From: Pedobacter jeongneungensis
GTDB taxonomy: Bacteria; Bacteroidota; Bacteroidia; Sphingobacteriales; Sphingobacteriaceae
Assembly (NCBI RefSeq): GCF_000633455.1
Contig: NZ_AYMG01000006.1
Location: 1-64,000 of the forward strand
Direction: 5' to 3'
Length of the DNA stretch: 64,000 nucleotides
Positions 1-64,000 of this stretch are shown here, in pieces (position 1 is the first letter of the stretch; each line of letters opens with the position of its first letter). The translations under genes were made by a program, and so were the position numbers. A model generated the notes under the pieces. The model saw nothing but the letters and a program-made list of their open reading frames with translations. It searched no databases and had not been told where the DNA came from.

Positions 1-31
1 AGTCGTAATTACGAGAAGGCTTTTTCAGCCG

Positions 32-84
32 ACGAAGCAATCTTACAACAATCGCTACCAGCTTACGCTTTAAGATTGCTTCGT
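32..84. repeat. Inverted repeat at the end of the ars operon (dispersed repeat family)
   Basis: Two 14-base arms (ACGAAGCAATCTTA at 32-45 and its exact complement at 71-84) enclose a 25-base loop, so the RNA can fold into a hairpin. The adjoining bases up to about 110 (CGCAATGACGA type) match a family seen again near 17120-17170. The stop codon of the ACR3 pump lies at the inner edge of the right arm, so this hairpin may also end transcription of the ars operon. Confidence 0.75.
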
Positions 85-1179
85 GCCTCGCAATGACGAC
101 TTTTCTACTTGATTTTGCCCTTCAAAATATCTCTTTCTAAACCATTTCGCCAAATTAACCAGCGCAATCAAAGCTGGTACCTCTACCAGCGGACCGATTA
201 CACCAGCAAAAGCCTGACCCGAATGAATGCCGAATACACCTATGGCCACTGCGATGGCCAATTCGAAGTTGTTGCCGGTAGCGGTAAAGGCAATAGCGGT
301 ACTTTTGCTGTAATCTGCACCGAAATACTTACCTGTAAAGAAACTGATTACAAACATTACCACAAAATAGATTACCAATGGCAAGGCAATTCGCAGCACA
401 TCCATTGGGATCTGCACAATTAATTCTCCTTTTAAACTGAACATTACCATAATGGTAAATAACAGCGCGATTAAGGTTATCGGAGAAATCATTGGGATAA
501 AAATTGAGCGGAACCACTTTTCGCCTTTCCATTTAATCAGTATTTTTTGACTTAAAATGCCCGTTAAAAATGGAATGCCCAGGTAAATCCCTACACTTTT
601 TGCAATCTCTACAATAGAAATGGATACAACCAAGCCTTTTAAACCAAATAAAGGCGGCAAAATGGTAATAAAGAAATAGGCGAATACACTGTACAACAAT
701 ACCTGAAAAATACTGTTCAGGGCGATCAAACCAGCAGCATATTCACGGTTTCCGTCGGCAAGATCGTTCCAAACTACCACCATGGCAATACACCTGGCCA
801 AACCGATCATAATTAAACCAACCATGTATTCGGGATAACCATGTAAAAAAACAATCGCAAGGAAAAACATTAAAAATGGCCCAATGATCCAATTTAGAAC
901 TAGTGAAGTCCCCAAAACCTTCGTATTTTTAAATACTTCGCCCAGGTTTTGGTAATTTACTTTTGCCAAGGGCGGGTACATCATCAGGATTAATCCAATT
1001 GCTAAAGGAATGTTGGTACTTCCACTGGAAAAGGAATTGATCAATATTGCAGATGAAGGAAATAAATAACCCAGCCCCACTCCAAATAGCATGGCTAAAA
1101 AAATCCAAAGGGTTAAATAGCGGTCTAAAAAGCTTAGTTTTTTAGGTTGAGTAACCGGTGCACAAACATTTGCAGACAT
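70..1179 (-). CDS. arsB: ACR3-family arsenite efflux permease
   Basis: This inner-membrane carrier exports arsenite, the last step of arsenate detoxification after ArsC. The 369-residue length and about ten hydrophobic helices fit the ACR3 (BASS superfamily) type rather than the unrelated ArsB of E. coli. The conserved helix with [16 protein letters not shown] carries Cys130, the cysteine needed in characterised ACR3 pumps, and [16 protein letters not shown] carries the conserved glutamate of a later helix. It is the last gene of a four-gene leftward operon and starts one base after the arsC stop. The last nine residues (SSLRGTKQS) and the stop codon are encoded by a dispersed intergenic repeat, so the native C-terminus has been replaced or extended by repeat insertion. 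Family assignment is firm; the symbol arsB is used loosely for ACR3. Confidence 0.95.
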
Positions 1180-1180
1180 A

Positions 1181-1600
1181 TTATCCTCTTAAATTTTCAT
1201 TTACAAAATCCTCTATGTAAGCTTTAACCAAGTCTCTTGTACTTCTGAATTGCGCCATAATTTCGGCTTCAGTACCTATTGCTTTAGCCGGATCGGGAAA
1301 GTTTTGGTGCAGTTTTATGGCCTGCGTTGGGAAGTACGGACAACTTTCTTTCGCATGATCGCAAACCGTAATCACATAATCGAAAGTAACATCAAAGTAT
1401 TCTTCGATATTATTAGATGTTTGGCTGGAAATATCGATCCCATCTTCTGCCATTATTTTAACTGCCCTGGGGTTTACGCCATGCACTTCGATGCCTGCGC
1501 TGTAGATTTTAGCTATGTTTTGAGCGAAATATTTTAAATACCCTTCTGCCAGTTGACTCCTGCAACTGTTTCCGGTGCAAAGCACCAATACATTTTTCAT
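1181..1600 (-). CDS. arsC: Arsenate reductase, low-molecular-weight phosphatase type
   Basis: The enzyme reduces arsenate to arsenite in the cytoplasm, normally with thioredoxin as electron donor. The N-terminal phosphatase loop CTGNSCRS supplies the nucleophile Cys8 and Arg14 (CX5R). Cys80 and Cys87 (VCDHAKESC) are the second and third cysteines of the redox relay seen in the S. aureus pI258 type, and NFPDPAK provides the late aspartate. The 139-residue length is normal for the family. It lies 19 bases after the DUF6428 gene and one base before the ACR3 gene, so it is co-transcribed with both. Confidence 0.96.
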
Positions 1601-1619
1601 TATTTTAAAATTTAAATTC

Positions 1620-2186
1620 TTAACAACAACCGCTGCCCGGTGTACAACTATTTTGATCAGCAGCGAGGTTAATCAATTCGATTTTTCTTATTTCGGGTTG
1701 AGCAGGTGCACAGCACTCTTCACCCGTTTCTGTGGTACCACAACTTCCACCGCGGTTTATCGCCTTACATTGTGTGGCATCGGGCGTTAGGTTAATAATC
1801 AGATTGTCGCCATCAATTTTAAATTCACCGGGATACATTTGCCTGGTATCAAATTCTGAATTACCGAATTCAATTTTTACAATGCCTTTTGGATTCAAAG
1901 CCAGTTTACTCTCTACCAGGTCGATAATTGACAATGCTTTTTTAACCTGCATGGCCCTGCCCTCTTCTTCTTCGGTAGGCTCCCATAACTGCACAATAAT
2001 TTCTGTCCAGGCATTCATCACCCCTCCGCAATCCACTGAGGTAATTGGTGCTTGCTTAATTTCAGTGATGTGATAATTGGCATTTACCCACTTATCAGCA
2101 GCATACTGGAACTGCAACAGCAATTCAGGATAATGTAGAAGTTCAGCTTTGAAGCCGCCCCATTCCATTGAAAATTTATTAATCAT
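1620..2186 (-). CDS. DUF6428-like protein of the ars operon with cysteine-rich tail
   Basis: This 188-residue soluble protein has no signal peptide. The body (residues 1 to about 140) fits the DUF6428 family, which recurs in Bacteroidota arsenic operons and has no established function as far as I know. Seven of its eight cysteines lie in the last 55 residues, including an EECC pair and a terminal SCTPGSGCC. That arrangement would suit binding of arsenite or another soft metal, for example as a chaperone handing As(III) to the ACR3 pump, but this is inference. It lies between arsR and arsC in the same direction with short gaps. Confidence 0.8.
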   Translation of the reverse strand: MINKFSMEWGGFKAELLHYPELLLQFQYAADKWVNANYHITEIKQAPITSVDCGGVMNAWTEIIVQLWEPTEEEEGRAMQVKKALSIIDLVESKLALNPKGIVKIEFGNSEFDTRQMYPGEFKIDGDNLIINLTPDATQCKAINRGGSCGTTETGEECCAPAQPEIRKIELINLAADQNSCTPGSGCC

Positions 2187-2222
2187 AATATTGCAATTTA
2201 ACGATTGATTTAGGTAAAAAAT

Positions 2223-2552
2223 TTAACAGCAGTTTTGTTCGCCTTTATAAGAAGCAAAGAAATTGCCTAGTTGATTTTGTAGTAATTTCCACGTTTTAGG
2301 CTCAATACAATAACAAACACTCACCCCTTCTATAGTCCCCTGTATAATGCCGGCATTTTTAAGCTCTTTTAAATGTTGAGAAATGGTCGCTTGTGCTAAG
2401 CCCAATTCATCAACCAAATCGCCACAAATACAGGTATTTGATTTGAGTATACGCTGAAGAATAGCTATCCTGGCAGGATGGGCCATCGCTTTTAGCAAAG
2501 CTGCCATTTGATTTTGCTCTTCGGTAAAGATTTCTGTTTTTGTAAGTCCCAT
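2223..2552 (-). CDS. arsR: ArsR/SmtB-family arsenic-responsive repressor
   Basis: This 109-residue winged-helix repressor is first in the operon, as expected for an autoregulated ars system. The segment NTCICGDLVDELGL matches the ELCVCDL metal-binding motif of ArsR proteins, with the CxC pair placed in the helix that senses As(III). The recognition helix follows (AQATISQHLKELKNAGII). An extra cysteine pair ends the protein (QNCC), a further possible ligand. An imperfect palindrome 8 bases upstream of the start codon is a likely operator. Confidence 0.94.
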   Translation of the reverse strand: MGLTKTEIFTEEQNQMAALLKAMAHPARIAILQRILKSNTCICGDLVDELGLAQATISQHLKELKNAGIIQGTIEGVSVCYCIEPKTWKLLQNQLGNFFASYKGEQNCC

Positions 2553-2559
2553 AATTTAT

Positions 2560-2575
2560 ATCGCAATATTACGAT
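2560..2575. promoter_or_regulatory. Putative ArsR operator upstream of arsR
   Basis: ATCGCAATATTACGAT is a near-perfect palindrome (one mismatched symmetric pair) centred on AATATT, lying just upstream of the arsR start. AT-rich palindromes of this size are typical ArsR/SmtB binding sites. A weaker AATATTGCAA-like half-site occurs near 2187-2197, before the DUF6428 gene. Binding is inferred. Confidence 0.55.
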
Positions 2576-2694
2576 AGATAAATCAGCTATCAAAATTTAT
2601 TTTTAAACTTACCCCTAAGCGCTACAGAATTTCTATAGATTCGATGCTTTACTTAGTGTATAAATATTTTGTATTTTAAATTAAAATTTAAATC

Positions 2695-3108
2695 ATGTGG
2701 AAATTTTATGCAATACTCTCTGCTTTGTTTGCTGCTGCAACGGCCATTTTAGCCAAAGTTGGACTAAAAGGCGTTAATGGCAATGTGGCAACGGCTATCA
2801 GAACGATAGTAATCCTGTTTATTGCCTGGGGCATTGTTTTAGCAACTGGAGAAATTTCCCAGCTTAAAACATTGAGCAAAAATAACCTGATCTTTTTAGG
2901 CTTATCGGGTTTGGCAACGGGTTTATCGTGGATTTTCTATTTTAAAGCACTCGAAACGGGTAATGTTTCTAAAGTAGCCCCGATTGATAAGTTAAGTGTA
3001 GCCATTGCAATGGGTCTGGCTTTTTTGATCTTAAAAGAACCTATTGATACGAAGACATTAATTGGCGGTGGGATGATTGTAGCGGGTAGTTTGGTGATAT
3101 TACTTTAA
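2695..3108 (+). CDS. Half-size EamA/DMT-family transporter
   Basis: A 137-residue protein of five hydrophobic segments, matching a single EamA repeat of the drug/metabolite transporter superfamily. Ordinary DMT carriers have ten helices from two repeats, so this form probably works as a dimer, as the related SMR proteins do. The region GNVSKVAPIDKLSVAIAM before the last two helices is the conserved EamA core. It is divergent from the ars operon, but nothing in the sequence ties it to arsenic. The substrate is unknown. Confidence 0.88.
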   Translation: MWKFYAILSALFAAATAILAKVGLKGVNGNVATAIRTIVILFIAWGIVLATGEISQLKTLSKNNLIFLGLSGLATGLSWIFYFKALETGNVSKVAPIDKLSVAIAMGLAFLILKEPIDTKTLIGGGMIVAGSLVILL

Positions 3109-3229
3109 GATTTGGCGTGTATTTTTAGCCATGGAGGCACTGAAAGCACGGAATCGAATTAAGCACTAATCTTTTTCATCATTAAGAAGTTAAGAAACAT
3201 TAAGGCGTTATTGGATAAGATGATTAATT

Positions 3230-3300
3230 AGTCCAAAGTCTTAAGTCAGCAGTCCGTAGTCTATGAAGCATCAGACTATTGACTAATGAACCACTAAAAT
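3230..3300. repeat. Degenerate AGTCC/AGTC-type intergenic repeat
   Basis: This stretch is built of short variants of AGTCCAAAGTC, AGTCCGTAGTC and CTAATGAACCACTA. The same low-complexity family recurs at 8221-8338, 16950-16980, 25205-25262 and 63430-63500. It carries no open frame and looks like a dispersed intergenic repeat of this genome. The remainder of 3109-3355 holds only the hairpin listed separately. Confidence 0.6.
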
Positions 3301-3304
3301 AAAC

Positions 3305-3334
3305 AACGTCGACTAAAAATAGCCGACGTTTTTT
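3305..3334. terminator. Rho-independent terminator between convergent genes
   Basis: AACGTCG at 3305-3311 pairs with CGACGTT at 3324-3330 and is followed by a T run on the plus strand. It lies between the convergent EamA and GH92 genes, nearer the GH92 stop. Confidence 0.6.
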
Positions 3335-3355
3335 GGTTTACGAAAATTTTAAAAA

Positions 3356-5641
3356 TTATTTCTTCGGTTTCGAGCTCATGTAAAAAGTAAGCTTTCCACC
3401 GTTTGTAATGTCAGCATGTTTGATTTTATGGTCGGTAATTTCTTTGCCGTTTAATAAAACCTTTTCTACATATACATTTTTATCACTTTGTTTAATGGCT
3501 TCGACCGTGAAAGTTTTGCCGTTCTCTAAATTGATAATCGCATTATTAACCAAAGGACTACCTAATGAATACACATCAGAACCTGGTGCTACGGGATAAA
3601 ACCCTAAAGAAGAAAACATGTACCAGGCGCTCATTTGTCCGCAATCGTCGTTTCCACCTAAACCATCAGCAGTAGGTTTATACTGCATGTTCAAGATATG
3701 ACGAACCTGTGCCTGTGTTTTCCATGGCTGATCGGTCCAGTTATAAAAATATACAATGTGGTGTGCCGGTTCGTTTCCATGAACATAGCCGCCTATAATA
3801 CCTTCGCGGGTAATGTCTTCTGTATGAGCGAAAAACTCATCTGGTAAATGCATGGTAAATAAAGTATCTAAACGGGTGGCGAATTTCTTTTTACCGCCCA
3901 TCATTTCGATCAGTGAAGCAGGATCCTGCGGAACGAAGAAACTATAGTTCCAGCTGTTTCCTTCAATAAACCCTTGTCCTTCGGTATCTTTCGGATCAAA
4001 TTCTTTTTTAAATGTTCCATCTGCCAGTTTCGGACGCATAAAACCCGAAGCACTGTCGTAATTGTTCTTCCAGTTGTTAGAACGTTTGATAAATTCGTTA
4101 TAAACATCCATACGGTTTAATTTCTTTGCCAATTGTGCAATAGACCAGTCATCGTAAGAATACTCTAAGTTGTTTGAAACTGAAATGCCCGATTTTTCAG
4201 CAGGAATATAACCTTTATCGATGTAATAGCCAATACCTTCATAATCGCGGTGTTTAGCTGTTGCAATACAGGCATCCAATGCTTTGTTCGGATCTCCCGT
4301 ATAAGTTCCTTTGATAATCGCATCAGAAATTACCGAAACGCTATGGTAACCACTCATACACCAGTTATCGTTGGCATAATGCGACCATATTGGCAACATG
4401 TGCAAACTGCTCTGATCGTAATGCGCCAGCATCGATTTCACCATGTCATTACTACGCGCTGGTTGTGTAATATTGAAGAATGGGTGTAAAGCGCGGTAAG
4501 TATCCCATAGCGAGAAAGTGGTATAATTGGTAAAACCATCAGCTTTATGTACACCCTGATCTAAACCTTTATATTCGCCATTTATATCAGTATAAGTGGT
4601 TGGATTGATGTAAGCATGGTATAAAGCGGTATAAAAGTTTATTTTATTATCATTAGAAGTACTTACCTGAATTTTATTCAACTCTTTGTTCCAGGTAGCT
4701 TGTGCCTGTGCTTTTACTTTTTCAAAATCCCAGCCTGAAATTTCTGCACGCATATTCTGCAAAGCATTTTCCTGACTAACCGGCGATAAAGCAAATTTAA
4801 TTTTGATCTTCTCCCCCTCTTGTGTATCAAAATCAAAGAACATTTTCAACTTCTTGCCTGCAATTTCAGGGAAGTTCTGTTCCTGGTTAAATTTACCCCA
4901 GAAACCTCTGTAAGCTTGTTTAGCATCATAACTTTTACGTCCGTAGCTTTTAAAAGGTTTAGAAAAACTCATCGCAAAATAAACCGTTCTGGTTCTGGCC
5001 CAACCATTGGTTTGGCGGTACCCTGTAATTAAAGTATCATTTACCACACGAACATAAGTCCAGACGGTTTTTTCCTCGTAATTGTAAATACCAGCCATCA
5101 GATCCAAAATAATGTGCGATTGATCCGATTTAGGAAAAGTATATTGGTGCATCCCTACCCTTGTGGTTGAGGTGAGTTCTGCGGTGATGTTATCGTCATC
5201 CAGTTTCACTTTATAATAACCTGCTTCTGCAACTTCGTTGGCATGAGAAAACGCAGAGCGGTAACCGCCTTTAGGATTTGATGCCGTGCCAGGGTTTAAT
5301 TGTAGCTTTCCTTGTGTTGGCATGATCAGGAAATCGCCAAGATCAGAGTGGCCTGTACCGCTAAAATGCGTGTGACTAAAACCGGTAATGGTTTTATCTT
5401 CGTACTTGTAACCCGCACAATATTTGTACACGTCGCCGTTATATTTTCCGTTTACTTCGTAAGATAAAGTATCCGTTTCGGGACTTAACTGCACCGCACC
5501 AAAGGGAACTGTAGCACCCGGATAGGTATGTCCCATTTTAGAGGTGCCGATAATGGGCTTAACATACTGCACCAGATTCTGCTGTGCCGATGCCATCATC
5601 GCTGAAAGCAAAAGACATGGCAGGATAACTTTTTTAATCAT
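3356..5641 (-). CDS. GH92-family exo-alpha-mannosidase, exported
   Basis: A secreted or periplasmic glycosidase of family GH92, whose characterised Bacteroidota members are calcium-dependent inverting exo-alpha-mannosidases that trim N-glycan or yeast mannan. The signal peptide is residues 1-19 (cut after AMMASA). The N-terminal beta-domain opens with VKPIIGTSKMGHTYPGAT and contains the GFSHTHFSGTGHSDLGD segment. The C-terminal (alpha/alpha)6 domain carries GLGGNDDCGQMSAWYMFSS, the GNDD segment that holds the catalytic base aspartates. At 761 residues it is full length. No SusC/SusD pair is adjacent, so it is not in a classical polysaccharide utilisation locus. Linkage specificity is not readable from sequence. 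Confidence 0.93.
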   Translation of the reverse strand: MIKKVILPCLLLSAMMASAQQNLVQYVKPIIGTSKMGHTYPGATVPFGAVQLSPETDTLSYEVNGKYNGDVYKYCAGYKYEDKTITGFSHTHFSGTGHSDLGDFLIMPTQGKLQLNPGTASNPKGGYRSAFSHANEVAEAGYYKVKLDDDNITAELTSTTRVGMHQYTFPKSDQSHIILDLMAGIYNYEEKTVWTYVRVVNDTLITGYRQTNGWARTRTVYFAMSFSKPFKSYGRKSYDAKQAYRGFWGKFNQEQNFPEIAGKKLKMFFDFDTQEGEKIKIKFALSPVSQENALQNMRAEISGWDFEKVKAQAQATWNKELNKIQVSTSNDNKINFYTALYHAYINPTTYTDINGEYKGLDQGVHKADGFTNYTTFSLWDTYRALHPFFNITQPARSNDMVKSMLAHYDQSSLHMLPIWSHYANDNWCMSGYHSVSVISDAIIKGTYTGDPNKALDACIATAKHRDYEGIGYYIDKGYIPAEKSGISVSNNLEYSYDDWSIAQLAKKLNRMDVYNEFIKRSNNWKNNYDSASGFMRPKLADGTFKKEFDPKDTEGQGFIEGNSWNYSFFVPQDPASLIEMMGGKKKFATRLDTLFTMHLPDEFFAHTEDITREGIIGGYVHGNEPAHHIVYFYNWTDQPWKTQAQVRHILNMQYKPTADGLGGNDDCGQMSAWYMFSSLGFYPVAPGSDVYSLGSPLVNNAIINLENGKTFTVEAIKQSDKNVYVEKVLLNGKEITDHKIKHADITNGGKLTFYMSSKPKK

Positions 5642-5782
5642 ATTGGTTTAAAATTAGCTTGTTTGTTGAAAATTCTAAGGTATAAATTTATCTTCAAATA
5701 TGCATAAAACACGAGACTAAAACGTTTAAGTAAAACAAAAAATACATTTTAGATTCCTGAAGATACACTTTATTACCATTTC

Positions 5783-5815
5783 AAACCTCGCAGGTTTTAA
5801 AAACCTGCGAGGTTT
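5783..5815. repeat. Near-perfect palindrome AAACCTCGCAGG...CCTGCGAGGTTT
   Basis: Arms of 16 bases at 5783-5798 and 5800-5815 are exact complements around one central base. It lies in the 320-base gap between the divergent GH92 and mnmA genes. The CCTGCGAGGTTT hairpin is a dispersed repeat I associate with Bacteroidota genomes; it could also act as a transcription stop, but there is no flanking T run. The rest of this gap is AT-rich and holds the mnmA promoter. Confidence 0.7.
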
Positions 5816-5938
5816 AGTCCCCTAAAAATATTGACCGCCTAAGCCACTTAGCACACCTAAGTGATAAACCCAAGCGATTTAGCAAGCGGTTTTTACAAGT
5901 AACTGACTTCGTTTAAATAATTTCAGGTAAATAAACCT

Positions 5939-5946
5939 TATTTTTG
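5939..5946 (+). promoter_or_regulatory. -7 promoter box of mnmA
   Basis: TATTTTTG fits the Bacteroidota TAnnTTTG box, 18 bases before the chosen start codon. I see no matching -33 TTTG element at the usual spacing, so support comes only from the -7 box. Confidence 0.4.
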
Positions 5947-5964
5947 CATCCTTATATTTTTAAG

Positions 5965-7056
5965 ATGAGTAAACACGGTAGAATTCTGGTTGCCATGAGT
6001 GGCGGGGTTGATAGTTCGGTAGCGGCTGTAATGTTGCATGAGCAGGGTTATGAGGTTATTGGCTTGACCATGAAGACCTGGGATTATGCCACCTCTGGCG
6101 GTAGCAGTAAGGAAACTGGTTGTTGCTCGCTGGATAGCATTAACGATGCCCGTACACTTGCCGTAAATTATGGTTTTCCGCATTATATATTGGATATCCG
6201 TGATGAATTTGGCGATTATGTAATCGATAATTTTGTTGATGAATACCTTGCAGGAAGAACACCAAACCCATGTGTATTGTGCAACACACACATTAAATGG
6301 GAAGCGCTTTTAAAACGTGCCAATAAACTGGACTGCGAATTTATTGCAACGGGACATTATGCCAATATCCGTCAGCAAGATAGCGGCCGTTATGTAATTT
6401 CGAAAGGAAAAGACGAAAACAAAGATCAATCTTATGTACTGTGGGGTGTTTCGCAGGAAAACCTTTCGCGTACTAAATTTCCATTGGGCAGTTTTGCCAA
6501 ATCTGATATCAGACAAATGGCTTTAGATATGGGACAAGAAGAACTGGCAAAAAAATCGGAGAGTTACGAAATCTGTTTCGTACCAGATAACGATTACAGG
6601 GCATTCTTAAAACATAAAGTAGAAGATTTAGAAGACAGAGTAGCCGGCGGAAATTTCATTTTAAGTAATGGAATGGTGGTTGGACAACATAAAGGTTATC
6701 CTTTTTATACCATCGGTCAGCGTAAAGGTTTGGGCGTAGCATTTGGCGAGCCAATGTTTGTAACCCAGATTTTACCAGAAAGCAATACCGTTGTATTAGG
6801 CAGAGCTGAAGAACTGGAACGTAAAGAAGCCATGGTACGTAATGTAAACCTGGTTAAATACGCCAGCATTGAAGAACCGATGAATGATGTCATTACGAAA
6901 ATCCGTTATAAAGACGCGGGTATGCTAAGTACAATTGTTCAGGAGAAAGATAAAATGCGTGTGGTATTCGATCATAATGTTTCGGCCATTGCACCAGGCC
7001 AATCGGCTGTATTTTACGAAGGAAACGATTTATTAGGCGGCGGGTTTTTAGTTTAA
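5965..7056 (+). CDS. mnmA: tRNA-uridine 2-sulfurtransferase MnmA
   Basis: MnmA thiolates the wobble uridine (U34) of Lys, Glu and Gln tRNAs, using sulfur relayed from a cysteine desulfurase and ATP to activate the base. The PP-loop SGGVDSS is at residues 12-18. The catalytic cysteines are Cys103 (NPCVLC) and Cys204 (YEICFVP). TGHYA and YTIGQRKGL are further family signatures. I chose the ATG giving MSKHGRILVAMSGG because the in-frame TTG at 5944 overlaps the promoter box. The protein is then 363 residues, normal length. The gene stands alone. Confidence 0.97.
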   Translation: MSKHGRILVAMSGGVDSSVAAVMLHEQGYEVIGLTMKTWDYATSGGSSKETGCCSLDSINDARTLAVNYGFPHYILDIRDEFGDYVIDNFVDEYLAGRTPNPCVLCNTHIKWEALLKRANKLDCEFIATGHYANIRQQDSGRYVISKGKDENKDQSYVLWGVSQENLSRTKFPLGSFAKSDIRQMALDMGQEELAKKSESYEICFVPDNDYRAFLKHKVEDLEDRVAGGNFILSNGMVVGQHKGYPFYTIGQRKGLGVAFGEPMFVTQILPESNTVVLGRAEELERKEAMVRNVNLVKYASIEEPMNDVITKIRYKDAGMLSTIVQEKDKMRVVFDHNVSAIAPGQSAVFYEGNDLLGGGFLV

Positions 7057-7074
7057 TTAATTTATTCGTTTCAT

Positions 7075-7195
7075 CTATGCGCTGCCGTCATACCCAACCC
7101 GATAGCTATCGGATTGATTGGGGATCTTAAAGCTTATAAAAAAAATCATATTGCATTAAGATTCCCGCATGCGCGAGAATGACGACCGCTGAAAA
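7075..7195. repeat. Dispersed repeat with CCGATAGCTATCGG core
   Basis: The block runs from CCGTCATACCC to GCGAGAATGACGA with a palindromic core at 7099-7112, and contains GATTGGGGATCTTAA and CATTAAGATTCCCGCATGCG. The same design occurs at 9072-9175 and, in rearranged order, at 17720-17845. It is a non-coding repeat family. Confidence 0.65.
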
Positions 7196-7201
7196 ATTCA
7201 C

Positions 7202-7235
7202 AAAAAAAGAGTTACTGATTGGTAACTCTTTTTTT
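7202..7235. terminator. Bidirectional rho-independent terminator
   Basis: A perfect 14-base stem (A-rich arm ending GAGTTAC at 7202-7215, complement at 7222-7235) with a six-base loop. A and T runs on both sides let it serve mnmA and the convergent gene at 7265-7579. Confidence 0.85.
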
Positions 7236-7264
7236 ATATACAGTACATTGATTGAAAATCTTTA

Positions 7265-7579
7265 TCACTCACTCCCCTTAAAAACGTTAATTCCGGCTGT
7301 TTTCCATTGAATGTAGCCTAAATTACCGCAAATTTGTGTCACAAAGCCTTCTACTTCTTCCGGAACATCGTTTACTACCCGCCACCTCATTTTATATTTG
7401 GGGTTGTAGCTCAAATAAACCACTACATCATCACTCCGTTGCCCAATTGCATGCAGGTGCTGTAAATGAATATCCTGCAGATCTGCCGCAGCAATCCGCA
7501 ATCGTTCATTCATAATTTTGCCTAATGAAGCATCCGGTTTAAAATCTGTTTCGAATATGGGTAAAACGGTAACGGTCAT
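7265..7579 (-). CDS. Conserved small protein of unknown function
   Basis: I do not recognise this gene. The 104-residue product has no signal peptide or membrane segment. It mixes a helical middle (NERLRIAAADLQDIHLQHLHAIGQ) with strand-rich ends (DDVVVYLSYNPKYKMRWRVV and GNLGYIQWKTAGINVF), which suggests a compact alpha/beta fold. The start chosen is the ATG of MTVTVLPIFETDF; an in-frame TTG lies 18 bases upstream. Codon use looks coding and it faces a terminator, so I think it is real. Confidence 0.7.
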   Translation of the reverse strand: MTVTVLPIFETDFKPDASLGKIMNERLRIAAADLQDIHLQHLHAIGQRSDDVVVYLSYNPKYKMRWRVVNDVPEEVEGFVTQICGNLGYIQWKTAGINVFKGSE

Positions 7580-7857
7580 AGAAAAATATATTGGCAAACA
7601 AATGTGACAAATGGTCTTTTGTTTAAATAATCAATTTAATATGCCAGCCTATGCTTAACATATCACGATCTCTCTAACACAAATTTATACTAAAAAAATT
7701 AGTAATAAAAATTATTATTGTATTTTTTTTAGTAAAGGTGAAAATTGTATAAAAGCATGACATCAATTATGCAGAGGTTAATAACTTCAACATTGTGCAT
7801 AACTCCTTTAAACATCTGATAAATAGACAGGTTAATAGTATTATAAAAGTAGAGCTT

Positions 7858-8220
7858 ATGAAAAAGTGCATCTATGTAGTTGAAGATAACCCTAACATCA
7901 GGGAAATTATCGAATTCTTATTGATTGAAGAACTTTATGAAGTAAGAACCTGTCCCGATACGAACGATTTCTGGCTTCAAATGGGCAAACATATACCAGA
8001 CATGGTAATTTTAGACATCATGCTACCTGACGGAAATGGGCTGGATATCTGTAATAGCTTAAAACGGAACATTAAAACGCACAACATCCCGGTGATGATG
8101 ATGTCGGCAAATAACCATTTAAATGCGGTTAAAGCGAAGTGTGATGCGGAAGATTTTATCAATAAACCTTTTGATCTGAATGATTTTGCAAGCAGGGTTG
8201 AGAAATATTTAGCAGCTTAG
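7858..8220 (+). CDS. Stand-alone response-regulator receiver
   Basis: A 120-residue CheY-like receiver with no output domain. The acidic pocket is near Glu9-Asp10 (YVVEDN), the phosphorylation site is Asp53 (ILDIMLPDGNG), the switch residue lies in MMSANN and the conserved lysine in INKPF. I chose the ATG of MKKCIYVVED because the upstream GTG would add 21 residues that do not fit the fold. No histidine kinase is adjacent, so its partner must be encoded elsewhere. Confidence 0.9.
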   Translation: MKKCIYVVEDNPNIREIIEFLLIEELYEVRTCPDTNDFWLQMGKHIPDMVILDIMLPDGNGLDICNSLKRNIKTHNIPVMMMSANNHLNAVKAKCDAEDFINKPFDLNDFASRVEKYLAA

Positions 8221-8338
8221 TTTAGTCCAAAGTCATTAGTCGTTAGTCCATAGTCTTCAGTCTTCAGTCGATTTATACAATCAACGAATTTACCAATGAA
8301 CTAATGACTGATGAACTAATGACCATTGAACAATGAAC
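8221..8338. repeat. Degenerate AGTCC/TGAACTAATGA repeat
   Basis: Short near-repeats of TTAGTCCATAGTC and TGAACTAATGACCA fill the whole gap between convergent genes. It belongs to the same low-complexity family as 3230-3300. There is no gene in it. Confidence 0.6.
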
Positions 8339-8935
8339 TTAAAATACTATACTTTCGATAGCTTTATCTAATGCCAACTCTTTAATATCTGGTATACTTA
8401 AGCCTTCTGCCCTATATGCTGTAATATCAGTCATGCCTAAAAAACCTAATACAGCTCTTAAGTAAGATTCAGTAAAATCGTAAGCTTTCATCGGCCCTTC
8501 TGAATATATACCACCCGATGATATTGCTAAATACAGTTTTTTGTTTTTTACCAAACCTTCCGGACCGTTTTCAGAATAGCTGAATGTTTGACCTGCACGT
8601 GCAATGTGGTCAATCCATGATTTTAAAGTGGAAGGAATACCAAAATTATACAACGGCACGCCGATTACCAGTACATCGGCATCCTTAAGCTGGGCAATGG
8701 CCTCATCAGAATGTTTTATAGCTTCTGCGAACTCCGGCGTATGGTTTTCTTTCGGTGTAAAGAAAGAATTAATGTGAACCTCTTCTAAATGTGGAAATGG
8801 AGATTCGGCTAAATTACGGGTAGTTAAAGTGCTATCAGGATTTGCAGCCTGTAATTTTTCTACTATGGCATTTCCCAATTTAACACTGAAAGATGCTCCG
8901 CCCCTTGGGCTTGATATAAGATGTAATATTTTCAT
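8339..8935 (-). CDS. azoR: FMN-dependent NADH-azoreductase (AzoR/flavodoxin-like fold)
   Basis: A cytoplasmic FMN flavoprotein that reduces quinones and azo dyes by two electrons with NADH, generally a stress-protection role. The FMN phosphate loop is SPRGGASFS near the N-terminus. VPLYNFGIPSTLKSWIDHI and SSGGIYSEGP are the conserved AzoR flavin-contact segments. I start at the ATG of MKILHLISSPRGG (198 residues, family length); the longer open frame adds 42 residues read from the promoter region. A TAATTTTG box and a perfect 20-base palindrome lie upstream, so expression is probably controlled by a dimeric repressor. Confidence 0.92.
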   Translation of the reverse strand: MKILHLISSPRGGASFSVKLGNAIVEKLQAANPDSTLTTRNLAESPFPHLEEVHINSFFTPKENHTPEFAEAIKHSDEAIAQLKDADVLVIGVPLYNFGIPSTLKSWIDHIARAGQTFSYSENGPEGLVKNKKLYLAISSGGIYSEGPMKAYDFTESYLRAVLGFLGMTDITAYRAEGLSIPDIKELALDKAIESIVF

Positions 8936-8958
8936 TTTTTTTGCCTTTTTGTGCCCGA

Positions 8959-8966
8959 CAAAATTA
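8959..8966 (-). promoter_or_regulatory. -7 promoter box of azoR
   Basis: On the minus strand this reads TAATTTTG (TAnnTTTG class), 23 bases before the azoR start. No -33 element sits at the standard spacing. Confidence 0.45.
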
Positions 8967-8968
8967 TG

Positions 8969-9020
8969 GATACGAAGTATCAAAAAGCTATCACTATACC
9001 AAAGGATAGCGCTATCCTTT
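8969..9020. promoter_or_regulatory. Two palindromes upstream of azoR, likely operator
   Basis: AAAGGATAGCGCTATCCTTT at 9001-9020 is a perfect 20-base palindrome. GATAC-GAA-GTATC at 8969-8981 is a second inverted repeat. Both lie immediately upstream of the azoR -7 box, where a dimeric redox or drug-sensing regulator (MarR, HxlR or TetR type) would bind. No such regulator is adjacent. Confidence 0.5.
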
Positions 9021-9071
9021 AGCATAGCAGCTATTCTTTTCCAGTAAAAAAGGAGTTTCAATTAACTATTG

Positions 9072-9175
9072 AAAAGTCGTCATTCACAACCCGATAGCTA
9101 TCGGGTTGATTGGGGATCTTAATGCATTAAGGTGTGATCATTTGCATTAAGATGCCCGCATGCGTGAGAACGAAA
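9072..9175. repeat. Dispersed repeat with 20-base palindromic core
   Basis: The core AACCCGATAGCTATCGGGTT at 9088-9107 is a perfect palindrome, followed by GATTGGGGATCTTAATGCATTAAG and CCCGCATGCG. It is the best-preserved copy of the family also found at 7075-7195. Confidence 0.7.
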
Positions 9176-9195
9176 ATACTACATTAATAATTACA

Positions 9196-11145
9196 CTATT
9201 TAACTAACTCAATCACCGCTACAAAACCACCATCTTTCACCATATTGATATCAATTGTTTCGCCTGCTTTAACCGGCTTTACAATGCGTTTAAAATCCAT
9301 GGCCTGAAAATCGGCATTGATCCCGTCCTTAATCAGCGTAATCTTATAGTTCGTATTTGGCTTTAAGAAACTGGTTTCAATTTTTAGATCATGCTTCTGA
9401 TCGTTACTCATTGCGCCGATAAACCATTTTTCGCCTTTACGTTTGGCCGTAACAATATATTCGCCCACGCTTGCCTCCAGAATTTTGGTTTCATCCCAGG
9501 TTACCGGAACACTGGTAATAAACGAAGTGGTTTCCGGCTCGCGCAAATAATTGAAAGGATTATCGGCCAGCATCTGAAAGCCACTTTCAAAAACAATGTA
9601 CATGGCCAGTTGATGCGCCCTTGTACCAATGCTCATGGTATTTACCCAGCTTGGCTTGTAATCCTGCTTATGTGCCGAACGCATGGCTCCTGGTGTATAA
9701 TCCATTGGCCCCACTGCATTACGCAGAAAAGGCAGAAATAAGTTATTGTTGGGTGTAGCCAGGCCACCTCCAATATTTTGTTCCATTCCTACAACTCCTT
9801 CGTACGAAAGTACATTGGGATAAGCGACCTCAAGTCCGGCAGGTTTAAATGCGCCATGAAAATCTACTAAAATATGGTGTTTGGCCGCTTCTTTGGCTAC
9901 ACGAGTATAATAATTCACCATCCACTGGTCGCTTCTATCCATAAAATCGATTTTCACCCCTGCAATGCCCCACTTTTCAAGCGTTTCGAAAATATTTAAG
10001 TTATTTTCTACTGCCAGCCAGGTAAACCAAAGTACGATTTTTACATTTTTCTGTTTGCCATAAGCAATCAGTTCCTGCAGGTTGATGGTTGGATTAGGTT
10101 CAAACGGATTTAAGGTGGTTTTAGCCCATCCTTCATCCATAATGATGTAAGGAATGTCAAATTTAGCAGCAAAATCAATGTAATATTTATAGGTATCCTG
10201 GTTATAACCCGATTTAAAATCGACCCCATAAACATAAGCGTTGTGCCACCACTCCCAGGTAACCTGACCAGGTTTTATCCATTTGGTATCTTGTAATTGA
10301 TTGGGTGTACTCAATTTATACACCATTTGGTTTGCTGCCAATTGGGTGTCTTTATCAGTAATAACTAAAAAACTCCACGGAAAAGATCTTTTTCCAGCAG
10401 TTTTGGCAATATAACCGGCTTCATTTAAAATTTTCTTACTTCTGTCTCCATCTTCTCCAAAAGCCAGAGGTACTTTAGGAAAAACAGCATCAATACTTTT
10501 ATCATTTACTGCTTTTACAAATAAACATGGGTAATCATAAAGATCAGCCTCAGATAATAAGGCTTTGTACTTACCGGTATTAAATAAAATTGGCAGTACG
10601 CTCATTTTATCCTTATTTACTTTTCCAAGCTCATCCTGACGGTAGAGAATCTCGTAAGCAGTTTTGAAACTACCAGTTTCGAGATATGTTGTTTTAACAT
10701 TATCGTTGAAATTGAGCTGCACATCTTCACTGTTTACTGTGATAGAATCTTTTTTATTGGTAATGAAACGATAAGCAATCCCATCGTTATAAGCCCTGAA
10801 TTCGACACTGAAATCACCTTTAAAATCGAGTTTTAACAGGTTATAATAGTTTACCACCCTACTATTTTTAAGTGGAATTACCGGGTTTGAAGTAGTATTG
10901 ACCGTAGAAAGTGTCTTTTTGATCAGCTTGGCATTGGCACCCAGTTTAGCCTGATCCAGATTTAACTGCAGATATGAATCGGCCAAAAAAGAATCGCCAT
11001 TAAAAGTAACGGCATAACCAATCCTATCTTTAATATTTATCGATATTTTAATGCGTTTATCGGGCGATAAGAGTTCAATTGGTGCGCTAAATAACTTTAT
11101 TGTAAAAAACAGCAATAAAATAGATAGTGATAAGTGTTTTCTCAT
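9196..11145 (-). CDS. GH97-family glycoside hydrolase, exported
   Basis: GH97 enzymes of Bacteroidota are calcium-dependent alpha-glucosidases or alpha-galactosidases acting in the periplasm. A signal peptide covers residues 1-20 (cut before APIELL). An N-terminal beta-sandwich leads into the barrel from WKPGQVTWEWWHN-like sequence near residue 290, then YIIMDEGW, GVKIDFMDRSDQ, HILVDFHGAFKPAG and LSYEGVVGMEQN. The aspartate in KIDFMD is at the position I associate with the nucleophile of the retaining, alpha-galactosidase branch, so that activity is more likely than SusB-type glucosidase; this is inference. The 649-residue length is normal. It stands alone. Confidence 0.92.
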   Translation of the reverse strand: MRKHLSLSILLLFFTIKLFSAPIELLSPDKRIKISINIKDRIGYAVTFNGDSFLADSYLQLNLDQAKLGANAKLIKKTLSTVNTTSNPVIPLKNSRVVNYYNLLKLDFKGDFSVEFRAYNDGIAYRFITNKKDSITVNSEDVQLNFNDNVKTTYLETGSFKTAYEILYRQDELGKVNKDKMSVLPILFNTGKYKALLSEADLYDYPCLFVKAVNDKSIDAVFPKVPLAFGEDGDRSKKILNEAGYIAKTAGKRSFPWSFLVITDKDTQLAANQMVYKLSTPNQLQDTKWIKPGQVTWEWWHNAYVYGVDFKSGYNQDTYKYYIDFAAKFDIPYIIMDEGWAKTTLNPFEPNPTINLQELIAYGKQKNVKIVLWFTWLAVENNLNIFETLEKWGIAGVKIDFMDRSDQWMVNYYTRVAKEAAKHHILVDFHGAFKPAGLEVAYPNVLSYEGVVGMEQNIGGGLATPNNNLFLPFLRNAVGPMDYTPGAMRSAHKQDYKPSWVNTMSIGTRAHQLAMYIVFESGFQMLADNPFNYLREPETTSFITSVPVTWDETKILEASVGEYIVTAKRKGEKWFIGAMSNDQKHDLKIETSFLKPNTNYKITLIKDGINADFQAMDFKRIVKPVKAGETIDINMVKDGGFVAVIELVK

Positions 11146-11345
11146 ATTTGATTAGGTCTTTGTGTTTTAAACAGATTAGATAAATCGTTTTAGTTAAATA
11201 AAGTTAACCACAGTTTTCGATTTCGCAAGATATTTTTAGTAATACCCCTAAATTCTAAGCAGTAGATTGAAAAACACCACACAAGCAAAGGGCCAGCTTA
11301 ATAAATTAAACCGGCCCTTCTATTTTATTGATTGCTATTGAAAAA

Positions 11346-12017
11346 TTATTTTCCGGCTAGAGCATTAACCTGTTTCAGGTGTTTTTTCAGTTCCGGCAAA
11401 TATTTATTGGCGTATGCTTTGATGGCATTATCGGTAGATTGGGAAGCTTTTTCGAACAATGCAATTGCGTTTTGATGATCAGCAACCGTCATTTCTATAT
11501 AGACTTGATCAAAAGCAGTTCCGCTTAATCCCTTAAGTTTTTCTGTTGCATTGGTTACTTCGGCTTCGCCGTTCCCTGTTTTTTTCGATTGCCCTGTATT
11601 ACCTGCTTCGCCTGCTGCATTTTTAGTGCGTGAAGTGTCCCTGAGGTTTTCGGGAGAAGAATCGATTCTGCCATCCGGCTGCTGCCCTCCCTCAGGCAAA
11701 CTCATTGGCAGGTCAACTTTTTTAAGTTTCGCCAGCGCCCTGAGTTCTTCATTGGCTTTGGTATGGGAAACAACCATCATCTGACCAAATGATTTGATTT
11801 TTTTATCTGTGGCATTATCAAAGGCCAGTTTTCCGGTCAATAATGCTTTCGTCCCTAAAACAGAAGCCTGCTGCAAAAACCCAGCTGTTGTTAAACTATC
11901 TTGTTGTTTGATGGTAATGTGATGCTGTAAACTGGCCTGAGCAGGATCACTAAACGAGATAACTGAAATGACGATTCCAACTGCGGCTGTTTTAATGGTA
12001 TAAAGATGATTTTTCAT
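11346..12017 (-). CDS. DUF4142 protein with an internal low-complexity insert
   Basis: DUF4142 proteins are exported four-helix ferritin-like bundles of unknown function. A signal peptide (about residues 1-28, ending SDPAQA) precedes the helical body. Between the helices holding ALAKLKKVDLPM and LKGLSGTAFDQVYIEMTVADH is an insert of about 45 polar residues rich in Gly, Ser, Asn and Glu. The second DUF4142 gene of this window (23122-23703) has an ordinary short loop there. The family motif VADHQNAIALFEKASQS is intact, so the gene is probably functional. Confidence 0.88.
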   Translation of the reverse strand: MKNHLYTIKTAAVGIVISVISFSDPAQASLQHHITIKQQDSLTTAGFLQQASVLGTKALLTGKLAFDNATDKKIKSFGQMMVVSHTKANEELRALAKLKKVDLPMSLPEGGQQPDGRIDSSPENLRDTSRTKNAAGEAGNTGQSKKTGNGEAEVTNATEKLKGLSGTAFDQVYIEMTVADHQNAIALFEKASQSTDNAIKAYANKYLPELKKHLKQVNALAGK

Positions 12018-12180
12018 GGCTAAATGGTTCTGATGTATAGTATTACAACCTTAGCAGCAATTAAAAAGTTTGAAAAATAACCCATCTTGTTTTTGAAGCT
12101 AACAGTGGCAATGATTTAAAAAAAATATTTTGTTTAAACTTAATCGGTTTTGAACCTGTTCTAATTATAAAGAACATACC

Positions 12181-12492
12181 ATGGAAAATCTAGAAAATAA
12201 TCAACCAGAAGAGGAAATTCAAAACATCGAACAGTTTCAGATCAACCGATCACAGGGAAATGCTGCTGAAGGGCATACCACGCCGGAACCTGAAGATGAT
12301 AATGAATATACTGAAGATGAGGTCCCATTTGCAGATGGCGAAGGCACACAATTAAATGAAGAAATTGAAGGCCCTGAAGATGAAGAGGATGAGGAAGACC
12401 AGGAAGAAACTGAGGATTACAATGAATCAGACATTGAGGAACTGGATAAAGACCCGAATGCTTATGATGAAGATGATAGTGAAATGTTATAA
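12181..12492 (+). CDS. Highly acidic small protein, unknown function
   Basis: I recognise no domain. The 103-residue product is dominated by Glu and Asp, with one lysine and one arginine in total, and would be intrinsically disordered with a very low isoelectric point. Acid runs such as GPEDEEDEEDQEETEDY fill the C-terminal half. There is no signal peptide. The ATG is at the end of an AT-rich leader and a good terminator follows at 12521, which supports a real transcript. Its neighbours give no clue to function. Confidence 0.75.
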   Translation: MENLENNQPEEEIQNIEQFQINRSQGNAAEGHTTPEPEDDNEYTEDEVPFADGEGTQLNEEIEGPEDEEDEEDQEETEDYNESDIEELDKDPNAYDEDDSEML

Positions 12493-12520
12493 ATCAGAAA
12501 CGTACACATGAATGAAAATT

Positions 12521-12552
12521 GCCAGATTGATCATCAGTCTGGCTTTTTTTTT
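12521..12552 (+). terminator. Rho-independent terminator after the acidic protein gene
   Basis: GCCAGATTGAT pairs with ATCAGTCTGGC (12521-12543, one bulge), followed by nine T residues. Confidence 0.85.
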
Positions 12553-13375
12553 ATTTAAATAAAGATGATCCGCAATATTTACAGAACAAGGCATCGCTAT
12601 CATGTCCTTCCCTGCTACAGCTCGGACAAGATTCCGGCAGTTCTTTTTTCTGCCGTGAAGCAACGGCAATATCGTGGGTAATAATTCCGGTAGGTACCGC
12701 TATAATGGCATAACCGATAAGCATGACTACAGAAGCGACAAATTTACCAAGCGGTGTAATGGGTGAAATATCACCATAACCTACTGTAGTAATGGTTACA
12801 ATGGCCCAATAAATGCTTTCCGGAATATTGGAGAACCCATTTTCACGCTTTTCTACCAGATACATAATTGAACCCAGAATTACGGTGATGGTTAAAACGG
12901 TAAGCAGGAATATACTGATCTTGCGTACACTGTTTTTTAAGGCCTGGGTTAAAAAGTTGATCTCCGTTAAAAAGTGACCGAGTTTAAAGATCCTGAATAC
13001 CCGGAGCAACCTTAAGGCCCTGAAAACAAGTAATGACTGTGCGCCGATAAAAAATATACTTAAATATGAGGGCAGTAATGCAACCAGATCAATAATGCCT
13101 AACGGACTTAATACATACCTGATCGGTTTGCGGATGCTGACCAATCTTAAAATATACTCGATGGTGAAAAGAGCTGCAAAAATCCATTCGGTAATGTTGA
13201 ACAGTTTCCCATATTTTAAGTGGATGCTCACCACACTATCAAGCATTACGACAATAATACTGGAAAAAATGGCGATCAATAAACCAACATCAAAGGCTTT
13301 GCCCGCTGGGGTATTCGATTCGTAAATTACCTCGTGCAGTTTAAAACGCCAATCTTTTGGTTGATCTGATGCCAT
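12551..13375 (-). CDS. Voltage-gated potassium channel with C-terminal zinc ribbon
   Basis: A six-helix inner-membrane K+ channel of 274 residues. The S4 voltage sensor RALRLLRVFRIFKLG places Arg at 119, 122, 125 and 128. The selectivity filter TTVGYGD is at 196-202, followed by the S6 pore helix. Unusually for a short Kv-type channel, the cytoplasmic tail ends in a four-cysteine ribbon (Cys250, 253, 265, 268: CPSC and CKYC), probably binding zinc; it could tune gating or tetramer assembly. It lies 28 bases downstream of the SDR gene in the same direction and may be co-transcribed with it. Confidence 0.92.
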   Translation of the reverse strand: MASDQPKDWRFKLHEVIYESNTPAGKAFDVGLLIAIFSSIIVVMLDSVVSIHLKYGKLFNITEWIFAALFTIEYILRLVSIRKPIRYVLSPLGIIDLVALLPSYLSIFFIGAQSLLVFRALRLLRVFRIFKLGHFLTEINFLTQALKNSVRKISIFLLTVLTITVILGSIMYLVEKRENGFSNIPESIYWAIVTITTVGYGDISPITPLGKFVASVVMLIGYAIIAVPTGIITHDIAVASRQKKELPESCPSCSREGHDSDALFCKYCGSSLFK

Positions 13376-13403
13376 AGTATGTTATTTAGGCTAAAGGTAA
13401 GCA

Positions 13404-14255
13404 TTAACCATTTACTACTTCCCCACCGTTTACGTGAATCACCTGTCCGGTAATAAAAGAAGCATCATCAGAAGCCAGAAAAACATAGGCTGGTCCTAAT
13501 TCAGAAGGTTGCCCTGCCCTTTCCATCGCCGTTTCAGATCCAAAAGATTTTATTTTTTCCTGATCAAATGTTGAAACGATAAGTGGCGTCCATACCGGGC
13601 CAGGTGCAACAGCATTTACCCGGATACCTGTTTTAGCCAGATTTGTAGCCAGAGAACGGGTAAAAGAAGTAATCGCGCCTTTGGTTGATGAATAATCGAT
13701 CAGGTTTGGCGACGAACGGTAAGCGGTTACGGAGGTGGTGTTAATAATCGTATCGCCTGCGTGAAAATGCTCCAATACTTCGTTTGCAAAATAAAAATAA
13801 CCGAATATGTTCGTACGGAAAGTATCTTCAAGTTGTTTATCGTCAATTTTCTTCGGGTCTTTTTGTGGCACCTGCATTCCGGCATTGTTCACCAATATAT
13901 TGATCTTCCCAAATTTTTTAACCGTTGATTCTACTGCTTTTTTGCAAAAAGCAGGTTTCTTAACGTCGCCTTTAATCAATAAACACTTTTTACCTTCAGC
14001 TTCAATCATTTTTTGGGTTTCCTTTGCATCAATGTCTTCATCCAGGTAAACAATGGCCACATTTGCACCTTCTCTTGCAAAATGCACCGCCACCGAACGA
14101 CCAATCCCACTGTCGCCGCCTGTAATTAATGCCACTTTTTCGTTAAGCTTTCCAGCTCCTTTATAATCAGCTTTGATTACTTCAGGCCTAGGATCCATCC
14201 TGGCTTCAATACCCGGTTGTTTATTTTGTTTAGCTGGCGTTTTTTGAGTTTTCAT
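13404..14255 (-). CDS. Short-chain dehydrogenase/reductase (YghA-like)
   Basis: An NAD(P)-dependent oxidoreductase of the classical SDR fold, with a 40-residue N-terminal extension typical of the YghA/glucose-1-dehydrogenase-like subgroup. The nucleotide-binding motif is TGGDSGIG, NNAG is the structural motif, and the catalytic Ser plus YSSTK form the active site (TTSVTAY then YSSTKGA). The C-terminus ITGQVIHVNGGEVVNG is standard. The substrate is unknown; relatives are often stress-induced. At 283 residues it is complete. Confidence 0.92.
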   Translation of the reverse strand: MKTQKTPAKQNKQPGIEARMDPRPEVIKADYKGAGKLNEKVALITGGDSGIGRSVAVHFAREGANVAIVYLDEDIDAKETQKMIEAEGKKCLLIKGDVKKPAFCKKAVESTVKKFGKINILVNNAGMQVPQKDPKKIDDKQLEDTFRTNIFGYFYFANEVLEHFHAGDTIINTTSVTAYRSSPNLIDYSSTKGAITSFTRSLATNLAKTGIRVNAVAPGPVWTPLIVSTFDQEKIKSFGSETAMERAGQPSELGPAYVFLASDDASFITGQVIHVNGGEVVNG

Positions 14256-14448
14256 TGCTTTGGCTTTATCAGGTTAATATTTTACTATCGCTCTTTAAAC
14301 AAAGATTTCGACGGCAAAGTTTTCCTGTACTCAAATCTCCAGCAGAATTTTTAAACCAATTTAACTTAATATTTTGCTCATATCCCAACATTTTTAAAGC
14401 CCATAGCTCAGTAAATTAGCACTTTATCCTAACCAAAAACAATCACAA

Positions 14449-15798
14449 ATGAGAAAACCTATTTTATCCGTTTTGCTGTTCTTAAGCTTAACCTTACCCG
14501 GCTTTGCCCAAAAACGATTAGGCAACGAAACCGCAGCACAAAAAACAAAAAGAATGGAATGGTGGACAGATGCCCGTTTCGGGATGTTCATCCACTGGGG
14601 GCTTTATGCCTTACCTGCCCGCCACGAATGGGTGAGAAATGCCGAACGGATTACCAACGAGAATTATCAGAAATATTTCGATCAGTTTAACCCCGATTTA
14701 TTTGATCCAAAAAAATGGGCTAAAGAAGCTAAAGCTGCAGGGATGAAATACGCGGTATTAACGACCAAACACCATGAAGGTTTTACTTTATTTGATAGTA
14801 AATACACTGATTATAAAGCTACGAATACACTGGCTAAAAGAGATCTGGTAAAAGAATTTTTAGATGCTTTCCGAGCAGAAGGTATAAAAGTCGGTTTTTA
14901 TTATTCGCTAATCGATTGGCACCACCCCGATTTTCCTGTCGATAAATATCACCCATTAAGACCGCAAACTGAAAGCGATGAATCTTATGCAGCGCTGAAT
15001 AAAAACAGGGATATGGCCAAATACCGTAAATACCTGTATAACCAGGTTACAGAATTGCTCACCAAATACGGAAAAATCGACATTCTTTGGGCCGATTTCT
15101 CCTATCCTGGCAAATATGGCAAAGGCCGCAACGATTGGGGATCGGTAGAGTTGCTTAAACAGATTAGAAAATTGCAACCGGGTATTATTGTAGATAACCG
15201 CTTAGACCTGAACGATTACGAAGATGGTACCGATTTTGAAACGCCTGAACAGGTTGGTCCGAAGGAACTGGAGAAATACCGTGGAAAAGTTTGGGAAACC
15301 TGTCAAACCTTCTCCGGATCGTGGGGATACCACCGCGATGAAAATACCTGGAAAACGAACAGAAAATTATTGGATTTACTCATCACTTCGGTAGCCAATG
15401 GAGGTAATTTATTATTGAATGTTGGTCCTACTGCCCGTGGCGAATTTGACAGCCGAGCCAATACCGCTTTAGATAGTTTAGGGCTTTGGATGCATGCCAA
15501 CTCAAAATCGATTTACCACTGTAGTTTTGCTCCTGCCGAATTTAAAGCACCTGAAGGTGTTAAACTCACCTATAATAAGGATACTAAAAAATTATATGTA
15601 CACCTGTTCGAATACCCAAATACAGGTACTATCGCCTTAGAAGGTTATAAAGACAAAGCAAAATATGCCCAGTTTTTACATGATAATTCGGAGGTACAGA
15701 TCGACAATGAAAAATCAACAGGTAATACACTCGTATTAAAACTGCCAAAGAAAAAGCCGGATTTTGAAATCCCGGTAATTGAATTAACGTTGAACTAA
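14449..15798 (+). CDS. GH29 alpha-L-fucosidase, exported
   Basis: A retaining alpha-L-fucosidase that releases terminal fucose from glycans in the periplasm or outside. The signal peptide is residues 1-20 (cut after LPGFA). The family signature GMFIHWGLYALPARHEW is near residue 45, and the nucleophile is the aspartate in ILWADFSYPG. TTKHHEGFTLFDS contributes the conserved substrate-binding His pair. The 449-residue length fits a GH29 enzyme with a short C-terminal beta-domain. A terminator follows directly and the gene is single. Confidence 0.93.
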   Translation: MRKPILSVLLFLSLTLPGFAQKRLGNETAAQKTKRMEWWTDARFGMFIHWGLYALPARHEWVRNAERITNENYQKYFDQFNPDLFDPKKWAKEAKAAGMKYAVLTTKHHEGFTLFDSKYTDYKATNTLAKRDLVKEFLDAFRAEGIKVGFYYSLIDWHHPDFPVDKYHPLRPQTESDESYAALNKNRDMAKYRKYLYNQVTELLTKYGKIDILWADFSYPGKYGKGRNDWGSVELLKQIRKLQPGIIVDNRLDLNDYEDGTDFETPEQVGPKELEKYRGKVWETCQTFSGSWGYHRDENTWKTNRKLLDLLITSVANGGNLLLNVGPTARGEFDSRANTALDSLGLWMHANSKSIYHCSFAPAEFKAPEGVKLTYNKDTKKLYVHLFEYPNTGTIALEGYKDKAKYAQFLHDNSEVQIDNEKSTGNTLVLKLPKKKPDFEIPVIELTLN

Positions 15799-15820
15799 TC
15801 TGCCTATATTAATCAGCGAA

Positions 15821-15851
15821 AGCCTGCAAGTTAAAGCTTGCGGGCTTTTTT
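15821..15851 (+). terminator. Rho-independent terminator of the fucosidase gene
   Basis: AGCCTGCAAG (15821-15830) pairs with CTTGCGGGCT, with one wobble pair, followed by six T residues. Confidence 0.85.
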
Positions 15852-15931
15852 GTGAATGGAACTTTATATAGTCTTAAATAAAGATGAACAAAACATATCG
15901 TGGTTTTTATTGTCTTCAAATAAAAAATATC

Positions 15932-16183
15932 ATGAAAGTAAAAGGCACATTTATTTATACCCTTAAAACAGGCGAAAATGCTTTGATTCTATTAACAGAA
16001 AATAAAATAGAACAGGATAAACTTTATCAGCATTTAGCCATTGATGCTTATCAGTTTAAAAAAGAAATTGTAGAAGAAGAGCCACGTATTGTATTGATAT
16101 CCGCAGGTTATAAAAATGAAAATAATGAAATCATCTGGAACCGGGAATATATACCTGTACCCAAATGGTACGACCAGAATTAA
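15932..16183 (+). CDS. Small protein of unknown function
   Basis: I do not recognise this 83-residue protein. It starts at the ATG of MKVKGTFIYTLKTGEN; an upstream in-frame ATG at 15884 would add 16 less convincing residues. Alternating strands and one helix (KLYQHLAIDAYQFKKEI) suggest a small alpha/beta domain, with no signal peptide. It ends 43 bases before the DUF481 gene and may be transcribed with it. Confidence 0.65.
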   Translation: MKVKGTFIYTLKTGENALILLTENKIEQDKLYQHLAIDAYQFKKEIVEEEPRIVLISAGYKNENNEIIWNREYIPVPKWYDQN

Positions 16184-16226
16184 ATTCAGACTAAACATAT
16201 TGACAGCGATAAATGTTAAGTTGCTT

Positions 16227-16946
16227 ATGAAGTTTATTGTATTGCCATTTTTATTTTTTATATCGTTTTTTAAGTCATACGCTCAATATACAGATAGTAC
16301 CAATTACCACGTACTGCTTACTTCAACCGGATCGATTAACCGCACAAATGAAGACCGTGCTTATTTATTAAACAACGCATTAAATTTTGGATTGAAAAAG
16401 AAAAGTTTTGTATTAAACTCTACTTCTGCATGGCTTTATGGCAAACAGAACAACAACTTAACCAATAATGATTTTTCGACTACACTGAACTTTAATCTAT
16501 ATAAAACCTTTCCTCATTTTTATTATTGGGGTTTGGTGAATTACAATACCAGTTATTCGTTAAAATTAAAAAACCAATTGCTTGCGGGAGGTGGCATTGC
16601 TTATAGCGTATTAGACAAACCCAATGCCTATATCAACCTGAGTGATGGGGTATTATTTGATCAAAGTAGCTTAATTGTTGGCGATAGCTACAATACCTAC
16701 CGAAATTCCTTAAGGTTACAATACCACTTTATGATCAGGGAATTGATTACTATTGATGGGAATCACTTTTTGCAAAACTCTTTCGATAGAAAAGGCGATT
16801 ATATTATACGTTCGTCAGCAACCCTCGGATTAAAACTCCGTAAATGGATCAGTTTAACAACTGCGCTAAATTACAATAAGCTGAATATCACCAATAGTGA
16901 AAACCTAAATCTCACTTATGGATTAACGCTTGATAAGTATTTTTAG
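16227..16946 (+). CDS. DUF481-like outer-membrane beta-barrel protein
   Basis: A signal peptide (MKFIVLPFLFFISFFKSYAQ) precedes about 220 residues of alternating aromatic and polar strands ending in aromatic LTYGLTLDKYF, as in DUF481 outer-membrane barrels. The start is the ATG just before the signal sequence; the longer frame overlaps the upstream gene and is rejected. The function of DUF481 proteins is not established. Confidence 0.75.
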   Translation: MKFIVLPFLFFISFFKSYAQYTDSTNYHVLLTSTGSINRTNEDRAYLLNNALNFGLKKKSFVLNSTSAWLYGKQNNNLTNNDFSTTLNFNLYKTFPHFYYWGLVNYNTSYSLKLKNQLLAGGGIAYSVLDKPNAYINLSDGVLFDQSSLIVGDSYNTYRNSLRLQYHFMIRELITIDGNHFLQNSFDRKGDYIIRSSATLGLKLRKWISLTTALNYNKLNITNSENLNLTYGLTLDKYF

Positions 16947-17190
16947 TTTAGTCGGGAGTCCGTAGTCAGAAGTTCTGCTGAGTAGATTATCTAGATTAGT
17001 CACCCTGAGCGGAGTTGAAGGGTATTTAGTTTATAGTTGAGCGTTTGGACTTCGGAATGCATTTAGTCAAAACTCCGAAGTTGATTAACGGATTAATCCT
17101 ACCAATAAACTGTATAAAAGATTGCTTCACACTGCCCACTTATCCCAATACTTCAGTTCGCAATGACGAATTGGACTATAAACTAACGGC
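16947..17190. repeat. Composite of several dispersed repeat types
   Basis: This gap joins an AGTCCGTAGTCAGAAGT stretch, a CACCCTGAGCGGAGTTGAAGGG stretch (about 17000-17022) and an AGATTGCTTC...CGCAATGACGA stretch (about 17120-17168). A frame of 85 codons across it decodes only repeats and is not counted as a gene. From 17190 to 17424 I see nothing but AT-rich sequence. Confidence 0.6.
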
Positions 17191-17424
17191 CAGTGAAATT
17201 GCAAATGAACCAATAAGGCACTTAGCAATGTGCATTTGGCATCAGTTAACCGATTACCAATTTAAACATTTAACGCATTCATTAATCAATCGCTGTAGAT
17301 AAATTGTCCTCTTCCTAACCATTGTTGAAAATTTTATAAGAATAAAACGCACTGAAATAGAACACTTAGCAATTTTTATTGATACAACTTGCAAAAAGAA
17401 GTTCGAAGATATGCCTTCAAATGA

Positions 17425-17432
17425 TAATTTTG
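17425..17432 (+). promoter_or_regulatory. -7 box directly before a small coiled-coil gene
   Basis: TAATTTTG ends four bases before the start codon at 17437, so a transcript from it would be leaderless or nearly so. Confidence 0.4.
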
Positions 17433-17436
17433 TGTT

Positions 17437-17637
17437 ATGGCAAATACTAACGTTAGAAAATCAATCCAGAATAAGATCGAATCATTAGGTAAGGAAATCG
17501 AAACCTTACAGGGAGAACTAAAAAGATGGGAAAAAATTGCAGCCGATTATGAAACCAATTCGGAAAGCATTGATTTGATTTTATCGATACAATTACCTGA
17601 AAAACCTGAACCAAAAGCGAAAAAGGTGAAATTGTAA
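17437..17637 (+). CDS. Small coiled-coil protein
   Basis: A 66-residue protein of unknown function. Residues 6-42 form a strongly charged heptad-patterned helix (KIESLGKEIETLQGELKRW) and the tail is Pro/Lys-rich. There is no signal peptide. A -7 promoter box before it and a strong terminator after it support a genuine short transcription unit. Confidence 0.65.
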   Translation: MANTNVRKSIQNKIESLGKEIETLQGELKRWEKIAADYETNSESIDLILSIQLPEKPEPKAKKVKL

Positions 17638-17644
17638 AGCATTA

Positions 17645-17686
17645 AAACAAATAAAACCCGGACGAAGATCCGGGTTTTATTTGTTT
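17645..17686. terminator. Strong bidirectional terminator
   Basis: A perfect 18-base stem (17645-17662 with 17669-17686) around a CGAAGA loop, GC-rich at the loop end and A/T-rich at the base. Confidence 0.88.
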
Positions 17687-17719
17687 AAAGATTAAAAACC
17701 TTAAAAAGAAATCAATAAG

Positions 17720-17845
17720 AAAAGTCGTCATTCCCGCGCAGGCGGGAATCTTAAAGCCTTTTGCATTACGATCCCCAATCAACACGATAGCTATTGGGTT
17801 AGGAATAATAATTCTTATGGGATAAATTTCTCCCGAATGACGATT
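17720..17845. repeat. Dispersed repeat with degenerate palindromic core
   Basis: Begins GTCGTCATTCCCGCG, contains GCGGGAATCTTAA, ATCCCCAATCAA and a decayed core at 17781-17800, and ends CCCGAATGACGA. It is a rearranged member of the family at 7075 and 9072 and lies just after the PepSY gene. Confidence 0.6.
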
Positions 17846-17863
17846 TCATTTAAGTGAGAAGTT

Positions 17864-19165
17864 TTATTCCAGCACCTCTTCCACCTTTTTTACCGGAATT
17901 TTAGCCCCCGGCTTAAAATTGGGCTTATTATTCCCTCCTTCAGTTAAAACAGGCTCTTTCTTCGCGGGTTTTTTCTTGAATTTCCTACCATACCAGATCA
18001 AAAAACCGGTTATTGGCAAACTTGCGCCAATTAGGGAGGCTAAAAAAGCCATCACCTTACCCGGGAAGCCTAAAATACTGCCAACGTGAATATCATAATT
18101 CATTTTTCGTAACTTTCCTCCAAAACCTGCTTCTTCGTAAGGTACTGCATAAACACCTTCGCGTTTAAACTCTTTTAAGGTATGCTGATCGAAAGTATAA
18201 CCAATGTTATTATAAAACTGCCCTGTATTGGGATAAACCGTAATATTGATCGTGGCTTTTGCCTTTGAGGTATCAGGAAAATTATAGTAAAACCCCTGCG
18301 ATTTCGGGTGACGGGTAATTACTTTCTGCCAGGCCAGGTCCATTGCTTTCTGTGGTGTATAAAATTTACCTGTTGCTAAAGAATCTGATTCGAGTCGTTG
18401 AAAATCACCTAGTTTTTCTCCACCAGAGGTTACCCAATATAAGCCTTCGCTGTACCATTTAATGCCATAAACCATTCCGGTTAAAGCAATAAAAAGAAGG
18501 AAAATTAAAGAATAAAAACCGAGTACATTATGCAGATCGAGGTTCACCCTTTTAAATGAGGCGCCCCATTTAATTTTGAAACTTTTATCTCGGGTTGATT
18601 TATTCCATTTTTTAGGGTACCACCAGATCAATCCGGTAATTAATAACACCACAAATATCATGGTTCCATAATTAACAATTGGCCTGCCAATGGCATAAGG
18701 TAACCACAAAAAGCGGTGACCATTAAGAATAAACCTAAAAAAATCTACCTCACCCTTTTTATGTACCACTTTACTGATCACTTCACCTGTGTATGGATTT
18801 ATTTTCAGGCTTGTTCCACCACCTCTTCTGCCTTCATCTTTTTTACCCCTCAAATTTAAATTGATCGCCCTTCCTTGCTGATATTGCGCATAAGAAGGAA
18901 TCTTTTCAGGGTAAAGTTTAAAAGCAATGGCACTCAGTTGTGATGGCGTGATAACAGGTTTATCCTGCTTTTCAATTTTGGTTTCAGGCTCCAGTAAACC
19001 TGTAATTTCTTCGTTAAAAACCCAGATACAGCCCGTTACACAAACAATAAGAACAATGATACCCGAAATTAGGCCAAGCCAGAGGTGAAGCCATTTATTG
19101 ATTCTGTTAAATAACGAATCTTTATTTTTTTTCTTTGCCGGAGTAGTTTTATTTAGCATTGCCAT
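17864..19165 (-). CDS. PepSY-domain inner-membrane protein (XusC-like)
   Basis: A 433-residue PepSY-associated transmembrane protein. Helices lie near residues 29-50 (WLHLWLGLISGIIVLIVCVTG), 160-180, 215-237 and 385-405, with PepSY-type periplasmic domains between them. Relatives act in siderophore use, often proposed as inner-membrane iron-siderophore reductases or permeases. It is third in an operon with a TonB receptor and a DUF4374 lipoprotein, the arrangement of Bacteroides XusABC, where XusC has this fold. The tail is Lys/Pro-rich. It starts 32 bases after the DUF4374 stop. Confidence 0.85.
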   Translation of the reverse strand: MAMLNKTTPAKKKNKDSLFNRINKWLHLWLGLISGIIVLIVCVTGCIWVFNEEITGLLEPETKIEKQDKPVITPSQLSAIAFKLYPEKIPSYAQYQQGRAINLNLRGKKDEGRRGGGTSLKINPYTGEVISKVVHKKGEVDFFRFILNGHRFLWLPYAIGRPIVNYGTMIFVVLLITGLIWWYPKKWNKSTRDKSFKIKWGASFKRVNLDLHNVLGFYSLIFLLFIALTGMVYGIKWYSEGLYWVTSGGEKLGDFQRLESDSLATGKFYTPQKAMDLAWQKVITRHPKSQGFYYNFPDTSKAKATINITVYPNTGQFYNNIGYTFDQHTLKEFKREGVYAVPYEEAGFGGKLRKMNYDIHVGSILGFPGKVMAFLASLIGASLPITGFLIWYGRKFKKKPAKKEPVLTEGGNNKPNFKPGAKIPVKKVEEVLE

Positions 19166-19197
19166 TGTTCTGTTTTGTTAGGGGTGAAAGTTTTAAG

Positions 19198-20439
19198 TTA
19201 ATATTGAAGGGCATTTATTGCAGTGATTGTTCCACCTTCAACCTTTAAACCTTTTTTTGCAGCTGCAATTTCTGCATCGAATACATACACATAACTTCCT
19301 TCGCTGGCAGTAGTGATCCCTATGTATCCTGTTTTGCCATCTTTTGGTGCATAATTATTAATCGTTGTTGTTCTGGTAATATCAGCAGGAATGCCGGTTA
19401 CCCATTTAAAGCTTTTGCTGATAACATCAACCACAGCAAATTTTCTTGCCGTTCCTGCCAATGAATTGGGCTGTGGATACATTTGAAGGATAAATATGCC
19501 CTTACCTAAATAAGTCTGACCCGCGATATGGTGACCGCCAGAAACCTCCTGTACGTTAAAGAAATAGTTTTTATCAAATTCAGTAGTCCCTTTGTTAATG
19601 CGGATAACGGCCGATGGATTTTTAGAAGTGGGAACACCTGCATTGGTTGCCGCTGCAAATGAGAAAGCATAAGCATCACCATTATCTGTTTCAACCAAAC
19701 CGTTTACAAAATAAGCACCGATATAACTCGTGCGGTTATCGCGGATTATTTTCTCTAATTTTAAATCAGGATAACTGTAAACCGCAACCCAGGAGCTGTC
19801 AGGGTAAGAGGTACCAAAAACATCTGGCGCAGCTCCTTTAATACTCATATAAGGCGCAAAAAGTTTTTCTCCAACCTGCGTTGCCCAGGTAAAGTGAGCC
19901 CTTTCTCCATTCCCAGCAAGCTTTACAATATTTACCTGCTGTTCACCAACAATCTGATACTTACGCGCATCGATCCTGAACATAGTCGCAAATTCATTTC
20001 CCGAACGGGGAACTTTGATGGTAAATACATCATCTTTCACAGGTGCAAACAGATGCACCGTTTCACTTTGAAAATTGGTCAACTTGCTTAGTTTTCCTGT
20101 ACCATCCAGTCGGTATGAGGTTACAGCACCTGGATTTCCCTGTCCATACAATAAACTAAAAAAACGGTTTTTGTGGGTGAGGTAATAACGGTAAGATCCA
20201 TCTTGTTCTATTCCATTACCTTGTGTGGTAATCATACCCGACTCTAAAGAGTTTGCGGTTAATAAATAATCTGCAATACCTGAAGTACCTATAGGCGTTG
20301 CAGAGATCACAAATTTGGTTGCACCGGTAAGTTCTGTGTCTACATCTACCACTTCCGACGAATCCAGCTCTTTATCACAGCCAGAAAATAGAATGATTAA
20401 TGATAAGCTTAAAAAAGGTAGTATATATCTAGTTTTCAT
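19198..20439 (-). CDS. DUF4374 surface lipoprotein (XusB-like siderophore binder)
   Basis: A 413-residue lipoprotein with lipobox ending FSGC at Cys21. The acidic DKELD just after the cysteine resembles Bacteroidota surface-export signals, so it is probably displayed outside. The body is repetitive beta-strand sequence consistent with a propeller, as in DUF4374. The Bacteroides XusB protein, which binds ferric enterobactin outside the cell, is to my knowledge of this family. Its place between the TonB receptor and the PepSY protein supports a siderophore-binding role; the actual ligand is unknown. Confidence 0.85.
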   Translation of the reverse strand: MKTRYILPFLSLSLIILFSGCDKELDSSEVVDVDTELTGATKFVISATPIGTSGIADYLLTANSLESGMITTQGNGIEQDGSYRYYLTHKNRFFSLLYGQGNPGAVTSYRLDGTGKLSKLTNFQSETVHLFAPVKDDVFTIKVPRSGNEFATMFRIDARKYQIVGEQQVNIVKLAGNGERAHFTWATQVGEKLFAPYMSIKGAAPDVFGTSYPDSSWVAVYSYPDLKLEKIIRDNRTSYIGAYFVNGLVETDNGDAYAFSFAAATNAGVPTSKNPSAVIRINKGTTEFDKNYFFNVQEVSGGHHIAGQTYLGKGIFILQMYPQPNSLAGTARKFAVVDVISKSFKWVTGIPADITRTTTINNYAPKDGKTGYIGITTASEGSYVYVFDAEIAAAKKGLKVEGGTITAINALQY

Positions 20440-20462
20440 GTTATAATATTTTAAGGTTGCGG

Positions 20463-22847
20463 TTATCTGTTGTTGCTAAAAAAGTACCTTACTTTGGCAT
20501 AAAAGGCCCTGCCCGGTTTTTGCAGTGAGAAGTTGTCGTAAATGCGGTTATCCAATAGATTTTTGCATTCCAACCCGATGTTGTATCTACCTCCGCCCAA
20601 AGTGTAAACGGCGTTTACATCCTGCATCCATTGTCTGGGGATATCATATTTAGTATCAGAAGTACCCTGGCTTGGCCACGATAAATAATAAGCGTGCACG
20701 TAAAGCACATTATAACCCAGGGTTAGGGTATTGCCTTTTTTACCAAAGTTGTTAAAGAAAAGCGATGCATCTGCATTCCCAAAAAGGTAAGGCATATTCG
20801 GAATCCGGTCTCTAAACAAAGGGCTTTCCATCGTTTGTCCTTGTTCAAATCGCGTATTATTTCGTAAATTCTGATAGGTTACATTAACACCAGCTGTAAA
20901 TAACTGTTTGAATGAATACCTTACCTCAGATTCAAAACCGATATTAGTTACATCGGCCAGGTTGCCCATCACCTGCTTGGTTTGGTTGTTATTTAAAGAT
21001 GGTCTGATAAAATCTTTCGCATCACGGTACATTACATTGCCATCAAAACTGAAACGGTGGATTTTATTTAATTGAGCCTGATAACTAAAACCTAAATTGT
21101 AGTTATTGCTTTGTTCGGGTTTTAGATCGATATTTCCTTCAAGATTTAATAAATCACCAAAAAGTTCATCGGTTTCCGGCAAACGGTAACTTTTTTCATA
21201 AGATGCCTTAACCTGTAAATTTGGGATAATAAAATAAGTAGACGCAATGCCATAACCCGTTTTACTATAACTGTTCTTTTGGGTTAAATAAGCTACATCA
21301 CCCCAGTTACCACTTGGGTTATAACTTTGTGAGTACTTGTTAGATTGATAAAACTGTTTCGCAAATACCGAAGTGTTCCATTTTTCTGAAGCACTGTATT
21401 TATAGCCCAAACCCAGTACATTTTTGTTGTTAATGCGTGGCTGTTCGTATTTTTCAGCATCAGGATAAAGCTCATCAGCACCTTTTCTGTTAAAACTGTT
21501 AAACACATTATTTAACGATAATGAATGGTGCTCATCAATGGTGTAACTCAGGTTTGCAGTAGCCAATCCGTTATTGTTGCGAAATTTATACATCGAACGT
21601 TCGCGTTCGCTACCTGCACCAGGATATTCTTTATAATCCTGAAACCAGTTGTAACGGCGGTAAACCGTGTCGATATTCTGCTCAGTACCAAAATTAAAAT
21701 TTCCGTTTACGCGAAGATCCAAACCTTTCGTAAATAAATCTTTTTTGGCGTATTTAACGGTAGGCATTAAAATACTACCCTTTCTGTGCCAATCGCCAAA
21801 TACACTGATCATCCTTGCTCCTGTTTGTATTTCCGAATAGTTTTGTCCAACGGTAAGCCCGAACATCAACTGATCGGCAAATGATTTATTTACCACACCG
21901 GCACTGGCAATTAAAGTTTCGTTATGATAAGTATCATTGAAACGTTTAACCACCTGGTTTCTAAAATACTGACCGTTAAAAGCTGCCACGTCGGTGGTTA
22001 CTTTATAATCATTATCAGAATAATTTTGGAAAGCGTTGATCTGCAGTTTAAAACCTGATGGAGCGGTATATCCAGCATTTATAGTCGTTTTATGCGTATT
22101 GAACGAGCCATAAGAATAAGAGGCATCCATATAACTTTTCATGGTATTATCGGTTACAATATTAATTGCACCACCCAAAGCATCAGAGCCCAACCAAACG
22201 GGAACTACGCCTTTATACACTTCTACACGCTGTGCAAGGTTAATCGGGATGTTATTGATCTGGAATGATGAACCAAAATTATCCATCGGTACCCCATCAA
22301 TAAAAAACTTTACCTGCCGGCCCGTAAAACCGTTTAATGAAAAATCCATTCTCGAACCCAGTCCCCCGGCTTCTCTTACCCTTACGCCCGAAACGCGGTC
22401 TAAAGCATGAGAAATATCGAGCGTACTGTTATGCAGTTTCCTGGCATCGATGGAGGTAACATTGAATGCCTGACGGTTCACCTGCTGGTTAGCCGTGCGA
22501 CCGATAACATTCAGCGTTTCCATCTGTTCTGATGATTCGTCCAAACTAAAATTGAAATTTGCAACCGCACCATCAGTTACCTTGATTTCTTTTTTCTGTG
22601 TTTTAAAACCGATTGCTGATACCTGAAGGGTATAATTACCAAAGGGAATATTCAGGATGTTAAAACTTCCTTTTTGATCTGTGATGGTACCATAATTGGT
22701 TTTGTGGATTTTAATCGTAGCGCCTGGGATGGGTTCGCCAGAACTACTTTTGATTTGGCCCGAAATGCTGGAGAGTCGATTTTGGGCAGAAGTAAAAATT
22801 ACGCAGGCACATAGCATGCCCAGTAGCAAAATTTTCTTAATTTGCAT
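20463..22847 (-). CDS. TonB-dependent outer-membrane receptor (XusA-like)
   Basis: A 794-residue receptor, probably for an iron-siderophore complex. It has a signal peptide (residues 1-21), a carboxypeptidase-regulatory-like beta domain (about 27-105, SGQIKSSSGEPIPGATIKI), a plug domain with RVSGVRVREAGGLGSR and VKFFIDGVPMDN, then a 22-strand barrel ending in aromatic YAKVRYFF. Unlike SusC-type receptors it has no SusD partner and is of ordinary siderophore-receptor length. It is first in a three-gene operon with a well-formed promoter and structured leader. Confidence 0.92.
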   Translation of the reverse strand: MQIKKILLLGMLCACVIFTSAQNRLSSISGQIKSSSGEPIPGATIKIHKTNYGTITDQKGSFNILNIPFGNYTLQVSAIGFKTQKKEIKVTDGAVANFNFSLDESSEQMETLNVIGRTANQQVNRQAFNVTSIDARKLHNSTLDISHALDRVSGVRVREAGGLGSRMDFSLNGFTGRQVKFFIDGVPMDNFGSSFQINNIPINLAQRVEVYKGVVPVWLGSDALGGAINIVTDNTMKSYMDASYSYGSFNTHKTTINAGYTAPSGFKLQINAFQNYSDNDYKVTTDVAAFNGQYFRNQVVKRFNDTYHNETLIASAGVVNKSFADQLMFGLTVGQNYSEIQTGARMISVFGDWHRKGSILMPTVKYAKKDLFTKGLDLRVNGNFNFGTEQNIDTVYRRYNWFQDYKEYPGAGSERERSMYKFRNNNGLATANLSYTIDEHHSLSLNNVFNSFNRKGADELYPDAEKYEQPRINNKNVLGLGYKYSASEKWNTSVFAKQFYQSNKYSQSYNPSGNWGDVAYLTQKNSYSKTGYGIASTYFIIPNLQVKASYEKSYRLPETDELFGDLLNLEGNIDLKPEQSNNYNLGFSYQAQLNKIHRFSFDGNVMYRDAKDFIRPSLNNNQTKQVMGNLADVTNIGFESEVRYSFKQLFTAGVNVTYQNLRNNTRFEQGQTMESPLFRDRIPNMPYLFGNADASLFFNNFGKKGNTLTLGYNVLYVHAYYLSWPSQGTSDTKYDIPRQWMQDVNAVYTLGGGRYNIGLECKNLLDNRIYDNFSLQKPGRAFYAKVRYFFSNNR

Positions 22848-22873
22848 GGCTTTTAATTAGAGATTAAAGGTGA

Positions 22874-22914
22874 GCCGGATTCCGGTTTTGCCACACGGGT
22901 CCGAACCGTGTGGC
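22874..22914 (-). promoter_or_regulatory. Two hairpins in the leader of the XusABC-like operon
   Basis: GCCACACGG (22890-22898) pairs with CCGTGTGGC (22906-22914), a perfect nine-base GC-rich stem with a seven-base loop. A second stem, GCCGGA/TCCGG, follows at 22874-22885. Both lie in the predicted mRNA leader between the promoter and the receptor start codon at 22847. The structure does not match a riboswitch I know. Confidence 0.5.
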
Positions 22915-22928
22915 TTTCTTATCTGCCG

Positions 22929-22960
22929 CAAATATAGCCTCTATTTAGATCAAGTCCAAA
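22929..22960 (-). promoter_or_regulatory. Promoter of the XusABC-like operon
   Basis: On the minus strand TTTG (22957-22960) is followed, after 20 bases, by TATATTTG (22929-22936). This matches the Bacteroidota TTTG-N19/20-TAnnTTTG promoter and is the best promoter match in the window. Confidence 0.7.
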
Positions 22961-23121
22961 TAAGAATTAACCATTAGTTTGATTGATACACCTCTCCGAT
23001 TGATCAAAATTCTTTAACCTTACTGATCAACTGAAGATTAGTGCCAATTTTCCTTAATAAAAAAAGGTTAAAACCCTTTTGCCTTAGTGCATGTTATTGA
23101 TGTACAACAAAACCAATGTAT

Positions 23122-23703
23122 ATGAAAAAGTTAATTTATGTAATGGCCGTTTCAGCCTTAGCCTTTCAGGCCTGTGGTGGTGGAAATAAAGATGCCAAAG
23201 AAAGTGCCGATAGTTTAAACATGGCAAAAGACACCACTTCGAACGTTGCAGCCACGGGAGGAATTGCAGTAGATGATGCAGATGCTAAATTTACTACCCA
23301 GGCAGCTGTTGGCGGCATGGCCGAAGTAGAATTAGGTAAACTGGCCCTCGAAAAAAGCAGCAACGCACAAGTTAAGGAATTTGCAACCATGATGGTTAAA
23401 GATCATGGTATGGCCAATGCAGAACTTATGGCCATTGCAAAACAGAAAAACATTACCCTACCAAGTACAGTTGACGATGAGCATAAGAAAAAAATGGAAG
23501 ACCTGAGTAAGAAAACAGGCTCAGATTTCGATAAAGCTTATGTTGATGCTATGGTTAGCGGACACAAATCGACCTTAAAATTGATGGAAGATGAATCGAA
23601 AGATGGTAAAGATGCAGATCTGAAAGCATTTGCCACCAAAACTGCTCCTATTGTTCAAAGCCACCTGGTAATGATCAACAAGATTAACGATAGCATGAAA
23701 TAA
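23122..23703 (+). CDS. DUF4142 lipoprotein
   Basis: A 193-residue exported lipoprotein, lipobox ending AFQAC, with a Gly/Asn/Lys-rich linker and a DUF4142 four-helix bundle (TQAAVGGMAEVELGKLALEK to KTAPIVQSHLVMINKIND). Family function is unknown; the fold is ferritin-like. I use the second ATG (MKKLIYVMAVS), which gives the standard signal peptide. It shares the DUF4142 domain with the gene at 11346-12017 but lacks that gene's insert. Confidence 0.88.
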   Translation: MKKLIYVMAVSALAFQACGGGNKDAKESADSLNMAKDTTSNVAATGGIAVDDADAKFTTQAAVGGMAEVELGKLALEKSSNAQVKEFATMMVKDHGMANAELMAIAKQKNITLPSTVDDEHKKKMEDLSKKTGSDFDKAYVDAMVSGHKSTLKLMEDESKDGKDADLKAFATKTAPIVQSHLVMINKINDSMK

Positions 23704-23712
23704 TTTATTCAA

Positions 23713-23754
23713 ACGTATTAAATCTCTTCACTCATTTTAAGAGATTTAATACGT
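23713..23754. terminator. Bidirectional terminator, perfect 16-base stem
   Basis: 23713-23728 (ACGTATTAAATCTCTT) is exactly complementary to 23739-23754, with a ten-base loop. It separates the convergent DUF4142 and receiver genes. Confidence 0.85.
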
Positions 23755-23760
23755 TATCTA

Positions 23761-24144
23761 TTACCGGCTGTCTCTCCTCATAATATCTGTGATAGCCAAA
23801 TTTATTTTTTCATAAGTAATAGGCTTAACGATAAATTTATCACAATAAACAGCAAAAGCATCCAATGCGTATTTTTCGTGGCCGGTAACAAATATGAGAT
23901 AGCGGACATGATCTCGTAGCACTTTGGCCACATCAAGGCCTGAAACCTCCATCCCAATATCCAGAAACAGAATATCCAGGTCATTTATTTTTTTGATGGC
24001 CATAATGCCTTCAATTGGGTCGGTATAAGTAGCAATGGTAGTTAATTCGTTATTACGGGCAATAAAATTGCCTAAAATATCGATACTGAGCTGATCATCA
24101 TCAATAATGATGCATTTGAGTTGAGCGGTATTAAATGGTTGCAT
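23761..24144 (-). CDS. Stand-alone receiver of the LytTR-regulator type
   Basis: A 127-residue CheY-like domain with the phosphoacceptor Asp62 (LFLDIGMEVSGLD), the acidic cluster IIDDDQ and the lysine in FIVKPI. The sequence style (VTGHEKYALDAFAVYCDKFIVKP) is that of receivers in LytTR response regulators, but the DNA-binding domain is absent and a stop follows the receiver directly. It may be a phosphate sink or act through protein contacts. A TATTTTTG -7 box lies 27 bases upstream. Confidence 0.88.
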   Translation of the reverse strand: MQPFNTAQLKCIIIDDDQLSIDILGNFIARNNELTTIATYTDPIEGIMAIKKINDLDILFLDIGMEVSGLDVAKVLRDHVRYLIFVTGHEKYALDAFAVYCDKFIVKPITYEKINLAITDIMRRDSR

Positions 24145-24170
24145 TATTTAATATTTTTAGATAGTGTTGC

Positions 24171-24178
24171 CAAAAATA
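24171..24178 (-). promoter_or_regulatory. -7 promoter box of the lone receiver
   Basis: Minus strand TATTTTTG, a TAnnTTTG match 27 bases before the start at 24144. A -33 element is not evident. Confidence 0.4.
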
Positions 24179-24361
24179 TGCCTAATAGCTAATTTATTCT
24201 TATAAAATAATACTTGTAACCTTAATTCGAGTAGGAATAATCTTGATTTATATCAAAATATCTTCAAATTCAATGAAGACACTTACACACATATTAAATG
24301 TAATTATTAGCCTACAATACTGTATGATATAGTTCTACCGCAAATTTAAATGATTTGAGGT

Positions 24362-25036
24362 TTAAAATTCTGGCGGGGTATGCCAGTTAATGAAGGTTTT
24401 CCGGCTGATGATTTTTAGATAAGGATAATTTCCATTTAATTGTTTCCGTTGTTTTAGCTCATACAAAAAATGTCCACCTAAGTCTACAATTATTTTTGCG
24501 GTAGCTAAATACCATACACTATGTGGTTGTTTCCAGCAAAAAGAGTATAGATTAGAAGTCAGTTTGATATCTTTAAGCTCGGGATGATAAAAATTAAGTA
24601 TTTTAGGATTGGCTATTCCTTGCGCTACCTCTGCTTTTCGCACCATAGAAAGGTGATCGGAATGGCAAAATTCGTAATCTGCCAGTTTAGGATCATCCAC
24701 ATCAGGCAGGTGCTTCAGGATTTTAAAACCTTTAAACTTTTTACCGTTTAATACCCAGATCAGGTTGGGATAAAAGGCTTCCCTACTCTGGAGTTCAGCC
24801 GCTGTAATCGGCGAATTCTGAAATTCTATGGTATAACCAGAAGGTGTAAATACATCAGCACGGTGGATGTCCGTATTTGCGGCATCGTAAAAGGCAATCT
24901 CCCTGAAGGAAGATGGGAAAGCCAGCTTCCAATCTCGGTGCCAAGCGGTTTCTTTACGGTAATACTCTTTCTTCAGCGCTGCAATATCAGGAACTTGAGC
25001 AGGAAGAATATCTTTTTTTATTTCACTGTTATCCAT
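24362..25036 (-). CDS. CoiA-like competence nuclease-domain protein
   Basis: A 224-residue cytoplasmic protein matching the nuclease core of CoiA. HRDWKLAFPSSFREIAF and IHRADVFTPSGYTIEFQNS give the D...ExQ pattern of PD-(D/E)XK-type endonucleases, followed by the family's FYPNLIWVLNG. CoiA is linked to DNA uptake in Gram-positives; in Bacteroidota these short homologues often stand alone and their role is uncertain. The N-terminal and C-terminal zinc or helical parts of full CoiA are missing. A promoter with TTG-N20-TAAATTTG lies upstream. Confidence 0.8.
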   Translation of the reverse strand: MDNSEIKKDILPAQVPDIAALKKEYYRKETAWHRDWKLAFPSSFREIAFYDAANTDIHRADVFTPSGYTIEFQNSPITAAELQSREAFYPNLIWVLNGKKFKGFKILKHLPDVDDPKLADYEFCHSDHLSMVRKAEVAQGIANPKILNFYHPELKDIKLTSNLYSFCWKQPHSVWYLATAKIIVDLGGHFLYELKQRKQLNGNYPYLKIISRKTFINWHTPPEF

Positions 25037-25077
25037 TCTATGCGGTTAGCATACACAAATCAATCTCTAAGGGAAAA

Positions 25078-25108
25078 CAAATTTAAGCTAATTATTTTAG
25101 TACGGCAA
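25078..25108 (-). promoter_or_regulatory. Promoter of the CoiA-like gene
   Basis: Minus strand TTG (25106-25108), 20-base spacer, then TAAATTTG (25078-25085). This matches the Bacteroidota promoter pattern. Confidence 0.5.
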
Positions 25109-25266
25109 GGGGTTGGGGCGGAGCGTTTGGAGTTTGGCGCCTAGTGAACCACAGAGAACGCAGAGAAAAGGCACAGCGCAGACAAAGCTGGGTTGATTTT
25201 TTTTGAAACTTTATCTTCGAACCTCCGACTTCGGACTTCCGACTATAAGACTAAGGACTAAATTAC

Positions 25267-25274
25267 TAACTTTG
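25267..25274 (+). promoter_or_regulatory. -7 box directly before a small gene
   Basis: TAACTTTG ends four bases before the start codon at 25279, suggesting a leaderless transcript, as at 17425 and 31533. Confidence 0.4.
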
Positions 25275-25278
25275 CCTC

Positions 25279-25497
25279 ATGACCATCCCAGAAATACAGC
25301 AATTAGAAGATTTTTTTGCCCAGGCCGGAAAGCAACAGGTGCCCATTTATCTTAACGAAGCTACAGTGATTACCGATTATGAACATTTTTTGGAAAGTCA
25401 TTTAACGCCTTTAAAACTAAATCCGGAGGCAAAAGTGAATATTCCGATTATCCATAGGTTAAAAATGTTGAAACTTTTGATTGAGTCGAACGCTTAG
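25279..25497 (+). CDS. DUF6965-like small protein
   Basis: A 72-residue soluble protein, with sequence resembling the DUF6965 family of short Bacteroidota proteins (IQQLEDFF...PIYLNEATVITDYEHFLESHL...HRLKMLKLLI). No function is known. Family assignment is from memory and only moderately sure; that it is coding is more certain from its composition and from the promoter box at its start. Confidence 0.65.
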   Translation: MTIPEIQQLEDFFAQAGKQQVPIYLNEATVITDYEHFLESHLTPLKLNPEAKVNIPIIHRLKMLKLLIESNA

Positions 25498-25608
25498 AAA
25501 TCAGGTCTTAAAATCAAGAAAAAATTTCCACATCCGTTTAAAACTTTTCTTTTTATAAAATTGTTCTCTTGTTGATTTTTGATCCCACACAAATTTTAAC
25601 AACAACAT

Positions 25609-25812
25609 ATGGAAACCATTCTAACCGACGCTGATTATAAATTAGTCATCAACCGCATTGCGCTACTCTCTTCAAAACACAGCCTTTCTGCTATAGAAAA
25701 TGAAGAATTAAATCAGTTAAGTGCTATGGCAATAGCGTACGAATGCAGAAGATATGATTTTACAATTAGTCAATCGTATCAAAACCGGCAAATTTGTCAT
25801 CCTGAAAGATAA
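25609..25812 (+). CDS. Short HigA-N-terminus-like protein ending in a repeat
   Basis: Residues 1 to about 50 (DYKLVINRIALLSSKHSLS, then ENEELNQLSAMAIAYE) resemble the N-terminal helical region of HigA-type antitoxins, which precedes their Xre DNA-binding domain. Here no helix-turn-helix follows. The frame instead runs into a TTTGTCATCCTGAAAG repeat, which supplies the last residues (ICHPER) and the stop codon. It may be the remnant of an antitoxin cut by repeat insertion. No toxin gene is adjacent. Confidence 0.4.
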   Translation: METILTDADYKLVINRIALLSSKHSLSAIENEELNQLSAMAIAYECRRYDFTISQSYQNRQICHPER

Positions 25813-26092
25813 TTTACAGTATAACAATCAACACAATAATATACGCGTAAAAATTCCCTGGGGCTAACATCACTTCTAGAGGAGTGCGAAACAATCGAAA
25901 ACCCAAAGGATCAGCGAATCTAAATCTGTCAAGAAAGATCGCTCCACTCAGCTTTGCTTCGGTCAAGATGCCGACATTTCTATTTGAATCGATCAATTTG
26001 TCATTCTGAATGAAATGAAGGATCTATAAAAAGTAATTTAGCTACAAAATTCTATAGTTAAGGATTCATCATTGCATTCAGAATGACAAATT
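25795..26092. repeat. Dispersed repeat block with an 18-base inverted repeat
   Basis: AATTTGTCATTCTGAATG at 25995-26012 is exactly repeated in inverted form at 26075-26092, bounding a 98-base non-coding element. The preceding part (25795-25990) holds CATCCTGAAAGAT and GATCGCTCCACTCAGC...CGGTCAAGATG motifs of other dispersed repeats. From 26093 to 26314 I see only AT-rich leader sequence of pta. Confidence 0.65.
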
Positions 26093-26314
26093 AATTATTA
26101 AGAATTATCTCCTATTTATTATTCGCGGAATATTAATCCCAGTTCTCATAAAAAAAGATTATTATCAACCCTTCAGTCGCAACCATTCGGTTTCGCAAAT
26201 TTATTTTGAATTATTTTTACTGTCGCTAAAAACTTAACCGTCTTAAATTTTTAAAATAAATATTTCCAGCTATATTGGGCCTAATTGGTTATTGCTTTAA
26301 TTGTTCCCTATTTT

Positions 26315-28402
26315 ATGACTAAAAATATATACATCGCTTCGGCCGAACCCTATACCGGAAAATCAGTTATTGCTTTTGGAATGATCAATATGCTATTGGC
26401 CAAAACCCAAAAAGTAGGCTATTTTAAACCTATTATAGCACAAGACGACCCAAACCAGAGAGATGAACATGTAGAAGCCATGCTGGATTATTTCTCGCTT
26501 CCGGTTAAATATGAAGATGCTTTTGCTTTTACCCGGCAAGAAATGCTTCACCAATCTGAAGACAGCGGAGCCATCATCAATACCATCATCAGCAAGTATA
26601 AAAAACTGGAAGATAATTACGATTTCACGGTAATTGAAGGCAGCGATTTCCTGGGCGAAGGCATGGCTTTTGAATTCGAATCGAATGCTTTAATGGCCAA
26701 AAACCTGGGTGCCCCGGTATTGATCGTGGTATCTGGAAAAAATAAAACGGCCAGCCAGCTTTTTAAAACGGCCATTAATATTTACCGTAATTTCTTACTT
26801 CGGGATGTACAAGTATTAGGCGTAGTGGCCAATATGGTAAATCCGGAAGAAGCAGAACGTATCAAACAGGCCTTGACCAACCAATTACCAGCAGAACTGC
26901 TGATTGCGGTAATACCAACTGAAACCGGACTGCAAAGTCCTACCATGAAAGAAATTACCCTGGCACTGGGCGGCGAAGTGCTTTTTGGGGCCGAACTAAT
27001 GGATAACCAGGTTGATAATTTTGTAACCGGCGCCATGATGTTGCCCAATTTTTTAAGGCATATTAAAGATAACCTGCTTATTGTTACCCCTGGCGACCGT
27101 GGAGATATTATTATAGGTGCTTTACAGGCCAATTTATCGGCCAATTACCCCAAAATTGCAGGGATTGTATTAACTGCGGGCAGTTTGCCGGATGAGCCTA
27201 TCATTAAACTGATTGAAGGTTTACAAACCATCATTCCGATTATTGCCGTACAAAAGGGAACTTTTGAAACCACTACAACCATCGGGGGTATCCATTCTAA
27301 AATCACCATCGAAAATAAAAAGAAAATTGCCCTGGCGATTGAGCTTTTTGAAAAATATGTAGACATTAAAGCGCTTGACGATAAGATTATTACCTTTAGT
27401 TATCAAGGCATTACGCCACACATGTTCCAGTACCAATTGGTTAAATGGGCTAAACGGGATAAAAAACACATTGTTCTACCTGAAGGAAATGACGAACGTA
27501 TTTTAAAGGCGGTTGAAAAACTGATTGCCCAGGATATTGTTGACATCACACTATTAGGCGATCCTGCTGAAATTATCAATAGTGTAAAACGACTGGGCCT
27601 GAATTTAGATGTAAATACTTTAAGGATACATGATCCTGCACAATCGACACATTATAATGATTATGTTGATACACTGCATGAGCTTCGCAAAGCCAAAAAT
27701 GTAAACCTCGAAATGGCGAGGGATATGATGACCGATGTTTCCTATTTCGGAACGATGATGGTTTATAAAGGCGATGCAGACGGAATGGTCTCGGGCGCGG
27801 TACATACTACCCAGCATACCATCAGGCCGGCTTTACAGTTTGTTAAAACCAAACCTGGCGTATCGGTCGTATCTTCAATCTTCTTTATGTGCCTGCCTGA
27901 GCGTGTAGCCATATTTGGCGATTGTGCAGTTAACCCTAACCCTACTGCCCAACAACTGGCAGAAATTGCGATTTCATCGGCAGAAAGCAGTGCTAAATTC
28001 GGTATAGAACCACGTATTGCTATGCTTTCTTACTCATCCGGAACATCTGGAGAGGGTGAAGATGTAGAACGTGTTCGGGAAGCTACTGCAATCGTTAAAG
28101 CAAGACATCCGGAATTAAAAATTGAAGGCCCGATACAATATGATGCTGCTGTAGATCCATTGGTCGGTAAGCAAAAACTACCGGGATCTGAAGTGGCCGG
28201 AAGAGCAAGTGTATTGATATTCCCCGATTTAAATACCGGAAACAACACTTACAAAGCTGTACAGCGAGAAACTGGTGCATTGGCCATTGGCCCGATGTTA
28301 CAGGGCTTAAATAAACCGATTAATGATTTGAGCCGCGGCTGCACCGTAGATGATATTTTTAATACCGTTGTGATTACAGCAATCCAATGCCAAGACATTT
28401 AA
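26315..28402 (+). CDS. pta: Phosphate acetyltransferase, long form
   Basis: Converts acetyl-CoA and phosphate to acetyl-phosphate in the cytoplasm. The 695-residue long form has an N-terminal P-loop-like domain (residues 1 to about 220, ASAEPYTGKSVIAFG), a DRTGG domain (about 220-340) and the C-terminal catalytic domain (about 365-695, from LVKWAKRDKKHIVLPEGNDERIL, with SSIFFMCLPERVAIFGDCAVNPNP and GPIQYDAA). The ATG of MTKNIYIASAEP is used; the upstream TTG is less likely. It is followed one base later by ackA, the usual pairing for acetate overflow and acetyl-phosphate balance. Confidence 0.97.
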   Translation: MTKNIYIASAEPYTGKSVIAFGMINMLLAKTQKVGYFKPIIAQDDPNQRDEHVEAMLDYFSLPVKYEDAFAFTRQEMLHQSEDSGAIINTIISKYKKLEDNYDFTVIEGSDFLGEGMAFEFESNALMAKNLGAPVLIVVSGKNKTASQLFKTAINIYRNFLLRDVQVLGVVANMVNPEEAERIKQALTNQLPAELLIAVIPTETGLQSPTMKEITLALGGEVLFGAELMDNQVDNFVTGAMMLPNFLRHIKDNLLIVTPGDRGDIIIGALQANLSANYPKIAGIVLTAGSLPDEPIIKLIEGLQTIIPIIAVQKGTFETTTTIGGIHSKITIENKKKIALAIELFEKYVDIKALDDKIITFSYQGITPHMFQYQLVKWAKRDKKHIVLPEGNDERILKAVEKLIAQDIVDITLLGDPAEIINSVKRLGLNLDVNTLRIHDPAQSTHYNDYVDTLHELRKAKNVNLEMARDMMTDVSYFGTMMVYKGDADGMVSGAVHTTQHTIRPALQFVKTKPGVSVVSSIFFMCLPERVAIFGDCAVNPNPTAQQLAEIAISSAESSAKFGIEPRIAMLSYSSGTSGEGEDVERVREATAIVKARHPELKIEGPIQYDAAVDPLVGKQKLPGSEVAGRASVLIFPDLNTGNNTYKAVQRETGALAIGPMLQGLNKPINDLSRGCTVDDIFNTVVITAIQCQDI

Positions 28403-28403
28403 T

Positions 28404-29600
28404 ATGAACATTTTAGTCATCAATTCAGGAAGCAGTTCCTTAAAATATCAACTTTTTAAAATGCCAGAAAAGGCTCCTGTTTGCAGCGGCCTGGTAGAAC
28501 GCATTGGCATCGAAGATTCGTTTATCAAACATACCGTTTATAGCAATGGTGAGAAGCACAGCATTGAAGAATCGGGCTTTATAGCCAACCATGGCGAAGG
28601 ATTGAAGCAGGTTTTAGCTTTGTTAACCCAGGGCGAATACGCCGTAATTAACAGTCCTGATGATATAAACGCGGTTGGCCACCGTGTGGTACATGGTGGA
28701 GAGCATTTTACAGGTGCCACCATGATTACAGATGAAGTAAAAAAACAGATCAAAAAACTGTTTTCGCTTGCTCCGTTACACAACCCGGTGAATTATAAAT
28801 GCATTGAGGTTGCCGAGCAGACTTTTGTAAATGCCAAACAGATTGCTGTATTCGATACCGCTTTCCATCAAACCCTGCCAGAAAAAGCTTATCGTTATGC
28901 CATTCCTGAATGGTATTATAAAGAACATGGTATCAGGGTATATGGATTTCATGGCACAAGCCATAAATACGTGAGCGAACAGGCCATTAAATGGTTAAAT
29001 AAAGCTGAAACAAAAATCATTAGTATCCACCTGGGTAACGGCTGTAGCATGGCAGCAATTAAAGACGGAAAATCTATCGATACCAGCATGGGCTTCGGGC
29101 CTTTAAGTGGATTGATGATGGGAACGCGTTCAGGAGATATCGATCCATCGGTAATTTTTCATTTGATGGAACATTCGGGATATACCTTAGAACAATTAAG
29201 CACTTTGGTGAACAAACAATCAGGGTTATTGGGTGTGGGTGGTTCGAGTGATATGCGTGATATCAGAAAACTTGTAGATGAAGGAAATGCTGCCGCAGTT
29301 TTAGCCCTTAAGTTATATGCTTACCGCATTAAGAAGTTTATTGGCACTTATACCGCCATTCTGAATGGAATAGATGCTATTATCTTTACGGCCGGAGTTG
29401 GCGAAAATGACAGCAATATGCGCGAAGCCGTGTGCACCGAACTCGACTACCTGGGCATTGAATTAGATCCCACTCAGAACACAGCCTACAAAGGAGAACT
29501 GAAAGAAATTAATAGTGACAGCTCAAAAGTAAAAATACTGGTTATTCCAACCAATGAGGAATACGAAATTGCGCACCAGTGTTATGCGCTATCAAACTAA
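28404..29600 (+). CDS. ackA: Acetate kinase
   Basis: Interconverts acetyl-phosphate plus ADP with acetate plus ATP. The ASKHA-fold signatures are INSGSSSLKYQLF at the N-terminus, VFDTAFHQTLPE (catalytic Asp), GFHGTSHKYVS, HLGNGCSMAAI and FTAGVGEN. The 398-residue length is standard. It begins one base after the pta stop and is surely in one operon with it. Confidence 0.98.
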   Translation: MNILVINSGSSSLKYQLFKMPEKAPVCSGLVERIGIEDSFIKHTVYSNGEKHSIEESGFIANHGEGLKQVLALLTQGEYAVINSPDDINAVGHRVVHGGEHFTGATMITDEVKKQIKKLFSLAPLHNPVNYKCIEVAEQTFVNAKQIAVFDTAFHQTLPEKAYRYAIPEWYYKEHGIRVYGFHGTSHKYVSEQAIKWLNKAETKIISIHLGNGCSMAAIKDGKSIDTSMGFGPLSGLMMGTRSGDIDPSVIFHLMEHSGYTLEQLSTLVNKQSGLLGVGGSSDMRDIRKLVDEGNAAAVLALKLYAYRIKKFIGTYTAILNGIDAIIFTAGVGENDSNMREAVCTELDYLGIELDPTQNTAYKGELKEINSDSSKVKILVIPTNEEYEIAHQCYALSN

Positions 29601-29673
29601 TCTGGATTAATTTATGGTCGGTGAGTCACCGACCATTGAATAGAATATATTTTAACCACTACCTCCTCGGTCT

Positions 29674-30290
29674 GTGTCCTCACAGACCGAAACCATAAAT
29701 CCTTACAACAAAACGTTCCTACTGAACGACACAAATAATAAATTATTTGCTACCCACCATGCGTCCCGCTGGGACGGCACATGTCATCAAAGTACAAAAT
29801 CTCGAAGATTATAGACTAAGCCGTCTCCAAAATGGTTAAAATATTACCTTACGGATCTCTGAACCAGGCGATATTTGGTCCGCTCTATCCTAGGTTGTGT
29901 CCTCACAGACCGAAACCATAAATCCTTAACACCACAAAACGTTCCTACGTAACGACACAAATAATAAATTATTTGCTACCCACGATGCGTCCCTCTGGGA
30001 CGGCACATGTCATCAAAGTACAAAATCTCGAAGATTATAGACTAAGCCGTCTCCAAAATGGTTAAAATATTACCTTACGGATTTCTGAACCAGGCGATAT
30101 TTGGTCCGCTCTATCCTAGGTTGTGTCCTCACAGACCGAAACCATAAATCCTTACAACAAAACATTCCTACGGAACGACACAAATAATAAATTATTTGCT
30201 ACCCACGATGCGTCCCGCTGGGACGGCACATGTCATCAAAGTACAAAATCTCGAAGATTATAGACTAAGCCGTCTCCAAAATGGATAATG
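29674..30290. repeat. Tandem repeat, about 2.8 copies of 222-226 bases
   Basis: Copies begin with TGTGTCCTCACAGACCG at 29674, 29896 and 30122; the third stops early near 30290. Each unit contains a GCGTCCCGCTGGGACG hairpin and a segment matching the last 25 or so codons of the VOC gene at 30460-30525 (from CTCGAAGAT to GATATTTGGTCCG). The copies carry changes such as GTTAAAATATTACC and do not encode protein. A lone extra GCGTCCCACTGGGACG occurs at 30289-30304. Confidence 0.85.
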
Positions 30291-30342
30291 CGTCCCACTG
30301 GGACGGCACATAGAATTCATCGTGCAATGTCATTAAAATAAT

Positions 30343-30415
30343 TTAACTACAGATAAAAAGGATAAACGCAGATATATAAATCCGTGTTTATCTATGTACA
30401 TCTGTGGTTAAAAAC
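30343..30415. repeat. Inverted dispersed repeat (ACTACAGATAAAAAGGATAA type)
   Basis: AACTACAGATAAAAAGGATAAACGCAGAT is mirrored by ATCTATGTACATCTGTGGTT, an imperfect inverted repeat. The same wording (ACCACAGAGAACGCAGAGA) appears in shorter form near 25144-25175. It is non-coding. Confidence 0.5.
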
Positions 30416-30459
30416 CATTAACTCCACAAAACAGAGTTCAAAATCTCGAAGATCGTAGA

Positions 30460-30843
30460 CTATACCGTTTCCAAAATGGATAAAATATTACCTGCCGGAT
30501 CTCTGAACCATGCGATATTTGGTCCGCCGTTACCACGCGAAATGCCTTTTTCATCGGTTTTGATCGACTCCTGATTATAAATCTCGAACTTCACCCCTTT
30601 GGCGATCAGTTCATCAGCAGCCTGATCTATATTTTCGACCGGAAAATTAAGTACCGTAAAAGTTGCCGGAACATGATTAGGTTTTGGATAGAGCAATACA
30701 TTTGATGATCCCGAAACGACCACTTCGATTACCCCCATTGGATTATCTTTAACTTCGAGACCCAATACACCATGATAAAAATCTTTTGCTTTCTGTACAT
30801 CATCTACAGAAAACGAACTGAACGCTTTTGAATTTTCTAACAT
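30460..30843 (-). CDS. VOC-family (glyoxalase-like) protein
   Basis: A 127-residue vicinal-oxygen-chelate protein with the two beta-alpha-beta3 halves expected of this fold ([21 protein letters not shown] and [19 protein letters not shown]), ending in [13 protein letters not shown]. Substrate is unknown. The metal-ligand pattern is incomplete by eye, so a binding or resistance role is as likely as catalysis. Its last codons are duplicated in the tandem repeat downstream. Confidence 0.88.
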
Positions 30844-30954
30844 AACCTTCTTTTTAAATCATTTTGTGAGAACAGATAGTTAAATTTAGGTGAATAATAC
30901 TGTATAAACTGGTTGCTTAAGCGGCAAATGATGCACCCAAACGAGACAAATTCA

Positions 30955-31431
30955 TTATTTTTTCCATGCACCTAACAAACGCCTGATCACCACAATTTCG
31001 GCGATATGATAAGCATTGTGATCTGCAATCTGCAAAGCTTCACGCAATACACTCTGTCCATCTCCATGCAGAATTGGCTCAAATAAATCAGCTGAATCCA
31101 ATAAAGCAATAAATTCTTTTAGGTCACTATCAATCTGTTTAAGTGTATTATTCCAGGTTGCTTCATCCTTTGGTGCAGTTTCCTTTGGCCAATATTCATC
31201 CGGCCATTTTGGTGATTGATGTGTACCATCTTTACTAAATTGAAGCATATCCCACTGAGCAATTTTGATATGTTCTACCAATTGCCAGATGCTATAGGGC
31301 AAACTGTGAGGTTTCTCGCCCAAAAGTTCATAAGGAAGGTTTGCAACGGCATCTTTTAGCCCAACATGTGCCCCACCTCCATTTAACATTTTTTTAAGTT
31401 CTGTAACGAGTATCGATGTTTGATTTTCCAT
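30955..31431 (-). CDS. DinB-family four-helix protein
   Basis: A 158-residue DinB/YfiT-like bundle. The histidine triad is represented by HIKIAQWDM near residue 49 and by DHNAYHIAEIVVIRR near residues 134-138, so a metal site is likely. Members include thiol-dependent transferases, but the substrate cannot be told. It is divergent from the PLP enzyme next door; a link with the ergothioneine genes is possible but unproven. Confidence 0.85.
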   Translation of the reverse strand: MENQTSILVTELKKMLNGGGAHVGLKDAVANLPYELLGEKPHSLPYSIWQLVEHIKIAQWDMLQFSKDGTHQSPKWPDEYWPKETAPKDEATWNNTLKQIDSDLKEFIALLDSADLFEPILHGDGQSVLREALQIADHNAYHIAEIVVIRRLLGAWKK

Positions 31432-31532
31432 AATAATTTAAGGATTGTACTAACCTAACAAACGTGATTCTCATAGGTTTGTATAAAATTGAATTTCAGC
31501 TAAACTGATAACCATTTAATGTATAATTCTTT

Positions 31533-31540
31533 TAATTTTG
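31533..31540 (+). promoter_or_regulatory. -7 box before the PLP enzyme gene
   Basis: TAATTTTG ends three bases before the ATG at 31544, suggesting a leaderless transcript. Confidence 0.4.
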
Positions 31541-31543
31541 GGC

Positions 31544-32617
31544 ATGAACCTAACTTTTCCGATCCTCAAAAACTACACCTATCTAAATACCGCCAACTCT
31601 GGTATATTATCAACCAATTTAGCAGCCTGGAGAAGTAAACATGATGAAGCATTTGTGGCTGGGGGCAGTATTTTCAGGATGGAAAACCTACCGGTAATCG
31701 GTGAGCTTAGAAACAATATCTCCAAAATCTTTGATTCAAAACCAGAAAACACCTTTTTAGTGCAAAATTTTTCTGTCGGTTTTAATACTTTATTAAGCGG
31801 ATTGGATAAAAATCATCGATTTCTGTTGCTCGAAGAGGAATATCCATCGGTGAGTTACCCGGTTATCAGCATGGGATTTGATTACCACATGATCCATATT
31901 GATGAAAATATTGAAGATAACATTATTAAAGCGATTGATACTTTTAAACCTACCATATTTGCTTTTAGCATGGTGCAATACATCAGTGGTTTAAGAATGG
32001 ACGATGATTTTATCCGGAAATTAAAAACCACCTACCCCAATCTTTTATTGATTGGCGATGGCACTCAGTTTTTGGGAACCGTTGATTTTAACTTCGAAAA
32101 ATCAGGTTTGGATGCCCTAATAGGCAGCGGTTATAAATGGCTGTTGGGTGGCTATGGAAATGGTTATGTTTTTCTTTCCAACCAGATGAAAGATGCCATT
32201 TACATCAATAACAAGCTTGCAGCATTGCCAACTGCGCCATTTTTAAAAGGCAAAGATCATTTGTCGATGTGTTTCGAACCAGGCCATTTAGATAGCTTAA
32301 ACTTTGGTGCTTTAAATGAAAGTTTAAATTATCTCAACGCCATCGGATTCGATTGGATTGAAAAAACCAACCAAACACTCTGTAACAAAGCAAGACTGGA
32401 ACTCAGTTCAAGAGGATTAATTCCAGACTGGACATTAAATCGAAAATATCAATCAACCATTATGAGTATGCCTTTGGAGCAAAAAACGGTTGATAAAATC
32501 GCTGCAGCTAAAATTCTCTGTTCACCCAGAGGAACAGGCACTAGAATTTCGTTCCATTTTTATAATACGGAAGAAGATTTAAATCGCCTTTTACAAGTTT
32601 TAGACGGCAAAAACTAA
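31544..32617 (+). CDS. Class-V-fold PLP enzyme, candidate ergothioneine C-S lyase
   Basis: A 357-residue PLP enzyme of the aminotransferase class V / cysteine-desulfurase fold. Asp172 (IGDGTQFLG) should contact the cofactor nitrogen and Lys198 (GSGYKWLLGG) should form the Schiff base. The gene converges on egtD with its stop codon overlapping by four bases, and ergothioneine biosynthesis needs a PLP C-S lyase (EgtE) of this fold as its last step. Assignment as EgtE therefore rests on context. Other class-V reactions are possible. The ATG giving MNLTFPILKN is preferred over a TTG two codons upstream. Confidence 0.75.
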   Translation: MNLTFPILKNYTYLNTANSGILSTNLAAWRSKHDEAFVAGGSIFRMENLPVIGELRNNISKIFDSKPENTFLVQNFSVGFNTLLSGLDKNHRFLLLEEEYPSVSYPVISMGFDYHMIHIDENIEDNIIKAIDTFKPTIFAFSMVQYISGLRMDDDFIRKLKTTYPNLLLIGDGTQFLGTVDFNFEKSGLDALIGSGYKWLLGGYGNGYVFLSNQMKDAIYINNKLAALPTAPFLKGKDHLSMCFEPGHLDSLNFGALNESLNYLNAIGFDWIEKTNQTLCNKARLELSSRGLIPDWTLNRKYQSTIMSMPLEQKTVDKIAAAKILCSPRGTGTRISFHFYNTEEDLNRLLQVLDGKN

Positions 32618-33588
32618 TCTACTTTCCAAATGGCATCTACAAAATACTGATGCTGATCAAAAAAACGTTGCAGCGGTTTAAAACCTGCTTTTTCTGCAAG
32701 CTGATCAATATCACCTAAGGAATATTTTTGTGAGATTTCCATAAAAATATATTCATTTTCGGAAAAATGAATGGCATTACGACCAATATTCACAATCTGA
32801 TTTTTTAAACTGATGAGGTAACTTTTGCAGGCACCAGACGCGGGATCGTAATTGGCATAATGCTCAAAATGTTCAAGATTAAAATTGCCGTCCAGTTCTT
32901 TATTGATGCGTTGAAGCAAATTGAGGTTGAAAGACCTGGTAATTCCACCTTTATCGTTATAGGCAGCCAAAATCTGTTGCGGATTTTTTTTGAGATCGAA
33001 ACCAATAATAAGCAGATCGTTAGGAGAAAGCAGCTGTTTTAACGAAGAACAGAAACTTTCAGCATCAGCAATTGTCATGTTGCCAATATTTGCGCCCATA
33101 AATAATACTACTTTTCTACGATCAGATAATTCAGTCGCTTTTTTAAGCATATCAAAATAATCGCCGTTCAATCCCTTAATATCTAATTCAGGAAGTTTTT
33201 TAGGCAAATTCTCTTCCAGATCTGAAATTACATGTTCAGAAATATCAATCGGAACATAACTAAATTCCATCTGATCATCCAGCAGTGATTTTAACAGATG
33301 AATGGACTTGGTGGCATCACCAGCACCCAATTCGATCAGATCAAAGGCAGTTCCATCGGCAGATATGGCCTGCGAAAGCTGCGCAGACTGATACTGGAGA
33401 ATTTCCATTTCTGCATTGGTTAAATAATATTCCTCCATCTCCATAATCTGCTGAAATATACGGTCGCCTGTAGCATCATAAAAATACTTGGAGAGCATAA
33501 ATTTCGGTTCAGATTGTAGTCCTGTTAGGGTTTCCTGAAGAAATTGTGTCTTGTTGTCTGTTGTTGTTTCAATGGTGGTCGTGCTCAT
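32614..33588 (-). CDS. egtD: L-histidine N-alpha-methyltransferase
   Basis: EgtD trimethylates histidine with three SAM molecules to make hercynine, the committed step to ergothioneine. The 324-residue protein has the SAM loop LIELGAGDATKS, the acidic loop VPIDISEHV, the substrate-site MGANIGNMT and the late FMEISQKYS, whose Glu and Ser match histidine-binding residues of mycobacterial EgtD. It is the last gene of a five-gene leftward operon, seven bases after egtB. Confidence 0.95.
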   Translation of the reverse strand: MSTTTIETTTDNKTQFLQETLTGLQSEPKFMLSKYFYDATGDRIFQQIMEMEEYYLTNAEMEILQYQSAQLSQAISADGTAFDLIELGAGDATKSIHLLKSLLDDQMEFSYVPIDISEHVISDLEENLPKKLPELDIKGLNGDYFDMLKKATELSDRRKVVLFMGANIGNMTIADAESFCSSLKQLLSPNDLLIIGFDLKKNPQQILAAYNDKGGITRSFNLNLLQRINKELDGNFNLEHFEHYANYDPASGACKSYLISLKNQIVNIGRNAIHFSENEYIFMEISQKYSLGDIDQLAEKAGFKPLQRFFDQHQYFVDAIWKVD

Positions 33589-33595
33589 ACTAATT

Positions 33596-34744
33596 TTATT
33601 TTACCAGGCGTATGCCTGTATATTGCCATCTTAAATGCGGATGAAAGAAATTTCGGTAAGTAATGCGTGAATGATTTTCTGGGGTGGCTATTGATGCCCC
33701 GCGGAGCACCTTTTGACTGACCATAAACTTGCCGTTGTATTCACCAATGGCACCAGGTGCTTTGCTAAAACCAGGATAAGGGAGATACGCACTTTCGGTC
33801 CATTCCCACCTTTCGCCCCAATTAAAGCTTTTTGCCGCCACTTCCCATTCAAATTCGGTTGGCAAACGCATGCCTCTCCAACTGGCGTAGGCATAAGCTT
33901 CGTAATAGCTTACATGGCTCGCGGGAGCACTCAAATCAATCGGCGAAAGTCCGCCCAAAGTGTAATTGAACCATTCCCCATCAATTAAATGCCAATACAT
34001 AGGCGATGTGATATGGTGGCTCTTTACCCAATCCCAGCCTTCAGCATGCCAGTAATTAAAATTTTCGTAACCACCAGCATTAATAAATTCTAAAAATTGA
34101 GCATTGCTGACCAATGTTTTATTAATAGAAAAATCGTGCAGGTAAACTTTATGCCTGTTTAATTCATTATCAAAGCTGAAATCGTCTCCTTTGTACCCAA
34201 TTTCATAAATTCCTTCCGGGATATTGATAAAACCAGATGCTGTTTCATTGACTAGAACCTCTTTTTTATCTTTTGAATACACCGGAAAAAGCGGATTATT
34301 ACCTAGGATGTATTTAATATCTGTTAGCAAAAGTTCCTGATGCTGCTGTTCGTGATTAAAGCCTAAAATCAACAACTCTTTTACTTCATCTGTTAAGGGA
34401 GCAGCTAAAAAGTTAACCATAGCCTCATCCACATAAGCCCTGTATTGATAAATTTCGTTCACGCTTGGGCGACTTAAATTGCCCCGATCGGTACGGATTA
34501 CGCGGTTACCGACAGTTTCGTAATAACTATTGAAAACAAAATTATAATCATCGTTATACACCTGATAGTTAACCGAAAACGACTTCAATATAAAGGTTTC
34601 GAAGAACCAGGTGCTATGCCCTAAATGCCATTTGGGCGGGCTCACATCCACAACAGGTTGTACTACATAATCTTCGGTTTGTAAGGGTTCACAAATCTGC
34701 TCGGAATATTTCCTAATCTGCAAGTATTCTTCTACAAGTGTCAT
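33596..34744 (-). CDS. egtB: Ergothioneine sulfoxide synthase
   Basis: EgtB is a non-heme iron enzyme that joins a thiol donor to hercynine with O2, giving a sulfoxide. The N-terminal DinB-like domain supplies the iron ligands: His43 (HLGHSTWFF), His131 and His135 (NHEQQHQEL). The C-terminal FGE-sulfatase-like domain runs from about residue 170 (IPEGIYEIGYKGDDF) to the end (YTGIRLVK), with RLPTEFEWEVAA and VLRGAS. At 382 residues it is a short form. No egtA or egtC is present here, so the thiol donor may be cysteine itself rather than gamma-glutamylcysteine; this is inference. Its start overlaps the egtU stop by one base. Confidence 0.94.
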   Translation of the reverse strand: MTLVEEYLQIRKYSEQICEPLQTEDYVVQPVVDVSPPKWHLGHSTWFFETFILKSFSVNYQVYNDDYNFVFNSYYETVGNRVIRTDRGNLSRPSVNEIYQYRAYVDEAMVNFLAAPLTDEVKELLILGFNHEQQHQELLLTDIKYILGNNPLFPVYSKDKKEVLVNETASGFINIPEGIYEIGYKGDDFSFDNELNRHKVYLHDFSINKTLVSNAQFLEFINAGGYENFNYWHAEGWDWVKSHHITSPMYWHLIDGEWFNYTLGGLSPIDLSAPASHVSYYEAYAYASWRGMRLPTEFEWEVAAKSFNWGERWEWTESAYLPYPGFSKAPGAIGEYNGKFMVSQKVLRGASIATPENHSRITYRNFFHPHLRWQYTGIRLVK

Positions 34745-36315
34745 TAATTTTTGTCTAGATAATTTTTGAGATCTGTGATGCTATTAACATCCAATTCTTT
34801 TGATTGTTTTTGCCGCATCATTAAAGCATAAGAATTATTAAAACCGATTGGTTTGAGCCATTTGATTTTAAACTTTTTCTCAAATTCAGCGCTTACATAG
34901 TCGTAAGTTTTCTCTTTATCGTGCGCCATTTCCTTCGCGATTTTTGGGTCGGGCTGTAGCAAAACCAGAAGACCAGTTCCGGTATATTCTGGATAAAAAT
35001 CGATCTGATCGTTCATTAACGCATCAAAACAGATCTTTGTTCCGCCCAATCCGGTTTTAGTAGCAACATCATAATCTGTATTTCCTTTAATCAGCATGCT
35101 GTACATTTCAGCAAGGATATATTGCTCTCCAAAAATCTTCGAACCTATCCGCACGGTACCATTATGTCCATTTTTAGGCGCTTTATATAAGCCATTGCTG
35201 ATCAGGAAATCCTTCGCCACCCGCTCTGGCTGCTGATGGAGGTAATCTGTTCTGTAATTCAGATCGGTCATGATCGAATCTGTAATTTTCCCGGAGAGTA
35301 AATTGAGGGATTTTTCCAGTTCGGGGAATTGCTTTAAGGCCTTGTCCCGAACAATCGGCGCAGCATAATAAGGTGGAAAAATATTCTTGTCGTCTTTTAA
35401 GATTTTGAGATCGAAAGCTTTTAAACGGCCATCGGTAGAATAACCGCTAATCACATCCAGTTCTTTTGCAAAAGCGGCTTTGTACATCACCGCATCGCTG
35501 ATCACGATGGTATGGATTTTTAAGCCATAGGTTGATTTCAATCCGAGATCGCCATCCTGCCTGCCCATAAATTCGGGGGTAAAACCAGCTGTTAAAGTAG
35601 AGCCATAAGCAGTTGGCAAAGCATAAAAACCGCCCAAAACCAAAATAACAATGGGAAAAATGTATAAAGCCTTCCTCAATTTCTTAAAATCCATTTTTTG
35701 AATTAGGGAAAGCAAAGCATCAAGTATAATAGCCAACAAAGCGGCCGGAATTGCGCCAGCCAAAATCATATTGGTATTGTTGAGCGAAATGCCACCAAAA
35801 ATAAATTCGCCTAAGCCACCTGCAGCAATAAATGAGGCCAGAGTAGCCACACCTACATTTATTACCGTTGCCGTACGGATACCAGCCAAAATAACGGGCA
35901 TAGCTAGTGGCAATTCTACTTTTAATAAAATCTGGCCTTTACTCATCCCCATGGCCCTCGCAGCTTCTTTAACATGCTGATCGATGCCAATAATACCGGT
36001 ATAAGTATTCCGGATAATCGGTAATAAGGCATAAATAAGCAATGCAACGATGGCAGGCTTAGCCCCAATTCCTAAAACAGGGATCATAAAACCCAATAAA
36101 GCGATGCTGGGTACGGTTTGCAATACACCTGCAATGCCCAAAACCGTTCCCGAAAGTTTTCTCTTTCTGGCAATCAGTATACCTAAGGGCAAGCCAATGG
36201 CAATAGCGAGGATTAAAGAAATAAAGGTTAAACCCACATGCTGTAAAGTTTGGCCGAGCAATTTATCAGACTGCCCTGACATAAATTGCCATAAGGTTTG
36301 CTGTTGCTCATTCAT
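34744..36315 (-). CDS. egtU: ABC permease fused to permuted substrate-binding domain (EgtU/OpuC-like)
   Basis: This 523-residue fusion joins an inner-membrane permease (residues 1-235, EAA loop EAARAMGMSKGQILLKVELP) to a periplasmic OpuC-type binding domain. OpuC relatives import betaine or choline; EgtU relatives import ergothioneine. The neighbouring egtB and egtD make ergothioneine the best guess. The binding domain is in swapped order. The part normally last (FTPEFMGRQDGDLGL, YSTDGRLKAFDL, FPPYYAAP) comes first at 241-383. The part normally first (VRIGSKIFGEQYILAEMY, IDFYPEYTGTGLL, FNNSYALMM) comes last at 387-523. The last helix (216-235) therefore leads into the second half. It overlaps egtV by eight bases. 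Confidence 0.88.
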   Translation of the reverse strand: MNEQQQTLWQFMSGQSDKLLGQTLQHVGLTFISLILAIAIGLPLGILIARKRKLSGTVLGIAGVLQTVPSIALLGFMIPVLGIGAKPAIVALLIYALLPIIRNTYTGIIGIDQHVKEAARAMGMSKGQILLKVELPLAMPVILAGIRTATVINVGVATLASFIAAGGLGEFIFGGISLNNTNMILAGAIPAALLAIILDALLSLIQKMDFKKLRKALYIFPIVILVLGGFYALPTAYGSTLTAGFTPEFMGRQDGDLGLKSTYGLKIHTIVISDAVMYKAAFAKELDVISGYSTDGRLKAFDLKILKDDKNIFPPYYAAPIVRDKALKQFPELEKSLNLLSGKITDSIMTDLNYRTDYLHQQPERVAKDFLISNGLYKAPKNGHNGTVRIGSKIFGEQYILAEMYSMLIKGNTDYDVATKTGLGGTKICFDALMNDQIDFYPEYTGTGLLVLLQPDPKIAKEMAHDKEKTYDYVSAEFEKKFKIKWLKPIGFNNSYALMMRQKQSKELDVNSITDLKNYLDKN

Positions 36316-37267
36316 GCAGCTGTGCGTTTTGGTATTGGTTAAATCCTTTGGTTAACTGCTCGAAATTGATCGATTTTATTGCCTGATCAGCACCTGAAAC
36401 AAAAAGTTCTGACTGATTATTATTTCTTAATAATTCCATGGCATCCCATACACTTAAGTCAGCAGACTCACTTTCGCTAGCTTGAATTATCTCTTTAGGT
36501 AAATAAGTCCAAATATCCTGTATATTAACTACTTTAAATTCTAATGCGAGTCTTTGTCCAGCCAGGAATTTCTTTGCAAAATCGTTTACCGGCTGATAAA
36601 GTAATTCTTTAGGTGTTCCGATTTGAACTACTTCTCCTCTATCCATTAAACAGATCCGGTCTGCCAGTTCAAAAGCTTCCTGAACGTCATGTGTTACCAT
36701 TACAATCGTTTTCCTTTTCAACTCTTCGAGCGCTTTAAATTCTTTCTGGATACTGGTGCGGGTAACGTTATCTAAGGCTCCAAAGGGCTCATCCATCAAC
36801 AATACTGACGGATCGGTAACCAGCGCACGGGCCAGGCCTACACGCTGCTGCTGTCCGCCACTTAACTCATGCGGATACATCGCCAAAGTGTTTTCGGGAA
36901 GATGAAGTTTTTGGATCAGCTCCTGTGTACGGCTATTAATTTTTTCCTTATCCCATTTTAAAAGTTTGGGCACAAGCGCAATATTCTCTGCAATGGTATA
37001 ATGCGGAAATAATCCGATATTCTGCATCACATAGCCAATTCCTTTGCGCAGCACATCAGGATCCTGATCAGTGATATTTTCGCCATTAATGAAAATTTGT
37101 CCCTCGTCGGGTTCGATTAAGCGGTTGATCATTTTCAAGGTAGTAGTTTTACCGCAACCACTGGTACCCAACAGTACCAATGTTTCCTTTTCGGCCACCT
37201 TAAAAGAGACATGATTTACCGCCTGGGTATCTCCAAATTTCTTACTTATCCCTTTTAATTCGATCAT
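36308..37267 (-). CDS. egtV: ABC transporter ATPase (EgtV/OpuCA-like)
   Basis: A 319-residue ATPase powering the adjacent permease. Walker A is GTSGCGKTTT, the signature is LSGGQQQRVGLARAL, Walker B is VLLMDEPFGALD, and the switch histidine is in VTHDVQEA. After residue 235 a tail of about 80 residues replaces the tandem CBS domains of osmotically gated OpuA-type ATPases; it is at most a degenerate CBS. Absence of an intact CBS pair fits constitutive uptake of a thiol rather than osmotic gating. It lies two bases after the flavoprotein gene. Confidence 0.88.
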   Translation of the reverse strand: MIELKGISKKFGDTQAVNHVSFKVAEKETLVLLGTSGCGKTTTLKMINRLIEPDEGQIFINGENITDQDPDVLRKGIGYVMQNIGLFPHYTIAENIALVPKLLKWDKEKINSRTQELIQKLHLPENTLAMYPHELSGGQQQRVGLARALVTDPSVLLMDEPFGALDNVTRTSIQKEFKALEELKRKTIVMVTHDVQEAFELADRICLMDRGEVVQIGTPKELLYQPVNDFAKKFLAGQRLALEFKVVNIQDIWTYLPKEIIQASESESADLSVWDAMELLRNNNQSELFVSGADQAIKSINFEQLTKGFNQYQNAQLHE

Positions 37268-37269
37268 AT

Positions 37270-38652
37270 TTATTTATCGAGTTTCATAAATAAGTTATTC
37301 AGCGATTCGGTATAGGTTGGGTGTGCGAAAACACAATACCTGATCCTATCGTAAGTAATACCGCCTTCCATGGCCATTTGGAGCACAGACATAATCTCTC
37401 CACCTTCTGAAGCCAAAATAGCTGCACCCAAAATCTCTTTTGTATCCGGATCTACAACCGCTTTCATTAAACCTAATGTTTCGTTGGTTTCGATGCCACG
37501 GGCAACCTGCGACATTGGAATTACAGCAACCTTATAATTCAATTTCTTTTCTTTTGCTTCTTTTTCTGAAATACCTATCCTTCCCAGTTGAGGGTCGGTA
37601 AACATACAATACGGCACAGGTCGATCGTGAATGGAATACTTTGTTCCTTCAATAAGGTTACGGTAAACTATAGTATAATCATTATAGGCAATATGTGTAA
37701 AGGCTGGTCCACCTTTAACATCACCAAGTGCATAAATTCCTTTAATATTGGTTTCTAATTTTTCATTCACAAGCACATGGCCTTTGTCGTCGAGTTTTAC
37801 ACCACAGTTTTCGAGTCCTAAATCAGCGGTTTGTGGTATACGTCCAACAGCAACGAGAATATGACTTGCACTAATATTTTTCTTGGTTTTACCAGATTGG
37901 AGCTCAATATGGATTTGTTTTTTATCCTGGCTGATTTTATCAATCTTCACATCCGTGATCATTTCGATCTTTTCGTCGGTTAATATCTCCGTAAGGGCCG
38001 ATGCGATATCCTGGTCCTCTTTTGCCAATATGCCTGATGATTTTTCCAAAATGGTTACTTTACTACCAAAGCGATTAAACATTTGCCCGAATTCCAGCCC
38101 AATATAATTGCCACCGATAACCACCAGTTGCTCTGGAACTGTTTCTATATCTAAAATTGTTGTCGATGTAAGATAATCAATTTCATGCAATCCTTCAATA
38201 TCAGGTATGGCTGTTTTTGCGCCGGTATTGATAAAAATCCAATCCGCAGTTACCTTTTCTTCGCCACCATCATTAAGGGCAATGGTGAGTTCTTTTTCTC
38301 CGCTAAATTTAGCCGTTCCAAAAATAAGCTTAAGTCCTTTGGTATTGTTGATTCCTTTTTCTGATGATGCCCTAAACTGTTCTACAATATCATCTTTGCG
38401 CTGTTTTATCTTTTTGAAATCAATTTTAACCGTCCCAATCTCAACACCTAATTCGGATGCCTTTTTGGCCTGATAAACGGCTCTGGCAGAAGCAATCATG
38501 GCTTTTGTTGGCGTACAACCATCATTAATGCAGGTACCGCCGACCAATCTTTTTTCGATAATGGCTGTCTTTTTTCCTGCTTCAGCAAGTTTTTTGGCCA
38601 ATGGCGTGCCTGCCTGCCCCGCTCCGATTATAATGGCGTCGTAATGTTTCAT
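37270..38652 (-). CDS. Mercuric-reductase-like FAD disulfide oxidoreductase
   Basis: A 460-residue pyridine-nucleotide disulfide oxidoreductase, cytoplasmic. It has an FAD-binding GAGQAGTPLA, a redox-active pair Cys41/Cys46 (GGTCINDGCTPTK), an NAD(P)-binding VVIGGNYIGLEFG and a C-terminal dimer domain with HPTYTESLNN, the His that activates the thiol. The C-terminal vicinal cysteines that bind Hg(II) in MerA are missing, and no mer gene is near, so mercury reduction is unlikely. It is first in the ergothioneine operon, two bases before egtV. A role in reducing oxidised ergothioneine or another thiol is inference from position. Confidence 0.88.
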   Translation of the reverse strand: MKHYDAIIIGAGQAGTPLAKKLAEAGKKTAIIEKRLVGGTCINDGCTPTKAMIASARAVYQAKKASELGVEIGTVKIDFKKIKQRKDDIVEQFRASSEKGINNTKGLKLIFGTAKFSGEKELTIALNDGGEEKVTADWIFINTGAKTAIPDIEGLHEIDYLTSTTILDIETVPEQLVVIGGNYIGLEFGQMFNRFGSKVTILEKSSGILAKEDQDIASALTEILTDEKIEMITDVKIDKISQDKKQIHIELQSGKTKKNISASHILVAVGRIPQTADLGLENCGVKLDDKGHVLVNEKLETNIKGIYALGDVKGGPAFTHIAYNDYTIVYRNLIEGTKYSIHDRPVPYCMFTDPQLGRIGISEKEAKEKKLNYKVAVIPMSQVARGIETNETLGLMKAVVDPDTKEILGAAILASEGGEIMSVLQMAMEGGITYDRIRYCVFAHPTYTESLNNLFMKLDK

Positions 38653-38830
38653 GGATAGGATTTGTTTTGTTGTTATTATAACCTAAATAAGCAGACCAAT
38701 GTTTGACCGGATATGATTTATTCTTAAGCAGATTATTATTAAAGTTCAAATAAAAAAGTTACAAACCATATTCAAAAATCGACGTTAGATAATTGTAGAC
38801 ATTAAATTGACAAACATAAATCCCTAACTC

Positions 38831-38965
38831 ATGCATACTCAAGCCGCAGACAACACGAACCTTACTGTTTATATCCAGGATGATCTTTCAATTGAAGATA
38901 AAAGAGAAATGGTTTTAACCAGTTTACTGGATGATCTGAATAGCCAGACGGAGTCTTTTAATTAG
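38831..38965 (+). CDS. Possible 44-residue small protein
   Basis: An ATG frame of 44 codons (MHTQAADNTNLTVYIQDDLS at the start, SLLDDLNSQTESFN at the end) lies in the 530-base gap between divergent-like operons. It is acidic, amphipathic and has ordinary codon use, with no repeat content. No promoter box or clear ribosome site is visible and I know no homologue. It is offered as a candidate only. Confidence 0.4.
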   Translation: MHTQAADNTNLTVYIQDDLSIEDKREMVLTSLLDDLNSQTESFN

Positions 38966-38994
38966 GAACTTTATCTCAACTACCTCCCGCGTGT

Positions 38995-39047
38995 CGTCAT
39001 TTCGAACGGACCCAATAGCTATCGGGTGCAACGCAGTTGAGATGACA
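38995..39047. repeat. Dispersed repeat, GTCATTTCGA...TGCAACGCAGTTGAGATGAC type
   Basis: GTCATTTCGAACGGA, core CCCAATAGCTATCGGG (39011-39026) and TGCAACGCAGTTGAGATGAC. A second copy lies at 63570-63690. It shares the CGATAGCTATCG core with the family at 9072 but has different flanks. Confidence 0.65.
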
Positions 39048-39052
39048 GCTAA

Positions 39053-39094
39053 TTAAAAAAGAAAAGGGCAAACAAATTCATGTTTACCCCTTTC
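39053..39094 (-). terminator. Terminator of the pxp-aminopeptidase operon
   Basis: GAAAAGGGCAAACA (39061-39074) pairs with TGTTTACCCCTTTC (39081-39094) with two mismatches; on the minus strand it is followed by a run of T. Confidence 0.7.
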
Positions 39095-39184
39095 AATCTA
39101 AATTAACGCTCTCGCGACAAAAGTATAAATTCTCTGTAAGCCTGTATGTAACAAATTCAGCTACAAAATACTGGTATAATGATA

Positions 39185-41746
39185 TTAATGCACAATCTGC
39201 TGCGCTCTACGGAGGTTATCGGTAGCCTGTAAAATCTTATCTTTTAATTTAGGGTTGTAATCAGGATGCGATTTTAAGAATTCCTGTACAACAGCATAAG
39301 CATTTTTGTTATTATAACTTGAAAATATAGCAGCTAACCATGATTGAGGGAAAAATATATCTCCGGTTTTTTGTATCTCCTCCAATAAATCTAAACTCTC
39401 TTTAAGATATTTTTCTGATGTAACCTGTCTGATCGGATGATGCAAATAAGCCAAAGCTGTGGTTACCCAAGCTTCTTTCCGGCGGTTTTTTCGGTCTTTT
39501 AAGCTATTGAAAAAATTATCCCGCTCTTTCGCATTTAAGGAAACAGCAGGCATTAAATAAATCAGCCTGTTCTTACGGTCTTCATTTTTTGTCCGCGATA
39601 ACTGTTCTTTTAAGATGGTATTAACTGTATCTGTTTTAAGCGCTAAGGTTAAAGCTAGTGAACTGTAATCATCTTCCTGAAGCTTGATACCTTCCGGCGC
39701 TGATTGTTTTAACCAGATATTATATAAACGTTTTCCTGCATCAGGGCTTTGATAAATGTTCTGGTAAGCATTAAACAGGATTTTCTTATTGTTTGCCACT
39801 TGTTCTTGTTCTAAGGTGTTCCAAATGGTTTTCTCCATTAAAACGTTAATAGATTCCCGCTTTTCTGCGGTGAGGAATGTCCAGTAAATATTGGTCATGT
39901 AACCCGTGAGCAAACGCAGATTCATTTCATTTTTCTCTACCGTAATTCCTTTAAGCAGTATTACCATAAGTTCGTAAGGCTTAAAACTTTTGCCCGAAAG
40001 CATATTTTCATAGCAATTGATGTAAGCTGAAGCCCTTTCCAGCGGATCGGTAATATGATAAACATCAGTGACCATGTGTTGATCAACCGGAAAAAGCCCA
40101 TAACCTGCCCCATTGGCATTAAACAAAATATATTGCGGTTTTGGAAGGCCATTTGCTTCTGTTACAATCGTTTTGGCCGTCATGGCATTAACGGTCAAAA
40201 CTTTGTTATAGGCAGGATAAACCAGCTTTACGGTAAAAGATTGTGGCCATACCCTTTGTCCGCCAACTTCGCCAGTTTGATTTAGGCTTAAATCGCTAAT
40301 TTTATCGCCATCATATTTAACATCATAACTAAAAACTGGCCTGCCCGGCTCATTTACCCAAACTTTGTTCCAACTATACAGATCACTTTTAGCGTATTTA
40401 CTTAAAATAGCGATCAGATCGTTCCATGTAGCGTTGCTGTAAGCGTATTTTTTCAGATATTCCCTGATCCCCTTCTGAAAATTTTCTTTACCCATTAAGA
40501 GTTCGAGCTGACGCATCATAATTGGTGCTTTGTGGTAAATGATGTTGCCATACATCGAGCCGGCTTCCTGGAGGTTATCCAATTGCTGGCGGATAGGATT
40601 AGCGCCTAACGTCCTGTCTACACCATAAGCTGCCGGATAATGATCCTGAAGGAATTTAAGGTCGAAAGTACTTTTACCCATCAGCTTTTCGGTTACTTTA
40701 TCAGCCATAAAATTGGCAAATACTTCTTTCATCCAAACATCATTAAACCATTTCATGGTTACCAGATCGCCAAACCACATATGCGCTGTTTCGTGCGAAA
40801 TGAGGTTCGATCGCGAAATAAACTGATCTTTGGTTGCGCCCTGATCCAAAAATAAAGCCGATGCTTTATATTGTACTTCACCCGGATGCTCCATACCACC
40901 AAATTGAAAATCGGGAATCCCTACAAAACCTACCTTTTGAAAAGGATATTTTATGGCCGTCCACTCTTCTAAAAAATCGATGGCATCGCGGTGGGCAATG
41001 AAAATAGAATCTACACTAAATTTGATTTTGGCCGAATCGGTTTCACGGTGTAAAAATTCCATTTCGCGTTCTTTTATTTTCTGATTAGCGTAGGTGTATT
41101 TTCCCGCCGTGAATGAGAATAAATAAGTAGGCAGTTTATCCGAATTTTTAAAATGATAAGTTATCGCATTCACCTGCTTTAACGAATCTTTTTTAACGGC
41201 ATTAGCCATTACCTTCCAATCAGTTGGAACGGTTAACGAAAGTAAAAAATTAGCTTTTAAATCTGGCTGATCGAAACAAGGGAACACTGCTCTGGCATGA
41301 TCAGGAACAAAAAGCGCATATAGAAAATCCTTATTCCTGTTCAGCGATTCGTTACCCGCAATGAAGCTGATTTCGATGTGGTTATTACCAGGCTTTAAAT
41401 ACTGTTGATCTATGAGAATGTGCTCATTCTTAAACTCGATAGTTATTGCTTTTCTATTAACGGCAATTGTTTTCAAATGATCTGCACTTTGCTTAAAGTC
41501 AATTTGTAACAGATCTAATTTATTCAACTTAAAATCAATACTTTCTGTTGATTGAATCGGAGCCGTTTGTTCAGCAGGAATAGTAAAGTGAAGCTGATAC
41601 CGAATGTTGCTGATGCTGGCACTTCGGGCATTTGCCAGTGCAAGCGAAACACCAGTTTCAACTGCAATTTTCCGCCCTGCCTGCTGCGCAAAAGCGGTAG
41701 CGCTTAAAAGAGAGAAAAGAAAGAAATATTTTGTGATTTTATTCAT
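39185..41746 (-). CDS. M1-family zinc aminopeptidase, exported
   Basis: An 853-residue metallopeptidase that removes N-terminal residues from peptides. The signal peptide is residues 1-20 (ending TAFA). The exopeptidase motif is GGMEHPGE at 283-290, a variant of GAMEN. The zinc site is HETAH at 318-322 with Glu341 (HExxH-X18-E). A helical C-terminal domain follows. It lies 11 bases after the Nramp-like gene and ends the pxp operon, which suggests peptides and 5-oxoproline released from them are used together. Confidence 0.94.
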   Translation of the reverse strand: MNKITKYFFLFSLLSATAFAQQAGRKIAVETGVSLALANARSASISNIRYQLHFTIPAEQTAPIQSTESIDFKLNKLDLLQIDFKQSADHLKTIAVNRKAITIEFKNEHILIDQQYLKPGNNHIEISFIAGNESLNRNKDFLYALFVPDHARAVFPCFDQPDLKANFLLSLTVPTDWKVMANAVKKDSLKQVNAITYHFKNSDKLPTYLFSFTAGKYTYANQKIKEREMEFLHRETDSAKIKFSVDSIFIAHRDAIDFLEEWTAIKYPFQKVGFVGIPDFQFGGMEHPGEVQYKASALFLDQGATKDQFISRSNLISHETAHMWFGDLVTMKWFNDVWMKEVFANFMADKVTEKLMGKSTFDLKFLQDHYPAAYGVDRTLGANPIRQQLDNLQEAGSMYGNIIYHKAPIMMRQLELLMGKENFQKGIREYLKKYAYSNATWNDLIAILSKYAKSDLYSWNKVWVNEPGRPVFSYDVKYDGDKISDLSLNQTGEVGGQRVWPQSFTVKLVYPAYNKVLTVNAMTAKTIVTEANGLPKPQYILFNANGAGYGLFPVDQHMVTDVYHITDPLERASAYINCYENMLSGKSFKPYELMVILLKGITVEKNEMNLRLLTGYMTNIYWTFLTAEKRESINVLMEKTIWNTLEQEQVANNKKILFNAYQNIYQSPDAGKRLYNIWLKQSAPEGIKLQEDDYSSLALTLALKTDTVNTILKEQLSRTKNEDRKNRLIYLMPAVSLNAKERDNFFNSLKDRKNRRKEAWVTTALAYLHHPIRQVTSEKYLKESLDLLEEIQKTGDIFFPQSWLAAIFSSYNNKNAYAVVQEFLKSHPDYNPKLKDKILQATDNLRRAQQIVH

Positions 41747-41756
41747 TGTATAATTT

Positions 41757-42941
41757 TTATTCTCCGTTAATCATTTGTAAAATGGTACCATAACTCATCC
41801 AAACCATGGTGAGTACCACGGCCAACCCTGTTAACGTTAACCAGATAGGCTGCTTGTAATTTGCAATTATTTTTGTTCTATAGGCGGCAATAAGCATTAT
41901 CCCCAAAGCGATAGGCAAAATGAAACCATTAATTGCACCAACGGCAAGTAATATTTTAACCGGTTTACCAATTAGTATAAAAATAACGCAGGAAATGGAT
42001 ATAAAGGCAATAATGATTTCCCTGTTAAATTTTAAGATCAGCGGATGGAAAGTTTTAATAAATGAGATAGAAGTATAGGCCGAGCCTACTACCGAAGATA
42101 TCCCTGCTGCCCAAATCACTACCCCAAAAATCTTATAACCGATCTCACCACTGGCCAGTTTAAAAACCGATGCTGCCGGATTGGAAGGATCTAAAGTAAA
42201 TCCTTTGCTTACCACCCCTAAAGCGGCAATAAATAATAGTAAACGCATCACAGAAGCCAAACCTATGGCGCTTAGTGCGCCTTTATTTACGGCACCCAGG
42301 TTTTGAATTCCGGTTTGCCTCGCATCCAACAAACGGTGAGCACCCGAAAAAGTAATGTAACCACCAACGGTACCACCAACTATGGTAAGCACGGCTGTAA
42401 AACTAAACTGTGTAGGATTTACGGCCCTCAATGCGGCCTCTGCCAATGGCGGCGAACTGGTATAAGCAATAATTAAAGCCAACACAATTTTAATAAGTCC
42501 CATGGTTTTGGCAAAAACATCCATGGCCTTGCCTGCTTCTTTATAAATAAAGATCCCAATGGCCATAATGGCGCTGATTACTGCACCCTGCCCTACACTG
42601 ATGCCGAACAGCACATTTAGGCCTAATCCTGCACCTGCAATATTGCCGATATTAAAGGCCAGGCCACCCAGAAAAACAAGAAAAGAAATAAAGTAACCTA
42701 ACCCAGGGAATACCTTATTGGCAATATCCTGTGCAGGTTTATCTGCAACAGCAATAATCCGCCAGATGTTCAGCTGTGCTATCGCATCTAAAATAATGGA
42801 TAGCAGAATTACAAAAGCAAAGCTTGCCCCCAGTTGCTGGGTAAAAACAGCCGTTTGTGTTAAAAACCCCGGACCAATTGCCGATGAGGCCATTAAAAAA
42901 GCGGCACCTAAAAGTACACTCCAGTTGTATTTTGATTTCAT
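41757..42941 (-). CDS. Nramp-superfamily transporter lacking metal ligands
   Basis: A 394-residue, roughly 11-helix inner-membrane protein of the Nramp fold. In true metal transporters helix 1 carries DPGN; here the site reads AIGPGFLTQ, so both the metal-binding Asp and Asn are lost. The helix-6 Met/His motif reads ITFSGAHRLLD instead. It overlaps pxpA by four bases, and a similar Nramp-like gene (ycsG) neighbours the oxoprolinase genes of Bacillus subtilis. Transport of 5-oxoproline or a related amino acid is a reasonable inference; divalent metal transport is not supported. Confidence 0.85.
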   Translation of the reverse strand: MKSKYNWSVLLGAAFLMASSAIGPGFLTQTAVFTQQLGASFAFVILLSIILDAIAQLNIWRIIAVADKPAQDIANKVFPGLGYFISFLVFLGGLAFNIGNIAGAGLGLNVLFGISVGQGAVISAIMAIGIFIYKEAGKAMDVFAKTMGLIKIVLALIIAYTSSPPLAEAALRAVNPTQFSFTAVLTIVGGTVGGYITFSGAHRLLDARQTGIQNLGAVNKGALSAIGLASVMRLLLFIAALGVVSKGFTLDPSNPAASVFKLASGEIGYKIFGVVIWAAGISSVVGSAYTSISFIKTFHPLILKFNREIIIAFISISCVIFILIGKPVKILLAVGAINGFILPIALGIMLIAAYRTKIIANYKQPIWLTLTGLAVVLTMVWMSYGTILQMINGE

Positions 42942-43699
42942 TTGCCTGGCGCTTTAATGGAAATACCTTCTTTTTTTAATCTTTCAGCAATGAGTTTGGC
43001 AAAAGCTACGGCATGTGCGCCATCGCCATGCAGGCAAACTGTTTCAGCAACAACCTCAATGCGATTACCTGTTACACTATTTACTTCTTGTTTTAAAGCA
43101 AAATTGAGCACCTGATTAATGGCATCTTCTTCACTGGTTACCATCGCATTATGATTCGAACGCGGCGTAAGTGTGCCATCATCCTGATAAGTACGATCGG
43201 CAAAAACCTCTGAAGCGGTTACAATTCCTTTCTCTTTTGCTTCAGTAATCATTTTACTCCCTGCTAAAGCATAAAGCATTAAATCAGGGTCGAAATCGTA
43301 AACGGCCTGAACAATCGCTTTCGCCAATGTTGCATCTTTTGCAGCCATGTTGTACAATGCGCCATGTGCTTTAACATGATTTAACTTACCGCCAGCGGCT
43401 TTTACAAAAGCACTTAAAGCACCAATTTGATACAAGGTGAGCTGATAGGCCTCGCTGGCAGTAATCTTCATTTCTCTGCGACCAAACCCCTGCAGATCGG
43501 GCAAACCAGGATGCGCGCCAATGGCCACTCCTTTTTTTACGGCTAAAGCAACCGTTTGCTGCATTACTCCAGGATCGCCGGCATGGAAACCACAGGCTAT
43601 GTTTGCTGATGAAATATAATCCATCAGCAGATCATCGTTGGGCATAGCATAATTCCCAAATGCTTCACCCATATCGCAATTAAGATCGATCATCTTCAT
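42938..43699 (-). CDS. pxpA: 5-oxoprolinase subunit A
   Basis: The LamB/YcsF-family subunit of the prokaryotic ATP-dependent 5-oxoprolinase PxpABC, which opens pyroglutamate to glutamate. The 253-residue protein carries the family signatures DLNCDMGEAFGNY, SANIACGFHAGDPGVM, GAHPGLPD and KAHGALYN. It overlaps pxpC upstream and the transporter downstream by four bases each, indicating tight translational coupling. Confidence 0.96.
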   Translation of the reverse strand: MKMIDLNCDMGEAFGNYAMPNDDLLMDYISSANIACGFHAGDPGVMQQTVALAVKKGVAIGAHPGLPDLQGFGRREMKITASEAYQLTLYQIGALSAFVKAAGGKLNHVKAHGALYNMAAKDATLAKAIVQAVYDFDPDLMLYALAGSKMITEAKEKGIVTASEVFADRTYQDDGTLTPRSNHNAMVTSEEDAINQVLNFALKQEVNSVTGNRIEVVAETVCLHGDGAHAVAFAKLIAERLKKEGISIKAPGK

Positions 43700-44700
43700 A
43701 TTTTAATATATTTAAGGCTTATCGCCGTGGTAATCAAGCTTAAATCATGTTCACGCTCAAAATAAAGTTCTTCTGCTTCATCGGCTGAAATTTCAGAAAA
43801 GCGGATCACATCGCCTGGTTTTAGCTGCGCACATGAAGGTAAATCTACTGCAGCTATATGTGCAATACGCGGATAACCTCCAGTTGTTTGGCAATCGGCC
43901 ATCAATACCACCAAATCGCCACTTCCCGTTACCTGGATCACTCCTGGCGTTACGGCCGTGCTGAGCAGCTCTTTTTTAACTTTCCTCACCAATGGTGTTC
44001 CTGATAAATGATAGCCCATGCGATTGCTTCTCCTATCAATGCTATAGTTTTTGGTTAAAAAGGAAATGATCGAGGTGGCGTCGAACCAATTGATTTCATT
44101 TCCCAGTACCACCCGAACCGTTTGCCTATCCTGAGGCAGTAAACTCTCGCGCGAAATGCGCCAGTTTGGGTAAATAATTCCTTTTTTAATCAGCTGATCA
44201 AATATCTGCTCAGAAACCTGGCTTACGGATTGATTATTCATTAAAACATCTCCTTTTCGGAGCGCTCTACCACTTAATCCACCAAAACCAGCCGTAAGGT
44301 AAGTGCTTTTGCTTTCCATCACATCGGGCACATTCCAGCCTCCTGCCACAGCCAGGTAGGTCCAAACTCCAACAGGATTGGCAATAAATTTTACAATGGA
44401 GCCTGCGCGAAAAAACAATGGCTTTTCTGCAGGCATTAATTCGTCGTTAAAAACCAGAAAAGCCCCGTCCCCCGAATAAGCCGCCAAAACATCTGTTTCG
44501 GCCTTAAACGATGCTTCTGCGTAGCTAAATTCGATGGTTGCCAGCCCGTCATCGTTCCCCACTGCTTTATTGGCCAGCCGGTGTGCCAACTGATCCATCG
44601 CACCAGAAACAGGCACGGCCTGCGAAAGATACCGGTACCTGCCCAGATCTTGTACAGTACTTAACATACCAGGTTTAATAATGCTGATTTTCATATTCAT
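43696..44700 (-). CDS. pxpC: 5-oxoprolinase subunit C (biotin-dependent-carboxyltransferase-like)
   Basis: A 334-residue KipA/AHS2-family subunit that works with PxpB in phosphorylating 5-oxoproline. Signatures include KPGMLSTVQDLGRYRYLSQ, VPVSGAMDQLAHRLAN and SNRMGYHLSG, then VMADCQTTGGYPRIAH. Its start overlaps the end of pxpB by 26 bases. A second in-frame ATG lies two codons downstream. Confidence 0.95.
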   Translation of the reverse strand: MNMKISIIKPGMLSTVQDLGRYRYLSQAVPVSGAMDQLAHRLANKAVGNDDGLATIEFSYAEASFKAETDVLAAYSGDGAFLVFNDELMPAEKPLFFRAGSIVKFIANPVGVWTYLAVAGGWNVPDVMESKSTYLTAGFGGLSGRALRKGDVLMNNQSVSQVSEQIFDQLIKKGIIYPNWRISRESLLPQDRQTVRVVLGNEINWFDATSIISFLTKNYSIDRRSNRMGYHLSGTPLVRKVKKELLSTAVTPGVIQVTGSGDLVVLMADCQTTGGYPRIAHIAAVDLPSCAQLKPGDVIRFSEISADEAEELYFEREHDLSLITTAISLKYIKI

Positions 44701-45454
44701 TTTGCAGCATCATATTAAATTCATCTTTAGCAATAGGCTTAAAGGTAACCTGATCTCCCCCTTTTAATAACGAAGGTTGTGGGCGGCCTACATCGAACAT
44801 TTTTAATGGGGTTCTTCCTATAATCTGCCATCCTCCGGGAGTTTCCATAGGATAGATACCGGTTTGCTTACCTGCTATCCCCACAGCACCAGCTGGTATT
44901 TTTGCATCAGGAACAGCCTTTCGTGGTGTAGTTAAATGGGTATCCATCCCGCCCATGTAGGCAAAACCCGGCACAAAACCGATCATAAATACGGTGTAAA
45001 GTCCTGAGGCATGTATTTCGATTACTTCATCTATAGTGAGCTTGTTAGTTTTTGCAACGGTTAAAATATCCGGACCAAAATCTCCTCCATAACAAACGGG
45101 GATTACTACTCTATCGGTTGCAAGGTGGGATTCTGCTCTTTTTGTTTGACCGATATTTTTAAGGTATTGTGCTACTTTATCGTAACAAAATTTGCCGGGA
45201 AGATCAGATGCAGCAACGATTAAGGGATCAAAAAAAATGGCTAAGCTGGCATAGGCCGGCACTGTTGTGATTAATCCGGGAAAGGGATTTTGTAACAAAA
45301 ACTGGTTAAAACCAGTAATTAAGCTCAATAATTCTTCACTTATTAATGTTCCAAACTCTACAGTAACCGACTGTTCGCTTAATGCATAAATATTTACCGG
45401 ATAATCTGTAGAAAAATACGCACGCTGTTCTGCCATATCAAGAAACCTGATCAT
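44675..45454 (-). CDS. pxpB: 5-oxoprolinase subunit B (KipI-like)
   Basis: A 259-residue AHS1/KipI-family subunit of PxpABC and the first gene of the operon. The cyclophilin-like domain carries GLYTVFMIGFVPGFAYMGG, TPRKAVPDAKIPAGAVGIAG and ETPGGWQIIGRTP. In Bacillus the homologue also inhibits a sporulation kinase, which is irrelevant here. The start is the first ATG; another ATG (MAEQRAYF) six codons later is possible. Confidence 0.95.
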   Translation of the reverse strand: MIRFLDMAEQRAYFSTDYPVNIYALSEQSVTVEFGTLISEELLSLITGFNQFLLQNPFPGLITTVPAYASLAIFFDPLIVAASDLPGKFCYDKVAQYLKNIGQTKRAESHLATDRVVIPVCYGGDFGPDILTVAKTNKLTIDEVIEIHASGLYTVFMIGFVPGFAYMGGMDTHLTTPRKAVPDAKIPAGAVGIAGKQTGIYPMETPGGWQIIGRTPLKMFDVGRPQPSLLKGGDQVTFKPIAKDEFNMMLQNEYENQHY

Positions 45455-45663
45455 ATTTAGCCTAAATCATCTTTATTAATGGCATAAAGACTAATGTTTA
45501 GCTATAAAAATGATTATATAATATTAAAATCGCAAAGGTTTGTGCAATTTATCTTTAAAATGCTGGTCAATCTATGCATTCATGCCGATACATGTAGTTA
45601 TAAAAAGATCAATTAGGAATACGTATAAGTACACGGACAGGACATTAAGATCATTTTAATTTA

Positions 45664-45671
45664 TACATTTG
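45664..45671 (+). promoter_or_regulatory. -7 promoter box of the GAF histidine kinase
   Basis: TACATTTG, a TAnnTTTG match 38 bases before the start at 45710. No -33 TTTG is visible. The rest of the 255-base gap to pxpB shows no other feature. Confidence 0.4.
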
Positions 45672-45709
45672 TCTGATTTCAAAAAAAAATAAATTTTCAA
45701 CACCTCTCC

Positions 45710-46921
45710 ATGAGCGTCTTTCCAGAACCTAAAAATGAGCATTTACGCTTAAAATCCTTACATTCTTACGGGGTTTTGGATACGCTTCCGGATATTGATC
45801 TCGATGAGCTTACGGTGTTGGCTTCCGAAATCTGTCAGTCGCCAATTGCCCTCATTAGTTTATTAGATGATAAAAGACAATGGTTTAAAAGTCATTTCGG
45901 TCTGGATACTACCGAAACACCTAAAGAACAAGCCTTTTGTTCGCACGCCATTATGCAGCCAACAGAGCTGATGATTATAAATGATGCCCGTTTCGATCAC
46001 CGTTTTGCCAACAATCCATTGGTAACCGGAAACCCGAATATTGTATTTTATGCTGGCGTACCCCTGGTGAACAGTGAGGGCTTCCCCTTAGGAACGCTTT
46101 GTGTAATAGACCGTAAACCACGCAAACTGAGTGAACAGCAGCAAAAGTCGCTCAGGATCCTGGCTAAACAGGTAATGACGCAATTAGAGCTTAAAAGAAA
46201 AGTTGTTGAACTGGAAAAGGCAAACCGTGTATTAGAAGAAACGAATGAATTTATCAGGCAGTTTGCACTTTCTGCAGCTCACGACATTAAAAACCCGCTG
46301 AGCTCGATAAAAATGACTTCGCAAATGCTGCAGAAACGCCTGCTCACAACGGGTGATACCGATAACCTGAAACTGGTAGACATGAGCCTTTCTTCTGCAC
46401 AGAAATTGCTGAACCTGGTAGACGACATGCTTAACTATTCTTTTAAACCGGAGTTACTCACCTCTGCACAGGCTGAAATAAACCTGAATGAACTGCTGGA
46501 AAGGATTTCGACAATGATTAAAGTTGATACCGGGGTAAATATTACCTTCCCTACTTTAACACAACCCATTTACTGCTCAATTATTGCTGTTGAACAGATT
46601 TTTTTAAACCTGTTAACCAACGCCATCAGGTATAACGATAAAGCAGCAGTTGAAATTAAAATCGTGTTTGAGGAAAGTGATCACCAATATCATTTTGAAG
46701 TACACGATAATGGCATTGGCATTGATAACCACCATTTAACAAAGATATTTGATAAACATGTTACCCTGAATAAAACAGACCGCTTTGACCAGAAAGGAAC
46801 CGGCATTGGGCTGGCCAGTGTTAAAAATCTGGTAGAAAAACTTAACGGACAAATTGCAGTAGAATCAGAACCCGGTTTAGGAAGCATCTTTAAATTTAGC
46901 CTGGGTAAAGTTAAACCGTAA
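45710..46921 (+). CDS. GAF-domain sensor histidine kinase
   Basis: A 403-residue cytoplasmic kinase with no membrane helices. A GAF domain spans about residues 25-160 (FCSHAIMQP and FYAGVPLVNSEGFPLGTLCVID), a short coiled coil follows, then the HisKA domain with SAAHDIKNPLSSIK (phosphorylated His) and the HATPase domain with FLNLLTNAIRYN, DNGIGID and GTGIGLASV. GAF kinases sense small molecules, light or redox state. No cognate regulator is adjacent; the lone receivers in this window are possible partners. Confidence 0.93.
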   Translation: MSVFPEPKNEHLRLKSLHSYGVLDTLPDIDLDELTVLASEICQSPIALISLLDDKRQWFKSHFGLDTTETPKEQAFCSHAIMQPTELMIINDARFDHRFANNPLVTGNPNIVFYAGVPLVNSEGFPLGTLCVIDRKPRKLSEQQQKSLRILAKQVMTQLELKRKVVELEKANRVLEETNEFIRQFALSAAHDIKNPLSSIKMTSQMLQKRLLTTGDTDNLKLVDMSLSSAQKLLNLVDDMLNYSFKPELLTSAQAEINLNELLERISTMIKVDTGVNITFPTLTQPIYCSIIAVEQIFLNLLTNAIRYNDKAAVEIKIVFEESDHQYHFEVHDNGIGIDNHHLTKIFDKHVTLNKTDRFDQKGTGIGLASVKNLVEKLNGQIAVESEPGLGSIFKFSLGKVKP

Positions 46922-46954
46922 TTATTTATTCTAATAGCAAAGAAAATATTTTTC

Positions 46955-47193
46955 GAACTATAAGTAAAACATACAAGCTTTTAATAGAATACCAGACAAG
47001 GATTTAGTCTTGGCCCTTTTGGCCCAGCATTTCTATCCGTACCGATATCAATTAGTTTTGGCATTTTCTTTTAACATCTTAGTCCATAAAGACCGAAAAT
47101 TTAAAAAGGCCACTATAAATAGCGGCCTTTTTTGGTGGATGGCTTTCACGTAAATAACTCGCTTAAACCGACTAAAGCATTTCTTAGCTTTTA
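46955..47193. repeat. Duplicated flank of the exoprotein array, copy 1
   Basis: From ACATACAAGCTTTTAATAG to the A1 stop codon, this stretch is nearly identical to 48973-49183 and 52066-52274. All three include a CCGTACCGATATCAATT-like segment and the terminator. The homology continues through the adjacent A-type gene. Confidence 0.85.
47103..47132. terminator. Bidirectional terminator, copy 1
   Basis: AAAAAGGCCACTAT (47103-47116) pairs with ATAGCGGCCTTTTT (47119-47132), with one A-C mismatch, around a two-base loop. Confidence 0.85.
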
Positions 47194-47640
47194 TTACCTA
47201 TTCTCTTTAACTGACACACTATCATAAGTCGGTGGAGAGTAAGGAACCTGACTTACTTTATTGGTTCTATATTTATTGCCGGGTAATACTTCGGTAATAT
47301 AAAGCTCGTAAATACCACTCAGGTAACCCCTGGTTTCTGCCAGGATATCCATAAACTCTTTAAAACTTAAATAATCATAATCAGGTTTTTTAGATACGGT
47401 TTCTGCAATTTTATCTCCTTTTTTGATGTAGTAATAAAAGGATGTAAAATCTTTATATGGGGGTGTACACCTGCAAAAAAAAGTAAAGTGATGTTCAAAA
47501 AAACTTGCTGTTTCAATTTTCAAAAACCGGTTCTGTTTAGCTATATTTATGGTATCAGCCAGAAAATATATTTTTCTGTTTTGCGAAGAAGCCTTGTAAA
47601 ATGAAATGATTAAAAGGCTAAATAAAAGTATTTTTTTCAT
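47194..47640 (-). CDS. Array protein A1: small exported protein, unknown function
   Basis: One of three paralogues (others at 49184-49627 and 52275-52721). The 148-residue protein has a signal peptide (MKKILLFSLLIISFYKASSQ) and a conserved core with FFCRCTPPYKDFTSF, KKPDYDYLSFKEFMDILAE and GYLSGIYELYITEVLPGNKY. The two cysteines in CRC could form or bind something in the periplasm. I recognise no family. I start at the signal-peptide ATG; an upstream frame of 12 residues is unlikely. It is downstream of the B gene, 77 bases away. Confidence 0.75.
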   Translation of the reverse strand: MKKILLFSLLIISFYKASSQNRKIYFLADTINIAKQNRFLKIETASFFEHHFTFFCRCTPPYKDFTSFYYYIKKGDKIAETVSKKPDYDYLSFKEFMDILAETRGYLSGIYELYITEVLPGNKYRTNKVSQVPYSPPTYDSVSVKENR

Positions 47641-47717
47641 GTTAAAAGATTTTATTTTGGGCAATTGGTACTTCATTCCCCTTACTAATTAAAAAAATAT
47701 ACTGCCAGCTAAACTAT

Positions 47718-48635
47718 TTAATTTGTTTTTATATCATCTAAAGATACCGGTATCATGACATCCTCCTGTACATAATTTTTAATGAGGCCTGCTGTGCCGG
47801 CCTGCTCGTACCATGCGTCATACGAGCCACCAATTATCCCAACCCCTTTTACGAATAGAAAACGGTCAATACCTCTTTTATGATTGTCCGAATCGATGGT
47901 CGGCCAATCAGAAAACTGCCAGAACCTATAAGCATCGTACCCAAGGATCTTTACCTTGCCGGAGTTGAAAAGCAAAGGCTTTTCCAATGGTCTTTTCAGG
48001 CTTGTTGTACCCGATGTTTTTTTTGATACTATACAGTTTGGCGAGAAGCCACCATAAACTGTCCGATACTTATCTTCAAAATCCTTTACCGATAATACAG
48101 GTGACAGGGTATTGATAAATATATTTCCCATTGAATTGGGGAATATAAGTGCCTGTTCATTAATCCTGAAATATTCCGCAAATGCGTCTGATGCTTCAAA
48201 AAATTTGTTGCCTTTCCTGATAATGATACCTATGTCACATCTCTTTAAATAGCTGTCATTATATCCCCCTGATTTTATATATTCTGAAAAGCCATTGGTG
48301 AATATATTTTTCAAGTCTTGCAGGCTTATTATTTTTCTACCTCCTGCTTTGATATCTATTTCCTTTAAACTGTTCCCTGGATTGAATACCGTGAACAATA
48401 TCAGGGAAAGCGAATCAAACCTTATATTGTATAACCTAATCTGATCTTTAGTTCTATAAAGTTTTTCCGCACTTAGATTCACCTCTGTAGTTTTATAACT
48501 CGGATCCTCGACATCGATCAAAAAATATTGATTAAAATGTTTTTTGCTGTCATTGGTTACCACTTTTTCTCCATTTGCTCCAAATGATATAAGTACCATA
48601 AGAAGCATAATTGTTCTGATCTTTTTCATGGGCAT
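47718..48635 (-). CDS. Array protein B: exported protein, unknown function
   Basis: A 305-residue protein with signal peptide (KKIRTIMLLMVLISFGANG), otherwise mixed alpha/beta, and no family I recognise. Its tail motif AYRFWQFSDWPTIDSDNHKRG and C-terminal VMIPVSLDDIKTN are unremarkable. It occupies the place in repeat unit 1 that the zincin-like lipoproteins occupy in units 2 and 3. It lacks their N-terminal domain and their HExxH motif, so it is not a paralogue by eye. A second ATG lies two codons inside. Confidence 0.65.
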   Translation of the reverse strand: MPMKKIRTIMLLMVLISFGANGEKVVTNDSKKHFNQYFLIDVEDPSYKTTEVNLSAEKLYRTKDQIRLYNIRFDSLSLILFTVFNPGNSLKEIDIKAGGRKIISLQDLKNIFTNGFSEYIKSGGYNDSYLKRCDIGIIIRKGNKFFEASDAFAEYFRINEQALIFPNSMGNIFINTLSPVLSVKDFEDKYRTVYGGFSPNCIVSKKTSGTTSLKRPLEKPLLFNSGKVKILGYDAYRFWQFSDWPTIDSDNHKRGIDRFLFVKGVGIIGGSYDAWYEQAGTAGLIKNYVQEDVMIPVSLDDIKTN

Positions 48636-48659
48636 CTTTTAATTGTTGATAAATGATAT

Positions 48660-48885
48660 TTCTGAATTGATTAAACACAGATCTAATTAATTACACAACT
48701 TATAGGATCGACCTTTTTCCAATAGCATACCATTCATTTACAATTATGCATCCAATTTCATAATAGCACATCCACCATTACAATAATATACCGTCTATTC
48801 AACCTAAAAGCCTATTATTTACAATTACACAAAAGCATTCATAACAATACAGAATACTTTATACATCCACACATAACTAACATAA
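48660..48885. other. AT-rich spacer, no gene
   Basis: This gap upstream of gene B holds only AT-rich sequence with repeated ATTTACAATTATGCATCC and CATAATAGCACATCC wording. The same wording recurs in 51790-51975. I see no frame, promoter box or stable hairpin in it. Confidence 0.5.
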
Positions 48886-49183
48886 ACTGTAGAAGTGGGA
48901 AAAAATTTCTACATTTTATATTTGATAGCTTCTATGATTTCGATAGTTTTTTTCGAATTGCGAGTAAAACTTACAAGCTTTTAAGAGAATACCAGACAAG
49001 GATTTAGTTTTGGCCCAGCATTTCTATCCGTACCAATATTAATTGGTACTGGCATTTTCCATTAACATCTTGGTCCATAAAGACTAAAAATTTAAAAAGC
49101 CACTATAAATAGTGGCTTTTTTGGTGGGTAACTTTCACTTTAATAAGTCGCTTTAAACCGACTAAAGCATTTCTTAGGTTTTA
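48886..49183. repeat. Duplicated flank of the exoprotein array, copy 2
   Basis: Starts at ACTGTAGAAGTGGGAAAAA and matches 51979-52274 closely (including TTTATATTTGATAGCTTC and TTTCGATAGTTTTTTTCGAA), and copy 1 from 48973 on. Confidence 0.85.
49094..49121. terminator. Bidirectional terminator, copy 2
   Basis: AAAAAGCCACTAT pairs perfectly with ATAGTGGCTTTTT. Compared with copies 1 and 3 it has lost a G-C pair and restored full pairing (C to T on the right arm). Confidence 0.85.
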
Positions 49184-49627
49184 TTACCTATTCTCTTTAA
49201 CTGACACACTATCATTAGTTGGTGGCGAGTAAGAAACCTGACTTACTTTATTGGTTCTATATTTATTGCCGGGCAATACTTCGGTAATATAAAGCTCGTA
49301 AATACCACTCAGGTAACCCCTGGTTTCTGCCAGGATATCCATAAACTCTTTAAAACTTAAATAAGCATAATCAGGTTTTTTAGATACGATTTCTGCCATT
49401 TTATCTCCTTTTTTTATGATATAAGAAAAGGACGTAAAATCTTTGTATGGGGGTGTGCACCTGCAAAAAAATGTAAATTCATGCTCAAAAGCATTTGCGT
49501 CAATTTTTAAAAACCGGTTCTGTTTAGCTGTATTTATAGTATCAGCCAGAAAATATATTTTTCTGTTTTGCGCAGAAGCCTTATAAAATGAAATGATTAA
49601 AAGGCTAAATAAAAGTATTTTTTTCAT
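49184..49627 (-). CDS. Array protein A2: small exported protein, unknown function
   Basis: A 147-residue paralogue of A1 and A3. Differences cluster just after the signal peptide and before FFCRCTPPY (KIDANAFEHEFTFFC here, KIETASFFEHHFTFFC in A1) and at the tail (VSYSPPTNDSVSVKENR). One residue is deleted relative to the others. The signal peptide ends KASAQ. It lies downstream of the small lipoprotein and the frameshifted zincin-like gene, in the same direction. Confidence 0.75.
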   Translation of the reverse strand: MKKILLFSLLIISFYKASAQNRKIYFLADTINTAKQNRFLKIDANAFEHEFTFFCRCTPPYKDFTSFSYIIKKGDKMAEIVSKKPDYAYLSFKEFMDILAETRGYLSGIYELYITEVLPGNKYRTNKVSQVSYSPPTNDSVSVKENR

Positions 49628-49715
49628 GTTAAAAGATTTTATTTTGGACAATCGGCAGGTATTTTTTTATTTGTAGAAACAATTTAAAGTTACAATTAAA
49701 ATATCTTATAAGGAT

Positions 49716-50102
49716 CTAATCGACAAATACGCTGGGTACTTCTTTTAAAATAAAATCCACCACGATGGAGTCACCATTCACCAGTTTAAATGGTTTAGTA
49801 GATGTTGATTCGAAGCCTACAGCTGTAGCATGAATTCGATACTCCCCCTCCTGCAGTTCAATCCGGTATTTTCCGTCGCGATCAGATAGGATGAGTTGCC
49901 CTGTATCAGCAGATTTTATTCCAGCACCAGGCAATATTTCTTTGCTTTTATTTCTTCTATAAATCGTGCCGATAACAATAACCTTGTCATTTTTAGTCTT
50001 AAATTTTTTTTTTGTATATCTGCCATAACGGTTTAAAGTGCAACCAAACAAAATTATTAAAACCATTGATAAACTAAATATTTGCTTTTTCATAATAATC
50101 AT
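49716..50102 (-). CDS. Small lipoprotein with carboxypeptidase-regulatory-like fold
   Basis: A 128-residue lipoprotein, lipobox ILFGC, followed by a Lys-rich linker and a beta-sandwich of the CarboxypepD_reg type (TIYRRNKSKEILPGAGI, SDRDGKYRIELQEGEYRIHA, VVDFILKEVP). Such domains mediate protein contacts at the outer membrane. It starts two bases after the frameshifted zincin-like gene and is unique to unit 2 of the array, so it may be the specific partner of that unit's C-terminal domain; this is inference. Confidence 0.75.
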   Translation of the reverse strand: MIIMKKQIFSLSMVLIILFGCTLNRYGRYTKKKFKTKNDKVIVIGTIYRRNKSKEILPGAGIKSADTGQLILSDRDGKYRIELQEGEYRIHATAVGFESTSTKPFKLVNGDSIVVDFILKEVPSVFVD

Positions 50103-50104
50103 GT

Positions 50105-51678
50105 TTAACAGCCTGAAGGTTTTCCTTTTCCGGCTTTAGGGTCGCCATTTCTATCTTTACCATATTGTTCTGCTTGTATAGTATCTTGTATACGGTTCTT
50201 TTCAGTATTAGAAAGCGCTTTGTAAGCAGGAGTAGCTTCTAAACCACCCCAGGCCATATCGCTATAAAACTGGTTTTTTTCTACTGTACTCGAAAAAGTA
50301 TAGTTATGTAAATCTCCATATTCCATTAATCCTTTCGCAATATCACTTTTAAACTCAGTGGTAATTTCAATATGATGCAGCACATTCATATCCTTTTTTT
50401 CAAGTTTAATCCATTCCACTAGCATTTCCGGATAAGAAAGGTTAGCTAATGTATTATTTTTAGTAAAATAAGATACAAGATAAGCATGCACTGCTTCGTG
50501 TAATAAAGTTCTTGCCAGTGCCATATCTGTGCCATTGGTATATTTGCTCACATCTATTGTTGTAGTTGCCCCACCATTCGATTTTTTAGTTTCCCCATTT
50601 GTATCTACAGCAAGGTTGCCAGCCTTCAATGTCCAGCTGTAGCCTGGCACTTCACCAGAAATTTTTTGAATCATGGCAACTACTGAACCTTCAGTCTGGT
50701 ACATTAGTGAATGCATTACTGAAGATGCACAGGGGCTCAGTTCATCTAGGTTAATATGTTGATTAAATTCTTCGGGAGTAGTTGTAGTTGTGCCATCACC
50801 ACTACCACCGCTTCCCCCACCAGTATCAATTGGTTCAGGCGGATCTGGAAACCACCTATCTTCGCACACTACCCCTTCATCAGAATCAACTAATGAATAA
50901 GTATCTCCGCAAGTTGACTGGGGCCAACTGCAGGTGGCACTGAATACGATATTCACTATTCCGCCGCACCAGCTGGGTGCCAATGAAGAATATGTACAAT
51001 TCCGAACTACCTGATTACATTCTTGCTGCCAATATGAAGTAGTACCTTTAACCGACTGCATTTTTTTTACTGCAAGCACTCCTTTTTTCTGATAGGAATC
51101 GCTGAGGTGTCCGTTCGAATAATCTAATATGTAGTTTTGTCCGTTCTGCAGGCTGGATAGCATGAGATTTCCAGTAAACAATTTCAAATCAAATTCCTTT
51201 GTATCCTTACCTATCTTTTCATTTGGATTGGCTTTTGGATCATAGTAAAAGCTTTGTAAAATTCCGATTCATTTTTAACCATCAGGTATAATTTTCCGTT
51301 AACCTGCTTTGCAAGTTCAGCTTTCCCGTTAACCACCACCTGGCCCAGCAACTGGTAAAAAACATAAGAAACACTATCATTTACCACCTGTATATGGGGA
51401 TGTTCCCAATCTGGACTCCATGATAGCTTATCGCTCTGATCAGGTTGAAGCTTTTGCTGAAGTTTTTGCTTTTCATAGGAATCCTTAATGGCATTCAAAT
51501 GTGTTTTCAAATCCGGTGAATTTACAGAGAGGGTCTTAATTCCACCAGAATCGCTGACTAACCTGTCTTTGGCACAACGAGCGACGATTATTCCGATAAA
51601 TAAGAGCAGGCAGAAGCTTGCGATTTTAGTAATAGAGTCTTTTTTTGGGTAATGACTCATCCATTTTTTTGACTTCAT
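50105..51678 (-). pseudogene. Array protein C1: zincin-like lipoprotein with a one-base frameshift
   Basis: Two overlapping frames (51678 to 51211, and 50105 up to about 51247) together match the intact gene at 52732-54426. At 51241-51252 the sequence reads CATAGTAAAAGC where the intact copy has CATAGTAGAAAGC, so one base is missing and the frame shifts after YKAF. Everything after it is intact: the Cys-rich middle domain, the GGGSGGSGDG linker and a C-terminal domain with HEAVHAYLVSYF (HExxH) and HHIEITTEFKSDIAKGLMEYG. This C-terminal domain differs from that of the intact copy. A sequencing error is possible. The internal ATG at 51187 cannot restore export. Confidence 0.8.
50814..51678 (-). 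repeat. Duplicated 5' part of the C genes, copy 1
   Basis: Nearly identical at DNA level to 53571-54426, covering the lipoprotein signal and about 285 codons. Identity stops sharply in the Gly-rich linker codons, after which the two genes differ. Confidence 0.85.
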
Positions 51679-51789
51679 AATAATTTGATGTGGTTAATTG
51701 TTGATAAATGATATTTCTCAACTGGACACAGATTTAACCAATGACACAGTAATTGAACAGATTTTTCTTTAAATAACATTCCTCCTTTC

Positions 51790-52274
51790 TTTATTGATAT
51801 ACCAGTTTTTTCATAACAACATATCATCTATTTACAATTCTGCATCCACTTTTATAATGATATATCGCTTTTCAAATTGATATGTACTCTATTTACATTA
51901 CAGGCCCATTATTCGCAATTACGAATCAGCATTTATAATAATAAATATCCATTATACAACTACATACAATTCCCATATACTGTAGAAGTGAGGAAAAATT
52001 TCTACATTTTATATTTGATAGCTTCTATGATTTCGATAGTTTTTTTCGAATTGCTAGTGAACATACAAGCTTTTAAGAGAATACCAGACTAGGATTTAGT
52101 TTTGGCCCAGCATTTCTATCCGTACCGATATCAATTGGTTTTGGCATTTTCTTTTAACAGCTTAGTCCATAAAGACCGAAAATTTAAAAAGGCCACTATA
52201 AATAGCGGCCTTTTTTGGTGAATGGCTTTCACGTAAATAACTCGCTTAAACCGACTAAAGCATTCTTAAGTTTA
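51790..52274. repeat. AT-rich spacer and duplicated flank, copy 3
   Basis: 51790-51975 repeats the CATTTACAATTCTGCATCC wording of 48700-48850. 51979-52274 is the third copy of the flank seen at 48886-49183. There is no gene here; a 71-codon frame at 51877 falls in the repeat. Confidence 0.7.
52186..52215. terminator. Bidirectional terminator, copy 3
   Basis: AAAAAGGCCACTAT (52186-52199) with ATAGCGGCCTTTTT (52202-52215), the same as copy 1. Confidence 0.85.
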
Positions 52275-52721
52275 CTACCTGTTTTCTTTAACTGACGCTT
52301 TATCCTCAGTTGGTACCCGATAAGGAACCTGACTTACTATATTGGTTCTATATTTATTGCCGGGTAATACTTCGGTAATATAAAGCTCGTAAATACCACT
52401 CAGGTAACCCCTGGTTTCTGCCAGGATATCCATAAACTCTTTAAAACTTAAATAATCATAATCAGGTTTTTTAGATACGGTTTCTGCCATTTTATCTCCT
52501 TTTTTGATGTAGTAATAAAAGGATGTAAAATCTTTATATGGGGGTGTACACCTGCAAAAAAAAGTAAAGTGATGTTCAAAAAAACTCTGTGTTTCAATTT
52601 TCAGGAACCGGTTCTGTTTAGCTATATTTATGGTATCAGCCAGAAAATATATTTTTCTATTTTGCGAAGAAGCCTTATAAAATGAAATGATTAAAAGGCT
52701 AAATAAAAGTATTTTTTTCAT
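52275..52721 (-). CDS. Array protein A3: small exported protein, unknown function
   Basis: A 148-residue paralogue of A1 and A2, closest to A1 (KIETQSFFEHHFTFFC). Its tail differs (VPYRVPTEDKASVKENR). I use the signal-peptide ATG, ten bases after the stop of the intact zincin-like gene; a longer frame overlapping that gene is rejected. Close spacing implies co-transcription with C2. Confidence 0.75.
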   Translation of the reverse strand: MKKILLFSLLIISFYKASSQNRKIYFLADTINIAKQNRFLKIETQSFFEHHFTFFCRCTPPYKDFTSFYYYIKKGDKMAETVSKKPDYDYLSFKEFMDILAETRGYLSGIYELYITEVLPGNKYRTNIVSQVPYRVPTEDKASVKENR

Positions 52722-52731
52722 GCTAAAAGAT

Positions 52732-54426
52732 TTATTTGGGACAATCGGTAGGTAATTTTTTATCTGCAGAAACATCTTTCAGATTAGCTAAATTAAAACC
52801 ATTTACCTCAGCATCTGTAATACCATATTTTGTTTTTATATTATTATAAGATTTATTTAATACTCCTTTGTAAATATCAAATAAATTTACCCCGTTAATT
52901 AATGGGTCTGTCGGAGTATCACCAGGATTATCTAACCCATACAATGCGGCCATTTGGTATTCCTTATCAGAGTAAGCCGAACCATTTATATCCTTTAAGA
53001 TACCCCAAATCTTATCGAAATATGTTTCCAGCATTATAGAATGATCCCTGAAATTGTTATCGACGGCCGAAGTTTTTGCAATATCTTCGAAATTAACAAT
53101 ATTAATGGCCCAGGTAGAATAGCGTTCTATATCTATAGGGTGGCTAAATTTCCCCATTTGAAGGTAATAATTAATATAGGCATGCCCGGTTTCGTGTATG
53201 GCTGTTACTTGTAGCAACAATTGTGATGCATTACTGATGGCCGCCTGATTAAATTGGATTTTCGAACTCGTTGCCGTAACCTGACCCGTGTGGGCTAAAC
53301 TATATTTTGTTTTACCATCAGGTGTACTAGCACCATAATCTTGTACAGAAGAATCATATTCCAAATTTGGGAAACCCTGCATAACAAAAGTTGTACCATC
53401 TGGAAATTTAACTTCCTCGAAAGGTTGAATCAGTTTAGCATATGCCTGGTTGGTTTCTAACTTGTTTAATACTTCCTTTACCATACATGGGTAATCCTTT
53501 AGGAGATTATCGTATTTAACCTCACTCTTTGGTACGCCTCCATCTCCATTACCACCTTCGCCCCCACCAGTATCAATTGGTTCAGGTGGATCTGGAAACC
53601 ACTTATCTTCGCAAACAACTCCTTCATCAGAATCAACTAGTGAATAAGTATCTCCGCAAGTTGACTGGGGCCAACTGCAGGTAGCACTGAATACGATATT
53701 CACTATTCCGCCACACCAGCTGGGTGCCAATGAAGAATATGTACAATTCCGAACTACCTGATTACATTCTTGCTGCCAATATGAAGTAGTACCTTTAACC
53801 GACTGCATTTTTTTTATTGCAAGCACTCCTTTTTTCTGATAGGAATCGCTGAGGTGCCCATTCGCATAATCTAATATGTAGTTTTGTCCGTTCTGCAGGC
53901 TGGATAGTATGAGATTTCCAGTAAACAATTTCAAATCAAATTCCTTTGTATTCTTACCTATCTTTTCATTTGGATTGGCTTTTGGATCATAGTAGAAAGC
54001 TTTGTAAAATTCCGATTCATTTTTAACCATCAGGTATAATTTACCGTTAACCTGCTTTGCAAGTTCAGCTTTCCCGTTAACCACCACCTGGCCCAGCAAT
54101 TGATAAAAAACATAAGAAACACTATCATTTACCACCTGAATATGGGGATGTTCCCAATCTGGACTCCATGATAGTTTATCGCTCTGATCAGGTTGAAGCT
54201 TTTGCTGAAGTTTTTGCTTTTCATAGGAATCCTTAATGGCATTTAAACGTGTTTTCAAATCCGGTGAATTTACAGAGAGGGTCTTAATTTCACCAGAATC
54301 GCTGACTAACCTGTCTTTAGCACAACGAGCGGCGATTATTCCGATAAATAAGAGCAGGCAGAAGCTTGCGCTTTTAACAAGAGAGCTCTTTTTTCGATAG
54401 GCTCCCATCCTTTTTTTAGTTTTCAT
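52732..54426 (-). CDS. Array protein C2: lipoprotein with HExxH C-terminal domain
   Basis: A 564-residue exported protein. A hydrophobic segment ends at a lipobox-like IIAARC (Cys35). An N-terminal domain (about 40-205) is followed by a cysteine-rich domain (about 210-282, with seven cysteines, including WQQECNQ and CSWPQSTCGD), a Pro/Gly linker DTGGGEGGNGDGG (286-298) and a C-terminal domain. That domain has HETGH at 411-415 and a later DHSIMLETYF that may give further ligands, so a zincin-type metallopeptidase is likely though unproven. The first 285 residues are nearly identical to C1, and the rest is not. No family name can be given. Confidence 0.78.
   Translation of the reverse strand: MKTKKRMGAYRKKSSLVKSASFCLLLFIGIIAARCAKDRLVSDSGEIKTLSVNSPDLKTRLNAIKDSYEKQKLQQKLQPDQSDKLSWSPDWEHPHIQVVNDSVSYVFYQLLGQVVVNGKAELAKQVNGKLYLMVKNESEFYKAFYYDPKANPNEKIGKNTKEFDLKLFTGNLILSSLQNGQNYILDYANGHLSDSYQKKGVLAIKKMQSVKGTTSYWQQECNQVVRNCTYSSLAPSWCGGIVNIVFSATCSWPQSTCGDTYSLVDSDEGVVCEDKWFPDPPEPIDTGGGEGGNGDGGVPKSEVKYDNLLKDYPCMVKEVLNKLETNQAYAKLIQPFEEVKFPDGTTFVMQGFPNLEYDSSVQDYGASTPDGKTKYSLAHTGQVTATSSKIQFNQAAISNASQLLLQVTAIHETGHAYINYYLQMGKFSHPIDIERYSTWAINIVNFEDIAKTSAVDNNFRDHSIMLETYFDKIWGILKDINGSAYSDKEYQMAALYGLDNPGDTPTDPLINGVNLFDIYKGVLNKSYNNIKTKYGITDAEVNGFNLANLKDVSADKKLPTDCPK
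53571..54426 (-). repeat. Duplicated 5' part of the C genes, copy 2
   Basis: Partner of 50814-51678. The boundary lies at CCCCCACCAGTATCAATTGG, within the codons of the Gly-rich linker. Confidence 0.85.
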
Positions 54427-54441
54427 AATTGTTAGATTGGG

Positions 54442-55287
54442 TTATAAATTATTCGATTTGAAGAAACAACCAGCGTTTGCTTTTTGATATAGCAGCTTAT
54501 AGTGGCGAAAGCTGAAAGAACAGGCGTCACCGCCTTCATTATCAGATTGATACACTGGCTTTAATAGCAAGTTTTTGAAGAAGATTAAACCTTGAAAAGG
54601 CTCATTTTTTGGGCATAGCGATGCCAATACGTTAAAAAATATACTTTTCCGCATGTTTTATTTGAATGAAATAATTTTAACTTTAGGCCATACGATTCCA
54701 TCCACCTACTTTTAGAAGCAGCAGAAATCGTAATTCCGCAGGCCAATAAACATCCTGATCTACTGGCGGGCGATTAAAACCTTTTTTATTAAATAAGAAA
54801 ATTAGAGCTGAAAATGCCCTATAAACAACAGTTATGACCTTAATAAATTAACTGTTGTTATAGGGCAAAAAAGTACTCAAACAGGACTTTTTGGCTTTAA
54901 AGGGTATAACCAATTAAAAGGGCATTTCTGTGGAATACTAACATGGGACGTAGGATGATTTTGGGATATGGGAAAAGCAGGAAAGCTGCCTTGATAAAAG
55001 GCAAACGGATTGTTAATTACGTTTGTTTCCTGTCTCATTTTTAATATATAATAATGGCGTAACGAAAAAGGCAAATGCACAAACCTTCTAAAATGATAAC
55101 AGACATAACATGTTAAACATAATTAAGCTGCTATCCCGATTAACGGTAAAGGCCTTACTGGCTTAAATCCCTTATTGATACTTTGTTATTAAATCAAATA
55201 TAAAAAAATAATTTAAAATACGGTAATATATAACCGCAAATATTTTAAATAAGTTGGAGACTTTGAGCTTCGAACTATTTAACCTCG
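54442..55287. other. Intergenic region with one long hairpin, no convincing gene
   Basis: Two frames of 67-70 codons here (54442-54654 and 54877-55080, minus) have poor composition and share an F-S-F/L-R-H-Y string that looks repeat-derived, so I do not call them. GCCCTATAAACAACAGTTA at 54816-54834 pairs with TAACTGTTGTTATAGGGC at 54849-54866 (one bulge, 14-base loop), a stable unexplained hairpin without a T run. Confidence 0.5.
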
Positions 55288-55512
55288 ATGATTAAGAAGG
55301 AAAGCTCAATTATTCAGAATAATTTCGGTTTCAATTTGAAGAAAATTAGAAACAGTAAGGGCTTGAGTTTACGTGCAATGGCAAGAAACTGCGACATTGA
55401 CGATAGCAATATTTCTAAAATCGAGAATGGTAAATTTGATGTTCAGTTATCTACCATCTTTGAACTGGCCAAAGGGCTCGATATCCATCCGAAAGATTTA
55501 TTGGATTTTTAA
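55288..55512 (+). CDS. Xre-family helix-turn-helix regulator
   Basis: A 74-residue single-domain HTH_3 protein: FNLKKIRNSKGLSLRAMARN followed by the recognition helix DDSNISKIENGKF and VQLSTIFELAKGLDIHPKDLLDF. Small Xre proteins often control an adjacent mobile or defence gene. The GHKL ATPase gene converges on it 79 bases away, which may be coincidental. Confidence 0.9.
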   Translation: MIKKESSIIQNNFGFNLKKIRNSKGLSLRAMARNCDIDDSNISKIENGKFDVQLSTIFELAKGLDIHPKDLLDF

Positions 55513-55591
55513 ACATTAGGTAGCTTTTTCAAGCTATGCAATAAAGATTGCTTCATAGCTAATGATTATACACATAATAGTTATGATAAAA

Positions 55592-56872
55592 TTACGATAC
55601 TAAACTTTTATTCAAAAGTAGTAAAGCCAGTTCATCATATTCTTCGGTTTCCAGCTCCATCAATCCATTAAATAGTTCGAACAACTGAACATGTTGATTT
55701 GAGTGCAACAAAAGATCGATCAAACGAACTAAAGTCTTTTTCTGATCGGTATTTAAGCTGCTGAACAACTTAGGCTCTATCTCGTACAAAGCTTTAATTA
55801 AATTTATCAGTGCTGGTTTCTTTAATTGTTTTTCACTTTCATTGGCATAAACAGGAAATATTTCATCCTGTTCGTAAGTTTCGATCAGTCGACTTGCATA
55901 TTCTTTTAAAAAAGGTTTACGCTTTTCTTTAAGGTACACAGTAAGTTCTTTAATTAAAAAACGGTATTCAGGAGAAGATTTAGCTGCGCCGAATATGGCC
56001 ACCTGTCCTTCGTTTTCGAAACTCTTAAAATCAAAATCCCTGAAAAAATCGCTGTCAATATAAATGCTATGGAAATAATCGTCACTTTTTTTATTCAATG
56101 TGGTATAATCTTTATAAATCTCTTCCCCTCCTGCCAGAAAATAATATTTAGATAATTCTTTATGAAGGTTTTCTTTCCAGTGCACATATTTAATCTTAAA
56201 AGTAACCGAGGTATCTGGATAAAAAAGATTAAACTCTTCTAATGTTCTTACATTACTGCTAAAATCCAAAGTTTCGCCATTTACGATAATTAAATAGTTT
56301 TTATGCTTGTTCAGTTCGATAAACCAGCAAAACTCATTGATCAGATAAGGCAATACCAGTTCTTTCATTTCTTGCTCCCCAATACGAAGGTTGGTAAAAG
56401 AGACTGTGGTTCCTGTATTACCAGTAATTGTTGGCTTAGCGGTAAAATCGTGACTATAACTATTTAAGCCGCCAGTACTAATGTTTATTTCACCGTAACG
56501 AAAGCCCTGCTCAGATTGGTAAGTGGTTTGCCAGGTGGCATCATGCGCAAAGGTAAAAAAGGTAAGCCGCCCTACCCCGTTACGCCCATGCATTTTTGAA
56601 GTGTGTTTTGGTGCTACAATTTGCAGTGATTTTTCTGATTCGTAAAAGGGATCGAATTTTTGCTGTAAACGCTCAAAATTAATCCCATAGCCATTATCAG
56701 CAATGGTTAAACTTTCTAAAAGCCCAAGGGCATTGGCAACATAATCTATTTCTATGGTATCGGCATTGGCATCAAAACCATTCCAGATATACTCGGCAAT
56801 AGCCTGTTTCTCGTTATAGTTTTTCAGTACCTTTTGTATTCCTTTTGAAGTGATGTTAACCTTTACCGACAT
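55592..56872 (-). CDS. Orphan GHKL (Hsp90/MutL/MORC-like) ATPase
   Basis: A 426-residue cytoplasmic protein. The Bergerat ATP site is complete: IAEYIWNGFDANAD with Asn31 and Asp34, ADNGYGI at 58-64, GRNGVGRLTFF near residue 100 and GTTVSF near 160. A transducer-like middle follows, and the tail is helical. There is no HisKA domain, so it is not a histidine kinase. It resembles the MORC/Hsp90-type stand-alone GHKL proteins, some of which occur in restriction or defence contexts; nothing else here proves such a role. A TATATTTG promoter box is 20 bases upstream. Confidence 0.82.
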   Translation of the reverse strand: MSVKVNITSKGIQKVLKNYNEKQAIAEYIWNGFDANADTIEIDYVANALGLLESLTIADNGYGINFERLQQKFDPFYESEKSLQIVAPKHTSKMHGRNGVGRLTFFTFAHDATWQTTYQSEQGFRYGEINISTGGLNSYSHDFTAKPTITGNTGTTVSFTNLRIGEQEMKELVLPYLINEFCWFIELNKHKNYLIIVNGETLDFSSNVRTLEEFNLFYPDTSVTFKIKYVHWKENLHKELSKYYFLAGGEEIYKDYTTLNKKSDDYFHSIYIDSDFFRDFDFKSFENEGQVAIFGAAKSSPEYRFLIKELTVYLKEKRKPFLKEYASRLIETYEQDEIFPVYANESEKQLKKPALINLIKALYEIEPKLFSSLNTDQKKTLVRLIDLLLHSNQHVQLFELFNGLMELETEEYDELALLLLNKSLVS

Positions 56873-56892
56873 ATACTTACTAAATTAATTAG

Positions 56893-56900
56893 CAAATATA
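56893..56900 (-). promoter_or_regulatory. -7 promoter box of the GHKL ATPase gene
   Basis: Minus strand TATATTTG, 20 bases before the start codon at 56872. The expected -33 TTTG is not seen. Confidence 0.4.
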
Positions 56901-56979
56901 TTATTTAATCTGGTGATTGGAAGTGACAGAAGCTATAAGTTTTAAACATCTTTAGTTCCGTTCAAAATTAAATTAACAA

Positions 56980-58596
56980 TTACTCATCACGCTGACTAAA
57001 ATGCCTGCGCAGTTTTTCTTCCTCCAGATCGAGCAGTTCTAACTGTTCTTTGATCAACTGATCATTAATCTGTTCCTTTTTATTTAGGCCTTTTAGTAAG
57101 GTCCGCTGTTCTGTCATGATATCTTCGAGCGCTAAACGGTAATCGTGGTAAAAATCTTCGGCCCTCTTCGGGTTTTCTTCCTTCTCCCAATCCCTAAGCA
57201 ATTCCATTTCGGCTTCGATGCGGATTTTTATCGACCTGATCATATCATTATGCTCAAGCGCATCATGATATTTTTCATCCAGGATTTTGAGCGATAGCAT
57301 GGATAATTTCTTCCTCACCATCTGTTTTTGCTGTTCAAAAGAAACGGTATAGTCGGGATCGGGCATATCCACCCACTTAATGAGCCAGGGCAATGTTAAA
57401 CCCTGTAATACCAGTGTAACCAATATTACACTAAAGGTTATAAACAGGATCAGGTTGCGCTGAGGAAAGGCTTCGCCTGATTTTAAAGCCACGGGAATAG
57501 AAAGTGCGGCTGCTAAAGAAACCACACCCCGCATACCTGCCCAACCAAAAAGCAATGGTGCTTTCCAATCAGGGTTTGGATCTGCTGTGGTAATGTAACG
57601 ACTAATAAAGCGGGTAAAAAACAAGGCACCATAAGTACTGGCCAATCGCCCCAGAATTAAAACCATGCAAATAATGGCACTATAACGGATAGCGGGCAAA
57701 AGGCCTTCGCTGCCCAATCCATGTATAATTACAGGAAATTCTAAACCAATTAACAAGAAAACAAAACCGTTTAGGACAAAAGCAACTGCTTCCCAAACAT
57801 TAATACCCTGCAAACGGCTCCGATGGGTAAGAATACGGTTTCTTTGAGAAGATAGGAACAAACCTCCGCTTACTACTGCCAACACTCCCGAAAAGTGAAA
57901 TTCCTCCGCTGTCATATACATTACATAGGGCGTTAAAAAAGTAAGGATGATATCAATGTTCGTAGTTGTTGGCAACCATCGGTGCAAGGCATAAAAAACA
58001 AGTGCTACCCCAATACCGATTAAAATTCCCATCACAATCACCATTACGAAGTTGCCGGCAGCCTCGGTAAATACAAAACTTCCGGTCATTACCGCAGCCA
58101 GCGCAAAGCGGAAAACCACCAAACTTGACGCATCGTTCAGCAAACTTTCTCCTTCCAAAATGGTGGTGAGCCTTTTGGGTACTTTAACATTTTTAAGAAT
58201 GGCTGAAGCAGATACCGCATCCGGCGGAGAAATGATCCCTCCCAATAAAAATCCAAGGGCCAAAGTAAAGCCCGGAATTAAACTGCTCGAAATTAAAGCA
58301 ACAATGGTGGAGGTGAAAATAACAATTGGAAAAGCAAAACTGCTGATGACCCGCCGCCACTTCCAAAAATCTTTCCACGAGGTATTCCAGGCTGCTTCGT
58401 ATAATAAAGGTGGTAAAAAAATCACAAATATGAGTTCAGGTTCAATCTGGATATCCTGAAGAATAGGTACAAAACTTAAAGCCAGGCCAGCAATAACCAA
58501 TAAAATGGGATAAGCCACATTGATTTTTTGCGCCAGCATTACAACAAAAAGAATTACCGCAAGTAAAAAAGCATATTGTATAATCAGTTGGTGCAT
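56980..58596 (-). CDS. CPA1-family Na+/H+ antiporter
   Basis: A 538-residue inner-membrane antiporter that extrudes Na+ (or K+) for H+. About twelve helices cover residues 1-415. The ion-binding segment is GESLLNDASSLVVFRFALA, the ND pair being the CPA1 electroneutral signature, preceded by GGIISPPDAVSASAIL. A charged cytoplasmic tail of about 110 residues follows (coiled-coil-like, LLDLEEEKLRRHFSQRDE). I start at the ATG of MHQLIIQYAFLL; the longer frame begins at TTG. Confidence 0.93.
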   Translation of the reverse strand: MHQLIIQYAFLLAVILFVVMLAQKINVAYPILLVIAGLALSFVPILQDIQIEPELIFVIFLPPLLYEAAWNTSWKDFWKWRRVISSFAFPIVIFTSTIVALISSSLIPGFTLALGFLLGGIISPPDAVSASAILKNVKVPKRLTTILEGESLLNDASSLVVFRFALAAVMTGSFVFTEAAGNFVMVIVMGILIGIGVALVFYALHRWLPTTTNIDIILTFLTPYVMYMTAEEFHFSGVLAVVSGGLFLSSQRNRILTHRSRLQGINVWEAVAFVLNGFVFLLIGLEFPVIIHGLGSEGLLPAIRYSAIICMVLILGRLASTYGALFFTRFISRYITTADPNPDWKAPLLFGWAGMRGVVSLAAALSIPVALKSGEAFPQRNLILFITFSVILVTLVLQGLTLPWLIKWVDMPDPDYTVSFEQQKQMVRKKLSMLSLKILDEKYHDALEHNDMIRSIKIRIEAEMELLRDWEKEENPKRAEDFYHDYRLALEDIMTEQRTLLKGLNKKEQINDQLIKEQLELLDLEEEKLRRHFSQRDE

Positions 58597-58754
58597 AAAT
58601 ATTTCTGGCTTGGTTCTAAAATACAACTTTTGTATTGAACGGCAAATGGTGGCAGATTGTTCTTTTTTTAAGATTAAATTTGGTTTTTCTATTATAAAGC
58701 CATAATTTCTCCCTTGTAATAGGTCATCCCAACTCTTTTACATTGGTTTAATTA

Positions 58755-60341
58755 ATGAAGACCATTTTCTTTCTTATCGTTTTCATTATCGAAAACAGTC
58801 TGTGCATTGCTCAACCGGTTATCCAGGTAGAGAAGCAATCCTTTGTTAATGTTGGCAGATCAGGATATTATTGGCAGGACAGCCTTGGAAAAGCTTCGTT
58901 CGAGGAGGTAGAGCAGTTTAAAGCAGCACGTTTTTCAAAAGGGACTTCAGCAATCTTTAATGGCGGCACCAGGGGAAAGGTGTGGTGGATGAAGCTCAGG
59001 TTTAAACGGAACAGCCAAACCGAACCTTATCTTTTTATCAGTTATGCCAATATCGATTCTATTAGTTTATATTATCGGGATGCTGAGGGAAAAGTCAGGC
59101 TGATAAGTTCTGGCATGTTTAACCTCAAAAAAAGCGATGCTTTATTGGGTACGGGTTATGCCTTTTCCCTACAGCAGGTTAAAGCACCCGTTGGCGATAT
59201 CTATATCAGGATGCAGGCCATGAATACCCTATTGGTGCCTGCTAAACTGGTTACCGAATCGGTATTGAACCACGCACTTATTAAGGCTTATAGTATCCAA
59301 CTGATTTATGTGGGGATTGCGCTGATGATCCTTATTTTTCATATTTTCATGTACATCATTACGCGGAGCAAACTTTTTGTCCTGTACATCGCCCGTGTTA
59401 TCTTGCTCTACTTTATTGTAATGGTTTGTTACCTGCAGGGTTATGGCTTATTGTTCGGACAAGCAGTAGCCAGCTTTATCCTGGTACATGCCCATTTTTT
59501 TATAGCGCTGGGTTACATCTGCACCATCCTGTTCAACAATCATTTCTTAAAACTTAAACGGCAGTTACCACAGCTTAATAAGATATTTAACGTACTGTTA
59601 TTTGGCTGGAGCATCATACTGATCTGTTCTTTATGGGATGCACGGAGCTTTACCAATTTACTTACGCAGGTATTATTTTTATTAACCTCCTTACTTTTTC
59701 TATTCAGCAGTATTCAGGTTATTATTATACGCGGATATGCCAAAAATAATCCGCTGATATGGTGTTACGTGTTTGGCTGGATTCCGGTAGCCCTGGCTTC
59801 TATTTACCTGGTTTTTTGTTTAATGGCCATCATTCCCTTTCAATCTTATAGTTTCAACCTGCTCACCATGGCTGTGATTGTTGAAGGAATATTGATCAGT
59901 TTAGGGCTTTTTGGACAGCGGTTGAGGTTGTTGGCCCGTCACAACGCACATTTCCGCAAACAACGTATCCTGATGCACGAACAGATGGAAAGCTACCGTA
60001 AACAGCTCAATCAGAAAAACGAAAAACCTGTTGAGCATTTATCGTTAAAAGAGCTCACGGAGCTTGCAAAATCACATGATCCTTCTTTTATGAAAAAGTT
60101 TGAAGAAACAGAGAACCAGTTTATAACAGCATTGCTCCGGATTGCACCACAGCTCCTGCCTGCAGAGTTAGAACTTTGTGCTTATATCAGGTTAAACTTT
60201 GATACCAAAGAAATAGCCCGGACCTGCAAACTGAGTGTACGTGCAGTGGAAAGCCGTAAATACAGGGTACGGAAAAAGTTAGGGATCGACGGAGAAATGA
60301 ATATGCAGTCCTGGATGTCAAACCTAAACAAATCGTCCTAA
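58755..60341 (+). CDS. 7TM-DISM sensor with C-terminal LuxR-type HTH
   Basis: A one-component membrane regulator of 528 residues. Signal peptide, residues 1-19. An extracellular 7TMR-DISMED2 beta domain spans about 40-170 (GKVWWMKLRF, YLFISYANIDSISLYY). Seven helices follow from about 185 to 390. A coiled coil covers about 395-425. The C-terminal HTH is near 475-520 (LPAELELCAYIRLNFDTKE, then KLSVRAVESRKYRVRKKLGI). Such fusions are common in Bacteroidota and are thought to sense carbohydrate or envelope signals. Its targets are unknown; the nearest downstream gene is 540 bases away. Confidence 0.9.
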   Translation: MKTIFFLIVFIIENSLCIAQPVIQVEKQSFVNVGRSGYYWQDSLGKASFEEVEQFKAARFSKGTSAIFNGGTRGKVWWMKLRFKRNSQTEPYLFISYANIDSISLYYRDAEGKVRLISSGMFNLKKSDALLGTGYAFSLQQVKAPVGDIYIRMQAMNTLLVPAKLVTESVLNHALIKAYSIQLIYVGIALMILIFHIFMYIITRSKLFVLYIARVILLYFIVMVCYLQGYGLLFGQAVASFILVHAHFFIALGYICTILFNNHFLKLKRQLPQLNKIFNVLLFGWSIILICSLWDARSFTNLLTQVLFLLTSLLFLFSSIQVIIIRGYAKNNPLIWCYVFGWIPVALASIYLVFCLMAIIPFQSYSFNLLTMAVIVEGILISLGLFGQRLRLLARHNAHFRKQRILMHEQMESYRKQLNQKNEKPVEHLSLKELTELAKSHDPSFMKKFEETENQFITALLRIAPQLLPAELELCAYIRLNFDTKEIARTCKLSVRAVESRKYRVRKKLGIDGEMNMQSWMSNLNKSS

Positions 60342-60884
60342 ATAATATACAAAAATAGCATTTAAAAGTCTTTTACCTTACTTTAACTATTAACTTAACA
60401 AGACCACATAAAACGCTTTACTACAACCAATTGAAGAATGTTGCGTAGAAATGCGTATGAGCTAAAACCAGCTACCGCACCCTCTTTGCATATAGCATAA
60501 AAGAGTGCACACGGTGCGATGCCGTATAAACTAAACGGACTAATCTTTTTGTCTGAATTGCACTCAAATTTTAGCCATGTCGACAGAAACGGTCTTATCC
60601 GGGATGATTTGTTACACGACTGACGGCATGGCTTAGTAAAAACGTTAATTTATCAAATACCATATCCCAGGAAAATGAATCACAATGCTCTTTTATTTTT
60701 ATAACTGTAAACCAACAACTTAAAAACACTGCGTATTACTGCGTAGATAAAAATTTTGATCAGCCTTAAACGCGCTATTCCTTTGTCCCTATCTCTATAA
60801 TGTAACATTTAAAATAATGCTGTGCTGCTTAAGATGTAAATCGGGACAGTTTATCCTTTTGCATAACAGCATATTAAACAAACT
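60342..60884. other. Intergenic region with paired TGCGTA direct repeats
   Basis: There is no gene in this 540-base gap. TGCGTA occurs twice with a ten-base period at 60442-60457 and again at 60730-60745, i.e. TGCGTA-N4-TGCGTA both times. Direct repeats one helical turn apart are typical of activator or response-regulator sites. No promoter box at the standard spacing is evident before the downstream gene. Confidence 0.5.
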
Positions 60885-61202
60885 ATGAAACCAAACAACA
60901 CACCTGCCCAAATTATTGGTTGTATCCAGGAATTTTATGATGGTCGGGAACCTGAAGAAATCTGCGCCGAACTGGCTATTGACAAACCTTTGTTTGATGC
61001 CTGGATAAGAGAGTTTGGAAGCGTTGCCAATGAGCTTTTAGAACTGAGGGATGAAAATGAAGCCCTGCGGAAGATGTTTACCAACCTGAGCCTAGTTAAC
61101 CAGAGCCTGCGCAACTCGCTTGATAGCCTGACCAAATCGGATTCGAAAATTTTTGAATTATTGCTAAAAAAGCGGGGAACCGGCAGCCTCAGTTATCCTT
61201 AA
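60885..61202 (+). CDS. IS3 OrfA-like (transposase_8) protein without OrfB
   Basis: A 105-residue protein with the layout of IS3-family OrfA: an N-terminal helix-turn-helix (IIGCIQEFYDGREPEEICAE, LAIDKPLFDAWIREFG) and a leucine-zipper-like helix with ELRDENEALRKMFTNLSLVN. No OrfB transposase follows, and no terminal inverted repeats are visible. The next gene, nine bases on, is a receiver. It is either an insertion-sequence remnant or a host gene that reuses the OrfA DNA-binding module; the intact frame and the coupling favour the second. Confidence 0.8.
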   Translation: MKPNNTPAQIIGCIQEFYDGREPEEICAELAIDKPLFDAWIREFGSVANELLELRDENEALRKMFTNLSLVNQSLRNSLDSLTKSDSKIFELLLKKRGTGSLSYP

Positions 61203-61211
61203 AACTCTTAA

Positions 61212-61595
61212 ATGCGCTCCTTAAACACACCTAAAATATTAATTATCGAAGATCATCATGCAACGCTTGAAGCGATAAAGATGATCTTCGAATTTGAAGG
61301 CTATACCGTACTCGGGCTTACCAGTACAATAGATTTACATTCGGAAGTAGCGAATTTTGCACCCGACGTAATTTTAATTGATGTATTATTGAACACTACC
61401 GATGGACGGTCGATATGCACCGAGTTAAAATTATCGGTACATGCAGCCATTCCTATATTATTAATGTCATCCAGAAATGGCTTTCAGCACAATTCTTACT
61501 ATAAAGCCCACTGGGATGATTATATAGAAAAACCATTTGAAATGGAAATCATTATCCAAAGGGTAAAAATGCTCATGAGACAAGAAAAACACTAG
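61212..61595 (+). CDS. Stand-alone response-regulator receiver
   Basis: A 127-residue receiver with acidic pocket LIIEDHH, phosphoacceptor Asp57 (ILIDVLLNTTDGRS), switch Ser in LLMSSRN and lysine in DYIEKPFEM. No output domain. It sits nine bases after the OrfA-like gene, so the two are probably one transcript. A receiver plus a separate DNA-binding OrfA-like protein could act as a split regulator; this is speculation. Confidence 0.88.
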   Translation: MRSLNTPKILIIEDHHATLEAIKMIFEFEGYTVLGLTSTIDLHSEVANFAPDVILIDVLLNTTDGRSICTELKLSVHAAIPILLMSSRNGFQHNSYYKAHWDDYIEKPFEMEIIIQRVKMLMRQEKH

Positions 61596-61605
61596 TTATT
61601 TGTGT

Positions 61606-62478
61606 TTAGCCAAACAGATCACTGCTGAGGTAACGGTCGCCACGGTCGCAGGTGATAAATACGATAGTTCCCTTATCCAACTCTGAAGCCAGTTTTAGCG
61701 CTGCTGCACAGGCACCACCCGAGCTCATGCCCGCAAATAAACCTTCTTCTCTGGCCATCCTCCTCGACATGATAGTGGCTTCTTCCTGCGCAATGTCCAT
61801 CACACGATCAACACGCTCGGGTTCGAATATTTTTGGCAGGTATTCTGTCGGCCACCTTCTAATGCCTGGTATAGAGGATCCCTCTGTAGGTTGACAGCCT
61901 ACAATCTGGATATCTTTATTTTTTTCTTTAAAAAACCTCGAGCAGCCCATGATGGTACCTGTTGTTCCCATCGAGCTTACAAAATGTGTAATCTGTCCTT
62001 CGGTATCTTTCCATATTTCGGGGCCTGTGGTTTTATAATGTGCCATGTAATTATCCGGGTTGGCAAACTGGTTTAACAGGAAATATCCTTTGCTACTGCC
62101 CTTCTCTTCGGCATAATCGCGGCAATCTTCAATACTTTCCAATAAAGTTACCTTAGCGCCAAAAGCTTCCATTGTCACCTTACGCTCGCGGGTAGAATTG
62201 ACTGGCATTACCAGTTCGATATCTAAATTGTATAAACTGGCAATCATGGCCAAAGCAATTCCGGTGTTACCACTTGTAGCCTCCACCAATTTAGTACCTT
62301 TTGCTATTTCGCCACGTTCTATCGCACTTCTGATCATGTTGAGCGACGCCCTGTCTTTTACGCTACCACCCGGATTATTGCCTTCTAATTTTGCAAAAAC
62401 CTTTACAGCCGGATTGATATTCATTTTTTGAAGCTCAGCCATTGGCGTATTTCCGATCAGATCGATTATTCCTGCCAT
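61606..62478 (-). CDS. cysM: Cysteine synthase, CysM type
   Basis: A 290-residue PLP enzyme that makes cysteine from O-acetylserine and sulfide or thiosulfate. The PLP lysine is in GGSVKDRASLN, the substrate loop is TSGNTGIAL, and the phosphate-binding loop is SSMGTTGTI. CSRFF and RRMAREEGLFAGMSSGG are typical of CysM. It starts 11 bases after cysE ends, so the pair makes the full serine-to-cysteine route. Confidence 0.95.
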   Translation of the reverse strand: MAGIIDLIGNTPMAELQKMNINPAVKVFAKLEGNNPGGSVKDRASLNMIRSAIERGEIAKGTKLVEATSGNTGIALAMIASLYNLDIELVMPVNSTRERKVTMEAFGAKVTLLESIEDCRDYAEEKGSSKGYFLLNQFANPDNYMAHYKTTGPEIWKDTEGQITHFVSSMGTTGTIMGCSRFFKEKNKDIQIVGCQPTEGSSIPGIRRWPTEYLPKIFEPERVDRVMDIAQEEATIMSRRMAREEGLFAGMSSGGACAAALKLASELDKGTIVFITCDRGDRYLSSDLFG

Positions 62479-62489
62479 TATATTTTGTA

Positions 62490-63302
62490 TTAATTGGTTT
62501 CTTTATGATTTCTTATGGTAATGATTGGTGAGTGATATGCAGTGGAGAAAGCTGGAATACTTTCGGTAAGCCATACGTTACCCCCAATAATGCTATCGTG
62601 CCCGATGATGGTTTCACCACCCAATATGGTGGCGCCTGAGTAAATCACAACCCGGTCTTCTACTGTTGGATGACGTTTACTGCCAGCTAAAGTTTTTTTC
62701 ACACTCAAAGCCCCCAGCGTTACACCCTGGTATAGTTTTACATAACGGCCAATCGTACTGGTTTCGCCGATTACGATTCCGGTACCATGATCGATATGAA
62801 AATATTCGCCAATACTCGCTGCCGGATGGATATCGATTCCCGTTTTAGAATGGGCATATTCAGTCAAAATCCTGGGCACTAAGGGTATACCAAAATTATA
62901 CAGTAAATGAGCAATCCGGTAAAAACAGATGGCATAAAAACCGGGATAAGTCCTGATGACTTCGAACCTGCTTTGCGCCGCGGGGTCGCCTTCATAAATG
63001 GCCAGTATATCGGTATTCAATACACGGTATAGCGCTGGCAGTTCTGCAAAAAAATGACCTGCTGCATTTTTACACTCACTGTTCCTTAATTTACAACTTG
63101 CCGAAATAATATCATAAAGTTCGAGCTCTAAAGCCGATACCTGTTCTTTAACTTCCTCAACCGTTAAAAATACCTTAAGTGCATTTTCTGGAAAAAGTAC
63201 CTGGATCAGTTTCTCTGCCCAACGGGATATTACTTCATTCGGCGGTATATTGTGTTGCTCAAGTGGGTTTTTAAATATTTGTTCAAAAAAATGGTTATCC
63301 AT
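62490..63302 (-). CDS. cysE: Serine O-acetyltransferase
   Basis: Acetylates serine with acetyl-CoA to give O-acetylserine for CysM. The 270-residue protein has an N-terminal helical domain and a left-handed hexapeptide-repeat helix (GIDIHPAASIGEYFHIDHGT, VIGETSTIGRYVKLYQGVT, then VVIYSGATILGG). The catalytic His is in HIDHGTG. The C-terminus is short and lacks the terminal Ile found in enteric CysE that docks into cysteine synthase, so complex formation is uncertain. Confidence 0.95.
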   Translation of the reverse strand: MDNHFFEQIFKNPLEQHNIPPNEVISRWAEKLIQVLFPENALKVFLTVEEVKEQVSALELELYDIISASCKLRNSECKNAAGHFFAELPALYRVLNTDILAIYEGDPAAQSRFEVIRTYPGFYAICFYRIAHLLYNFGIPLVPRILTEYAHSKTGIDIHPAASIGEYFHIDHGTGIVIGETSTIGRYVKLYQGVTLGALSVKKTLAGSKRHPTVEDRVVIYSGATILGGETIIGHDSIIGGNVWLTESIPAFSTAYHSPIITIRNHKETN

Positions 63303-63424
63303 AACTGGTAGTCAAACCTGGCCGATCTGCTCATCGACTAGATATATAGATTTAATCGCTAATGTAGGTTTTGTTTTTTTAAACCAAAACAACTGACCAA
63401 GTTTTATTATAAAAATTGCGGGGA

Positions 63425-63720
63425 AATAACAAAAAAGTCCGGAGTCAGCAGTCCATAGTTGGAAGTCGATTAGCTTGGAGTTGAGAGTTTGGAGTTTGGA
63501 GAAGATTGAATATTCTTCGGTTTGTTACCTTGAAAGATAATTTATTGTATAAAAATACCCTCGAGTTACCTTCATTTCGAGCGGACCCGATAGCTATCGG
63601 ATGCAACGCAGTCGAGAACCACGATTGCTCAGCGAAGCTAATCTATCTGGATAGATCTCTCCACTTCGCGTTGCTCCGGTTGAGATGACTATGCGACCAA
63701 TTAACCAATGACCAACGAAC
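63425..63720. repeat. AGTC-type and GTCATTTCGAGC-type dispersed repeats
   Basis: 63430-63500 is the low-complexity AGTCCATAGTTGGAAGTC / GGAGTTTGGAG stretch. 63570-63690 begins TTCATTTCGAGCGGACCCGA, has the core CCCGATAGCTATCGGA (63586-63601) and TGCAACGCAGTCGAGA, and ends CGGTTGAGATGAC. A frame of 60 codons across it is not a gene. Confidence 0.65.
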
Positions 63721-63795
63721 TAACAAATACTCCTTTAAGGAATAAGAATAACTCATTTTCTCAAAACAAGACCAATATGTCAATGTTACCAATAC

Positions 63796-63975
63796 ATGGT
63801 GATTACTTTGGAAACGACTATAAAAGAATTAGATAAGATTTATATCGGCGAGGAAATCACTTTCGAGAAGAAGTCTGGTCTGGTATTTCGTATTGCAATT
63901 TTTAAGTCGGTGAGCATTTCCAGTTATATTTTCCAGTTGGTTAACGGCGAAATTATTATTATCCGCAGGAACTAG
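63796..63975 (+). CDS. Possible 59-residue small protein
   Basis: An ATG frame of 59 codons near the window edge: MVITLETTIKELDKIYIGEE at the start, and a strand-rich end with SSYIFQLVNGEIIIIRRN. Composition and codon use look coding, with a helix then several strands. I recognise no family. No obvious promoter box is seen in the 75 bases after the preceding repeat. Confidence 0.5.
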   Translation: MVITLETTIKELDKIYIGEEITFEKKSGLVFRIAIFKSVSISSYIFQLVNGEIIIIRRN

Positions 63976-64000
63976 CTTTAGCAGCACCATTGTATAGTAA

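Follow-up and report, generated by a model that had tools for sequence, protein, structure and literature searches.

A predicted polymorphic effector-immunity array of lipoproteins with exchanged peptidase-like domains in Pedobacter jeongneungensis

Genes of the array

The window analyzed was a stretch of 64,000 nucleotides from Pedobacter jeongneungensis (assembly GCF_000633455.1, contig NZ_AYMG01000006.1, positions 1 to 64,000 of the forward strand). Three units were found on its minus strand between 47194 and 54426, namely C2-A3, a frameshifted C1 followed by CPR and A2, and B-A1, and their features were as follows.

52732..54426, minus: C2, intact effector, predicted lipoprotein of 564 aa (ORF; lipobox; profiles of the N-domain and the C2-type zincin)
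53575..54426, minus: C2 residues 1-284, N-terminal (escort-like) domain, rich in Cys near its end, common to C1 and to relatives with other C-termini
52735..53529, minus: C-terminal domain of C2, residues 300-564, with HETGH at residues 411-415 (53182-53196) and conserved H462, C314 and C562
52275..52775, minus: A3, C2 partner predicted to be exported; overlap with the 3' end of C2, start possibly an internal Met
51807..52273, minus: intergenic repeat between A3 and C1, identical to 48714-49181 at 391/460 positions
51211..51678, minus: N-terminal piece of the frameshifted C1 gene (ORF with its own match to the C2 query)
50105..51256 (listed ORF 50105-51187), minus: C-terminal piece of C1 in another frame, HEAVH at 50486-50500
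49716..50102, minus: CPR, 128 aa, predicted lipoprotein with CarboxypepD_reg domain, predicted to be the partner cognate to the C1-type domain (family found behind C1-type effectors in relatives)
49639..49680, minus: vestige before A2, final codons of an effector of the C2 type, VSTNKKIPADCPK and stop
49184..49651, minus: A2, orphan A copy (ORF; repeat family)
48714..49181, minus: intergenic repeat between A2 and B, counterpart of 51807..52273
47718..48635, minus: B, predicted exported protein, close relatives of which lie mostly behind another zincin subtype (C1Cc)
47652..47672, minus: shorter vestige before A1, from the end of a C2-type effector, STNCPK and stop
47194..47676, minus: A1, orphan A copy (ORF; repeat family)

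The three near-identical A genes were direct repeats (repeat families D1-D3), and the DNA 3' of all three copies was also repeated. An earlier note, made from the letters of this DNA, had placed a small protein and a terminator after each of two lipoproteins and after an unrelated exported protein. Three near-identical small genes were indeed found, the third behind the unrelated B, but CPR separates C1 from A2, and a hairpin scan placed a terminator-like hairpin after A2 only among the A copies (49121-49094). No excess of hairpins was detected in the region (5 against a mean of 5.5 in shuffles). The CarboxypepD_reg domain of CPR was matched in Pfam above the cut-off (E 6e-10). Since 48714-49181 repeats the A3-C1 intergenic stretch, the regions upstream of B and C1 are of one kind. 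In the same genome, no further copy of C2 was found with the C2 query, and the C1-piece query led to two more distant zincin effector loci (L170 and L171). Only C2-A3 appears to be a complete pair in the window.

The N-terminal identity of about 285 residues noted earlier was confirmed, with 90% over C2 residues 1-146 and 95% over residues 142-284, and the compared DNA was identical at 489/506 aligned bases up to the linker. As had been described, C1 and C2 part ways abruptly in a Gly-rich linker and continue into different domains, each with its own HExxH, and no blastp match was found between the two C-terminal parts at E 1e-3. The second lipoprotein, previously read as one intact gene, proved to be split by a frameshift into ORFs at 51211-51678 and 50105-51187, and the C2 query matched it in two distinct hits. 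Profile searches revealed weak similarity around HExxH between the zincin classes, so that remote kinship is possible. The scores for SprT-like (PF10263) were 12.1 for C2 and 14.3 for C1, both below the curated cut-off of 25.6, which the relative P0034 passed with 28.7. Searches of Pfam and NCBIfam named a toxin or immunity family for none of C1, C2, A and B.

Domain exchange and export signals in relatives

The C2 protein search, in which the 7997 candidates with most shared words were scored, matched 47 proteins. After the linker their C-terminal parts, window pieces included, were split into 20 C2-type, 14 PPPDE-like and 13 C1-like domains (the last of several subtypes) and 2 singletons. 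Many of these proteins aligned to the N-domain only and others to the C2-type domain only. In related loci the N-domain of the C1/C2 type carried at least six kinds of C-terminus, including two zincin groups, PPPDE-like and M23 domains, and, by eye, JAMM-like and CHAP/NlpC-like domains; the survey of relatives proposed earlier thus turned up more than the two kinds of attached domain seen in the window. The VIA list was headed by zincins.

The basis of these labels differed among classes. The M23 peptidase C-terminus on the N-domain was found in L124 with E 1.9e-15. By eye, L123, L126 and L128 have HxHP...S..D motifs and are presumably JAMM-like; the Pfam match for the L128 C-terminus (E 0.084) was below the cut-off. 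The C-terminus of P0043 was CHAP/NlpC-like by eye and had no match in the Pfam search. The PPPDE label was based on P0024, matched in Pfam below the threshold (E 0.0014), and on His377 and Cys460, conserved in 14/14 members of this class. No label was obtained for the C-termini of L106 and L120. With P0021, from the window, and P0001, a near-identical sequence, excluded from the alignments, the HExxH motif was retained in all aligned domains of both sets (19/19 and 12/12), and a later His was conserved in both.

Zincins of the C1/C2 kind were also attached to a second N-terminal family. When the 56 effectors whose C-terminal domain is preceded by 150 residues or more were clustered by N-terminus (80 fetched stretches plus the window), 6 clusters were obtained, the two largest with 33 and 18 members, and C2C, C1C, C1Cb and C1Cc domains all occurred in both of these. 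By these sequence comparisons, swapping occurs on both sides of the junction.

The lipobox of C2 is followed by A-K-D, and a lipobox was predicted with our own pattern in 54/61 long effectors. Lys at +3 together with Asp or Glu at +4 was present in 43/56 effectors, compared with 8/112 other lipobox-like ORFs and 0/9 CPR partners. Compared with the LES signal, C-X-K-(D/E)2 after the lipid-bearing Cys, the effectors mostly lacked the second acidic residue. The partner proteins look exported, and those of the PPPDE-like class have, by eye, a multi-membrane look.

Downstream partners and orphan genes

The first downstream gene of each effector was grouped by blastp. The survey comprised 70 of 83 effector rows, after 10 rows that had no class and 3 that lacked a same-strand neighbour within 250 bases downstream had been dropped. 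The adjusted mutual information (AMI) of partner family was 0.644 with the C-terminal class, compared with 0.048 with the two-state label of N-domain present or absent. The same partner family was shared in 0/375 pairs of C2C with C1C effectors. Among the 20 effectors with the constant N-domain, a partner family was held in common by 14/35 same-class and 0/155 different-class pairs. When only loci from effector queries were used (60/72 rows), the proportions were 148/339 and 5/1431, respectively (0/2000 shuffles, kinship ignored), and 127/279 and 4/1152 when L144, L152 and L176 were left out.

By class, the A family was the partner in 19/25 C2C cases, the CPR family in 9 and c4 in 5 of the 15 C1C cases, and c1 in 7/8 C1Cb cases. 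The 6 PPPDE-like partners were divided among c9 (3), c8 (2) and c21 (1). C1Cc had seven families among 11 partners and no single partner class, and C1Cd had two families among 4. Exceptions to the rule were B-like genes behind three C2C effectors (L109, L115 and L118), three more C2C cases, L110 and L176. In the 8 further B loci, B lay behind a C1Cc-type zincin or a piece of one in 6 (L189-L193 and L196) and behind other small genes in 2 (L194 and L195). A also co-varied with the C2-type domain, with r 0.787 over 14 pairs with a long N part and 0.773 over 18 of 19 pairs (one remnant dropped), each with 0/2000 permutations; no co-variation of A with the effector N-terminus was observed (r 0.115; 308/2000 permutations; 14 pairs). 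These distributions point to pairing of A with C2-type domains and of CPR with C1-type domains in relatives, and CPR is likely the cognate of C1; C1 is broken, yet CPR, its likely partner, has been retained.

The C-terminal end of C2 is VSADKKLPTDCPK and stop, and the DNA before A2 still encodes VSTNKKIPADCPK and that before A1 STNCPK, each ending in a stop. These vestiges scored 72 (A2) and 34 (A1), against maxima of 29 and 30 in 2000 mononucleotide shuffles each. Because of the vestiges, both genes likely derive from junctions of a C2-type effector with A, and A2 and A1, each still preceded by the final codons of a C2-type effector that has disappeared, resemble displaced orphans. At the A2 junction a C2-type effector was likely replaced by C1-CPR, and at the A1 junction the effector was likely lost before B. 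Cut-down C2-type remnants also preceded A in L119 and L140, and remnants with no A directly behind them occurred in L122, L131 and L157. Among the 38 A genes of the fetched set, 13 lay behind a C2-type domain or remnant, 3 behind another A and 22 behind neither, a count in which many loci were found via A, some of the genes are at the end of a contig and upstream genes were partly classified. The view that the small proteins are too conserved for ordinary cognate immunity was thus abandoned, since A pairs with the C2-type domain in relatives and the copies behind C1 and B resemble displaced orphans.

Interpretation and comparison with known systems

Swapping at both sides of the junction and partner genes that track the C-terminal domain supported the reading of the earlier note that these are domain-swapping exoproteins of the polymorphic-toxin pattern. 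Given also the displaced orphans, we predict that the array is a polymorphic effector-immunity locus, its lipoproteins carrying a signal that resembles the surface type. We put the probability at roughly 0.7 that its peptidase warheads, held at the surface, are directed against the envelope of neighbours and that the exported partners block the cognate warheads. The predicted lipoproteins, in which a common N-terminal domain is joined to alternative predicted peptidase domains, would be displayed at the producer surface, and the warhead would be transferred to a neighbouring cell and be toxic by proteolysis in its envelope. Each exported partner would inhibit its cognate warhead and guard the producer, and A2, B and A1 may be kept as protection from effectors no longer produced here.

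No description of such a system was found among the literature matches listed, which cover the literature in part. As outlined in PMC3482391, lineage-specific N-terminal domains of polymorphic toxins include MafB-N and Microscilla-N, peptidase toxin domains such as Tox-MPTase, Tox-PL and Tox-JAB (zincin, papain-like and JAB) are listed, and the lipoprotein immunity protein Imm65 is paired with Tox-JAB-1. The array resembles such systems in its constant lineage-specific N-domain, swapped C-termini and class-specific gene directly downstream, and also in having one C-terminal domain on different N-terminal types, displaced cassettes and orphan partner genes; it differs in that here the effectors themselves are predicted to be lipoproteins, with a signal resembling the surface type. 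According to the portions available of PMC5562445 and PMC8546572, the SitA proteins of myxobacteria are lipoprotein toxins with several N-terminal escort families, polymorphic C-terminal domains and an immunity gene directly downstream. The plan of lipoprotein effector, escort domain, swapped end and downstream partner is thus common to both, whereas SitA warheads are nucleases in the cytoplasm and the present ones are zincin, PPPDE-like and M23 C-termini with exported-looking partners; delivery by outer membrane exchange, dependent on TraA/TraB, and an accessory gene, sitB, are features of SitA. BSAP and BcpT of Bacteroidales are likewise antibacterial toxins of Bacteroidota, but BSAPs are pore-forming, and swapped peptidase domains are not mentioned for either in the available parts of PMC12853789 and PMC9308784.

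The main rival is that the proteins are exoproteases at the cell surface that serve nutrition or break down matrix, each co-encoded with an inhibitor that protects the producer, and that no neighbour is attacked. All labelled C-termini resemble peptidases, the partners look exported, and PMC7296668, in the part available, describes KLIKK proteases of Tannerella forsythia with small lipoprotein inhibitors (potempins) specific for the co-expressed protease, an exported protease and its small exported cognate inhibitor forming one operon, an arrangement like that predicted here. However, the potempin gene directly precedes its protease, whereas A is found 3' of C2, and here, unlike in those pairs, peptidase domains are exchanged. 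Partners retained in the absence of a protease (A1, A2 and B here; 22/38 A genes of the fetched set), displaced effector ends, different peptidase kinds on one N-domain and the multi-membrane look, by eye, of the PPPDE-class partners all fit an arms race better, and we regard this rival as unlikely. It is much less probable still that A, CPR and B serve the cognate C-terminal domain as chaperones in folding or as adaptors in export and display, rather than as inhibitors; a folding role would equally give class-specific coupling and co-variation, but a dedicated chaperone leaves orphan copies persisting without an effector unexplained. Least credible is that unrelated lipoproteins were simply duplicated in tandem and decayed, HExxH being fortuitous, as the frameshift in C1 and the plainly duplicated DNA would allow, but HExxH and the later His are conserved throughout divergent domains and the partner coupling recurs across loci.

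If the effector-immunity reading is right, A, B, CPR and other partner families are candidate inhibitors of zincin peptidases, the locus carries footprints of cassette replacement, and a lipoprotein-anchored, peptidase-based branch would be added to the polymorphic toxins of soil Bacteroidota. A broader proposal, to which we would give somewhat less than even odds, is a weapon class throughout Sphingobacteriaceae. Surface lipoproteins with a modular escort domain and interchangeable warheads that are all peptidases (SprT-like zincins, JAMM, M23, PPPDE and NlpC-like) would be handed over by outer membrane contact and destroy envelope targets; immunity proteins specific to each warhead, exported or in the membrane, would counter them and be kept as orphans after the warhead is exchanged. 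With single-sequence queries, and with the window's own genome counted in each, the C2 query matched 34 of 301 genomes of the family, and of 145 genomes of the genus 35 were matched by A, 30 by the C1 piece and 9 by B.

Partner genes of the effector classes

The small proteins encoded downstream of the PPPDE-like effectors in the related loci L101, L103, L105, L156, L161 and L167 had, when judged by eye, a multi-membrane look. In contrast, the partners of zincin effectors appeared, by the same inspection, to be soluble and exported.

Related genes in a genus relative and in the own genome

In the 15 kb locus L144 from a genus relative, one stretch contained five whole or partial zincin effector genes, which belong to differing classes and have partners, as well as one gene for A, the predicted exported partner of C2-type effectors, and one for the predicted exported protein B. 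In the genome of P. jeongneungensis itself, two further, more distant zincin effector genes were found on other contigs (L170, contig 13; L171, contig 10), and behind each lies a separate partner gene whose product looks exported. Contig 31 (L175) carries a protein distantly related to A, with 29% identity, and no recognised effector adjoined it.

Genes flanking the array

Genes preceding the array:
39185-41746, peptidase M1 gene
43696-45454, oxoprolinase-type genes, assigned by eye

No link of the genes in 39185-45454 to the array was seen.

Genes just past the gene of the predicted lipoprotein effector C2:
55288-55512, plus strand, HTH_3 (XRE-type) gene
55592-56872, minus strand, gene of a HATPase_c_3 protein

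PADLOC matches of restriction-control type were obtained for the HTH_3 gene (best E 9e-14), and a weak match for the HATPase_c_3 protein.
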